From NCBI GenBank assembly GCA_031258155.1, contig JAIRNH010000005.1:1-44068 (forward strand): 44,068 nt of DNA. Reading direction: 5' to 3'. The notes beneath the pieces are model-generated. The model saw only the letters and a program-made list of their open reading frames with translations, searched no databases and was not told where the DNA came from. Shown piece by piece: positions 1 through 44,068 of this stretch. Numbering within the stretch: the first letter of the stretch is position 1; each line of letters begins with the position of its first letter. A program made the position numbers and the translations under genes. This DNA is from Helicobacteraceae bacterium. Its GTDB lineage: Bacteria > Campylobacterota > Campylobacteria > Campylobacterales > SZUA-545.

Positions 1-77
1 CCCCCCCCACCCACCCCCCCACCCCCCCCCCCCCCCCACCCCCCCCCCCCGCCCGGCCCCCCCCCCCCCCCCCCCCC
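1..77. other. poly-C low-complexity end
   Basis: Almost uninterrupted cytosine with a few A and G bases. The rest of the window has balanced composition and no homopolymer remotely this long, so this is most likely a sequencing or assembly artefact at a contig end (for example poly-G reads) rather than genomic DNA. Nothing downstream depends on it. Confidence 0.85.
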
Positions 78-78
78 G

Positions 79-216
79 ACGTATCACAGCTCGAAAGCGC
101 TTGAGCCGTTCAAATCCGCGATCGATTACGACGATACGATCGAAACCTTTTTATCCAAGATCGACGCGCTGAAAAAATCTAACGCGTTGGCGACGACGCG
201 CGCCGATCGCGTCTAA
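79..216 (+). CDS. C-terminal fragment of an unidentified protein (5' truncated)
   Basis: An open frame enters from the poly-C end and closes at TAA 214-216, giving about 45 residues. The sequence is hydrophilic and looks helical, with a SKIDALKKSNALATT stretch and an ADRV ending; its codon style (GCG, GAC, GAT, ATC) matches the host genes nearby. It is too short for a family call. It could be the tail of a real gene cut by the contig end, or a chance open frame. Confidence 0.35.
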   Translation, partial: TYHSSKALEPFKSAIDYDDTIETFLSKIDALKKSNALATTRADRV

Positions 217-624
217 TTGCGCGCCGCCAAAACCGCATTGAAACTTAAAAATATACCGATTATGCATAGCGGCGGGCGCGATCGCGCGAGCCGAAACGCG
301 ATTGTTAGACGGACGAGTTTATTATAACCGCGCTTTTGCGGGGGCGCGGGCTAAGATCGCCGCGGTTGGCAAAGAGAGATTAAAAGCAAAATGGCGGCGG
401 CTCGCGGATAGCGACAGCGTCGCTTTATATAAACGCAAAAACGACGACGCGTTTGATATGTTTATATTTACGAAGGTTTTTGAACGATTGGCGCGGTTAG
501 TTTTTGCGTTGATCGCGTCCGTTTCGGTATGTTCGCGGCGGATTTTTGAGCGATTGGCGCGGCGTTTTGGACGCTCTCTGATTAGCGATCTGGCGCCTAT
601 TGCAAACGTCGAAAGATTAGAAAC
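217..624. other. stretch without a convincing gene
   Basis: About 400 bases with host-like composition. One plus-strand open frame (302-628, TTG start, no clear ribosome site, arginine-rich, with a tandemly similar FERLAR segment) runs through it and overlaps the 3' end of pth by four bases. It has no recognisable domain and I treat it as non-coding or remnant. Related genomes often carry a YjgP/YjgQ permease gene after pth; it is absent here. Confidence 0.4.
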
Positions 625-1191
625 TTAACTATCGACGCGTTGCACGCCGCTTTTTGATCGCGTCGATTGAACAAGTTCTAGCGGCTCGTTTATAAGCGCC
701 AGCGCCGCGTTTGCCGCCTGTTCTATCCATTCGCCAAGCGCCGCCGTTTCGTCCGCGCTCCAATTGTCCAGCACATAATCGGCGGCGTTTTGCTCTCTAT
801 TTGGGCGACCAACCCCCATTCTCGCGCGAAAGTAGTCCGCGCCGCAGAGCGCGTCGATCGATTTCAGCCCGTTATGCCCGCCGCTCGAGCCGCCGAACTT
901 GAAACGAAGCGCGCCAAAGGGCAGATCGAGATCGTCGTGCGCCGCGATAATTTTTTCTGGTTTATAGAAGTTTTTGACCGCCAAAACGCTTTCGCCGCTG
1001 AGATTCATAAAGGTTGTCGGTTTTAGGATCAGCAGATCGCCGCTTTTATATAACTCGCCCTTGAAAGCGGCTTTTGAGACGTTGGCGGGCTTTAGCCGCT
1101 CGATTAGGTTATCGGCAAGCAAAAAACCCGCGTTGTGCCTTGTGCGCTCGTATCGCTTGGTTGGATTGCCAAGCCCTACGATCAGCGTCAT
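625..1191 (-). CDS. pth: peptidyl-tRNA hydrolase
   Basis: Releases tRNA from prematurely dropped peptidyl-tRNA in the cytoplasm. The 188-residue length is normal. The N-terminal GLGNP motif (residues 6-10), the TRHNAGF segment with catalytic His19, HDDLDLPFG in the middle and GGHNGLKS are all present. The ATG overlaps the TGA of the upstream rplY in an ATGA junction, so the two are translationally coupled. The tal-pilT-rplY-pth run on one strand is a usual campylobacterotal neighbourhood. No anomaly seen. Confidence 0.97.
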   Translation of the reverse strand: MTLIVGLGNPTKRYERTRHNAGFLLADNLIERLKPANVSKAAFKGELYKSGDLLILKPTTFMNLSGESVLAVKNFYKPEKIIAAHDDLDLPFGALRFKFGGSSGGHNGLKSIDALCGADYFRARMGVGRPNREQNAADYVLDNWSADETAALGEWIEQAANAALALINEPLELVQSTRSKSGVQRVDS

Positions 1192-1724
1192 TTAGCTTTG
1201 ATAACTCCGGCGACGGCTATGCGACCGTCAAGTAGGATTTTAACGCCCTTGGGGGCTTTAGCGTCGCGCGCCAAAATCGTGTCGTTCACGTCTAACGCGC
1301 TTACGTCAAAAGTGAAAGAATCGGGCAGGTCTTTGCCAAGACACTGGACGGGAATACGTTTTTTCATCGTGATAAACACGCCTTTGTTCTTAACGCCTTT
1401 GGGAGTTCCAACGGTTTTAACGGGGACAAGATAACGGGCGAGCTTGTCTTTGACCACTTCGCGCAGATCGACGTGGAGCAGATCGTCGCCGACGGGATCG
1501 GCTTGATACTCTTCGATTACGACATGGCGTTTTTTGTCGCCGACTTTTACGTCAAACGCGAGCTTAGTCTTATTTTTTACGAAGCGAATAAAGTCGTTTT
1601 TCTTAAACGCCGCGTTAACGTTCGGTTCGCCGCCGCCGTAGATATTGGCGATCAGATAACCATCTTTGCGGAGCGCTTTAGTCGCGCTCTTAGCCGTACT
1701 CTCTCTGATTATGCCTTCTAGCAT
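1188..1724 (-). CDS. rplY: 50S ribosomal protein L25 / general stress protein Ctc
   Basis: Binds 5S rRNA in the large ribosomal subunit; long (CTC) forms carry an extra C-terminal beta domain. From the start chosen here the protein has 178 residues. It begins MLEGIIRESTAKSATKALRK, the standard L25 N-terminus, and contains the YQADPVGDDLLHVDL block that joins the two domains. The frame stays open 54 bases further upstream, but ATG 1724-1722 is preceded by AAGGA at good spacing and fits the family start. It ends in an ATGA overlap with pth. A minus-strand TATAAT at 1787-1792 probably supplies its own promoter. Confidence 0.96.
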   Translation of the reverse strand: MLEGIIRESTAKSATKALRKDGYLIANIYGGGEPNVNAAFKKNDFIRFVKNKTKLAFDVKVGDKKRHVVIEEYQADPVGDDLLHVDLREVVKDKLARYLVPVKTVGTPKGVKNKGVFITMKKRIPVQCLGKDLPDSFTFDVSALDVNDTILARDAKAPKGVKILLDGRIAVAGVIKAK

Positions 1725-1750
1725 GTTAGAAATCCTTGCGTAAATTTGCC

Positions 1751-1772
1751 GCCGCCAAAAATCTTTGGCGGC
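1751..1772 (-). promoter_or_regulatory. perfect 9-bp hairpin in the rplY leader
   Basis: GCCGCCAAA (1751-1759) and TTTGGCGGC (1764-1772) form a perfect nine-base-pair stem with a four-base loop. It lies between the pilT stop and the rplY start, downstream of a likely -10 box. No U-run follows on the minus strand, so a strong intrinsic terminator for pilT is unlikely; a leader hairpin, attenuator or RNA-processing site is the alternative. Confidence 0.5.
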
Positions 1773-1786
1773 AAACAAGGGCGCGG

Positions 1787-1792
1787 ATTATA
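1787..1792 (-). promoter_or_regulatory. -10 box, probable rplY promoter
   Basis: Reads TATAAT on the minus strand, just downstream of the pilT stop codon and about 62 bases before the rplY start. A strong -10 with poorly conserved -35 is usual for sigma-70 promoters in Campylobacterota. It would place the leader hairpin at 1751-1772 in the transcript. Confidence 0.5.
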
Positions 1793-1799
1793 CTAAAAC

Positions 1800-2963
1800 T
1801 TAGCCAAAATTTTGTTTAATCTTGATAATACCAGCCTCTTTTGGCAGATTGATCTTTTCCGCAACCGCTCCGCGAATGCGAATTTTTAAATCGTCGGGGC
1901 TATTGGCGTTAGCCAACGCCTCCTCTTCGCTGATCGATCCCGCCTTATAGAGATCGAAAAGCGACTGATCGAAAGTCTGCGTGCCGTAGATCTCCCTGCC
2001 TTCCGCGAGCGCGTCTTGCACCTCGTCGTCGCGGTAATTGGCGATCATATCGATTACGCGCGGCGTATCGAGCAACATCTCAATCGCCGGCGCGCGCTTG
2101 TTGTTCGTGGTTTTGACAAGCCGCTGAGAAACGATGCCCACAAGCGTGCTGGCGAGCATAAGACGGACGCGGTTTTGCTCCTCTTTGGCGAACATTCCGA
2201 TCACGCGGTTGATCGTCTCTTTGCTATCGAGCGTGTGCAGCGTGGATAGCACCAAATGTCCCGTTTCGGCGGCGCGCAACGCGATTTCAATAGTTTCCAG
2301 ATCGCGCATTTCGCCCACGAGAATAATATCGGGGTCCTCGCGAAGCGCGCCGCGCAAGGCGTTCGCAAAGCTCAACGTATCCTCGCCGATAGTGCGTTGG
2401 TTGATAATACATCTTTTGTCGCGATGGACAAACTCGATCGGATCTTCGATGGTAATGATATGCTCGCGTCGTTTTTCGTTGATCTCGTCGATAATAGCCG
2501 CCAACGTGGTCGATTTGCCGCTTCCCGTTACGCCCGTAACCAAGATCAGCCCGCGCTTTTTCGTCGTGAGCGCGTATAACGATTTAGGCAGTCCGAGATC
2601 GGAAATTGTCTGAATATCGGTCGGGATCGTTCTAAACACCGCAGAAAGTCCGTCTTTTTGGAAAAAGGCGTTGGCGCGAAAACGAAATTTTTCGTCTAGT
2701 TGAAAGGTAAAATCGATCTCCTTGTTGGCTACCAGCTCGCCAAAGCGCCCGCGCAACATCTCCTTCGCCATCGTCAGCGCGTCGGCGCGGCTCATTACGT
2801 CTTCGCTTAAAGGCGTAATATCGCCTCTTATGCGCCCCATAATTTTCTGCCCCGCTTTTATATGCAGGTCGCTACCGTTTTTCTGAATGAGCGTTTTAAG
2901 ATAGCCTTTTACGCGCTCCGTTACCTCAAAACTTAATTCCGCCACATTTACTTCGACAGGCAC
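1800..2963 (-). CDS. pilT: PilT-like type IV pilus retraction ATPase
   Basis: Hexameric cytoplasmic ATPase of the PilT/VirB11 family that powers pilus retraction. The 387 residues include a Walker A GVTGSGKSTT near residue 145, an aspartate-box region IITIEDPIEF, Walker B-type ILVGEMRD, and the PilT signature around AAETGHLVLSTLHT. The start is GTG 2963-2961, preceded by AGGAGG five bases upstream. It lies 23 bases after tal on the same strand. No other pilus gene is in the window, so whether it serves a type IV pilus or another machine cannot be decided here. Confidence 0.92.
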   Translation of the reverse strand: MPVEVNVAELSFEVTERVKGYLKTLIQKNGSDLHIKAGQKIMGRIRGDITPLSEDVMSRADALTMAKEMLRGRFGELVANKEIDFTFQLDEKFRFRANAFFQKDGLSAVFRTIPTDIQTISDLGLPKSLYALTTKKRGLILVTGVTGSGKSTTLAAIIDEINEKRREHIITIEDPIEFVHRDKRCIINQRTIGEDTLSFANALRGALREDPDIILVGEMRDLETIEIALRAAETGHLVLSTLHTLDSKETINRVIGMFAKEEQNRVRLMLASTLVGIVSQRLVKTTNNKRAPAIEMLLDTPRVIDMIANYRDDEVQDALAEGREIYGTQTFDQSLFDLYKAGSISEEEALANANSPDDLKIRIRGAVAEKINLPKEAGIIKIKQNFG

Positions 2964-2986
2964 GCTTCCTCCTTACTAACGGCTAG

Positions 2987-3940
2987 TCAAGCCAAAGTCA
3001 AAATTATATCTGAAAAAGCCCGTTCAAATAAGGCTAATCCTTCGGCTAAAAGTTTATCGCATAAGCGCTCAAAATCTATGCCTTTAGCGTCAAGCTCGCC
3101 AAAGAACGCGGCGATTTTCTCAGGCGCGATCGGCAGTCGGTTTTCGCGATCGCCGCTCGCTAAAAAAGCGTCGATAGCCGTTAGCGGCGCGGTATTGATA
3201 AGATTATCGCCCAACAGCTCGCGGATATAGTAATCGGCGCTTAGCCCGCCGCCCTTAACGCCCGTGCTGGCAAATAGGGCGCGAACGTTTTTGCCGTCCG
3301 CATTCGCGATCATATTGTAGTGGTTGGCGGCGTTTATAATCCCCGTTTTGGCTCTAAGCTCTTTTGGGAGCCGCTCGTCGATCTCGCGATCAAAACGGCT
3401 AACAAAAACGCTAATCACAAGCGGCGTTTGGCTTCCCTTCGCCGCGCTTAACAGCTTGCGCGTCTGATCCGTCGAAAAAACAAGCGTCGCGTTAGTTGGA
3501 ATGCCGAGCTTTAATAGCTCTTTTATCGCTATTACGCCCTCGTTTGTGGCGGGGATTTTTATCATAACGTTTTCGCGTCCGATCGCTTTGTGGAGCCTGC
3601 GCGCCTCTTCGATCGCGCTTGGCGCGTCGTAAGCAAACGCCGGATCGACCTCTATGCTGACAAAGCCGTCTTGCCCGTCGAAATAGGGTTTTAGCGCGTC
3701 GGCGGCGTTTTGCGCGTCGGCGATCGCAAGCGCTTCATACAGCCGTTTGCCCAAAACGCCCGCGCCCTTTAACCTCTCTATCTGCGTTTTATAAGAGTCT
3801 TTGCCGACAATCGCCTGCTTGAAGATCGCGGGGTTGGTAGTAACGCCGCGCGCGCCGCGCCGCAGGTATTCGGGCAGATCGCCGACGATAAAATCTCGAT
3901 CAAGATAGTCGATCCATAATGAAAAAGGCGTTTTGCTCAC
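2987..3940 (-). CDS. tal: transaldolase
   Basis: Moves a dihydroxyacetone unit between sugar phosphates in the non-oxidative pentose phosphate pathway. At 317 residues, with GVTTNPAIF near residue 33, the VMIKIPATNEG segment carrying the Schiff-base lysine, and the VFVSRFDREID block, it is a full transaldolase. The start is GTG 3940-3938 with AAGGA upstream. Its first 53 codons and its upstream region are duplicated at 14207-14420. The complete gene is this copy. Confidence 0.95.
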   Translation of the reverse strand: MSKTPFSLWIDYLDRDFIVGDLPEYLRRGARGVTTNPAIFKQAIVGKDSYKTQIERLKGAGVLGKRLYEALAIADAQNAADALKPYFDGQDGFVSIEVDPAFAYDAPSAIEEARRLHKAIGRENVMIKIPATNEGVIAIKELLKLGIPTNATLVFSTDQTRKLLSAAKGSQTPLVISVFVSRFDREIDERLPKELRAKTGIINAANHYNMIANADGKNVRALFASTGVKGGGLSADYYIRELLGDNLINTAPLTAIDAFLASGDRENRLPIAPEKIAAFFGELDAKGIDFERLCDKLLAEGLALFERAFSDIILTLA

Positions 3941-3995
3941 TGGCGTCCTTTGCGTTGATTCTTGCTATCCTAATACAAAAAGCCTTGCGCGGCGC
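3782..3995 (-). repeat. 214-bp direct repeat, island-left copy (tal 5' end plus promoter)
   Basis: Matches 14207-14420 at a constant offset of 10425 bases with four substitutions in 214 positions. It contains codons 1-53 of tal, its ribosome site and about 55 bases upstream. Similarity stops abruptly at both edges. The pair encloses the whole Ter operon and nothing of the restriction system, so it marks the edges of an inserted or duplicated segment. Confidence 0.95.
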
Positions 3996-4550
3996 TATTA
4001 TCCGTGTTATAGTCCGCCAAATAGGCGTCCGCATTAGCATATGTTAGTTTTTTTGATGGCTGTTTGTCCAAAGCCGTTTCGGCGCTATTAGCCGAGCGAT
4101 TGAAACCGTTGGAGCAACGCTATACGCATACGAAGCGCAAAGGAATAATTTACGGCAAACTAAACCGCAAAACTGAAATATGCGGCTACATAACGGCGAA
4201 TAAAGCGACGCTTTTCTACAGTATAGCGGCGTTCGCTTTTTTTGCGATCATAGCTAGGCTAAGCAAAACGGTTTATTCGTTATTTTTTCATTTTTAACTT
4301 CGCAGACGCTCATAATATGCCCTTGCTAGCGGAACCTCAAACATATTCGCATATTTTTTTGTTTTAAGAGGCAAATTTTCTAAAAACCGCGTAATTTACG
4401 GCAAACAGATCGTTTAAAATACGGATAGAATACGGCTTTTTTCTGCGCGTCAGTATAGCGCCATAAGAAAACCGCGTTCTTTGCGTCTCTAAAGTATAAA
4501 TTGAACGCTTGCGACGAACATCGACTTTGCGACGGTTTAATTTTATGGGG
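3996..4550. other. AT-rich island edge without a convincing gene
   Basis: From the end of the tal repeat to the last gene of the Ter operon. A plus-strand open frame (4064-4297, TTG start, no good ribosome site, hydrophobic C-terminus) is the only one of size, and nothing recognisable is encoded in it. Composition is clearly more AT-rich than the tal side. It may be a decayed remnant of the DNA that arrived with the island. Confidence 0.4.
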
Positions 4551-5141
4551 TTAAATAAATTTAACTATCGCAATTTTACTATAGCGTCGCCTACTAAGGA
4601 CTAATTTTTGCTCGTCCATTAGTTTTATTTTATTTCCAACCGCAATTTTTGTTTCAGCGCGCTTTGACAATAAAGCTAAATCGTTAATTCCGTCGTTGAC
4701 CAAATACCATATATTAGATTGATTTTCAAAACGCCCAACACATGTATCTTGATTACTGTTACAAATAATTTCTCGATCTATGTGCGATAAACGCAAAATC
4801 TGTCCAAATCCGCCTATCACTTTTTCATTATCGTATTTATAATCGCCGCTATGCGTTTGCGAATATAAATATAATACTGGTATTTGTTTGGTTTTGCCCA
4901 CGCGCGTTTTTACGTAAGCGATTCGTATTTTCTCTATTGATTTTTTAGTAGCTTCGATCAAAAAAATAAAGGCGTTTTTATAATTCCTAGCTCGGAGAGC
5001 TTTATAGGCTTCTATGGTAATATTAGTTTCTAGCCTATATAGCGCTAATAACACGGGAAAGAGGAGGATACATATCGATACGCATATAAGCAAAATTGTC
5101 CAAAAATGAAAACATACTATTGATTCTATTATTCGTTTCAT
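4551..5141 (-). CDS. membrane-anchored protein with FHA-like C-terminal domain
   Basis: Unrecognised family, 196 residues. One strong N-terminal membrane helix (about 13-36) is followed by a basic helical stretch and a C-terminal domain from about residue 88. That domain aligns by eye with the C-terminus of the kinase at 6196-7698: PVLYLYS (89-95) against PVLNLYS, a shared GQ-L---H--R block, WYLVNDG (145-151) against WWLVNEG, and a final I-VGNKI-L against I-IGDKV-L. The pattern resembles a divergent forkhead-associated (phosphothreonine-binding) fold. It is the last gene of the operon, 15 bases after the secreted protein. Inference: a membrane reader or partner of the kinase pathway. Confidence 0.75.
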   Translation of the reverse strand: MKRIIESIVCFHFWTILLICVSICILLFPVLLALYRLETNITIEAYKALRARNYKNAFIFLIEATKKSIEKIRIAYVKTRVGKTKQIPVLYLYSQTHSGDYKYDNEKVIGGFGQILRLSHIDREIICNSNQDTCVGRFENQSNIWYLVNDGINDLALLSKRAETKIAVGNKIKLMDEQKLVLSRRRYSKIAIVKFI

Positions 5142-5156
5142 TTTGCGATAGCGTAT

Positions 5157-5498
5157 TTATAATTTGCTTCTTGACTGCCTTGATACATTGCCGCTTCCGT
5201 GTTGACGAACGATTTGGCTTGTATAGCTATGATAATCTTCAAAGTAGCTTGCGTTTGTTACGTTTACGCTTTCTCCTTCGCCAATCGCCAGAAAGTAAAA
5301 ACCCGGACAGATGTTATAAAAACCAACAATACCGCTAACAGCGCGTTTTCGACTAACGACCGACGACTGACCTGGAAAGCCCGATCGCAATTCAACCAGT
5401 TCATTGCCGCTAAAAGCTTTCAGGTTTACTGAATAATCGATCTGACATTGAGCAAGCGCGCTTGCCGACAATAAGAGCATTATAAATGCTTTCTTCAT
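5157..5498 (-). CDS. small secreted protein of the Ter operon
   Basis: 113 residues, family not recognised. The frame is open further upstream, but ATG 5498-5496 follows GGAGG and starts a clear signal peptide (MKKAFIMLLLSASALA, with an AxA site at 14-16). The mature part has three cysteines, a GFYNICPGFYFLAIG core and a C-terminal tail GSGNVSRQSRSKL (101-113). It should act in the periplasm or outside the cell. It sits between a four-helix membrane protein and a membrane-anchored FHA-like protein, suggesting an envelope-facing branch of the system. A lipoprotein is less likely because glutamine precedes Cys18. Confidence 0.7.
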   Translation of the reverse strand: MKKAFIMLLLSASALAQCQIDYSVNLKAFSGNELVELRSGFPGQSSVVSRKRAVSGIVGFYNICPGFYFLAIGEGESVNVTNASYFEDYHSYTSQIVRQHGSGNVSRQSRSKL

Positions 5499-5612
5499 AT
5501 TTTCCTCCCTACATTTTAAGCTTCTACGCGCATTTGCGCTTAAGTATAAGCGACCGCGGAAACTTTGTTGTGTAACGACAAAACTCCTGCGGTCGCAAGA
5601 TTGCAAAACAAA

Positions 5613-6095
5613 CTATCCGACCACATAAGAACGCGCTATTAGCCCTAATAATACCAATATTATTATCAGAAAGCCAATGCCTGCTGGAATATTTTTCTGA
5701 ACGCCGTCTTTCTCGATCTGGTCGCCGCCTTGCTTGAGAGGAAGATTGCCATCCCTTACTTGAAGAATCGAATAAAGGTAACCGGGAAAGGCGATTATCC
5801 AAACAAGGATCGTCGCAAAAAACACCAGTAAGGGTCCTGCGGTAAAAAAGCCTTTATAGCGTTTTAATTCTATAGACTTTGAAAAAACGGCAAGAGCTAT
5901 TGCACTGGCAGAAATAATCGCGAAGCCGAATTTAAGCATATCGTCTTCAGCAAGCCCGAGAAAATCTGCCGCTATACTAGTCAGGATGTATATTCCGATC
6001 ATACTACCGGCGGCAATGGCAAAATTTTTGCCGCTAAATTTTCCCCTTTCAGGATTGACCTGTTCAATGTCTTCGCTATTAACTTGGTTATCCAT
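5613..6095 (-). CDS. four-helix inner-membrane protein of the Ter operon
   Basis: 160 residues, family not recognised. A charged N-terminus of about 22 residues precedes hydrophobic segments near 24-45, 53-72, 84-106 and 135-157. Start ATG 6095 is preceded by AGGAGG. A hydrophilic loop rich in Lys/Asp/Gln (about 110-133) lies before the last helix. It is 100 bases downstream of the kinase gene on the same strand and reads as part of the same transcript. Possible roles (sensor, anchor or permease-like partner) cannot be separated from sequence. Confidence 0.65.
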   Translation of the reverse strand: MDNQVNSEDIEQVNPERGKFSGKNFAIAAGSMIGIYILTSIAADFLGLAEDDMLKFGFAIISASAIALAVFSKSIELKRYKGFFTAGPLLVFFATILVWIIAFPGYLYSILQVRDGNLPLKQGGDQIEKDGVQKNIPAGIGFLIIILVLLGLIARSYVVG

Positions 6096-6149
6096 ACGAC
6101 CTCCTTTATCGTTTGTAAAATTCGGTAACCATTTGCTGTGATTGGTAGA

Positions 6150-6164
6150 TTACGCTACTGGCAT
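6150..6164 (-). other. five-codon ORF behind a very strong Shine-Dalgarno
   Basis: In the 100 bases between the kinase and the four-helix protein, AAGGAGG (6171-6180 region, minus strand) precedes ATG 6164-6162, which runs only four sense codons (MPVA) to TAA. A neighbouring frame stays open for about 20 codons (ending EFYKR) just before the next gene. Either a decayed small gene or a translation-coupling mini-ORF. Confidence 0.3.
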
Positions 6165-6195
6165 AATTAACTACCTCCTTCTTTTATGATTTGTT

Positions 6196-7698
6196 TCACG
6201 CTTCTACCATCTGTACGATGATAAGGCGACCGCCTTCCTTACTATCAAGCAACAATCGTTTGCCTTCAAGCAATTCGACTTTGTCGCCTATCGCAATCTG
6301 AACGGATTCGCCTTCAGTCACATCAGTTAAGTTTGGTAACCCTTCATTAACCAGCCACCATTCGCCGTTATGTTGCAAAAAATAACCAATACGTTTTTTA
6401 CTCGCATTGTCCAACTTTTCATTTGGCGCAATCAGGCGATTCGCATGCCACCAAAAAAGTGATTGTCCAGACCAAACCATAATGCGATGATCGTCTGACC
6501 TAAAAGAACCTTTAGAGCGAGACGAATAAAGGTTTAAAACAGGTAATTTACCTTTATATAAAGCGCCACAAAAAGGGCATTTAGGTTTTGTTGAATTATC
6601 AAATACAAACCATTTTTGAGCACAGTTTGGGTTCTGACAAGGCTGAATCAAATCAATGGTTTTCACCAGCGCTATCTCCCAATCATTAGCGCTTGGACGC
6701 GCGGCGGGGTTGTGCAACCCATCGATAAAAGCGTGTTCAAAAAGTTTTTTAAGATATGGACCTGTCAGCATGTAAGGCAACTTGTCAGTATTTGCCCATG
6801 GAAGCTCCCATTTTTCAGCTCTATCTATTTTAATGCGATTTGACCTATCCGCAGGGTGTTCAATAAAAAGCGCCTTTTCACCCATACTTAGCTGCTCATC
6901 TTGCGCTTCATCGTTAATATTATGCACTTTGGCGCCGCGAAGCGGATGCCGATACAAAAGATACATATAGATCAAAACCGCTAAAGCATGCAAATCTGTT
7001 TCACGACGCGGAAGACAACGCAAAGGATCGTCTTTTTTGAGATGGCTTGTTTTAACCACTTCTGGCGCTATAAAATCTGGAGTGCCTACAACGTCAGGCG
7101 GATATTTCCCCGGCACAACCAAACCGTCCACGTCAATAACACATGCGAATCCGCCTGAAGGATCGACTAACACATTTTTGTAGCTTAAATCAGAATGAGC
7201 AAGTCCAGCGGCATGCATTCGTCGAATAGCGCGTGCAATTGTTAGACAAATTTTGAGATGATTAAGCCAGTCGCCAAGTTCTCTCGGATCTATGTGGCGA
7301 TTACGTAATTTGGGCGCGGCAAACCACTTACCCTCTTTTTCCTTACCTTTAATACCAAGAGTGTCGTTATTGATAGAACCGTACTTAAAAAAGAAATGTT
7401 TAGGGTATGTAGGCGCTACAATGCCTAATTTTCCGTTGTGTTCCAGCATAGCAGTAGGCCAGCAAAACAGATTTTTCCAATAATCGCCGCCAGCTTGATT
7501 GAATATGCTCTCTTTATATTTTCCGGTGATCATACTAAGACGATCTTTTGCTTGAAAATCCTGTTTGTTTTTATAAAATCCTACAACATAGGAGCGATCG
7601 GGCGAAAAATAAACGTCTTTCATTGCGCCTGAACCGATAATATTATCGTCCCACTCTACGTTTTGCCCATCGACAGTTTTTCCTTTAATTATTGCCAT
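6196..7698 (-). CDS. Ser/Thr-kinase-like protein with zinc ribbon and FHA-like tail
   Basis: 500 residues from ATG 7698-7696, which overlaps the end of the phosphatase gene by 14 bases; the longer open frame upstream is unlikely coding. The protein kinase-like domain spans about 1-345: glycine-rich GSGAMKDVY (22-30), catalytic-loop HSDLSYKN (168-175), metal-binding DVD (189-191) in place of DFG, and GTPDFIAPEV (205-214). Then comes a C-x4-C...C-x2-C zinc ribbon (354-378) and a C-terminal domain (379-500) with an FHA-like pattern. HSD in place of HRD and DVD in place of DFG are departures from canonical kinases, but Asp170, Asn175 and Asp189 are kept, so activity is plausible. It forms a pair with the adjacent PP2C gene. 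Confidence 0.9.
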   Translation of the reverse strand: MAIIKGKTVDGQNVEWDDNIIGSGAMKDVYFSPDRSYVVGFYKNKQDFQAKDRLSMITGKYKESIFNQAGGDYWKNLFCWPTAMLEHNGKLGIVAPTYPKHFFFKYGSINNDTLGIKGKEKEGKWFAAPKLRNRHIDPRELGDWLNHLKICLTIARAIRRMHAAGLAHSDLSYKNVLVDPSGGFACVIDVDGLVVPGKYPPDVVGTPDFIAPEVVKTSHLKKDDPLRCLPRRETDLHALAVLIYMYLLYRHPLRGAKVHNINDEAQDEQLSMGEKALFIEHPADRSNRIKIDRAEKWELPWANTDKLPYMLTGPYLKKLFEHAFIDGLHNPAARPSANDWEIALVKTIDLIQPCQNPNCAQKWFVFDNSTKPKCPFCGALYKGKLPVLNLYSSRSKGSFRSDDHRIMVWSGQSLFWWHANRLIAPNEKLDNASKKRIGYFLQHNGEWWLVNEGLPNLTDVTEGESVQIAIGDKVELLEGKRLLLDSKEGGRLIIVQMVEA

Positions 7699-9184
7699 GA
7701 TATTTATCAAACCATTGAATTGCAATCGTACGGTCATCATGATTTCCAGGAGACCAAAAATCAAGCCATTCGAGCAGTTTTTTGTCGGGCTTTTCGTCGG
7801 ATAGTATCGGTTCAATCTCTTGCCATAAAGCGTCCCATCTGACAGGATCGTTTAATCCGTTATCTGTCTCAAATTTTGGATCGCTAACGCCGTCGGTCAT
7901 TAAAAAAATAGCTTTTACATCCGAAAGTAGACCGATTTTGATTCGCTTGTTAAATCCATCGCCGTCTTGCAATATAGCGCGATCTAAAAAGCGCGTCTGC
8001 CCCGCATATTCGCCCTCGTCCGGAACTCCCAATACTTTAATTTTTACTTCGCTGTTTGGACTGTAAGCGGCAATTGCACCATCGCCAACCCAAAAAGAGG
8101 CGACAAAAACTTTATCGCCAATCTTTCGTGCAATAACCGCAAGTAGCGTAGTTGCCATATCTCGCGATTGCGCCGAATAAGATCGCGTAGAAGTTGTTTC
8201 TATAGTATCCACCGCGTTTTTTATGGCTTCTTGAAACAAGCTATATATTTTTTGCTGAACATTTTGCTTTTCGCCGTCCCATCGACTAATCAGAATGGAT
8301 AATTCATTACCGCTTGTACCTTTTAGCCGCTCGCTGATCAGTACGCCAACAGCATGACTCGCCTCTTTTGATCCAATTCTTGATAGTTTTGCGCTTCCCG
8401 CGCCGTCAGCTACAACCAAAACGCTCCAACCATCGTTATAACCGACAAAAAAATCGTCGTCTCGAAAACTGCCAACGTGCGCATGCGATCGCCCTCGTCT
8501 GCTTGCAGCAACTATACAAATATTGTTTTCATTAATAATCTTGCTATCGGTATGAGATTTTGGATACGGCAGATTTTGATCTGGCTCATTATTTTGCCAC
8601 AGATCGCGCGGATCTGGATTAATTATCAGCATTCCTTCTCCGCCTCGGGTTACGTTTGCCTCGGTTCTGTAATATACGTTGAACTTGAACTCGCCGCTTT
8701 TATTAGGTATTCCGCTAACTAGCTGTTTCTCCTCGTTGAAAAAGAGACCTATATCTTCCTTTTCAGCAAATTTAACATTTTCTATTTTTTTAATTTCATC
8801 ACCGTCCGTTTTAATAATCGCTTCATATTTTTCTCCTTTTTTCGCGTTTGGCAACAAAAATCGAATTGGTTTAATAATCTGTTTTATAGGATGTGTTTCC
8901 GCTACCTTCGCCCCTTTGTCGTTAAGCGTATTTTGATTTTCTTTGTAGGCTTGTAAGCCCTTAGCGTTTGCGTTCATATTTTCTCCTTTACAGGTTTTGA
9001 ATTTACTCCATTCATATTCGATCTGTTTGATAAAGTTTTGAACCGCTTCCTTTACCATTGGTTGTTTAACAAATTCGCTCAGATCGTTGTCCTTGATTTC
9101 GCCGCTAAATAATAGCGACTGATTGTCGCGCACCCTAAATATCTTAAAGGAGACGTCCTCTATTGTATGTTGTTCGTTTGCCAT
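7685..9184 (-). CDS. PP2C-family protein phosphatase with N-terminal extension
   Basis: 499 residues. The C-terminal half (about 225-499) is a PPM/PP2C phosphatase: VVADGAGS (257-264), a SFWVGDGAIAAY strand pair, LMTDGVSD and GNHDDRT supply the metal-binding aspartates. The first 215 residues are extra: a helical segment, then LPNAKKGEKYEA and SGIPNKSGEFKFNV, which look like an Ig-like (He_PIG-type) beta sandwich. No signal peptide or membrane helix. The gene starts two bases after the zinc-ribbon vWA stop, behind AGGA, and ends inside the kinase start. Expected to reverse the phosphorylation made by the kinase. Confidence 0.9.
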   Translation of the reverse strand: MANEQHTIEDVSFKIFRVRDNQSLLFSGEIKDNDLSEFVKQPMVKEAVQNFIKQIEYEWSKFKTCKGENMNANAKGLQAYKENQNTLNDKGAKVAETHPIKQIIKPIRFLLPNAKKGEKYEAIIKTDGDEIKKIENVKFAEKEDIGLFFNEEKQLVSGIPNKSGEFKFNVYYRTEANVTRGGEGMLIINPDPRDLWQNNEPDQNLPYPKSHTDSKIINENNICIVAASRRGRSHAHVGSFRDDDFFVGYNDGWSVLVVADGAGSAKLSRIGSKEASHAVGVLISERLKGTSGNELSILISRWDGEKQNVQQKIYSLFQEAIKNAVDTIETTSTRSYSAQSRDMATTLLAVIARKIGDKVFVASFWVGDGAIAAYSPNSEVKIKVLGVPDEGEYAGQTRFLDRAILQDGDGFNKRIKIGLLSDVKAIFLMTDGVSDPKFETDNGLNDPVRWDALWQEIEPILSDEKPDKKLLEWLDFWSPGNHDDRTIAIQWFDKYHGNN

Positions 9185-9186
9185 TA

Positions 9187-10224
9187 TTATCCTAAGGATC
9201 GTCCGACGTCGAAATCGCCGCCGCCTTCGCCTCCGAAAAACAGCTCGCTACCGCACCATGGGCAGGTTGCTTCGCCACCGCTTGTGCAAGTCAATTTGCC
9301 GCAATCGCACATTGCAAACGCCGAGTGATTACCGCAATATGGGCAACTTGGCGCTCCATCTAAAAGCGAAGTATTAACTTTGATCGCCGACGCTTGTGCC
9401 TGCGACCATTTGAAATACTCCTCGTCGATCATAAACGCGCCCGCGACGTCGTAATATGCGATCTCAGCTTTATGCTTTTCGCCGCCTAATTTGACGAGCG
9501 ATCGCTCGTATTTGATCAGATACGGCTTTTTTACTTTCTGGCAACGTCCAACCAATACTACGCACGAATCGTCAGTATTTGCTGGTAACTCTTTGACTAG
9601 TTTCAACTCAATTCCGTCAAGATCAGGTAGCGGGTTATTTTCCGCTCCTTCGCCTATGCTTTTACTTTGTGCGATCGTGGAGTCCGAAATCCACTTAATC
9701 AAAGCGGTATATTCGTTTTTGTCCGCTTCTTCATAAATAATCACATTTTCCGTCAGCTTTTTTAGCGTCGCAAAATCCGCCTCTTTTCCAAGACCAATAG
9801 CGATCAATGTAACTCTCCTAGCGTATTTTGCCTGCCAACGGGAGATTGCCGTATCGGTTTTGTCAGTAGAGCGTCCGTCTGTGATCAAAAAAACAAACGG
9901 TTTCCAATCCCCTTTTTGCTCAGTCGTAGTTTTTGCTACGCGGCAATCTATCTCGTCCATTAGTATATCAAGCGCCAATCCCAAACTAGTTCCAGCGCCA
10001 AGCGGCAGCTTTGGCGGATAAAACGAGTAGAGTTCCGTTAGCGGCGCGATAGTTTTGGCTACGCCGGCAAAAGCGATTACCGATATATAGACTGTTTCTA
10101 GCGCATACGGATTAGAGCGAAGCGCGCCGACAATCACACCCATAGCATTTTGCATCTTATCAAGCTTATCGCCAATCATCGACTCCGAACAATCTAGCAA
10201 GAAAAATACTGGGAGACGCCTCAT
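9187..10224 (-). CDS. TerY-type vWA protein with C-terminal zinc ribbons
   Basis: 345 residues. A von Willebrand A domain (about 1-205) has an intact MIDAS: DCSES (11-15), the GAGTS loop and ITDGRST. A linker region of unknown fold follows, then a cysteine-rich C-terminus (294-325) with CPYCG, a CDCG knuckle and CPWCG, as in TerY-C metal-binding domains. It ends glycine-rich. It directly precedes the PP2C and kinase genes, which is the vWA-phosphatase-kinase triad described by comparative genomics for Ter systems. Likely a scaffold that links the two enzymes to the TerD/vWA proteins. Confidence 0.9.
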   Translation of the reverse strand: MRRLPVFFLLDCSESMIGDKLDKMQNAMGVIVGALRSNPYALETVYISVIAFAGVAKTIAPLTELYSFYPPKLPLGAGTSLGLALDILMDEIDCRVAKTTTEQKGDWKPFVFLITDGRSTDKTDTAISRWQAKYARRVTLIAIGLGKEADFATLKKLTENVIIYEEADKNEYTALIKWISDSTIAQSKSIGEGAENNPLPDLDGIELKLVKELPANTDDSCVVLVGRCQKVKKPYLIKYERSLVKLGGEKHKAEIAYYDVAGAFMIDEEYFKWSQAQASAIKVNTSLLDGAPSCPYCGNHSAFAMCDCGKLTCTSGGEATCPWCGSELFFGGEGGGDFDVGRSLG

Positions 10225-10234
10225 TCATTCTCCT

Positions 10235-10876
10235 TTATATAACCACATTTACTTCAGGCGGAGGAGGCGGTAGATTTACCTGCTCCGTTAGTCCATTACT
10301 GCTCGAGCCGATCGATACTGAAGCTGAAACCCATTTGAAAAATCCTAGAAAAGCAGCGCTGTCCATAGTATCAAGCGTTACTACGCGATCGGTAAGTTCC
10401 AGTAGCGCCTCGCTCTTTGCTTTTGGACCTGCAGCACATGCTAAAATGGAACCGAAATTGCGTTTTTTGATCTCGATGATCGCTTTGCGATACATCTGTA
10501 AATCGCTTGGGTTGCCATCGGTCATAACAAATAGCAATGGTCGCCAATCACCCTTTGTCTCTTTCGTATTTTTTCTTACATCACGATCTACGCGCTCTAC
10601 TAAAAGCATTAAAGCGGCGCCCAAGAAAGTCGCGCCTGATTGTGGAACAATTATCTCGCCAAGCTGAACGTCGCTTAATGCCGTTAAAGGCATTATCTCT
10701 CTTGCTTCAATGTCGAACGTAATAATCGACATATATACGCTATCTAACGCATATGGATCTTGACGCATCGCGCTAAGCATCGCCTGTAATCCAACATTGA
10801 CCGAATGGATAGGCTCGCCTTTCATGGAGCCAGAAGTATCCAATAGAATATAAACTGGCAATCGCCTAACAGACAT
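10235..10876 (-). CDS. vWA-domain protein (TerY-like), second copy
   Basis: 213 residues from ATG 10876-10874, which shares one base with the TGA of the upstream terD (TGATG). Seven extra codons are open upstream but would overlap terD. MIDAS residues are complete: DTSGS at the N-terminus, a GATFLG loop and MTDGNPSD. The C-terminus ends in five prolines followed by EVNVVI. It pairs with the vWA gene at 11519-12160, which has the same length and the same tail, so the two look like products of a tandem terD-vWA duplication. Confidence 0.9.
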   Translation of the reverse strand: MSVRRLPVYILLDTSGSMKGEPIHSVNVGLQAMLSAMRQDPYALDSVYMSIITFDIEAREIMPLTALSDVQLGEIIVPQSGATFLGAALMLLVERVDRDVRKNTKETKGDWRPLLFVMTDGNPSDLQMYRKAIIEIKKRNFGSILACAAGPKAKSEALLELTDRVVTLDTMDSAAFLGFFKWVSASVSIGSSSNGLTEQVNLPPPPPEVNVVI

Positions 10877-11505
10877 CACAAATACCGTTTTAGCCAATCA
10901 ACAAAAGTATCGCTAGAATCAGGCGCTCCTATGGCGTTAAATTTCCATCCGCTTTCTTCTCGCTCCAACTCGGCAAATAGTAGTGATCTGTATTGCGAAA
11001 AACTTTCGCCGCCGCTTAGATCAAAACGAACCATTTCTTTGCCTTTTGCATCAACCGCTCGTATAAAAGCATTTTGTACTTTGCCGAAACTCTGTTTTTT
11101 CTGAATGCCCTGATATATTTGAACGACAAAGGCAATTTTTGCAAATTGCGACGGTAGATCGTTTAGCTTGACGATGATCTGTTCATCGTCGCCCTCTCCA
11201 GCGCCCGTACGGTTATCGCCCGTAAGCCAAATTGAACCGCTTGTATGACGCAGATTATTAAAAAATACAATATCTCCGCCAACCAAGCGATCATTGCCCG
11301 CATTGTGAACTTTACCGTCGCTGTGGCAAAGAAAAGCAACCGCGTCAAGATCGTAATCTTCCTCTTTAGTTCCGCCAAAAACGCTTGCGAGCAAACCTTT
11401 ATTATCTTCCTTGACATCCCAGCCAAGTCCAATTGTCACAAGCGAAAGATCGTTGTCGCTTTTTTTGAGACTAACGCCTTGTCCTTTTTTAAGTGAAATT
11501 GCCAT
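10876..11505 (-). CDS. TerD-family calcium-binding protein, second copy
   Basis: 209 residues. The TerD fold is shown by MAISLKKGQGVSL at the start, [23 protein letters not shown] and a FxKVQNAFIR strand; acidic residues in the two middle motifs bind calcium in studied relatives. It carries an insertion (about 35-50, KGLLASVFGGTKEED) absent from the other TerD here. Cytoplasmic. Thirteen bases follow the upstream vWA gene, with AAAGGA before its start. Confidence 0.92.
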   Translation of the reverse strand: MAISLKKGQGVSLKKSDNDLSLVTIGLGWDVKEDNKGLLASVFGGTKEEDYDLDAVAFLCHSDGKVHNAGNDRLVGGDIVFFNNLRHTSGSIWLTGDNRTGAGEGDDEQIIVKLNDLPSQFAKIAFVVQIYQGIQKKQSFGKVQNAFIRAVDAKGKEMVRFDLSGGESFSQYRSLLFAELEREESGWKFNAIGAPDSSDTFVDWLKRYL

Positions 11506-11518
11506 TTCGTGTCCTTTC

Positions 11519-12160
11519 TTATATTACGATATTGACTTCTGGCGGAGGAGGAGGCAAATCGTCTAATCCGCCGATCTCTTTTTGTGTCTGATCAACCTTT
11601 TGAGAGCCAGTTGTAATAGAGGCGCTAACCCACTTGAAAAACGCTTTAATTGTGTCAGCGTCTGCCGTATCGAGCGAAACCACAACCTCTGTAATCAACT
11701 TCAATGTCGCGGTGTCCGCGCCTGATCCCGCCGCGCAGGCAACGATAATCGCCGTTTTGACGTTTTTTAGCGCGTCAATACCTTTGCGCACGTTGTCGGT
11801 AGGCGATCCGTCCGTCATCAAAAACACTATAGGTTTCCAATCGCCCTTGACGTCGGGAGTAGTCTTGATAACTTCCGTCTCAATTTTTGAGGCAAGTAAG
11901 CTAAGCGCCTCGCCAAGCGCGGTCGCCCCGGAAGCGGTTATACTTGGCTGTTGAAACGCGCTAAGTTCCGTGAGAGGGACAAGCTGCTTTGCCGAGCTGT
12001 CAAAGGTTATTACGGAAAGATACGCCGTTTCAAGCGCGTAAGGGTCTTGCCTCAACGTTGAAACTAAAATTTGAACGCCATTTTTCACCGCTTCGATCGG
12101 CTCGCCGCTCATAGAGCCTGAAGTATCTAGTAGTAAATACACTGGTAACCGTCTAGCCAT
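11519..12160 (-). CDS. vWA-domain protein (TerY-like), first copy
   Basis: 213 residues, a nearly stand-alone vWA domain. MIDAS motif DTSGSMSGEP is at 11-20, the threonine loop is ASGATALGEA, and MTDGSPTD completes the metal site. The C-terminus is five prolines then EVNIVI. TerY-like vWA proteins of this length accompany TerD proteins in many Ter clusters and are thought to assemble metal-dependent complexes; no enzymatic activity is expected. The gene lies between two terD genes in a tightly packed operon. Confidence 0.92.
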   Translation of the reverse strand: MARRLPVYLLLDTSGSMSGEPIEAVKNGVQILVSTLRQDPYALETAYLSVITFDSSAKQLVPLTELSAFQQPSITASGATALGEALSLLASKIETEVIKTTPDVKGDWKPIVFLMTDGSPTDNVRKGIDALKNVKTAIIVACAAGSGADTATLKLITEVVVSLDTADADTIKAFFKWVSASITTGSQKVDQTQKEIGGLDDLPPPPPEVNIVI

Positions 12161-12172
12161 TTAATTCCCTTT

Positions 12173-12751
12173 CTATGCTACTTGCACGCCAAATTGTTTG
12201 CACAACGCCTCTAAACCGCCTGAGTAGCCCTGTCCAATAGCTTTAAACTTCCATTCGCCGTCTTTTTTGTATATCTCGCCAAAGATCATCGCCGTTTCTG
12301 TTCCGTAATCTTCAACCAGATCAAAACGCGCAATCTCTTCATTATTGTCAAGATTTACGATACGCATAAAGGCGTCGCCAACCTGTCCAAAATTTTGTCG
12401 CCTTGAGTCCGCTTCATGAATTGTCGCGGCAATCGCGATCTTCTCAATTTCGGCTGGAACTCTGCTAAGATCAACTTTAATTGCTTCATCGTCGCCATCT
12501 CCAGCGCCCGTACGGTTATCGCCCGTATGTTCGACTGATCCGCAAGGTGAAATCAACTTATTATAGAAAATGAAATCGCCGTCGTTGCGCACCTTACCAT
12601 TTTTCGTCAGCAAGAAAGCAGAAGCGTCGAGATCAAAATCCGCCCCGTCAGTCGAGCGCGCGTCCCAGCCAAGACCTACCAAAATTCGTCTGAGCGACGA
12701 ATCGAGTTTAGAAAGCGAAACGTTGCCGCCTTTAGCCAATGAAACCGCCAT
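12173..12751 (-). CDS. TerD/TerE-family calcium-binding protein, first copy
   Basis: 192 residues, the canonical TerD/E length. It starts [15 protein letters not shown] and contains [24 protein letters not shown] and [12 protein letters not shown]. The ATG directly abuts the TAA of the DUF475 gene, whose last codons supply the AGGAGG ribosome site. TerD-family proteins are linked to tellurite, phage and colicin resistance; the mechanism is unsettled. Confidence 0.94.
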
Positions 12752-13792
12752 TTAATCCTCCTGTTTTGATTTGAGTTTGTTATGTTTAGCTGATGACAAC
12801 AGAGCAAACGCGATAAACGCCGCTCCAATTAACCCCGTAACTACTTCAGGCACATGAACCACTATGCCCGCGAGCATTATTATTGCAAGCGCGCCTATAG
12901 CATAGTGCGCGCCGTGTTCAAGGAAAACGAACTGATCAAGCGTGCCTTTACGCACTAAATACACCGTAAGCGAACGCACAAACATAGCGCCTATGCCAAG
13001 TCCAAGCATAATAATCACAATGTCGCGCGTGATCGCAAACGCGCCGATTACGCCGTCAAAACTAAACGACGCGTCGAGAACTTCTAAGTATAGAAAGGCT
13101 GCAATCCCGCTTCGTTTAGCCGTTTTAACCGCTTGTTCGCCCTTTTCTTCATCTTCAAATAGGCTATCTAGCGAGCTAACCGCGATAAATAACGCAACTC
13201 CCCCTATGCCCGAAACAAGAACGCCCGCTTTTGTCGCCTCGTCGATTGGTAGCCAGAAATAGAGGCATAGCAACGTAACTAACGCTATTAAAACTTCAAG
13301 CGAATCTAGTTTGCCAAGTCGGCTCAAGCGCTCCTCGATCGCGCCAAGCCAATGTAGCTCTTTGCCGTCGTCTAAGACAAACGACAAAAACACAAGCAAC
13401 AGAAAAATCCCGCCAAACGCGGCGATCGCCGCATGCGAGTTGGACAGATGCGCCGAATACTCTTCGGGGCTATTAAGCGCCAATAATGCGGTATCAAAAA
13501 GTCCTGATCCAGTGGCAATCGATACGATCAGCACCGGAAACAAAAGCCTCATTCCAAATACGGCAATAAAAATCCCAACTGTTAAGAAGATAAACTGCCA
13601 TTTTGCGTCCATCTCTTTAAGCACAGAGGCGTTAACTACCGCGTTGTCAAACGAAAGACTAGTTTCCATCACGCCAAGAATCAACGTAAGAAAGACGGCG
13701 GTTAAAATGCCCGTACCGCTTGACCAACCCCAAGCGGCGGCAAGCGTAACGCAAACGATTGTAACGATAAACGACGCGTAAAAATGTCTCAC
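12752..13792 (-). CDS. DUF475 / TerC-superfamily integral membrane protein
   Basis: 346 residues, about nine membrane helices. The TerC-superfamily signature appears twice: VMETSLSFDNAVVNA (42-56) and DASFSFDGVIGAFA, with intramembrane acidic residues as in metal-transport relatives. It is the first structural gene of the Ter operon. Start is GTG 13792-13790, with GAGG nine bases upstream. Relatives of TerC have been connected to manganese export and to metalation of secreted proteins; the substrate here is unknown. An AG/CT repeat tract lies 50-100 bases upstream. Confidence 0.92.
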   Translation of the reverse strand: MRHFYASFIVTIVCVTLAAAWGWSSGTGILTAVFLTLILGVMETSLSFDNAVVNASVLKEMDAKWQFIFLTVGIFIAVFGMRLLFPVLIVSIATGSGLFDTALLALNSPEEYSAHLSNSHAAIAAFGGIFLLLVFLSFVLDDGKELHWLGAIEERLSRLGKLDSLEVLIALVTLLCLYFWLPIDEATKAGVLVSGIGGVALFIAVSSLDSLFEDEEKGEQAVKTAKRSGIAAFLYLEVLDASFSFDGVIGAFAITRDIVIIMLGLGIGAMFVRSLTVYLVRKGTLDQFVFLEHGAHYAIGALAIIMLAGIVVHVPEVVTGLIGAAFIAFALLSSAKHNKLKSKQED

Positions 13793-13825
13793 GAGGCTAA
13801 CCTCGCGAGAGTGAAGGGATGACTT

Positions 13826-14041
13826 CTACTCGGAGCGAGCGCAGAGAGAGAGAGTAGAGAGAGAGAGTAGAGAGAGAGAGAGAGAGAGAGGATTTCTAAA
13901 CTTAACCAAAGTTGAAGTTTTTGAATTAGTTAAGAGAGATCGTTTATGGGCGATCTCGCTAATTGGCGACAATGGCTTTACATAGCTGTTGTAAGCCGAT
14001 AATCCTGCTAAACTGATCCGTAATAAGGACAACGATTGCAT
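13826..14041 (-). CDS. possible 71-residue leader ORF containing a CT-repeat
   Basis: Open from ATG 14041-14039, with AAGAAGGA seven bases upstream and a TATTAT -10-like box at 14077-14082. It stops at TAG 13828-13826, 33 bases before terC. The last third is encoded by CT dinucleotide repeats and reads as alternating Ser-Leu. No domain is recognisable. The good ribosome site and position in the operon leader argue that it may be translated; the low-complexity sequence argues that the peptide itself may not matter. See the finding on repeat-length effects. Confidence 0.35.
   Translation of the reverse strand: MQSLSLLRISLAGLSAYNSYVKPLSPISEIAHKRSLLTNSKTSTLVKFRNPLSLSLSLLSLSTLSLCARSE
13843..13890. 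repeat. AG/CT dinucleotide microsatellite in the Ter operon leader
   Basis: Three runs of AG units, six (13843-13854), six (13856-13867) and eleven (13869-13890), separated by single T bases at 13855 and 13868. It is the only long dinucleotide repeat seen in the window. Tracts of this type undergo slipped-strand changes in Helicobacter and Campylobacter. Confidence 0.97.
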
Positions 14042-14076
14042 TACAATCCTTCTTGAATGTAGAGATAAAGTCTGTG

Positions 14077-14082
14077 ATAATA
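14077..14082 (-). promoter_or_regulatory. candidate -10 box of the Ter operon
   Basis: Reads TATTAT on the minus strand about 36 bases upstream of the leader ORF start. It is the best -10-like match upstream of the operon, in an AT-rich setting; no convincing -35 is seen. Transcription from it would include the leader ORF and the AG/CT tract. Confidence 0.3.
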
Positions 14083-14206
14083 CTCCGTATTAACTTAAAA
14101 CGCTGTTAAAAAACAAGAAAATTTGACAAGAGATGTTGATTTTTTGTGCGAATAGCGGCAAAAGCATATCGTTGGCGCGCTAAAATGATGAGGCGTTCTT
14201 TAGCGC

Positions 14207-14365
14207 CTGCGTTTTATAAGAGTCTTTGCCGACAATCGCCTGCTTGAAGATCGCGGGGTTTGTCGTAACGCCGCGCGCGCCGCGCCGCAGGTATTCGGGC
14301 AGATCGCCGACGATAAAATCTCGATCAAGATAGTCGATCCATAATGAAAAAGGCGTTTTGCTCAC
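14207..14365 (-). pseudogene. tal: truncated transaldolase (first 53 codons)
   Basis: Encodes exactly residues 1-53 of the complete tal at 2987-3940 with no amino-acid change, then runs into unrelated sequence and stops eight codons later. It keeps the GTG start and ribosome site. The catalytic lysine and all of the barrel beyond the second strand are missing, so it cannot be functional. Both coding differences from the complete gene are synonymous. Confidence 0.93.
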
Positions 14366-14420
14366 TGGCGTCCTTTACGTTGATTCTCGCTATCCTAATA
14401 CAAAAAGCCTTGCGCGGCGC
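14207..14420 (-). repeat. 214-bp direct repeat, island-right copy
   Basis: Counterpart of 3782-3995. Same orientation, so the two are direct repeats flanking 10.2 kb. The edge at 14420/14421 separates repeat from sequence leading to the restriction genes. Confidence 0.95.
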
Positions 14421-14528
14421 GTTTTGACGCTTTGCGAAGAATTTTGTCTATTTATGGGCGCAAGCGCTCTGCTCCCTCCGCGAAAATTCGGCATTCGCTA
14501 AACCAAATCTTAGGGAAAGATTAAGACG

Positions 14529-14550
14529 GGCGGGCAAGCTAATACCCGCC
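14529..14550 (-). terminator. possible terminator hairpin after the restriction operon
   Basis: GGCGGG (14529-14534) and CCCGCC (14545-14550) can pair across a ten-base loop, 54 bases beyond the hsdS stop. The following bases on the minus strand are only moderately T-rich, so termination would be weak. The rest of 14421-14603 shows no gene. Confidence 0.3.
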
Positions 14551-14603
14551 AGACCAAAGAGCGGATAGGGCAAATAGAGGCGTATAGGGAAAAAGATTCG
14601 CTA

Positions 14604-16046
14604 TTAGCCTTTTTCTATTTCCCGCTCCACCGTCTCTTTTGCCTCATCCAACAAGCGCTCTGATTCAGAGCGCAGCGTAAAACTCTTGGTGATTAAGGCG
14701 GCGATGCGGCGTTGGATTTTTGGGGCGATCAGAGGAATGACAAATTTAGAAATATCTTTTGGATAAATATAAGGTTGGGCTGTTGCGCTTTTGTGTTTTT
14801 CTGCCTGTAATCTTCCAACTAATGAATTTAACACTATGCCTAAATATACTGGGTCAATTTTTTTGCTATTTGCACGAATAAGCGTTATAAAACTACCGGG
14901 CATTATAGGTTCATCAAGCAGATAGTTGTGGCAATACCCTATATTCGCGCCGACAGAATAATACAAAATATCATTTTTTCGTGCAACGTATTTACTGTTT
15001 TGGGCAGCAAATTCTGCCGAAGTAAACGGATCATCCGTTGCTTCTAAAAATGAATAATCAATACTTTTATCACCAATCCATTTTTGAGAAAAAACTCTAA
15101 CTGTTCCGTTTTCAATGTATGGCGGCTGTTTCCCATGGTTGATAAAAATTGTCAATTCGGATAAACAAGCATGAGACATGTTTTTTATCTTGTTTTCAAT
15201 TTCCTCATACTTGGGCTGGTAATACTCCGCGTCCAGCCGCCCCGTTGTCAAAAACGATTCTTTGAAGGACTTGACGCTCTTGTTTTCCCGCGAAGGCTTG
15301 AAACCCTTTAAGCCTATGGTTTCCAGCAACAGGTCTTCGGCTTGGCGGTAGAGGGCTTGGGATTGTTCGCGTTTATTATGCCCTTTCTTGATAGTTGCTT
15401 CTATATGATTTTGAAAAGGAATAGATGGGATAGGGACTTTGATACGTTTTACTTGTGTCAATAATAAATTTGGCTGAACACTACTGATAGTTAATTTTTG
15501 AGTCTGACTTCTACCAAACCGAGAGTTCAAGTAAGTTGACAAATAAAATGGATTCAATATTTCTTTTGTTGTTATATTGGCTATTGCTTGATTAGAATTA
15601 GTACCTTCTGGTAATTTATAGGCAACAGAAGCATTCCCTATTGTTCCTGCTATAGTTAAAAGAACTTGATTTTCTATTGCTAAGGATTTATATAATGTTC
15701 TATGACTTAATTCCGCGTTTATTCTTTTCGCATTTTCCCAATTAATAATATTATCCTTTATATCTACAACATTGAGATATGGAACGCCGTTATCAACAAA
15801 TTCAATAAAATTACATAATGAGTAAGCGCCAAAATTGATAATAGATTTTGACAGGTTTCCCAAACAATCCCATTCCAAATTCTTAATCATTATTTCATCA
15901 AGAATAAATTGTTTTTTATAAAAATCAGAATCAATCCTAAAATTTTCATTTTCTTCATAATCTGATAATTCACCCAACATCACCTCGCTCGCTTCCAGCC
16001 CTTCCAACAGCGCCTTGTATTTCGCCTCGTTGAAAGGGCATCTCAA
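14604..16046 (-). CDS. hsdS: type I-like specificity subunit (HsdS)
   Basis: 480 residues with the usual two target-recognition domains (about 20-190 and 255-440), separated and followed by helical segments. The second domain opens with the typical RLDAEYYQPKY signature, and the first contains FRIDSDFYKKQF at the equivalent place. The frame opens with TTG 16046-16044, overlapping the upstream TGA, at the end of an eight-base A run (T on the coding strand). A nearby ATG is out of frame. It would direct its partner to a split DNA site; the site cannot be read from sequence. Confidence 0.88.
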   Translation of the reverse strand: MRCPFNEAKYKALLEGLEASEVMLGELSDYEENENFRIDSDFYKKQFILDEIMIKNLEWDCLGNLSKSIINFGAYSLCNFIEFVDNGVPYLNVVDIKDNIINWENAKRINAELSHRTLYKSLAIENQVLLTIAGTIGNASVAYKLPEGTNSNQAIANITTKEILNPFYLSTYLNSRFGRSQTQKLTISSVQPNLLLTQVKRIKVPIPSIPFQNHIEATIKKGHNKREQSQALYRQAEDLLLETIGLKGFKPSRENKSVKSFKESFLTTGRLDAEYYQPKYEEIENKIKNMSHACLSELTIFINHGKQPPYIENGTVRVFSQKWIGDKSIDYSFLEATDDPFTSAEFAAQNSKYVARKNDILYYSVGANIGYCHNYLLDEPIMPGSFITLIRANSKKIDPVYLGIVLNSLVGRLQAEKHKSATAQPYIYPKDISKFVIPLIAPKIQRRIAALITKSFTLRSESERLLDEAKETVEREIEKG

Positions 16047-18067
16047 AAAAAACTTAAGCCCTCCTTTTTGGCAAACTCGACAAAGGCTTCCGCTATGCCG
16101 TCCCGGGTTTCCCCGTTGTGGTTAAACAGATCGTGCTTCACGATTAGGTGTCCGTATTTATCCTGTAAAGGCTCGTAAATTTTATCTCCTGAGTTATCTT
16201 TGCCCGGCTCTTGCATGGTCGCAAAGAATATCGGGTAGTCCTCAACCTTGGGACAGAGCTTTTCGTCCCACTTTTGCACAAATAAAACGCTTGTTTTAGT
16301 GCCGGTGTGAGGCTTAAAGGTGTTGCCGTGCAAACCGACTACCGCCAGAATACGGCAACGTTCGGCGATAAATTCACGAATGTTTTTGTCGCTTGAGTTG
16401 TTAAACCGTCCCTGCGGTAGCACTATCGCCATGCGCCCGCCCGGTTTCAGAAAATCAAGGTTGCGCTCGATAAAAAGAATATCCCGCCCTATCTTGCTTA
16501 TCTTTTTCCCCGCGGCGTTCTTCGCTATTTCGTGGGTGGCAATAATTACATCGTCATCAATGTCTCCGGCAAAAGGCGGATTCGCCATCACTATATCGAA
16601 CTTAAATTCCTTGTTTTCGTTTGCTTTTTTTCGATATTTGATAAAACGTTGAAACCCTTCATTATAATTTTCCTGCCATTCTGAAGTTTTAATATCTTCA
16701 TCCCACCGCGTATAATCAAGCGTATTCAGCTTCAGAACGTTACTATGCCCGTCTCCCGCGATAATATTGAGCATCCGCGCCACACGCACGGAGCGCGGGT
16801 CAAAATCAATCGCAAAAATATGATCGCGCACATAGTTTATTTCCCGTTTTGAACGCGAAGCGTTTGTAAACAGATTGGGCTTGCTGGGATTGATCTGTCC
16901 CCATACATGCAATACGGCGTGCATAGGGAAGCCGCAACTTCCCGCCGCCGTATCGATCATTGCTTCTTCTTCCGTTGGGTTGAGCATCTTTACGCACATA
17001 TCTATTACATAGCGCGGCGTGAAATACTGCCCCTTTTCGCCTTTTGCCGCTTTGATGGACAGGTATTCAAAGGCGTCGTCCACGACTTCAAGGTTACTGT
17101 TAAACAGTTTTATATCCTGTAGGAACGATACGCATGAGCGTAGATGCGAGGGTTTGAGTTTTATTTTTGTATTATCGTCAAAAATACCTTTCCATTGACT
17201 GCACGCGTCTTCAAACAGTTTATTGATCCGCTTTTGCGTTTCGCTGTCATTGCCCGTGTCGCGGAATTCAAGCCTGCGGAAATTTGAGTCGTCGATAGCG
17301 TCCATCGCCGTCTTGTTGTTCAGTAGCGTCGCCATTGCATTAGCGTCATCTACGCTCATGTATTCATCGTAGAGTTTTATAAAAAGCACCTTAAATATTT
17401 CATCAAAACTGTCTTCGCCTGAATTTGCCATTACACGATCTTCAAATTCCTGAATAACGCCGTTTAGCGATTTCTTTTCGAGTTTGTCGTTTTGATATAG
17501 CTGTTTTATTGTGTAATGTACATTCAATACTTCCGAAAGCGTTTGATCCGCTCTGGGTAAATACGACAGCTTGTTTAAAAATGTTGTTTTTGACCGCCTG
17601 TCCTCTTCCTTGTAATAATATTCAATATCGCTCCCGTCCGTCCATACGCCGATAGACGCGCCCGAAAATTTGCAGTAGGACTCAAGTTGCTTTTTGCCTT
17701 CTTTGGCTGTCGGATTGGACGGGCTTTTTAATTCCACAATAATATATGGCTGGCTTGGGCGTTCTTTCTCAGATACGACAATATCAGCCCGCTTGCCGCT
17801 TGATCCCATCGTAACTTCGCTTTGTATCGCAAAATGGGCGCTTTCGTAGCCGTACTCCGTCATCAGCTTTTGCAAGTATAACTGCCTAACGACCTCTTCG
17901 GGCGTAAGGCGTATCTCTTTTTTACGGATAGAACATTCAATATATGGAACTTCTTTTCCATGTTTGTCTGTTCTGGGAAAGATTTTTCGCTCAAGCTCAT
18001 GGAGCTGATCGGACGCAAACTGCGTTAATTTATATTGGGAATCTTGAATAATATCAGACAGTGTCAT
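16043..18067 (-). CDS. fused restriction nuclease-adenine methyltransferase
   Basis: 674 residues from ATG 18067-18065 (AAAGG upstream; a TTG two codons earlier is less likely). The N-terminus is an HSDR_N-type PD-(D/E)xK nuclease with Asp95 in RADIVV, Glu112 and Lys114 in VELK. Residues about 190-330 are a helical HsdM-type N-domain. The N6-adenine methyltransferase follows: GQYFTPR (346-352), motif I DTAAGSCGF (372-380) and NPPF (496-499). No helicase domain is present and no separate HsdR is found in the window. The layout matches BcgI-like type IIB enzymes, in which one subunit cuts and methylates and the second recognises DNA. AT-richer than flanking host genes, suggesting acquisition. 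Confidence 0.85.
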   Translation of the reverse strand: MTLSDIIQDSQYKLTQFASDQLHELERKIFPRTDKHGKEVPYIECSIRKKEIRLTPEEVVRQLYLQKLMTEYGYESAHFAIQSEVTMGSSGKRADIVVSEKERPSQPYIIVELKSPSNPTAKEGKKQLESYCKFSGASIGVWTDGSDIEYYYKEEDRRSKTTFLNKLSYLPRADQTLSEVLNVHYTIKQLYQNDKLEKKSLNGVIQEFEDRVMANSGEDSFDEIFKVLFIKLYDEYMSVDDANAMATLLNNKTAMDAIDDSNFRRLEFRDTGNDSETQKRINKLFEDACSQWKGIFDDNTKIKLKPSHLRSCVSFLQDIKLFNSNLEVVDDAFEYLSIKAAKGEKGQYFTPRYVIDMCVKMLNPTEEEAMIDTAAGSCGFPMHAVLHVWGQINPSKPNLFTNASRSKREINYVRDHIFAIDFDPRSVRVARMLNIIAGDGHSNVLKLNTLDYTRWDEDIKTSEWQENYNEGFQRFIKYRKKANENKEFKFDIVMANPPFAGDIDDDVIIATHEIAKNAAGKKISKIGRDILFIERNLDFLKPGGRMAIVLPQGRFNNSSDKNIREFIAERCRILAVVGLHGNTFKPHTGTKTSVLFVQKWDEKLCPKVEDYPIFFATMQEPGKDNSGDKIYEPLQDKYGHLIVKHDLFNHNGETRDGIAEAFVEFAKKEGLSFF

Positions 18068-18183
18068 GATCAAACCTTTAGCAAATTTACACGACGATTG
18101 CGTATATTGAAACGCAAATTGTGCAAAAATGTAGCTTAGGCAAAGCGGTTTTTATCGCGCTGCGCCGCTTACTTTAGGCAACC

Positions 18184-18281
18184 TCAAAAGCTCATTCTTC
18201 GCTCTCTCCCATAGTATCCGCCATTGCCGCCGCCGTAGCAGCCCGCAAGAACAAGCGCCGACAAAATCTGCGGCGACGCAT
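18184..18281 (-). pseudogene. remnant of a tiny lipoprotein gene (probable frameshift)
   Basis: Behind AAGGA, ATG 18281-18279 opens an arginine-rich frame, while the adjacent frame encodes ILSALVLAGCYGGGNGGYYG, a textbook lipobox followed by a Gly/Tyr-rich mature part. The two would join if a single base were restored near codon 6; the interval from ATG to the second-frame TGA is 98 bases, one short of a multiple of three. It lies directly downstream of uppP. The call is an inference. Confidence 0.3.
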
Positions 18282-18297
18282 CTTTTGCTTCCTTAAA

Positions 18298-19062
18298 TTA
18301 AGCGACGATAAAAAGAAAGATCGCGCCGACGGCGATACGATAGACGCCAAAAGGTATGAAATTAAAGCGCGAAATAAAGCGCATAAACGTCTTGATTACT
18401 ATTAGCGCGACCAAAAACGCCGTAACGAAACCGATCGCGAGATTGATCGTCTGATCGGCGCTAAACGAATCGTAGTTTGTAACAAGGGTATAGCCCGTCG
18501 CGATTAACATAGTCGGAACGGCGAGCAAAAACGAAAAAAGCGCCGCCGTTTGCCTATCAAGCCCGCATAAAAGACCGCCGATAATCGTAGCGGCGGAGCG
18601 GCTTGCCCCCGGAATCATCGAAAAACACTGCGCGCAACCGATCAAAAACGCCTGCTTATAACTAACGCGATCAACGCTCTCTATTCGTTCGGTTTTGGGC
18701 TTGTAAAACAGCTCGATCGCGATCAAAATAACGCCGCCTACTATCAAAGCGTAAGCGACCGTTTCAACGGCAAACAGCGATTTGATCTGCTTGCCAAACA
18801 AAAACCCTATCGCCCCGACAGGCAAAAAGGCGACGGCTAACTTGGCGATCATATTGAAATCGCCTATTAGTTTCTTGTAATAGAGCGCGATAACGGCGCA
18901 AATTGATCCGAGCTGAATAATAATCTCGAAGCTCTTATGCGCCTCACTCTGCTCGATTCCTAGCAGGCGCGAAGTCAGTATCAGATGTCCCGTAGAGGAG
19001 ACGGGCAAGAACTCCGCCAGCCCTTCGACGATTCCAAGCAAAAAAGCGTAAATCAAATCCAT
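18298..19062 (-). CDS. uppP: undecaprenyl-diphosphate phosphatase
   Basis: Integral membrane enzyme (BacA family) that recycles the lipid carrier for cell-wall and surface-glycan synthesis. The 254 residues contain the family signature EGLAEFLPVSSTGH (13-26) with its acidic and histidine residues, and PGASRSAATIIGG in the middle, plus about seven membrane helices. Alanine occupies the position that is often Thr in the first motif, a mild change. It appears monocistronic. Confidence 0.95.
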   Translation of the reverse strand: MDLIYAFLLGIVEGLAEFLPVSSTGHLILTSRLLGIEQSEAHKSFEIIIQLGSICAVIALYYKKLIGDFNMIAKLAVAFLPVGAIGFLFGKQIKSLFAVETVAYALIVGGVILIAIELFYKPKTERIESVDRVSYKQAFLIGCAQCFSMIPGASRSAATIIGGLLCGLDRQTAALFSFLLAVPTMLIATGYTLVTNYDSFSADQTINLAIGFVTAFLVALIVIKTFMRFISRFNFIPFGVYRIAVGAIFLFIVA

Positions 19063-19443
19063 ATCGCCCCCAAAAAGACGGCGATCATAGCGCTAAACGC
19101 CATATCGATCGCGTTTTTGGCGATCGCCCATTATCGACGGGCGGAAGTTCGCCGCATAGCTATTAGCTCCGCTTGTTTTTGCCACCGCGATCGCGTCGCG
19201 GCAAGAAATGCGATCGCTTATCGCGAGCCAAGCCTAGATCGCGAAACGGCGCAAATCCCGCCGCGACGGCTCGCTCGGCGCGGAGATCAATTCTTAAAGA
19301 TGCGAACGCGCCGCTCATACCGCGATTAAAGCGGAACGCCTATAACGGCAACTTCTTATTCGCCGCCAACGACTATTACAGCGACGGCGACAAGCCAACC
19401 TATAAGGAGAAAAATGTGTCCCTTCTTTCCCATTTTAGATTAG
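19063..19443. other. stretch without a convincing gene
   Basis: About 380 host-like bases rich in CGATCG palindromes. A plus-strand frame (19173-19448) has a more protein-like C-terminal 40 codons, including NGNFLFAANDYYSDGDK, but an arginine-rich, shadow-like beginning. It may be the tail of a decayed gene; no family was recognised. Confidence 0.35.
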
Positions 19444-19815
19444 CTTAATTACAAGCGAAGCTTTGAAACGACGCGAATACACAGACGCATCGGGTGGAAC
19501 GTTCGCAAATTACGCGAAGAACGGGGGATTTCGCAGTTAGCGCTCGCTCTTGAGATGGGATATAAAGCCGTCGGAAGCCTCTCCTTGCCGGAGCTTGGCA
19601 TTCAAAATAAACGATTTAACGTGGCGCAACTAGTAAAAATCGCGCATATATTAGAGGTTGATATTTCGCGCCTATTCGACGGAATATGGGACGAGCTTGA
19701 CGCAAACGATCCCTTATGCCCGCCCTCGCGCTTAAAACGGCTTGAATCGGACGCGGCGCTTAAACGCAATCAAAGCCCGCGCCGCGTTTTTAGCTTATAC
19801 TTTTTCGTCCGATAA
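19444..19815 (+). pseudogene. XRE-family HTH regulator lacking a usable start codon
   Basis: The frame after TAG 19441-19443 encodes a helix-turn-helix domain: IGWNVRKLREERGISQLALA, then NKRFNVAQLVKIAHILEVDI and SRLFDG. No ATG, GTG or TTG occurs in frame before the first helix; the first one, ATG 19555, lies after the recognition-helix region begins and would remove most of the DNA-binding fold. Either the gene is decayed or it uses a rare start (ATA or ATT). The family resembles small campylobacterotal XRE regulators. Confidence 0.5.
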
Positions 19816-19881
19816 ACCTTCGGCGCTCTTAAAGGGTTAGCCGATAGCATTACAAAACGACAACGAAAGGCGGGAGATAAT

Positions 19882-20364
19882 ATGAAAGTAAGTTTGGCGC
19901 AAACCGGCGCGTTGACCTTCGAGGCGACGACAAGCAGAGGGATCAAGTTTGAGATCAATCCCAAAGAGCATATAAGCCCGCTAGAATACTTCGCGATCGG
20001 CGCGATAGCATGCACGGCAAGCGATATTATTCTGCTTCCGCAAAAACAACGCAAAACGGCGAGCGCCTTATCTATCAACGCCGAGTTTGATCGCTACGAA
20101 TCTCCGCCGCACCGTTTTACGTCAATTCATATTGTCTATTCGTTTGATTCCGACGGCGCGGATTTGGACGCTAAACGATGGGTCTTATCGTCGCTTGAGA
20201 GCTATTGCACTACGATAAACACGCTTAGGGGCGTAGCGAAAATCTACTATTCAATCCGTCATAACGGCGCTCTGATCGCGGATCGCGAATCAATCGCAAG
20301 CGGCGAAAACGAAGCGGCTGGCTTGAGCGCCGAGCCTATGGAAAACGACGCTTGCCCCTCTTAG
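19882..20364 (+). CDS. OsmC/Ohr-family protein
   Basis: 160 residues. OsmC-type proteins reduce organic hydroperoxides with two cysteines. Here the first lies in SPLEYFAIGAIACTASDI and the second in ESYCTTINTLRG, at the usual spacing, and the PPHRFTSIHIVYSF strand is typical. The start ATG 19882 follows GGGAG. A hydrophilic tail of about 25 residues after the domain is longer than usual. Monocistronic, 66 bases after the broken regulator. Peroxide reduction is likely but not proven by sequence. Confidence 0.82.
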   Translation: MKVSLAQTGALTFEATTSRGIKFEINPKEHISPLEYFAIGAIACTASDIILLPQKQRKTASALSINAEFDRYESPPHRFTSIHIVYSFDSDGADLDAKRWVLSSLESYCTTINTLRGVAKIYYSIRHNGALIADRESIASGENEAAGLSAEPMENDACPS

Positions 20365-20636
20365 ACGTTCGTTCGATACTCGCCTTAACGCTTTTGTAAG
20401 TTAGACCGCTTTCAATCCGCGCTTGCAGGAGGATAAAACGTCGCCTATTCTCGCTCGCGATCTTTGCCCCGCGCATCTACGAGACGACGCAACAGAAGCG
20501 GCTTTTTGCGCCTAAATCGCAATTTAAATCCGTGTTATACCGCCACCTCTTTGAATACCCGCGAAACGCCCGCGCGGTTAGGAGCGCAAGGCGCGCAGGA
20601 TTGCGGTAATTCAATAAAAACAAACGCGAACCTCTC
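20365..20636. other. stretch without a convincing gene
   Basis: Intergenic, between osmC and the inverted-repeat element. A segment at about 20409-20432 resembles, in reverse orientation, the CRISPR-like units at 20759-20988 (TTTCAATCCGCGC followed by GCAGGAG). No gene is supported on either strand. Confidence 0.35.
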
Positions 20637-20708
20637 GTCATTCCCGCGAAGGCGGGCATCCATCTTTTTATGATTGTTGTTATGGGTGCCCGCTTTCGCG
20701 GGAATGAC
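20637..20708. repeat. REP-like inverted repeat
   Basis: Arms 20637-20662 and 20684-20708 are complementary over nearly 25 bases (GTCATTCCCGCGAAGGCGGG against CCCGCTTTCGCGGGAATGAC) with a loop of about 20 bases. The arm sequence belongs to the CATTCCCGCG-type palindromic repeats that are scattered between genes in many proteobacteria. Only one copy is present in this window. Its translations give the familiar spurious MPAFAGMT peptide. Confidence 0.85.
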
Positions 20709-20758
20709 AATAAGGTCAAACGGCGATCTAATGAAAATTACGCGTTCGCCTACGCGAA

Positions 20759-20988
20759 TATGACGAAGAGGGCGCGACGCGGATTGAAACGTTGGCGGCG
20801 TTCGGTTTGCCGTTTGAGCGTTTTGTCGCGCTTCTTAACGAGCGCGCGGATTGGAACGCGTAAAACTAACGAAGAAGATCAAAAATGTTAAATCCGCTCC
20901 TTGCGGGCGCGCGGACTGAAACGCCCAGTCGGACGCTGACGGCATAGGCGTAACGGGTCGCGCTTTTTAACGATCGGGAGGGTTATGC
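20759..20988 (+). repeat. four degenerate CRISPR-like repeat units, about 66-bp period
   Basis: Units begin at 20759, 20825, 20891 and 20957. Three end in a version of GGATTGAAAC (20781-20790, 20848-20857, 20913-20922), the 3' end of many type I repeats. Units 2 and 4 share GTCGCGCTTYTTAACGA and begin 132 bases apart; unit 3 has CGCTCCTTGCGGGCGCGCGG. Unit length is about 32-33 bases with about 33-base intervals, as in a type I-C-like array. The copies differ a lot and no cas gene is in the window. The last unit runs into the end of glmM. A decayed array is possible; chance in this GC-palindrome-rich genome is not excluded. Confidence 0.35.
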
Positions 20989-22320
20989 GCGCATACTCTT
21001 AAACAGCGTTTCAATCTCGCTATACCAGCGATTTAGCGCGTTTTTATCCGCGCCTTCCAGCAGTATGCGCAGTTTCATCTCCGTGCCGGAATAACGCACT
21101 AGATGGCGAATACCGCTTTTTTCAATCGCGTTTAGCAGTTCGCTTAAACCGCTAACGCCGTCGAGCGGTTTTTTTTCCGCAATCTTGATCGCGCCCTGTT
21201 TTTGCGGATATAGATCAAACGGATTAAAAACCTCGCTCGCCTTTTTACCCTTTTTCAGCGTCAGCGCCGCGGCGCTTAACGCGCTGACAAGTCCGTCGCC
21301 CGTTTTTGCGTAGTCGGAGAAAATAATATGTCCGCTCTGTTCGCCGCCAAAGTTCAACCCATTTTTACGCATCAACTCCAGCACGTATTTATCGCCGACG
21401 TCGGATCGATAAAGCGTTATGCCGTTAGCGTTAAGATAGGCTTCTAGCGCGCCGTTGCTCATCGAGGTTGCCACGCAGGCGTTTTTGGCTAAAACGCCGT
21501 CCTCTTTGAGCGAGACCGCAAGCGCGCCGAGCAGTTTATCGCCGTCGATACGTTCTCCTTTTTCATCGACGACGACGAGCCGATCCGAATCCCCGTCCAG
21601 CGCAAAGCCAATATCGGCGCGCAGCCGTTTAACCTCGCCAATTAGACGTTGCGGGTGGAGCGCCCCGCACTCGGCGTTGATATTCAGTCCGTTAGGTTCG
21701 TCCCCCAACACGACAAGCTCCGCGCCAAGCTCGGCAAATACGATCGGCGCGACTTTATACGCCGCTCCGTTTGCGGCGTCTATTACTATCCGCATTCCAT
21801 GAAGCGTCAGGTTGCGCGGGAACGAGTTTTTAATATGCACGATATAGCGCCCGATCACGTCGTCGATACGTTTTGACGATCCCACGTTCGCTCCCGTTTT
21901 CTGCGCCGCGCGGATTGTTTCGTCATCGTCGTAAATCGCCTCGATCGCCTCCTCTTGCTCGACGCTTAGCTTATCGCCGTTACGATCAAAAAACTTGATC
22001 CCGTTATCCTCAAAAGGGTTATGCGAGGCGCTAATCATGATGCCCGCGTCGCAACGCATATCGGCTGTTAGAAAAGCTATCGCGGGCGTCGGCATCGGTC
22101 CTATCTGAACTACGTCGTAACCAGCCGCCGTTAGACCCGCCACCAGCGCGTTTTCGATCATATAGCCGCTTTTGCGGGTATCTTTGCCCACTAGTATCTT
22201 ATTAGTGCGCGATAATTTACGAAAATGAACGCCCGCCGCCATCGCCAGCTTTGAAACCACAAACGGAGTGAGCTTTTCGCCGGCTACGCCTCGAACGCCG
22301 TCGGTGCCAAACAAACGCAT
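20983..22320 (-). CDS. glmM: phosphoglucosamine mutase
   Basis: Interconverts glucosamine-6- and -1-phosphate for peptidoglycan and lipopolysaccharide precursors. 445 residues, normal length. The start [11 protein letters not shown], the active-site loop [13 protein letters not shown] with phosphoserine Ser99, the metal loop DGDSDR and the C-terminal [10 protein letters not shown] phosphate-binding motif are all present. A minus-strand TATAAT lies 20 bases upstream and AAGGAA precedes the ATG. Confidence 0.97.
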
Positions 22321-22340
22321 AATATTCCTTTTAGCCGCGA

Positions 22341-22346
22341 ATTATA
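22341..22346 (-). promoter_or_regulatory. -10 box of glmM
   Basis: Reads TATAAT on the minus strand, with a short leader of roughly 15 bases before the ATG and AAAAGGAA ribosome site between them. Confidence 0.5.
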
Positions 22347-22441
22347 GTTTAATTATCTAGGTTTATCGCTATTTATTTTCACGGCGCGAATCTACGCCGA
22401 TCGATTGGGGGATTAAACGAAATCGCGGACGATTGACCGCG

Positions 22442-22768
22442 TTAGGTCGAAACGTCGCCGCTACAACTAGGGAGCGAACAGGCAAGGCAAGAGGAAGGTT
22501 TTTCCAGCGCTCCCCAGATTTCGGCGGCGCTTGGGTTAAAACCCTCCTCAAAACGCTTAACGATATTCAGCAGCGCGAATCGATAAATCTCCAGCAGGCG
22601 ATTTTCGTCGGCGATTGCGAGCGGTTTTAGTTTCTCTATCGACGCGCCAAAGAGTTTAAGAATATGAAAACGTTTGCCGTTTATAATCCGATTGTTTGCG
22701 TCGATCTCGAAAAAATCAAGATATTCGTCGATCGTCGATAGCCTGTTAAAGTCGCTTAACGTTTTCAT
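22442..22768 (-). CDS. nifW: nitrogenase-stabilising protein NifW
   Basis: 108 residues. NifW associates with the MoFe protein and protects it, chiefly from oxygen. The start matches the family: short helix, then IDEYLDFFEIDANNRIINGKRF with the conserved HILK, and a second half ENRLLEIYRFALLNIVKRF leading to a cysteine-containing tail (three Cys within the last 20 residues). ATGA overlap with the upstream DUF269 gene; last gene of the nif cluster. Confidence 0.85.
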   Translation of the reverse strand: MKTLSDFNRLSTIDEYLDFFEIDANNRIINGKRFHILKLFGASIEKLKPLAIADENRLLEIYRFALLNIVKRFEEGFNPSAAEIWGALEKPSSCLACSLPSCSGDVST

Positions 22769-23184
22769 TTGTTGTATTTCGCGTAGATTTCAAACGCTCT
22801 GTTCAACCATTTTTCGCCCTCGGCGGCAAGTTTTTCCACGCTCTCGAAGGCAAACTTATGCGCGTCGCGGAAAGTTTTGTCCATCACGACAATATCGCCC
22901 GCGATCGCCGCGCCGCGTCCAAAGCCCTCGTGATTCATCTCCAAAACCACGCTAACCATCTTGGCGGTTTTGCGCTCGAAAGCTGTCGCTACCGCCTTAA
23001 ATAACATTTTAAGATTATCGATCGTCTCTTCGTCTATATCGGCGATCACGCCTAAAGCCCTGATCTCCTCTTTGCTCTTCACATATTTTTTCGCCAGCAA
23101 TTCGTCGTCGCTCTTGTTGTCCCACGCGCCGAATTGATCTTGCGCCCTGATCTGCTCGATCAAGGATCGCAAAAAATCGTTCAT
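22765..23184 (-). CDS. NifX-associated DUF269 protein
   Basis: 139 residues of the DUF269 family, which almost always accompanies nifX. Recognisable by FLRSLIEQIRAQDQFGAWDNKSD near the N-terminus and by the paired KAVATAFERKTAKM and MVSVVLEMNHEGFGRG blocks. Its biochemical role is unclear; the family has been suggested to help nitrogenase cofactor or iron-sulfur handling. Start and stop overlap nifX and nifW by ATGA junctions, so the three are translationally coupled. Confidence 0.87.
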   Translation of the reverse strand: MNDFLRSLIEQIRAQDQFGAWDNKSDDELLAKKYVKSKEEIRALGVIADIDEETIDNLKMLFKAVATAFERKTAKMVSVVLEMNHEGFGRGAAIAGDIVVMDKTFRDAHKFAFESVEKLAAEGEKWLNRAFEIYAKYNK

Positions 23185-23564
23185 CTTATCTCCTCTTCGC
23201 CGTTTTCGCGCGCGATAATGCGTTTAATCCACGGCGGCGGATTTTTGCCGAGCATAGCCGAAAGCCGCTCGCACGCCTCTTTGATCGTCGTCGGCTCGGC
23301 GATTTTGATCGGGTGAATGCGCGCTTTGACTACCTTAGCGGCGGCGGTCGGACCGATCGCCTCGCAGTAGAGTATGCTCGCCTCGCCGATCGCGGCGATC
23401 TTAGCGGCGATTTTGCCGTCCTCCTCGTTCGCGTCCTCTTCGGCTTGGACGATCGCGCTTAGCGCGTAGCCCTCCTTGCTCACGTCGTAGATGGCAAACC
23501 GCTTTGCCCAGCCGAAATGATCGTTGATGTTTTCGCCGTCTTTTGTGGCAAACGCGACTTTCAT
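23181..23564 (-). CDS. nifX: FeMo-cofactor carrier NifX
   Basis: 127 residues from ATG 23564-23562, which follows AAAGGAGG; the open frame continues upstream across the end of nifN but in shadow-like sequence. NifX shuttles NifB-co and related precursors to NifEN. MKVAFATKDGENINDHFGWA is the family start (dinitrogenase iron-molybdenum cofactor domain), and ILYCEAIGPTAAAKVVKARI is the second conserved block. It lies 43 bases after nifN. Confidence 0.9.
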   Translation of the reverse strand: MKVAFATKDGENINDHFGWAKRFAIYDVSKEGYALSAIVQAEEDANEEDGKIAAKIAAIGEASILYCEAIGPTAAAKVVKARIHPIKIAEPTTIKEACERLSAMLGKNPPPWIKRIIARENGEEEIR

Positions 23565-23607
23565 AACTCCTCCTTTAGGTTTAGTTTCGTTCCTTAGAAC
23601 GCTGATC

Positions 23608-24846
23608 TTAATGTTCGCTTGCGCCATTGTTCGCCCCCATAAGCGCTCTCGCGCTTCCCTCGTATCCGATCGATACGTCAAGCTGTGATCCGACCCTCTC
23701 CCACTGCGGAAAACCCGCCTGTAAATGCGGTTTGCGTAATCTGCGGCACATCGCCTCGCCGTGCGTTCCGCAAACGAGCATATCCCAGCGATCGGCGTTT
23801 TGCTCCAACCAAAACAGCCCCTCGCATTCATATTCGTAGCCGCTTCGATCCAGCGCGCATTCGGGAGTCGGCGCGACGATCAGGATTTTCGCGCCCGCCT
23901 CGCTAAGCGTATTCGCGACGCTAATCGCGTGATCGGCTTCCAGCGCGATCGCCACTTTTTGCTTGCCTAAGACAAAGTGCGTATCAAGTAGCATATCGGC
24001 TAAGCGCGATCGCCACCGCTTGATTTTGGCGCAAGGCTCTTTTCCCGAAAGAGCCGTCAGCGCGGCGATCAGCTTATCGCTCGCTTGCAACCCGCCGATT
24101 GAATCAAAGTGAAACGATTTTACGCGCGGGTTTATCCGACAAAGCGCGTCTAGCGGCGTTTTCATCGACGCGCCGATCGCGATCGCCGCGTATGCGCCGC
24201 CTACGCGCTCGATTGCCTCCAAAGGCGCTCCGCCTTGCGTCATCTGCCCCTGTTTTTCGCCTAAATGCCCGTCTAAGCTATCGCTAAGATCGGGAACCGC
24301 TACGCACTCGAAGCCAAAGCTCTCGATCGTCTCTTTAAGGCTTTCGACGTCTAGCGGAGTCATAGAGGCGTGCGGCAACAGCGCGATTAGCTTTTGGTCG
24401 ATTTCAAGCGGCTTAACGATCTGCTCGATTATCGCCGTCGCCGCCATAGCAAAGCCGCTCTCCAACCCGCCGTGATAGTCTGGCGCGGATACCCAAACCG
24501 TTCTTTGTTTTAAGCGGCTCGCGATCGCCCGCAGATCGTCGCCTTTGGTTTCGGTAAGCCCGACGCTGATAAGCCCGATCAGATCGGGCGATATTTTTTT
24601 AAGTATATTGTCGATCGACTCCGCCACAATTTTGTCGCCGCCGTCCATAATCGCCGTAATATCGCTAACGGCGGTCGTTTGGACGGGGATCGGATCGTGA
24701 AAATGGCGGGTAAAAAAAACTTTGCTAAACGAAGCGCATCCCTGCGCGCCGTGCATAAGCGGCATACAGCCCTTCACGCCTAAAAACGCCAACATCGCGC
24801 CCATCGGGGCGCTAAGGCGAATAGGATTGATCGTTAATGCGCTCAA
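23608..24846 (-). CDS. nifN: nitrogenase cofactor scaffold NifN
   Basis: 412 residues, beta-type partner in the NifEN scaffold on which FeMo-cofactor is finished. The N-terminus INPIRLSAPMGAMLAFLG and GCMPLMHGAQGCASF (cluster-binding Cys) are typical, as are HFHDPIPVQTTA and the LISVGLTETKGDD segment. Start is TTG 24846-24844 with GAGGAG upstream. It is slightly short compared with many NifN proteins (about 430-460). No nifE-nifN fusion. Confidence 0.93.
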   Translation of the reverse strand: MSALTINPIRLSAPMGAMLAFLGVKGCMPLMHGAQGCASFSKVFFTRHFHDPIPVQTTAVSDITAIMDGGDKIVAESIDNILKKISPDLIGLISVGLTETKGDDLRAIASRLKQRTVWVSAPDYHGGLESGFAMAATAIIEQIVKPLEIDQKLIALLPHASMTPLDVESLKETIESFGFECVAVPDLSDSLDGHLGEKQGQMTQGGAPLEAIERVGGAYAAIAIGASMKTPLDALCRINPRVKSFHFDSIGGLQASDKLIAALTALSGKEPCAKIKRWRSRLADMLLDTHFVLGKQKVAIALEADHAISVANTLSEAGAKILIVAPTPECALDRSGYEYECEGLFWLEQNADRWDMLVCGTHGEAMCRRLRKPHLQAGFPQWERVGSQLDVSIGYEGSARALMGANNGASEH

Positions 24847-24987
24847 ACTGCCTGCTCCTCGCGGTTTATTACCGTTATTTTATGACAAAATGCCGACAAA
24901 AAAATCGCTAAATTGGTTAAAAATAAAGCAAAAATGGTTTTTGCGTTATACCAAACGCGGCTTGCTAAATCAAAATAAGGATCAAAT

Positions 24988-25275
24988 ACGCGAAAAGTTC
25001 TTATCGGCGCTGGCGCTATTATAACCGCCGTCTTTGCGGGCGGTTGCTCGTCCGAAATCAATCAAGACGATCTGCGCGAGGTTAGCCAGCGGCGCGGCGA
25101 CGCCGTCGCAAAGAGTTGCAAAGAGGGAGACGGAAGGTCGTTTTTGCCAAAAACATTTGGCGACGCGCAACCGCCGATACTATTTTCCGCCGTTAATTGC
25201 GATCGCAGATGCTCGATTACCCTGACCGAAGGCGACGTTAGTTACATCTACGCTCCGGTTATATTAAAAGATTAG
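24988..25275 (+). CDS. small lipoprotein with ACG in place of a start codon
   Basis: About 95 residues. AAGGA (24976-24981) is six bases before ACG 24988-24990, which opens a lipoprotein signal sequence: RKVLIGAGAIITAVFAGGC, with the lipobox cysteine at residue 20. The mature part is hydrophilic, with four further cysteines and a DRRCSITLTEGD segment, and ends at TAG 25273-25275. No other start is possible in this frame because TAA lies just upstream. One T-to-C change from ATG explains the ACG, so this is either a recently disabled gene or one with a rare start. Family not recognised. Opposite strand to the flanking nif genes. Confidence 0.5.
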   Translation, partial: TRKVLIGAGAIITAVFAGGCSSEINQDDLREVSQRRGDAVAKSCKEGDGRSFLPKTFGDAQPPILFSAVNCDRRCSITLTEGDVSYIYAPVILKD

Positions 25276-25289
25276 CCGAAAGTTTAAGA

Positions 25290-25359
25290 GACGGCGGCGC
25301 GGAATTGAACCGACGCGCGCGGATTTTTAGTCCGTCGCTTCAGGCTACAAAGCCGCCGC
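25290..25359 (-). tRNA. degenerate tRNA-like sequence (possible tRNA-Phe-type pseudogene)
   Basis: About 70 bases with a 7-bp acceptor helix (GCGGCGG with CCGCCGT), a consensus T-arm loop in GGTTCAATTCC, and an anticodon hairpin CGGA-CTAAAAA-TCCG. The loop reads AAA where tRNA-Phe has GAA. Defects: shortened D-arm, a bulge in the T-stem, an A-C mismatch in the anticodon stem, and no encoded CCA, whereas the tRNA-Ala in this window encodes CCA. Likely a decayed tRNA; function is doubtful. Confidence 0.35.
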
Positions 25360-25434
25360 GTTGCGAAAGCGGCGCTAACGGCTGCCGACCAGACTATGTC
25401 CGCGCTATTGCTTTAAAAAGCGGATGACCGCTAC

Positions 25435-26787
25435 TTAAACCGCTTTCTCCCAAGGCGCTTTAGAGTTTGCGATCTTAAACGCGGGATTTTCCAGCGCGGC
25501 TAAAACGTCGGCGGCAAAATCGATCAGCCCGTCGTAACCGCCGTAGCTTACCTTTTTCTCCTGATTTACATCTACGAACGCGACGTTATTTTTCAGCGCC
25601 GTATATAGACTCCGCCCTCCGGCAAATAGAATATCCGCGCCGCTCTCTTTGATCGCTTTTGCTTGTTCGTCGGCGGGTTTTTTCATCAATACGCCCTTTG
25701 CGCCCAGATACGCCCGAGCCTTCGCCTGATCTTCTAGCGTAGCTTTGTTGATCGCCGTCGCCGTAACCTCTACGCCTATATCTTGCAGCGCCGAGATAAA
25801 CGCCCACGATTTGTTGCCGCCCGTGTTTAACACCGCTTTTTTGCCTATTAGTTTCGCTTTGTAGGGCGCGAGTTTGGCTTCGCATCGCGCCTCGTATTTT
25901 GCGATAACCTCGTTTGCCTTTGCGATTAACGCCTCGTCGCCAAACGCCCCCGCGATAGCGCGGATCGCGTTTGATGTGTCGCGCTTGCCGTAAAAGCTGA
26001 CGCTTACGTATGGTATGCCGTATCGCTCTTGCATCTTTCGCGCCAGAGTTACGAGCGATTGGGCGCAAACCAGCGCGTTGAGTTTGGCGCGGTGGGCGGA
26101 GCGGATCGCGTCGATTCGCCCGTCGCCGCTGAGCGTCGCGCGAACGTTAATTCCGATCTCGTTTAATATGGGCGTATAGCGGAGCATATCGCCAGTTACG
26201 TTGTACTCGCCCAGCAGGTTAATCTCGAACGGCTTTGTTTCTGTTGGCTCTAACGTGCCGATTAGGCGACCAAAAAGCGCTTCTCCCGCTAGGCGAGAGC
26301 CGAAATTTTTGCTTCCCACAAAGCCCGGGGCATGGACGGGAACTATGGGAACGTCGTATTCGTCGCCCTTTGCCTTGCATACCGCGTCTATATCGTCGCC
26401 AATTAGCGCGGTAACGCATGTGGAATAGACGAAAACCGCCTTTGGCGCGAAGGTTTTTATCGCTTCGTCGATCGCCGCCGCGAGTCTCTTTTCGCCGCCG
26501 AATATCACCTCGTTTTCGCCAATCTGCGTGCAAAGCCCCGTTTGCGTCATATCGCGCCCGCTATGCGTCGTAAGCGTTTGGCGGGTCTCCCATGACGCGC
26601 CAAGACAGGTAGCGGGACCATGAACGATATGCGCCGCCTCCGCGAACGGAAACAGCGATATTTGCGCGCCTTCGAAAGCGCACCCGCCGCTAGTAGCGCC
26701 CGGCGTAGGGCGGTTGCAGGCGCTTTTTTTTGTCGCGTTATGTTCGCAGGCGCTTTCTATAAATAGCTCTTTTGGCGCGGCAAGCAT
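25435..26787 (-). CDS. nifE: nitrogenase cofactor scaffold NifE
   Basis: 450 residues, alpha-type partner of NifN. GGCAFEGAQISLFPFAEAAH and HGPATCLGASWETR carry the cluster-binding cysteines; FVYSTCVTALIGDD and the C-terminal VNQEKKVSYGGYDGL are characteristic of NifE. ATG 26787 follows AAGGA. It is the upstream gene of the nif group, but nearly 590 bases separate it from nifN, so a single transcript is uncertain. The structural genes nifHDK are not in the window. Confidence 0.94.
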   Translation of the reverse strand: MLAAPKELFIESACEHNATKKSACNRPTPGATSGGCAFEGAQISLFPFAEAAHIVHGPATCLGASWETRQTLTTHSGRDMTQTGLCTQIGENEVIFGGEKRLAAAIDEAIKTFAPKAVFVYSTCVTALIGDDIDAVCKAKGDEYDVPIVPVHAPGFVGSKNFGSRLAGEALFGRLIGTLEPTETKPFEINLLGEYNVTGDMLRYTPILNEIGINVRATLSGDGRIDAIRSAHRAKLNALVCAQSLVTLARKMQERYGIPYVSVSFYGKRDTSNAIRAIAGAFGDEALIAKANEVIAKYEARCEAKLAPYKAKLIGKKAVLNTGGNKSWAFISALQDIGVEVTATAINKATLEDQAKARAYLGAKGVLMKKPADEQAKAIKESGADILFAGGRSLYTALKNNVAFVDVNQEKKVSYGGYDGLIDFAADVLAALENPAFKIANSKAPWEKAV

Positions 26788-26928
26788 TTTTGTCCTTGCG
26801 GTTAAGTTACGAGCATTTTACGCCGCAAACGCGCCATATAGCGCCCAACAAATAAGCGCCGCGCGGACATAATCGCTATCTGGGCGGCAATGGAGCTCAA
26901 AGCGTTGCAAACGAAAAGAGCTTGCCCT

Positions 26929-27912
26929 TCATAACGCGAGCATACGATCGAGCGCGATCTTAGCCCATTTGCGCTCCTCCTCTTCAACCTCGATCTCGTT
27001 CATAAAAGTTCTATTTTCCACGCTTTGCATAACGCCCAACAGATCGCGCAACGTCGTTTCGTTCATCGTGGGGCATTCGGGCTTGGTGGAACTAAGGACG
27101 AAGGTGTTCTTTTCGCGTAGGCGATTGACGAGGTTAAACTCCGTGCCGACCGCGATCGGCTGTTCGATCGGCTGTGAGCGAACCCATTTGATTATCTGGC
27201 TTGTCGAGCCGACGAAATCGGCGAGATCGACCACGCTAGGATCGCATTCGGGATGAACGGCGATCAGAATATCGGGATATTTTTGGCGGTAAAACTCGAC
27301 GTCGGAGGGCGCGAAAAGCTGATGAACGGAGCAAAAACCGTCGTAGGCGATCAGCTCTTTATCGGCAAAATCCTTATCCCTTCCCAACACCGCCGCGCTT
27401 ATGTTGATCCTCTTTGCCAGATTCAGTCCCAAACAGCGATCGGGCGTGAAAAATATTTTCTTGCCGCTTTCGAGCGCCTTGCGGATAATAGTCTCCGCGT
27501 TCGCGCTGGTGCATACCATACCGCCCATTTTCGCCACGCGCGCTTTGATCTCCGCTTGAGAGTTGATATAGGTAACGGGCATAATATCGCCGCTGTCGAT
27601 CCCCGCTTCGTTCATAGCCGCGATTGATCGCTCAAAACTCGCGCCGTCAATCATTCTAGCCATCGAGCAACAGGCGATCCGCGGCATAAAAACGCGCTTG
27701 TTTGGCGCTAAGGTTTTGACGCTCTGCGCCATAAACCCCACGCCGCAAAAGATCAAATACGGATTGGAATCGGCGGCGGATTTTTTGGATAGCTCCAAAC
27801 TATCGCCCACGAAATCCGCGACGGCGATCACCTCGTCGCGCTGATAGTAGTGCGCCGCCACCGTAATTTTCTGCTCGGCTTTAAGCCGCCGTATCGTTTG
27901 CGCAACGTCCAA
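26929..27912 (-). CDS. nadA: quinolinate synthase
   Basis: Condenses iminoaspartate with dihydroxyacetone phosphate in NAD synthesis, using a 4Fe-4S cluster. Conserved AHYYQRDE, GVGFMAQSVK, FTPDRCLG, HPECDPSV and KPECPTMNET (cluster cysteines included). The start chosen is TTG 27912-27910, giving 327 residues; AAAGGGA lies before it and a TATAAT box 30 bases upstream. The frame is open to 27996, but those codons overlap the promoter and the divergent plsY. Its partners nadB and nadC are not nearby. Confidence 0.94.
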   Translation of the reverse strand: MDVAQTIRRLKAEQKITVAAHYYQRDEVIAVADFVGDSLELSKKSAADSNPYLIFCGVGFMAQSVKTLAPNKRVFMPRIACCSMARMIDGASFERSIAAMNEAGIDSGDIMPVTYINSQAEIKARVAKMGGMVCTSANAETIIRKALESGKKIFFTPDRCLGLNLAKRINISAAVLGRDKDFADKELIAYDGFCSVHQLFAPSDVEFYRQKYPDILIAVHPECDPSVVDLADFVGSTSQIIKWVRSQPIEQPIAVGTEFNLVNRLREKNTFVLSSTKPECPTMNETTLRDLLGVMQSVENRTFMNEIEVEEEERKWAKIALDRMLAL

Positions 27913-27943
27913 AATAATCCCTTTACTATACTTACGCTTTCCG

Positions 27944-27949
27944 ATTATA
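27944..27949 (-). promoter_or_regulatory. extended -10 promoter of nadA
   Basis: TGG followed by TATAAT on the minus strand, a TGn-extended -10. Transcription would start about 25 bases before the TTG of nadA, which supports that start choice. It lies in the 61-base gap between divergent nadA and plsY. Confidence 0.6.
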
Positions 27950-27973
27950 CCAGTCTTACTTTGGAGAGTATGC

Positions 27974-28600
27974 GTGGATATTTTCTTTAATATCAATATT
28001 CAGTTTTATCTCGCCGCCTATCTGATCGGGGCGATTCCTTTCGGCGTGTTGCTCGCGAAGTTTTTCGGCGGCGCGGATATTCGCCAAAGCGGCAGCGGGA
28101 GCATTGGCGCGACAAACGTGCTTCGCGTCGTAAAAGAGCGCGATCCCTCTTTGGCGAAAAAATTAGCCGTCGCCACTTTCGCTTGCGACGCGCTCAAAGC
28201 GCCGCTTGTGATGATCGTAGCTATGATAGTCGGATTGGACGAAAACGTGTTATGGACGATCGCCGTGTTAGCCGTGATCGGGCATTGCTTTAGCCCCTAT
28301 CTGCTGTTCGAGGGCGGCAAAGGCGTGGCGACGGGCGTCGGCGCGGTGATGGTTTTGTTGCCGATCGAGGCGACGCTAGGCTTGGTCGCGTGGTATATCG
28401 TGGGCAAATTGCTTAAAATATCGTCGCTAGCCTCGCTTGCGGGTATGTTAAGCGCCGTCGCGCTTAGTTTCGTCATTCACCCCGAACTGCCCGTCGTCAA
28501 AACTCACGCGCCGATCGTAATCTGCGGGTTTATTATCCTGTATAAACATATTCCGAACATTATCAGGCTGTTTAAGAGAGAAGAGGCGCGCGTAGCGTGA
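27974..28600 (+). CDS. plsY: acyl-phosphate:glycerol-3-phosphate acyltransferase
   Basis: Membrane enzyme that makes lysophosphatidate from acyl-phosphate. 208 residues with five or so membrane helices. The three family motifs are visible: GADIRQSGSGSIGATNVLR, GHCFSPYLLFEGGKGVATG, and the C-terminal YKHIPNIIRLF. Start is GTG 27974, after GGAG; an ATG four bases earlier is in another frame. GTGA overlap with folB. Confidence 0.95.
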   Translation: MDIFFNINIQFYLAAYLIGAIPFGVLLAKFFGGADIRQSGSGSIGATNVLRVVKERDPSLAKKLAVATFACDALKAPLVMIVAMIVGLDENVLWTIAVLAVIGHCFSPYLLFEGGKGVATGVGAVMVLLPIEATLGLVAWYIVGKLLKISSLASLAGMLSAVALSFVIHPELPVVKTHAPIVICGFIILYKHIPNIIRLFKREEARVA

Positions 28601-28929
28601 GAGTATCGGTTGAAGACCTGACGATCGACGCGATTATCGGCGTTTTGCCAAGCGAACGCGAAAAGCCGCAACGAATTTTGGCGAGCGCGAAGATAGATTA
28701 CGGCTATAAAACCGCGGGGGACTTTGTCGATTACGCCGCCGTAGCCGATCTAATAACGGCGCGGCTGATCGACGGACGTTTTGGACTGCTCGAGGATGCG
28801 CTGGAGGCGATTGTTGCGGAGATTTTACAATTAAATAAATCGATCGAGAGAGTCAAACTTACGCTTGAAAAACCGGATATTTCGCTCGGCTTTCGCGCGG
28901 CGGTTTCGCTTAGGCGCGATATGCTATAA
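28597..28929 (+). CDS. folB: dihydroneopterin aldolase family protein
   Basis: 110 residues of the FolB tunnelling-fold family (folate synthesis). DLTIDAIIGVLPSEREKPQ contains the conserved start with the Gly-Val-x-x-x-E-R-x-x-x-Q pattern, FVDYAAVADLI matches the Asp-Tyr substrate loop, and LLEDALEAIVAEI gives the catalytic-helix region. The C-terminal KPDISLGFRAAVSLRR is near-normal for campylobacterotal FolB. GTG start inside the plsY stop. The stop codon overlaps the hsrA promoter. Confidence 0.85.
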   Translation: MRVSVEDLTIDAIIGVLPSEREKPQRILASAKIDYGYKTAGDFVDYAAVADLITARLIDGRFGLLEDALEAIVAEILQLNKSIERVKLTLEKPDISLGFRAAVSLRRDML

Positions 28930-28930
28930 T
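28925..28930 (+). promoter_or_regulatory. -10 box of the hsrA-like gene
   Basis: TATAAT overlapping the folB stop codon, 30 bases before the regulator start, with AAAAGGG as ribosome site between them. It would give the regulator its own transcript. Confidence 0.55.
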
Positions 28931-28959
28931 TATCAGCAATTTTTAAGAAAAGGGCGCTT

Positions 28960-29631
28960 ATGCGTATCTTAATTGTTGAAGATGAAAGCACGCTCAATAA
29001 AACGCTTTCCGAAGGGCTACGCGAGCTAGGCTTTCAAACGGACGAAGCGGAAAGCCTTAAAGACGCGCAATACTATATAGGCATTCGCAATTATGATCTT
29101 GTGCTTACCGATTGGATGTTGCCAGACGGCAACGGGTTAGAGGTGATTCCAGAAGTTAAACGAAAAAACCAGCGCGCCGCGTGCGTAATGATCAGCGCTA
29201 GAGACGATCGCGAAAGCGAAATCGAGGCGCTAAAAAGCGGCGCGGACGACTATATCTGCAAGCCGTTCGAGTTCGACGTGCTTGTTTCGCGTATCGAGGC
29301 GAGGCTTCGTTTCGGCGGCACGAATTTGATTGAGATCGGCGATCTGATTATCGATCCCGACGACGAGAAGATAACTTTCAGAGCCAAAGAGATAGAGTTA
29401 AAGGGCAAGCCGTTCGAAGTGTTAGCCCACTTGGCGCGCCACCGCGATCAGATCGTATCCAAAGAGCAGTTGCTTGACGCGATCTGGGAGGAGCCGGAGC
29501 TAGTTACTCCCAACGTGATCGAAGTGGCGATCAACCAGATTCGCCAAAAGATCGACAAACCGCTTAAAATCGACACGATCGAGACGGTAAGGCGGCGCGG
29601 ATACAGATTTTGTTATCCCAAAAAAGCCTAA
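28960..29631 (+). CDS. hsrA: OmpR-family response regulator, HsrA (HP1043)-like, with intact phospho-acceptor
   Basis: 223 residues. The C-terminal winged helix (about 125-223) is very close to the essential regulator HsrA/HP1043 of Helicobacter and its Campylobacter counterpart: LKGKPFEVLAHLARHRDQIV, KEQLLDAIWEEPE and TVRRRGYRFCYPK. Unlike the Helicobacter protein, known for an atypical receiver, this receiver has the acidic pair Glu7-Asp8, phospho-acceptor Asp51 (DWMLPDG), Ser79 and Lys101 (KPFEFD). It is followed with a 22-base overlap by a histidine kinase, so it looks like a true two-component regulator. Confidence 0.92.
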   Translation: MRILIVEDESTLNKTLSEGLRELGFQTDEAESLKDAQYYIGIRNYDLVLTDWMLPDGNGLEVIPEVKRKNQRAACVMISARDDRESEIEALKSGADDYICKPFEFDVLVSRIEARLRFGGTNLIEIGDLIIDPDDEKITFRAKEIELKGKPFEVLAHLARHRDQIVSKEQLLDAIWEEPELVTPNVIEVAINQIRQKIDKPLKIDTIETVRRRGYRFCYPKKA

Positions 29632-30818
29632 GAGCGGAGTTCGCCTTCAAACTTCTGCCGATCTTCGCGGCGCTAGTTTTCGGCTTTTCTTACCTTGTCT
29701 ATTCGATGATCGAGCGCGGTATCTATAATGAAATCGAGCGCGATATGATCGCCCAATCGATCGCTGAGGGCGACGAGCGGACGCAAGCGGCGATCAGTTT
29801 TAGCGAGACGGAGAGAGAGGCTCGGATATTCTATCGCCTAGAATACAGAAACGGTGAAAACAGGATAAACGTAGAGCGGGATATTACGGAAGATTGCAAA
29901 CTCCTAACAAAGATACGCAACGTCGTTCTCGCGGCGAATATCATCTCCTTTGTGCTGATCCCGTTTATCGCGTGGCTTTACTCTTGCTTTCTCGCGCGAC
30001 CGATCAGGACGCTTACGGAAGAGCTTGCCAAAATGGACGAGCGCTCGCTTTCGCCGATCGCCGCCACCCAAAACGTTCCCGTCGAATTACGACCGCTAAC
30101 CAACGCGCTTAATATGCTGCTAGAGCGCATAAAGGGGCATATCGCCTATCAACGCGAGCTGTTTGTGGGGATCGCTCACGAGTTAAAAACGCCTTTAGCG
30201 GTGATCCGCACAAGAAACGACGTTACGCTTCTTAGAACCCGAACGCCGGAAAGGTATCAGGAAACCCTGCGCGACACCAACCGCTCGATTGACGAGATGG
30301 GCAAGATGACGCATACCGTCTTAGAGATAGGACGCGCCGAATACGCGCAGTTTGATCCGCCCGAAACCATAGATGTATGCAGATTTCTCGCCGCCAAAGC
30401 CAAAGATTTCGCGCTGTTAGCCGCCGATCGCAAATGCGAGCTGATAGTCAATATAGAACCAAAATCGCTGGTAATCGAGACGCGCCCGACGCTTATTAGC
30501 CACATTATTCAAAACCTCTTTAGCAACGCGCTGAAATTTACCCCCGAAGGCAAGCGGATATTTTTTCAAAGCCGCTTCGAGGGCGAGCGCCTTACGATCG
30601 AGACGATCGACGAGGGCGAGGGCATAGCGGAAGGTTTTGATCTCTTCGCGCCGTTTTCTGGAAAGGGCGCGCATAAAGGCGCGGGGCTTGGACTCTATCT
30701 GGCGAAAAACGCCGCGATGGCGCTGGGCGCGACGCTAACTATACAAAACCGCGCGGACAGTCGGGGCGCGATCGCGACTTTGATTATGGAGCCGATCAAG
30801 CCGATTTTAATTAGCTAA
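29610..30818 (+). CDS. sensor histidine kinase partnered with the HsrA-like regulator
   Basis: 402 residues. Two membrane helices (about 12-33 and 105-127) enclose a short, charged periplasmic segment, followed by a HAMP-like linker, a HisKA dimerisation helix with His190 in GIAHELKTPLAVIR, and a HATPase_c domain with the N-box IIQNLFSNALKFTPEG, G1 DEGEGIAEG and G2 GAGLGLYLAKN. Start TTG 29610 lies within the end of the regulator gene; no better start follows. The periplasmic part is too small for a known sensor fold. Cognate role is inferred from the overlap. Confidence 0.9.
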   Translation: MLSQKSLRAEFAFKLLPIFAALVFGFSYLVYSMIERGIYNEIERDMIAQSIAEGDERTQAAISFSETEREARIFYRLEYRNGENRINVERDITEDCKLLTKIRNVVLAANIISFVLIPFIAWLYSCFLARPIRTLTEELAKMDERSLSPIAATQNVPVELRPLTNALNMLLERIKGHIAYQRELFVGIAHELKTPLAVIRTRNDVTLLRTRTPERYQETLRDTNRSIDEMGKMTHTVLEIGRAEYAQFDPPETIDVCRFLAAKAKDFALLAADRKCELIVNIEPKSLVIETRPTLISHIIQNLFSNALKFTPEGKRIFFQSRFEGERLTIETIDEGEGIAEGFDLFAPFSGKGAHKGAGLGLYLAKNAAMALGATLTIQNRADSRGAIATLIMEPIKPILIS

Positions 30819-30865
30819 ACTTGGATTGAAAACGACGGTAAAGCGTAAAATTAGCCGCGCGCCGC

Positions 30866-30871
30866 TATAAT
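30866..30871 (+). promoter_or_regulatory. -10 box upstream of the glycosyltransferase-like gene
   Basis: TATAAT, 36 bases before the next start codon. An imperfect inverted repeat (GCCTA at 30875 with TAGGC before 30894) follows immediately, in the expected transcript leader. Confidence 0.45.
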
Positions 30872-30907
30872 TTTGCCTAGAATTAAATTAGGCGGAATGC
30901 TTACAAT

Positions 30908-31960
30908 ATGCGCGAAAAAATCCTATTCGTCGTCGCTTTGACGCTGTTTTATCTAACGCGCCAACGGCTACAAATATTATGCTCCATTATTAAACGATGT
31001 TATTTAATAAAAAGAGAGCGGCGCAAAGAGATTGTCGATCGCCTAAAAATTAAACGTTCGCATCTGCTGGTTTCCGACCGACTTTTGAAGTTTTTTAACG
31101 CAACAATAGATAAAAACTCGCAAAAATATCTTTTATGCTGTCCTAAGGGCGGACTTAACGATATGCTTTGCATAATAAACAGATGTATAAATTACGCTTT
31201 AGATAATAATCGAACTATCTATATCGACGGAAGCGCGGAGGGATTTTTGGACGATCTTGGACGCTACTTCGCCGCCGCCGCCCAGAGAGAGAAGATTAAA
31301 TTCGACAGGATAGATTCCTCGCTGGAGGTATTTGATAGTTATCCTAAATATCTCAAAAAGTTAATTGATCGCTGGTTAAACCGCTCGGCGATCAGTTTTG
31401 ATCTGAACAAATCATACGAAGATAGAGTTTTAATGTATTTTGGCGACATTATAGGCAACGAGGCGATAGGAGCGTTCTCTTTCTTTGGGCTTGCGCCGAA
31501 GGTTCGATCGCATATTAAAGAGATAGTGGAACAACTAGGCGAATACGACGCCGTCCATATTCGCCACAGCGACTACAAAACCGATTATAAGCCGTTTTTA
31601 GAGAGCGTCGCTCAAAACTCCTCTTGCGAGAAAATAGCGCTTTGCACGGATAGCTACGAAGTTCAGCGCTACGCCAAAGAGCGTTTTGGCGATCGCATAG
31701 TCTGCATAAACGCGGTTCCGGATACCGGCGGCAAAACTTTACATAATAACCCCGACCTAGATCGCTATCAAACCAATCTCGCCGCGCTAACCGATCTGTT
31801 TGCGCTTGGCGCCGCAAAAAAAATCTATACAACGCTAGTTACCCACTTTGACGGGCGACGACAGATTACGGAAAATCGCTCGTCCGGTTTTGGACGGCTC
31901 GCCAAAGAGCTTAATAAACGTCCGGAGTTAATCAAACGGCTACTAAACGACGAGGATTAG
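30908..31960 (+). CDS. putative fucosyltransferase-like glycosyltransferase
   Basis: 350 residues, no confident family. The layout resembles GT-B fucosyltransferase-type enzymes: a P-loop-like PKGGLNDMLCIINRCINYAL (79-98), VHIRHSDY (216-223) like the HxRRxD donor-binding motif, ALCTDSYEV (244-252) and a late TDLFALGAAKKIYTT segment. An N-terminal hydrophobic helix (4-16) followed by basic residues suggests membrane association. It probably acts on surface sugars. Alternative: a conserved protein with the same fold but another substrate. Monocistronic. Confidence 0.6.
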   Translation: MREKILFVVALTLFYLTRQRLQILCSIIKRCYLIKRERRKEIVDRLKIKRSHLLVSDRLLKFFNATIDKNSQKYLLCCPKGGLNDMLCIINRCINYALDNNRTIYIDGSAEGFLDDLGRYFAAAAQREKIKFDRIDSSLEVFDSYPKYLKKLIDRWLNRSAISFDLNKSYEDRVLMYFGDIIGNEAIGAFSFFGLAPKVRSHIKEIVEQLGEYDAVHIRHSDYKTDYKPFLESVAQNSSCEKIALCTDSYEVQRYAKERFGDRIVCINAVPDTGGKTLHNNPDLDRYQTNLAALTDLFALGAAKKIYTTLVTHFDGRRQITENRSSGFGRLAKELNKRPELIKRLLNDED

Positions 31961-32021
31961 TATCAACCTAATAGCAAAAATCGCGTAAGCAAATGATAAA
32001 TTATGGATAAAACGCGATGCG

Positions 32022-32390
32022 TTACGCGCTTAAGGCAAAAATGCCGTCTATGCCGAGCTTCGCTATTTTCTCTATCTTCGAGGACGGAGCGATCGCCAAA
32101 ACTTTAATATCAAACAGGTAACGATCGGCTAATTTTTGAAGTTTTGCGGCAAGAGGCAAATCGGCGAGCGCGTATTTGGCTTTGGCGCTTGCCAAGAGGA
32201 TAAAATCGCGTATATTATTCACTTTAACGGCGATCGCTATATCGACGCTTGCGTAAAACTCCAAATCCGACTCCTTAAAATCCAGCGCTACCAGCGAACC
32301 CGACGGAGTTTTGTTAATATCGGCTATCGATTTGACAAAAACAACCGCCTTTTCCGCGTCGATCGCTTTATTAACGCCGATTAAAATCAT
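32022..32390 (-). CDS. conserved hypothetical protein downstream of the rsmG group
   Basis: 122 residues, soluble, alternating strands and helices; function unknown. It begins MILIGVNKAID and contains SLVALDFKESDLEFYASVDI and a final KIAKLGIDGIFAL. The ATG overlaps the stop of the PP0621-like gene by four bases. The ribA-rsmG-PP0621-like-this order suggests a conserved campylobacterotal block rather than a functional pathway. The fold pattern hints at a small alpha/beta (TIM-barrel-half-like) protein, which is only an impression. Confidence 0.7.
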   Translation of the reverse strand: MILIGVNKAIDAEKAVVFVKSIADINKTPSGSLVALDFKESDLEFYASVDIAIAVKVNNIRDFILLASAKAKYALADLPLAAKLQKLADRYLFDIKVLAIAPSSKIEKIAKLGIDGIFALSA

Positions 32391-32590
32391 CGTTTAGCCT
32401 CCGCGCATTTTTTTGAGCAAAACGTTTTGCCGTTTTTTATTATAGCTTCGTCAGCCGCTATATAAGCGTCGCATTTGGCGCATTTGATCATATCAATCGC
32501 GTCGTTTTTAGACGGTTTTAAGCGACTGCGAAAAAAGAAAAAATATATCGCGCCTAACAGTAGCGCGAGAAGCGCGATTCTAAGCCACAA
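32387..32590 (-). CDS. PP0621-like small membrane protein with four-cysteine knuckle
   Basis: 67 residues from TTG 32590-32588, which has GGAGG upstream inside the end of rsmG; the longer open frame is the rsmG shadow. One membrane helix (about 3-20) precedes a basic linker and a metal-binding pattern CAKCDAYI...FCSKKC. Family members of this size usually sit next to rsmG in Campylobacterota. Role unknown. Confidence 0.75.
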   Translation of the reverse strand: MWLRIALLALLLGAIYFFFFRSRLKPSKNDAIDMIKCAKCDAYIAADEAIIKNGKTFCSKKCAEAKR

Positions 32591-33170
32591 ACGCCCGCCT
32601 CCCAACCAAAAGATATGTCGCGTGCGGCGCGGCGACAGTTTTAGCTCCGATCGCCGTCGCTTCGCGCGCCGTATTTTTGCCTTTGTAGAGCAACAAGATC
32701 GAATTGGCTCCCATAAACGGTTTGGCAAGCCCGTAAATAGTTTTGCCATCGCTTACCGCGCGCGAGACGATCAGATCATAGTTTTTTATCGGGACTTGCT
32801 CGGCTCGCTTATCGATAATTTCCGCGTTGTCGATATGCAAAATAGCTGCGGCAAATTGCAAAAAAGCGGCGCGTTTATTAAGCGGTTCTACGAGCGTAAA
32901 ATACGATCGCGGCTTTGCCATCGCCAAAATTAGTCCTGGAAAACCAGCGCCGCTGCCAATATCCAGACAGCTTTTAAAATCGTCTAAAAAAGTCAGCGGA
33001 TATACGCTGTCGAATATATGTTTTTGCACGTCGCGCTCGGTTCTAGCGCCGCTAAGGTTGTGCGCCTTGTTCCAATTAAGCAAAATACGCGAAAACTGAT
33101 CGCTTTTTTGATAGAACTCCTCGATCATAATAAGTCGATTTGCCAACAGCCTGTTTTTAAGTTCTCTCAT
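32580..33170 (-). CDS. rsmG: 16S rRNA (guanine-N7) methyltransferase RsmG
   Basis: Methylates G527 of 16S rRNA. 196 residues; NWNKAHNLSG near residue 33, the SAM-binding CLDIGSGAGFPGLILA (68-83), FTLVEPLNKRAAFLQ and YDLIVSRAV are all standard. The ATG shares one base with the TAA of ribA (TAATG). Slightly short, as usual in Campylobacterota. Confidence 0.95.
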   Translation of the reverse strand: MRELKNRLLANRLIMIEEFYQKSDQFSRILLNWNKAHNLSGARTERDVQKHIFDSVYPLTFLDDFKSCLDIGSGAGFPGLILAMAKPRSYFTLVEPLNKRAAFLQFAAAILHIDNAEIIDKRAEQVPIKNYDLIVSRAVSDGKTIYGLAKPFMGANSILLLYKGKNTAREATAIGAKTVAAPHATYLLVGRRAFVA

Positions 33171-33739
33171 TACAACAGGTGTCCGCTTTTTTCTTTTTTG
33201 ACGCGCAGATAAACTTCGTTGTGCGGGTTCGGCTTAATAATCAGCGGCTCGCGCTTGAGAATCTCTACGCCTTTAAGACTCTCTATTTTGCTGGGGTTAT
33301 TAGTTAACAATCGTATGCGTTTTAACCCCAAATACTTTAATATATATTCGGCGATTTCGTAACTGCGCTCGTCGTCGGCAAAGCCTAATTGATGATTCGC
33401 CTCGAAGGTATCCAGCCCCCGATCTTGCAACGCGTATGCGTTTATTTTGTTAAAAAGCCCGATATTTCTGCCCTCTTGGCGCAGATATAAGATTGCCCCG
33501 CACCGCTCGGCGGCGATCAGTTTCATCGCCATGTCGAGCTGTTCGCCGCAATCGCACTTGCGGCTAAAGAGAGCGTCGCCCGTAAGACATTCGCTATGCA
33601 CGCGCACAAGCGGCGCGGGGCAGTCGAGCCGCTCCGTGCGAATAACCATATGATCCTTGCCCCCCTCTCTGAACGCCTGCGCTTTAAAGACGCCGTGCTT
33701 GGTAGGCAAATTGGCGATTTCCGATATTTCTATATTCAT
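33170..33739 (-). CDS. ribA: GTP cyclohydrolase II
   Basis: First step of riboflavin synthesis. 189 residues, a stand-alone RibA without the RibB domain. Zinc ligands Cys51, Cys62 and Cys64 lie in SECLTGDALFSRKCDCGEQL; YLRQEGRNIGLFNKINAYAL and LLTNNPSKIESL complete the family. First gene of the ribA-rsmG-PP0621-like-hypothetical operon, divergent from the pirin gene. Confidence 0.96.
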   Translation of the reverse strand: MNIEISEIANLPTKHGVFKAQAFREGGKDHMVIRTERLDCPAPLVRVHSECLTGDALFSRKCDCGEQLDMAMKLIAAERCGAILYLRQEGRNIGLFNKINAYALQDRGLDTFEANHQLGFADDERSYEIAEYILKYLGLKRIRLLTNNPSKIESLKGVEILKREPLIIKPNPHNEVYLRVKKEKSGHLL

Positions 33740-33812
33740 TGCGCTGATTGTAACAATTCGGACTGAAACTAACCAAACTCCGCGTTTTCAAAACGTCGTT
33801 TTTATCGACAAA

Positions 33813-33826
33813 GGATAAAATTATCC
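33813..33826 (+). promoter_or_regulatory. 14-bp perfect palindrome upstream of the pirin gene
   Basis: GGATAAAATTATCC, ending two bases before the AAAGGAG ribosome site of the pirin gene. It contains a -10-like TAAAAT, so it could be a combined promoter and operator. The mirror-symmetric form is also compatible with chance. Confidence 0.35.
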
Positions 33827-33841
33827 GCAAAGGAGAACCGT

Positions 33842-34567
33842 ATGCTTCGATATATAGATCACAAATTGATGGGGCGCGGCAAAAAAGATTGGCTAGAGAG
33901 CCATTTTCACTTCTCGTTCGCGGATTACCGCAACCCCGATAACGTGCAATTTGGCGCGTTGCGCGTCCTAAACGACGACACGGTTAAGGCGGGCGGGGGC
34001 TTCGGACCGCACCCGCACAAAAATATGGAGATTATCTCCTACGTAATCGAAGGCGAATTAACGCACGGCGACACGATGGGCAACAGACGGACGCTTAAAC
34101 GCGGCGAGGCGCAGTATATGAGCGCGGGCAAGGGCGTTTTGCATAGCGAGATGAATCTTGGTAAAACGCCGCTTAGGTTTTTGCAAATATGGATTATTCC
34201 CGATCAGAGCGGCTACGCGCCAAATTACGGCGATTATCAGTTCGAGTTCGAAGATCGCCGCGATCGCTGGCTGGCGATCGCCTCTTGCGTCGATAACGCG
34301 AAAACCGACGCGCCGATTAGGATTCATCAAGACGTCAATCTTTACGCGACGGCGCTAAGCGCGGGCAAAACGATAGATTTTGAGATCAAAACTGGTAGGC
34401 AGGCGTATCTGGTTTTGATCGAGGGCGCGGCGCTAGTAACCGCCAAAACAAGCGGCGAAAAGGCGACGCTAAACGAGCGCGACGCGGCGGAGATCGCTAA
34501 CGAGGGCGTCTCTATAAAAGCGCAAGGCGAGGCGCACGCGCTGATTATCGAGATGAAAAAATCTTGA
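33842..34567 (+). CDS. pirin-family protein
   Basis: 241 residues, bicupin. The N-terminal cupin keeps the metal ligands in GFGPHPHKNMEIISYVIEG and in SAGKGVLHSE; IWIIPDQSGYAPNYGDYQF leads to the second cupin. Length and motifs match the YhhW-type group, which has shown quercetin dioxygenase activity in vitro; the physiological role in this organism is unknown. Start ATG after AAAGGAG. Composition is host-like. Confidence 0.9.
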   Translation: MLRYIDHKLMGRGKKDWLESHFHFSFADYRNPDNVQFGALRVLNDDTVKAGGGFGPHPHKNMEIISYVIEGELTHGDTMGNRRTLKRGEAQYMSAGKGVLHSEMNLGKTPLRFLQIWIIPDQSGYAPNYGDYQFEFEDRRDRWLAIASCVDNAKTDAPIRIHQDVNLYATALSAGKTIDFEIKTGRQAYLVLIEGAALVTAKTSGEKATLNERDAAEIANEGVSIKAQGEAHALIIEMKKS

Positions 34568-34668
34568 AAAATAGAAGTTTGCCGCCGCCCGCCGCAATCG
34601 CAAGCCGCGCAATGCTCGATCAAATTAGGCGAATTAACAGGCGCGCCGTCTCTCTTTTTTGGCGTTAG

Positions 34669-36276
34669 ATGATAAAAAAAGAGTCGATCGAACTGTTGAA
34701 ATCCCGCGTGGATATAGTCGATCTGATTGGATCGCACATCGAGCTGAAGCGATCGGGCGCGACATATAAGGCGCGCTGCCCCTTTCACGAGGAGCGCACC
34801 GCCAGCTTTAACGTTAGTCCAAAGGGTTTTTACTACTGCTTTGGCTGCCAAGCAAAGGGCGACGTTATCACTTTTGTTCAGCAGATTGAACGGCTAACCT
34901 TCGAGGAGGCGGCGCAAAAAATCGCCGATCAATATAACATCGCGCTTGAATACGAAACGGGCGCGCGGGTGAAAAAACGCGATTACCGCCCGCTAGAGGC
35001 GCTGAAAACTTTTTTTGTCGAAGAGCTTAGCAAGAACGACGAAGCTACGGGGTATCTAAGATCGCGCGGGCTTAGCGAAGCGACAATAGAGCGTTTCGAG
35101 ATTGGCTACGCGCCCGATAGTTACGCGCAACTGGATTTTTTGCGGCGCGAAAAGATACCCTTCGAGGCGGCAAAAGAGGCGGGCGCGCTTGTCGAGGACG
35201 AAGGAGGCAGGTTTTACGCGCGTTTTACCAAGCGCGTAATTTTTCCCATTTACACCCCAAACGGCGCGATCGCGGGCTTTGGCGGCAGAACGCTTGTCAA
35301 TCACCCCGCGAAATATATCAACTCGCCGCAGAGCGAGTTTTTTAACAAGTCGCGGCTTTTATACGGATTTAATATCGCGCGCGAGGCGATACTAAAGCAA
35401 AAAACCGCGATTTTGTGCGAAGGCTATATGGACGCGGTTATGCTACACCAAGCGGGTTTTTCAAACGCGATCGCGACGCTCGGCACGGCGCTAACCAACG
35501 ACCATCTACCTTTGCTAAAACGGCTTGACGATCCGAAAATCATTCTCTCCTACGATAGCGACGCGGCGGGGCAGGAGGCGGCTTTTAAGGCTTCGGTTCT
35601 ATTGGCGGCGCATAATTTCAAGGGCGGCGCGGCGACAATCGAGGGCGGTAAGGACCCCGCCGACCTAATCGCCGGCGGCGGCGCGGAAACGCTTGCCCGC
35701 GCTTATGAAAACGCGAAACCTTTCGCAAAATACGCGGTTGAAAAAATTATCGATCGATCGCGCGATTTCGACGCGGCGTTTGACGAGGCGCAGAGCTTTA
35801 TAGATTCGCTCTCCAGATTTTCGGCGGAAGAGACGGCGCGATACGCGGCGGCAAAGCTGGCGATAGATTTCAGGCGTTTTAAGATTCGCGCCAAAAACGC
35901 GATCGCGCCCACGCTGTTAAGCGGCAAGCAGGATTTAGGCGAGCTGGCGCTGATAAAGACGCTCTCTTTGGACGGCGAACTGCACGCAAGCCTGATCGAC
36001 TATCTTGACGCGGCGCTTTTTTCAAGCCATCGCGATCTCTATAACGCGCTAATAAACGGCGATATAAACGCGCTTCGCCCCTTGCAAAGCGAAGATAGGA
36101 TTAAACCGCTAAACAGAGAGGAGACGTTAAACGCCATAAGGCGGCTGGCGGCGATCTTTTGCGAAAAAGAGGCGCGTCTGCTACGCGCCGAACGCGAGAC
36201 GGCGCGTATGAAAGAGGCGCTAAAGGCGATCGTGCGTTTGCGAAACGGCGAAATGATCGTCTTTAGACGCTTTTAG
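34669..36276 (+). CDS. dnaG: DNA primase
   Basis: Makes RNA primers at the replication fork. 535 residues. CHC2 zinc-binding domain with Cys37, His40, Cys57 and Cys60; the RNA-polymerase core with VIFPIYTPNGAIAGFGGR; the Toprim part with Glu251 in LCEGYMDAV and Asp296/Asp298 in LSYDSDAAG. The C-terminal helicase-interaction region is divergent, as usual in the phylum. The ATG has no strong ribosome site upstream. It converges with the next gene, six bases apart. Confidence 0.96.
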   Translation: MIKKESIELLKSRVDIVDLIGSHIELKRSGATYKARCPFHEERTASFNVSPKGFYYCFGCQAKGDVITFVQQIERLTFEEAAQKIADQYNIALEYETGARVKKRDYRPLEALKTFFVEELSKNDEATGYLRSRGLSEATIERFEIGYAPDSYAQLDFLRREKIPFEAAKEAGALVEDEGGRFYARFTKRVIFPIYTPNGAIAGFGGRTLVNHPAKYINSPQSEFFNKSRLLYGFNIAREAILKQKTAILCEGYMDAVMLHQAGFSNAIATLGTALTNDHLPLLKRLDDPKIILSYDSDAAGQEAAFKASVLLAAHNFKGGAATIEGGKDPADLIAGGGAETLARAYENAKPFAKYAVEKIIDRSRDFDAAFDEAQSFIDSLSRFSAEETARYAAAKLAIDFRRFKIRAKNAIAPTLLSGKQDLGELALIKTLSLDGELHASLIDYLDAALFSSHRDLYNALINGDINALRPLQSEDRIKPLNREETLNAIRRLAAIFCEKEARLLRAERETARMKEALKAIVRLRNGEMIVFRRF

Positions 36277-36282
36277 CGATTT

Positions 36283-37026
36283 TTAAAACCTAACGGACGC
36301 GCCCGCGAATACGCCGTCTATCGTTACGTCAACTTCGCCGTCGGTTCCGCTTAGGTCCTCTATCGCGATCGAGCGCGATCGGTAGCCGATCTCGATCGCC
36401 GCGCTTACTATCGAGTCGATAAACGCCCAGTCGATCTTGGCGCGCGCGTCGCTAACGCGCGATTTATCATAAGCGATATATTTCAAATCCGCTTCGATTC
36501 CAACCGGAATCGACGGCAGTTCAAAGCGAACGCCGCCGTAGGCGATCGGAAGCGCGAACGAGAGGTCCGCTTTTGCGCTACGCCCGCCCCCCGAAAGTTT
36601 TAGCGAGCCGTCGATCGTCTCCGCGCCGAGTCCTAGCCGAATATCGATCGCGGGTATCGGCAGCATGTAGTATCCGATAATATCGACCTGATTCATAGTC
36701 AATTCGGTTTTGGTCTCGCCGCTAAAATGCGCCCCGCCGAAATCGAGATTGACGCTTTTGGTTCCGTCCGCGCTAAACGCCGCGCCGTCGATTCTGAAAT
36801 TGGGCAGAATCGGAACCTCATGCTCGACGTATGCCCACAGATAGCCGTTTGTCGTCTTGTCTAGCCCGACTTTCTTAACGTCAAAGCGATCGCCTAAGCC
36901 GCTTTTCTTATACTCCGCCTTGCCGCTTGGATCGGCTTGCCAAACGCCGCCGCCCGCGCCAAAGCCTAGCAGATCGCCAAACGCGCTCGCGCACAAAAAC
37001 GCGCTAAATATCAAAAACTTTTTCAT
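36283..37026 (-). CDS. TIGR04219-like outer-membrane beta-barrel protein
   Basis: 247 residues. Signal peptide MKKFLIFSAFLCASAFGDLL, then the family start LGFGAGGGVWQADPSG, alternating strand pattern and a terminal aromatic residue (GASVRF) expected for an outer-membrane barrel. Function unknown; found widely in Campylobacterota. AGGAGGACGC precedes the ATG. Its -10 overlaps that of the divergent tRNA gene. Confidence 0.88.
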   Translation of the reverse strand: MKKFLIFSAFLCASAFGDLLGFGAGGGVWQADPSGKAEYKKSGLGDRFDVKKVGLDKTTNGYLWAYVEHEVPILPNFRIDGAAFSADGTKSVNLDFGGAHFSGETKTELTMNQVDIIGYYMLPIPAIDIRLGLGAETIDGSLKLSGGGRSAKADLSFALPIAYGGVRFELPSIPVGIEADLKYIAYDKSRVSDARAKIDWAFIDSIVSAAIEIGYRSRSIAIEDLSGTDGEVDVTIDGVFAGASVRF

Positions 37027-37050
37027 GCGTCCTCCTTTTAAGACGCTCCC

Positions 37051-37058
37051 ATTATAAT
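37051..37058. promoter_or_regulatory. palindromic -10 shared by divergent OMP and tRNA-Ala genes
   Basis: ATTATAAT is its own reverse complement and therefore gives TATAAT on both strands (37053-37058 plus). Rightward, tRNA-Ala starts 15 bases further; leftward, the outer-membrane protein starts about 25 bases away with its ribosome site between. One polymerase-binding site could fire in either direction. Confidence 0.5.
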
Positions 37059-37072
37059 GCGTCTTTCTTTTT

Positions 37073-37148
<76 letters not shown>

Positions 37149-37261
37149 TAGAACGTTTCGCGTTGAATTTAATAAGCGTCCGTTACTCTTCTTTTTTTTG
37201 CCGCCGCGCGCTACAAAAGCCGTTCAAGGTATTATTGGTTAAAATCCGCGCCTTACTATAG

Positions 37262-37978
<717 letters not shown>

Positions 37979-37995
37979 AACGAGGAGAAATCAAA

Positions 37996-38193
37996 ATGCG
38001 TTTAGAGAAAGTCGTTTCGGAAGCGTTAAAATACGCAAACGACAATCGTTATCTTTTATCTGTGGGCGTGGCGAAAAGAGTCGCGCAGTTGCAAAGCGGA
38101 GCAAAGCCGCTAGTGGAGATCGCGAAATTCGAGAAGCCCGTCGATATAGCGCTTCGCGAAATTGCGGCGGGCTTAATTGAAATAAAGCCCTAA
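37996..38193 (+). CDS. rpoZ: RNA polymerase omega subunit
   Basis: 65 residues. RYLLSVGVAKRVAQL is the conserved core, and PVDIALREIAAGLIEI the C-terminal helix, in the short campylobacterotal form. GAGGAG precedes the ATG. Its TAA shares a base with the ATG of spoT (TAATG). Omega and SpoT being coupled fits the role of omega in ppGpp binding in proteobacteria. Confidence 0.95.
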   Translation: MRLEKVVSEALKYANDNRYLLSVGVAKRVAQLQSGAKPLVEIAKFEKPVDIALREIAAGLIEIKP

Positions 38194-40343
38194 TGATCGA
38201 GGACCTGCCCTCCTGCTTCGCGACAATCCGCGATCAGAGCGAAGCGGAAGAGCTGCTTTTTAGTCTAATCGACACGCCCGCGATTAGAAAAGCGCGCGAA
38301 AAAGCCGCCAAAGCGCACGAGGGGCAAACGCGCAAGAGGGGCGAACCGTATATCGTCCATCCGTTGCTAGTCGCGGCGAGCGTCGCGTTTTTTGGCGGCG
38401 ATGAAGCGATGGTGGCGGCGGGCGTTTTGCACGATACGATCGAGGATACCGACTACGACTACGAGGCGATCGAAGCCGATTTTGGAACGGACGCGGCGAA
38501 TCTGGTGGACGGGCTGACCAAAATCGATCGTATTCGCGAAGAGAATCTACTCCCTTCTGATCGGAAGGACGAAAAGCTAATCGAATCGGCGCTCACGTTT
38601 AGAAAGATGCTTTTAGCGTCGATTAAAGACGTGCGCGTGCTTGTCGTTAAGCTATGCGATCGCATGCATAATATGCTCACGCTAGAAGCGCTAACCGAAG
38701 ACAAGCGCCGCCGCATAGCCGAAGAGACGCTGGTGGTATATGCGCCAATCGCGCATAGGTTAGGGATCGGGCTTGTCAAAACTCTGCTGGAAGATAGGAG
38801 CTTTTATTACATCTTCCCAAAGGAGTATAAGGAGATCGACGCTTTTATACTCTCTCGCGGACATTCGCTAAGGCTTGGCTTGAACGCGTTTATTTCGGAA
38901 GTTAAAAACCTTATGCTTCAAAACGGCTTTGTCGAAGACGGATTTGAAGTCGTTTCAAGAATTAAACACTACTACTCCACCTATACCAAAATGCAACGCA
39001 AAGGCATTAAGATCGACGAGGTGCTAGACCTGATGGCGGCTAGAATACTGGTGCGAACGCCCGAAGAGTGCTACAAGGTTCTTGGTCTTTTGCATACGCG
39101 ATACCGCCCGCTGATCGCCCGCTTTAAGGAGTATATCGCGCTGCCTAAAGAAAACGGATACCAGACGCTCCACACGACGCTCTTTCACACTAGCGGCATA
39201 TACGAGGTTCAGATTCGCACCTACGATATGCACAAAACCGCCGAATACGGGATCGCCGCGCACTGGAAATATAAAGCCGGCGCGCTCTCGCCAAAGCTGG
39301 GCTGGCTGGAATCTATGCAATACAGCGGCGAAAATCCGCTCGATTTTTACGAGCTTGCCAAAAACGATCTCTTTAGCGACGAGATTGTCGTCTATTCGCC
39401 GCGCGGCGATACCTTCACCCTGCCTCGCGGCGCGACGGCGCTGGATTTTGCCTTTATCGTCCATAGCGATCTGGGGCTTAGGGCAATTTCGGCGCATATC
39501 AACCGTATAAAACAGCCGCTGTTAACCGAGTTAAAAACGGGCGATCTCGTTCAGATCGACGCCGGAGAAGAGGTTATGCCGCGTTGCAGTTGGATCGAGG
39601 CGCTAAAAACCTCGCGGGCGAAAAATATCCTGCGCCACGCGTGCAACCAAAGAAGCCGCGAGATCGATCGCCTTAACGCGCTATCTATAGTCCGCTTCTG
39701 TCTGGACGAGGATGCGCTTGCGTTGGAAAGCTGGCTGAAATTGCGCGGTTACGAGGAGGCGATCCGCAAGGTTTCGCGCGATAATAAACTGCTAGACGAG
39801 ATCGTAGGGCGCTACTATAAAGACAAACGCAAGAAATCGCTTTTTGGGTTAAGCGCCGCCGCGCCTAAACGGTATCGCATAGAAAACATAGAGATTTGCT
39901 CTCCCAAAGCGGTAAGCGCGATCGACTTCGAGCATTGCTGCCAACCAAGATACGGCGATTCTATACTTATGTTTTACGGCAAAAAGGGACGCGCCGTAAT
40001 TCATCACAAGCTGTGCGAATACGCCTATAAGCGTCTCAAAGAGGGCGCGGACGCGATCAAGGCAAATTGGGTGGGCGGCAAGGTGGGCTTGTTTAAGCTA
40101 GTCGTCAATTTACAAAACAAAAAGGGCGAACTACTCGCATTCTTGGAGTATCTGTTCAAACGCGAGGTAAATATAACCACGCTTTCGTTGGGAAACGGTG
40201 CGGAAAGCTCGCTGACGTGGTGCGGCGTAACGGCGGAGTTTCCGATTGCGACGCTAAGCAAGATAAAAGGCGCGATCGAGAAGCGGTTTATGGTCGTTTC
40301 TTTCGAGGCGGCAAACGATTCATATAAAAACGCGGAGCGATAA
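38193..40343 (+). CDS. spoT: bifunctional (p)ppGpp synthetase/hydrolase
   Basis: 716 residues. HD hydrolase with His56, His80-Asp81 and Glu84-Asp85 (VLHDTIED); synthetase domain with KENGYQTLHTTLF and YEVQIRTYDMHKTAEYG followed by AHWKYK; TGS domain VVYSPRGDTFTLPRGATALDF; zinc-finger-like region and a C-terminal ACT-like part. Both catalytic halves look intact, as expected where this is the only long RSH enzyme. Translationally coupled to rpoZ and three bases before tyrS. Confidence 0.96.
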   Translation: MIEDLPSCFATIRDQSEAEELLFSLIDTPAIRKAREKAAKAHEGQTRKRGEPYIVHPLLVAASVAFFGGDEAMVAAGVLHDTIEDTDYDYEAIEADFGTDAANLVDGLTKIDRIREENLLPSDRKDEKLIESALTFRKMLLASIKDVRVLVVKLCDRMHNMLTLEALTEDKRRRIAEETLVVYAPIAHRLGIGLVKTLLEDRSFYYIFPKEYKEIDAFILSRGHSLRLGLNAFISEVKNLMLQNGFVEDGFEVVSRIKHYYSTYTKMQRKGIKIDEVLDLMAARILVRTPEECYKVLGLLHTRYRPLIARFKEYIALPKENGYQTLHTTLFHTSGIYEVQIRTYDMHKTAEYGIAAHWKYKAGALSPKLGWLESMQYSGENPLDFYELAKNDLFSDEIVVYSPRGDTFTLPRGATALDFAFIVHSDLGLRAISAHINRIKQPLLTELKTGDLVQIDAGEEVMPRCSWIEALKTSRAKNILRHACNQRSREIDRLNALSIVRFCLDEDALALESWLKLRGYEEAIRKVSRDNKLLDEIVGRYYKDKRKKSLFGLSAAAPKRYRIENIEICSPKAVSAIDFEHCCQPRYGDSILMFYGKKGRAVIHHKLCEYAYKRLKEGADAIKANWVGGKVGLFKLVVNLQNKKGELLAFLEYLFKREVNITTLSLGNGAESSLTWCGVTAEFPIATLSKIKGAIEKRFMVVSFEAANDSYKNAER

Positions 40344-40345
40344 TA

Positions 40346-41530
40346 ATGGTTCAAGAGGCGCTAACGGAGATCAAACGCGGCTGTTTGGAGTTGATCGACG
40401 AGACAAAAATAACCAAATGTTTGACGGCGTGGTTTGAAAAAGGCGAAAATTGGCGCGTTAAAGCGGGCTTTGATCCAACCGCGCCCGATCTACATTACGG
40501 GCATACGGCGTTGTTAAGCAAACTCGCCGCGATGCAAAAATACGGCGCGATCGTCCAATTTCTAATCGGCGATTTCACGGCTACGATCGGCGATCCTACG
40601 GGTAAAAACCAAACGCGAAAGGTTTTGACGCGCGGCGAGGTTATGAACAACGCCAAAACCTACGAAAGGCAGGTTTTTAAAATTCTTGATCCAAACAAGA
40701 CCAAAATCGTTTTTAACGGCGAATGGCTTAACGAACTAGGCGCGGCGGGGATCGTGGCGCTTGCTAGAGAGTCGAGCGTGGCGCGCATGTTAGAGCGCGA
40801 CGATTTTGAAAAGCGTTACAGAGCGCAAACGCCGATCGCGATCAGCGAATTTTTGTATCCGTTGCTACAGGGATACGACAGCGTCTATCTTAACAGCGAT
40901 CTGGAGCTTGGCGGTAGCGATCAGAAGTTCAATCTGCTTATGGGTCGCCAACTGCAAAAAGCATACGGCAAAAGCGAACAGGCGGTGATGACCATGCCGC
41001 TTTTAGAGGGTTTAGACGGCGCGCAAAAGATGAGTAAAAGTCTTGGCAACTATATCGGCATAGACGAAAGCGCCAACGAGCAACACGCAAAAATTATGAG
41101 CGTCTCCGACGAGCTTATGTGGCGGTGGTATGAACTTTTGAGTTTCAAAACCGTAAAGGAGATCGAAGCGTTAAAGCGCGGCGGCGAGCATCCAAAAAAG
41201 ATCAAGGAGGCTTTGGCGCTCGAGCTTGTTTCGCGCTATTGCGGCGAAGCGGCGGCGCGTAAAGCTAAAGAGGAGTTTGATCGCGTTCACAAACAAGGCG
41301 ACGTCCCAAGCGACGCGCAAAGTTTTAGCTTCAAAGCGCCGATATGGATAGGCAAGGCGTTTATGGATGCGAAACTGGTCGCTTCTACTAGCGAGCTAAA
41401 CCGTATGATACAATCAAAATCGGTTAAAATAAACGCCGAGATTATCGCCGATTTCAAAATCGAATTGAGCGCGGGAGAGTATATCGCGCAGGTCGGCAAA
41501 AGAAAGTTTGCGAAAATAAAGGTAAATTAA
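40346..41530 (+). CDS. tyrS: tyrosyl-tRNA synthetase
   Basis: 394 residues, class I. HYGH (50-53) is the HIGH motif, KMSKSLGNYIG carries KMSKS, and a C-terminal S4-like RNA-binding domain (about 330-394) is present with SELNRMIQSKSVKI. Belongs to the TyrS2 type common in the phylum. Ribosome site probably inside the end of spoT. The following gene starts one base after its stop. Confidence 0.96.
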   Translation: MVQEALTEIKRGCLELIDETKITKCLTAWFEKGENWRVKAGFDPTAPDLHYGHTALLSKLAAMQKYGAIVQFLIGDFTATIGDPTGKNQTRKVLTRGEVMNNAKTYERQVFKILDPNKTKIVFNGEWLNELGAAGIVALARESSVARMLERDDFEKRYRAQTPIAISEFLYPLLQGYDSVYLNSDLELGGSDQKFNLLMGRQLQKAYGKSEQAVMTMPLLEGLDGAQKMSKSLGNYIGIDESANEQHAKIMSVSDELMWRWYELLSFKTVKEIEALKRGGEHPKKIKEALALELVSRYCGEAAARKAKEEFDRVHKQGDVPSDAQSFSFKAPIWIGKAFMDAKLVASTSELNRMIQSKSVKINAEIIADFKIELSAGEYIAQVGKRKFAKIKVN

Positions 41531-41531
41531 G

Positions 41532-42632
41532 TTGCAATTTAAAGAGATTAAAATCGGTCGCCATACGATCAAATATCCAATTATTCAAGGCGGCATGGGA
41601 GTCGGAATCAGTTGGTCGCAATTAGCCGGCGCGGTAAGTTTAGCGGGCGCGCTTGGCGTTATCAGCGCGATCGGCACGGGCTACTACCACAACCGCGCGT
41701 TTGTAACCAAACAACAGCTAGGTCGTCCCGCCAATACCGAGCAGTTTTACAACCGCAAGGCGACCTTTCAGATTTTCGAGGACGCGCGCAAAATATGCGG
41801 CGACAAGCCGCTTGGCGCAAACGTGCTTCACGCTATCAACGACTACCCGCGCGTAATTCGCGACGTATGCGAAGCCGGCGCGGATATAATAATCACCGGC
41901 GCGGGATTGCCGATGAATATGCCCGAATACGCCGCCGACTTTCCAAACGTGGCGCTTGTTCCGATAGTTTCAAGCGCCAAAGCCTTGAGGCTGATCGCCA
42001 AACGCTGGGAGCAGCGCTATAAAAGAGTCCCCGACGCGATCGTGCTGGAAGGACCGCTTAGCGGCGGGCATCAGGGTTTTACCTACGAGCAGTGCCTCGA
42101 TCCGAATTATCAACTTGAAAATCTTATAAAACCCGTTGTGGCGGAGGCTAAATCTATCGCGAGTAACATTCCCGTTTTCGCCGCCGGCGGGATATGGACG
42201 CATGACGATATAGTCAAATTTATGGAACTTGGGGCTGACGGCGCGCAGATAGGAACGCGCTTTATAGGAACCTACGAATGCGACGCGCCGCAGGCGTTTA
42301 AGGAGCTGCTTATTAGGTGTAAGCAAGAGGACATAGAGCTTTTGCATTCGCCCGTAGGTTATCCCGCGCGCGGCATTCGCACTAATCTTATCGAGCTAGT
42401 GGATAAGCGGCTTGGTCCTCCCATTCAATGCGTGAGCAACTGCGTTGTTCCGTGCAAAAGAGGAATCGAGGCAAAAGCGGTCGGATACTGCATCGCCGAC
42501 AGGCTTAGCGACGCGGCGGAGGGCAATTTGGAAACGGGGTTGTTTTTTACGGGAAGCAACGGCTATCGGATCGATCGTTTTATAAGCGTAAGCGATCTGA
42601 TAAAAAAGCTGGTTTATGGAGAAGATAGCTAA
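41532..42632 (+). CDS. nitronate monooxygenase / enoyl-reductase-like flavoprotein
   Basis: 366 residues, FMN-dependent TIM barrel of the NPD family. IIQGGMGVGISWSQLAGAVS (17-36) is the flavin phosphate-side start; GADIIITGAGLP, LEGPLSGGHQG and FAAGGIWTHDDIVKFMELGADGAQIGTRF are diagnostic. Real substrate uncertain. Start TTG 41532 immediately after tyrS. The gene order tyrS-NMO-amidase is conserved in Campylobacterota. It overlaps the amidase start by 17 bases. Confidence 0.88.
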   Translation: MQFKEIKIGRHTIKYPIIQGGMGVGISWSQLAGAVSLAGALGVISAIGTGYYHNRAFVTKQQLGRPANTEQFYNRKATFQIFEDARKICGDKPLGANVLHAINDYPRVIRDVCEAGADIIITGAGLPMNMPEYAADFPNVALVPIVSSAKALRLIAKRWEQRYKRVPDAIVLEGPLSGGHQGFTYEQCLDPNYQLENLIKPVVAEAKSIASNIPVFAAGGIWTHDDIVKFMELGADGAQIGTRFIGTYECDAPQAFKELLIRCKQEDIELLHSPVGYPARGIRTNLIELVDKRLGPPIQCVSNCVVPCKRGIEAKAVGYCIADRLSDAAEGNLETGLFFTGSNGYRIDRFISVSDLIKKLVYGEDS

Positions 42633-43686
42633 ATTCGTCGTCGTCTTACTGGCGTTTTTCGCCGTTTCGCTTGACGCGCAAAAAATTACGCGCTATCAAC
42701 TCGAACGCAATCGCCTAATCGTCGAATTTGAAAGCCCGCTTAGCCCTAACGATATTAACGACTTTATCATCAAGCCTACGCAAGACGAGCCTTTTAGGCG
42801 CGTGATAGACGTTAAGGCTTCGTATCCGCACAAACCTCTTATCGATACGAAAACCGCCGACGCGGGCGTTAAGATCGCGCAGTTTAACGCTGAAATAGCG
42901 CGTATCGTATTATCGCGCGAGGATAAGTTCGACGTCGCGATCTCAATACTCGCAAACACCCTAACAATCGAATTTGAAACGAAGCGAATAGCTTTGCTCG
43001 ACGGATATAAACCGATCGTGGCGATCGACGCGGGACACGGAGGGCGCGATACGGGCGCGCTTGGCGTCAACAAAACCAAAGAGAAGGATATAGCGTTAAA
43101 AGTAGCGGTATTAACGGCTAAGATCCTTCGCGATCGCGGCTTTGAAGTGGAGATGACGCGCGAAAACGACAAATATGTCGCGTTGCAGAGCCGCACCTCG
43201 TTGGCAAATAAGATCAAAGCCGATATTTTCGTTTCAATACACGCCAACGCTTGCCCGCCGCCGTATAAACTATCCGGCATAGAAACCTATTTTCTCTCGC
43301 CCGCTAAAAGCGATCGCGCCAAAGAGGTGGCGGCTTTGGAAAACTCGGTCGTCGTCGATAATATGGAAAAATACTCGAAAGAGGCGTTCTTGAACTTCCT
43401 AAACCGCGAAATGGTGGTAAGCTCCAATAAACTTGCGATCGACATTCAGCGATCATTGCTATTTTACGCCCGACAAAAATACGCAAAAACGATCGACGGC
43501 GGTATTAGGGAGGGTCCGTTTTGGGTGCTAACGGGGGCGCAAATGCCCGCCGCGCTTGTGGAAATCGGCTATATCACGCATAAAGACGAGGTAAAACGGC
43601 TTTTAGATCCAAGCTATCAACGTCTGCTCGCCGAAGGGATCGCGCTTGGGATCGAAAGCTACTTTATCAACAACTTTCGGCGTTGA
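42616..43686 (+). CDS. amiA: N-acetylmuramoyl-L-alanine amidase (Amidase_3)
   Basis: 356 residues, periplasmic zinc amidase that cleaves stem peptides during cell separation. A signal peptide (about 1-21) precedes an AMIN-like beta domain (22-125). The catalytic domain has VAIDAGHGGRDTGALG with His141, Glu156, FVSIHANA with His209, and ALVEIGYITHKDE with the catalytic Glu. An insertion after LSGIETYFLS (lid helix) suggests autoinhibition, as in other AmiA/B/C proteins. Ends shortly before a hairpin. Confidence 0.92.
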   Translation: MEKIAKFVVVLLAFFAVSLDAQKITRYQLERNRLIVEFESPLSPNDINDFIIKPTQDEPFRRVIDVKASYPHKPLIDTKTADAGVKIAQFNAEIARIVLSREDKFDVAISILANTLTIEFETKRIALLDGYKPIVAIDAGHGGRDTGALGVNKTKEKDIALKVAVLTAKILRDRGFEVEMTRENDKYVALQSRTSLANKIKADIFVSIHANACPPPYKLSGIETYFLSPAKSDRAKEVAALENSVVVDNMEKYSKEAFLNFLNREMVVSSNKLAIDIQRSLLFYARQKYAKTIDGGIREGPFWVLTGAQMPAALVEIGYITHKDEVKRLLDPSYQRLLAEGIALGIESYFINNFRR

Positions 43687-43713
43687 AACGAAAACGGCTG
43701 ATTGCTATAAACC

Positions 43714-43732
43714 GCCGCGAAAAAGCGGCTTT
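43714..43732 (+). terminator. possible terminator after the amidase gene
   Basis: GCCGC (43714-43718) and GCGGC (43725-43729) pair over a six-base loop, followed by only three T. It lies 28 bases past the stop, so it could end the pyrH-to-amidase transcript, but weakly. Confidence 0.35.
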
Positions 43733-43744
43733 CGCGTCGCATAA

Positions 43745-43930
43745 AATGCTATTTTTTGCGATAGGCTAGTTGCGTGCGGCGACGGCGAAAGCGCGGCTGG
43801 CAAAGCGGCGCAGGCGTTAGAAACGTTGGGATTTAATCCGCGCGAGATCGCGCAAGCGCTGGCGAAGTGCGCGTCCTCCGACGTCTTAAGCCTCGTTAAA
43901 GAAGCGCTTAAATTACTGAAAAAGTCCTAA
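43745..43930 (+). pseudogene. ruvA: C-terminal fragment of ruvA
   Basis: The frame after TAA 43742-43744 encodes KAAQALETLGFNPREIAQAL followed by ASSDVLSLVKEALKLLKKS, the RuvB-contacting third domain of RuvA. No start codon lies in the frame, and only 58 bases separate it from the amidase, so the Holliday-junction-binding domains I and II are missing. Either a deletion remnant or a misassembly near the contig end; a full ruvA is needed elsewhere. Confidence 0.55.
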
Positions 43931-44068
43931 ACGCCGCTCTAGCGGACGCCGAAAAGAGAAGTTGGCGCGTTGTTTCGCGTAGGCTGGCGCGGCGATCGCG
44001 GCTATTTACGCGCGAAGCGATGCGCTACTTTTGCGCGATAACCGCAAAGCGTAGCCGCAAATTTGCAA
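43931..44068. other. window end, no gene recognised
   Basis: 138 bases after the ruvA fragment with host-like composition and short palindromes. No open frame with a recognisable family is seen before the window ends. Confidence 0.4.

Follow-up and report, generated by a model that had tools for sequence, protein, structure and literature searches.

Upstream of terC in a Ter operon of a Helicobacteraceae bacterium, we identified a short leader ORF that reads through a CT dinucleotide tract and is followed by a predicted RNA hairpin over the terC ribosome site. The reading that we favor, with a confidence that falls just short of even, is that this leader would be switched by its reading frame: ribosomes translating it would open the hairpin, and terC would be coupled to the leader in two registers of the tract and off in the sequenced one.

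The window, by which we mean the whole 44,068-nucleotide stretch analyzed here, is contig C5 (JAIRNH010000005.1) of a 1.94-Mb genome, G000, whose nearest relatives among the genomes compared are metagenome-assembled genomes (MAGs) of Helicobacteraceae/Campylobacteraceae; the names of the isolates suggest that these relatives derive from termite guts. The first 77 bases of the contig (window 1-77) are almost pure C, interrupted by A and G, as is typical where an assembly has broken at a poly-C tract. The operon matches the gene content of known Ter operons (TerC/TerD/TerY with PP2C and kinase), and type I restriction genes (14604-18073) lie directly upstream of the leader in the same direction. 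The genes of the locus are as follows.

12752..13792, minus strand: terC, encoding a TerC/DUF475 membrane protein, the first gene of the Ter operon (Pfam DUF475 6e-111, TerC 1.8e-17)
13792-13790, minus strand: terC start codon GTG (homologues align from residue 1)
7685..12751, minus strand: rest of the Ter operon, comprising terD, vWA, terD, vWA, vWA-TerY_C, and PP2C phosphatase (Pfam, ORFs)
6196-7815, minus strand: kinase-like ORF after PP2C (ORFs)
14604-16046, minus strand, same direction as the leader: type I restriction hsdS-like gene upstream of the leader (Pfam)
16043-18073, minus strand, same direction as the leader: N6-methylase with an HSDR_N domain (Pfam)

The leader, its tract, and the elements at the terC start occupy the following positions.

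ATG 14041 to TAG 13826, minus strand: leader ORF, which encodes 71 aa as sequenced (ORF call)
14051-14047, minus strand: Shine-Dalgarno-like AAGGA of the leader (sequence)
13890-13843, minus strand: CT tract (CT)11-A-(CT)6-A-(CT)6, 48 bp (TRF score 78-89)
13890-13869, 13867-13856, and 13854-13843, minus strand: sub-runs (CT)11, (CT)6, and (CT)6 of the tract, with single A separators and a 13-bp higher-order unit
13826..13828, minus strand: leader stop TAG in the sequenced register, ending 33 nt before the terC GTG
13797..13799, minus strand: leader stop TAG of the third register (tract shorter by one CT or longer by two), located in the hairpin loop with 4 nt between it and the GTG
13789..13791, minus strand: leader stop TGA with one CT more or two fewer, overlapping the terC GTG as GTGA
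13787..13810, minus strand: predicted 10-bp RNA hairpin TCTCGCGAGG-TTAG-CCTCGTGAGA (fold z -3.8, -4.3; match in a terminator-like scan)
13804-13801, minus strand: likely terC Shine-Dalgarno GAGG, in the 5' arm of the hairpin, with the GTG in the 3' arm

The first-pass annotation had described a small ORF with a ribosome site that reads through the dinucleotide tract and stops 33 nt before terC, and both the ORF calls and TRF confirm this. Frame arithmetic bears out its further statement that one extra unit or two fewer would place the stop over the terC start as GTGA, giving a leader of 84 codons when one CT is added and 82 when two are removed, both of which end on GTGA. Relative to the terC start, the three registers end at -34, -5, and +3. 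Thus, two of the three reach the start, rather than the one originally proposed, and only the sequenced register leaves ribosomes well short of it. The broader proposal, that slippage moves ribosomes onto or away from the terC start, needs to be amended in this respect; it draws support from the translatable leader, the hairpin, the repeats in relatives, and the layout of a second leader described below.

The CT tract is far beyond chance expectation, and the gain or loss of units shifts the leader reading frame, one of the properties by which an SSR-mediated phase-variable (contingency) locus is recognized. The (CT)11 run and both (CT)6 runs also reach the six dinucleotide units usually taken as the lower cut-off for mutability (PhasomeIt, PMC6321876). 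An amino-acid attenuator leader peptide would have a run of regulatory codons and alternative terminator/antiterminator stems; here, the Leu-Ser repeats of the leader peptide derive from the tract, and the hairpin at the terC start is terminator-like. Compared with the sister genome G001, indels in the spacer are multiples of three, and G001 keeps the stop, as TAA, at the place homologous to TAG 13826..13828. Between the CT tract and terC, we found no sigma-70 promoter (no match on the minus strand; best -10 TAGAAG, 4/6).

The GTGA overlap had been described as a classic coupling junction, but we rejected it as evidence. A stop adjoins or overlaps the terC start in two of the three registers, the sequenced one excepted, and such a fit is expected by chance: in dinucleotide shuffles of the 50-nt spacer, at least one register reaches the terC start in essentially 100% of cases. 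In the window, the overlap is forced by the AGA/AAA second codon, and terC homologues commonly begin ATGA or TTGA because their second codon is often Lys or Arg.

Comparison with relatives is more informative. The hairpin is predicted to occlude the ribosome site of terC, a position in which ribosomes on the leader could make a difference, and among the homologues such predicted hairpins appear only in those that bear a repeat. The window, G001, G004, and L038 (a locus in genome G399) have the four lowest fold z values among 36 terC loci (-3.8 to -4.6), all others lying above -1.6; at the other gene starts in the window, 16 of 17 values exceed -1 and one is -2.1. The window hairpin is also present in G001. 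Between the G004 and L038 hairpins, two of nine pairs are changed on both sides and none is broken, a pattern that is suggestive only, since it comes from two sequences, and the hairpin-bearing loci form two sister pairs and hence few independent cases. No match to the Rfam model of the yybP-ykoY (Mn) riboswitch, which occurs upstream of TerC-family genes, was found in the window or in four relatives, and a riboswitch upstream of terC was rejected.

Could the hairpin instead be an intrinsic terminator, an attenuator that leader ribosomes would prevent from forming rather than a lid that they lift from the start site? Its 10-bp stem is followed by CATTTTT in the window and by GATTTTT in G001, as such a role would predict, but the T run coincides with a conserved Phe codon region of TerC, and the G004 and L038 hairpins have no adjacent T run. 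We consider this reading very unlikely.

The origin of the leader is apparent from its sequence. Its first ~54 residues match the N-terminus of a G004 lipoprotein (58% identity, E 1e-14), and at the DNA level, 13942-13856 is 93% identical to C59 of the same genome and 13987-13877 is 81% identical to G004:C86. In the C59, C14, and G004:C86 genes, a hydrophobic stretch and then a lipobox (such as LTGC or LVGC) come after the CT tract in another register, which is the layout of CT-switched signal sequences. Most assembled copies of these genes are out of frame; the window leader has no lipobox in any of its three registers. By sequence, then, it is plainly a phase-variable surface-lipoprotein gene cut down to its 5' end, with the CT tract as the point of junction. 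In G001, terC is 85% identical to that of the window, and the homology, followed upstream, breaks off precisely at a CT tract that is shorter in G001. Together with the lipoprotein matches, this break suggests that recombination at the CT tract gave terC its lipoprotein 5' end. The idea of a leader ORF serving as a switch stands insofar as the repeat lies inside a translatable leader, but the ORF is a captured lipoprotein 5' end and not one made for regulation. We likewise rejected a conserved regulatory peptide, because the leader comes from a lipoprotein gene and those of the other relatives are unrelated to it.

That homology to the sister locus stops exactly at the tract would also be expected if the assembler had joined a lipoprotein 5' end to terC at the CT repeat, and contigs of this genome often end at repeats, the window itself beginning in poly-C junk. 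Such a chimera is nonetheless highly improbable, even more so than a terminator. At 48 bp, the tract is short, and it is interrupted; the leader has a sequence of its own (at most 93% identical to its paralogues), and the contig names of sister assemblies (k119) suggest k-mers longer than the tract.

Genome G000 encodes a large family of surface lipoproteins with a CT tract just before the signal hydrophobic stretch (for example, C3:72154, C10:455, C59:47757, and C14:1005). These tracts reach 17 units, and that most assembled copies are out of frame is as expected for phase variation. A second orphan lipoprotein 5' fragment (L174, G000:C33:10544-10604) has a short CT tract and no lipoprotein behind it; the sequence that comes next resembles the end of an integrase gene in convergent orientation. 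CT tracts are not confined to lipoproteins, since another (L178, G000:C53:24007) lies in the first codons of an acyltransferase-looking protein (RPDIDGLRAL).

A simple repeat lies upstream of terC in all five close relatives of this subtype (window included), CT in two and poly-C in three. G001 has six CT units without a convincing leader start, the G004 contig starts in poly-C 65 nt before terC, L038 has C14, and G013 has C15 about 119 nt before terC. The upstream neighbors of the five genes differ, where visible. From the genome-wide density of tracts, counted by sequence pattern, only 0.0005-0.0055 would be expected per 150 bp, and the L038 genome contains just six poly-C tracts of at least 10, one of which sits upstream of terC. 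Upstream of 31 more distant terC homologues, we found no comparable tract, a few having A8-A9 or a short AT run; a search among viral contigs yielded no further terC homologues. The lineage of G000, G001, G004, and G013 is very repeat-rich, with 33-46 poly-C tracts of at least 10 per genome; none occur in three other Campylobacterales genomes that were checked. A compound tract at L191 (G005:C5, about 36064-36101) has roughly 18 TC units that run straight into roughly ten GT units.

These relatives bear on whether the leader is simply a relic, a dead lipoprotein 5' fragment left by recombination at the CT tract and without effect on terC. Its plain descent from a lipoprotein gene, the other orphan fragment at C33:10544 next to an apparent integrase end, and a GTGA fit no better than chance are all in keeping with this account. 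It does not explain why each of the five relatives has a repeat upstream of terC, although the neighborhoods differ and one of the genomes has only six poly-C tracts, or why the ribosome-site hairpin, with its compensatory changes, is confined to repeat-bearing homologues. We regard a relic as unlikely, though it deserves to be kept in view.

A further alternative, which we judge slightly less probable than a relic, is that the repeat tunes transcription, its length setting the distance or helical phase between an upstream element and a terC promoter just downstream, with the leader ORF incidental. The sequences TATAGT/TATAAT occur 12-13 nt after poly-C in G004 and L038, G013 retains its repeat with neither a coupled frame nor a hairpin, and many poly-C tracts in this genome do not run on into a long ORF. 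In the window, however, the best -10 between tract and terC is the poor TAGAAG, and tuning of transcription leaves unexplained a ribosome-site hairpin that is found in repeat-bearing homologues and is absent from those without a repeat.

The L038 locus provides a second leader of similar layout. It has GGAGG and an ATG, runs for 53 codons through the C14 tract, and ends on a TGA that overlaps the terC ATG as ATGA; in the remaining two registers, the leader falls 41 and 49 nt short of terC. Because this leader is unrelated to that of the window and its sequence is not repeated in its own genome, the layout was probably reached independently.

For the frame-switched leader that we favor, the course of events in the window would be as follows. 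Recombination at the CT tract would have placed the 5' end of a lipoprotein gene directly upstream of terC, and the captured module would comprise a ribosome site, an ATG, N-terminal codons, the CT repeat, and probably a promoter. Slippage in the tract would then set the point at which leader ribosomes stop. In the sequenced register, they would stop 33 nt short, the hairpin would stay closed, and terC expression would be low (OFF); in the other two, they would run on as far as the hairpin loop or the start codon, the hairpin would be opened, and terC would be translated by coupling (ON). The analysis shows the tract, the frames, the predicted hairpin with its restriction among homologues, the lipoprotein origin, and the recurrence of a repeat here in relatives; beyond these, the model supposes a leader that is both transcribed and translated, a tract of varying length, and a hairpin able to block initiation. 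Several features of the relatives count against this model. The TATAGT/TATAAT sequences of G004 and L038 could be promoters that skip the leader. G013 has no hairpin and no register that reaches terC, its C15 notwithstanding, which shows that the repeat does not always accompany the coupling parts; any effect of the repeat in G013 must come about in another way. G001 has only its six CT units and no convincing leader start.

Elements of this arrangement are known from other systems. A CT tract in the 5' region of the Helicobacter pylori gene oipA switches that gene (PMC10564699). Switching of the oipA/hopZ type involves a CT tract near the 5' end of the gene, Leu-Ser repeats in the signal region, and a change of frame, and the lipoprotein family that donated the leader appears to work in this way. 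The window tract differs in that it lies in a separate leader with neither a lipobox nor a secreted product behind it, and what would be switched is terC, farther downstream, which keeps its own frame throughout. With transcriptional phase variation by SSRs (Neisseria porA/nadA and intergenic Campylobacter tracts), it shares a repeat upstream of an intact gene whose expression could be stepped by tract length; unlike in those cases, the repeat here belongs to a leader that can be translated, a hairpin at the ribosome site lies downstream of it, and no good promoter separates it from the gene. With translational coupling or reinitiation at stop-start overlaps, it shares the NTGA overlap and a downstream ribosome site concealed by a hairpin, but here the coupling would depend on repeat number, unlike fixed coupling. 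In the open-access literature, to which our search was confined, we found no case of SSR-dependent translational coupling and no phase-variable control of any Ter system, in agreement with the first-pass remark that no such control is known to have been described for one.

We therefore propose, more tentatively than the mechanism in the window itself, a new switch design in which a slip-prone repeat in a short leader ORF, and not in the gene itself or its promoter, would decide the opening of a hairpin over the start of a whole operon, which may have arisen more than once (with CT and with poly-C), in the window by capture of the 5' end of a surface-protein gene, and which would yield a bet-hedged Ter stress response. 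If this is true, a detachable leader can serve as the vehicle of phase variation, and any gene landing behind such a module would become switchable with its own coding sequence unchanged. PhasomeIt recognizes an in-ORF and a promoter class of tracts (PMC6321876), and surveys that seek repeats only in ORFs or promoters would class tracts like these as inert. The Ter stress-response operon would itself be a contingency locus, which offers a testable idea about its role in gut bacteria, namely the random protection of a minority of cells.
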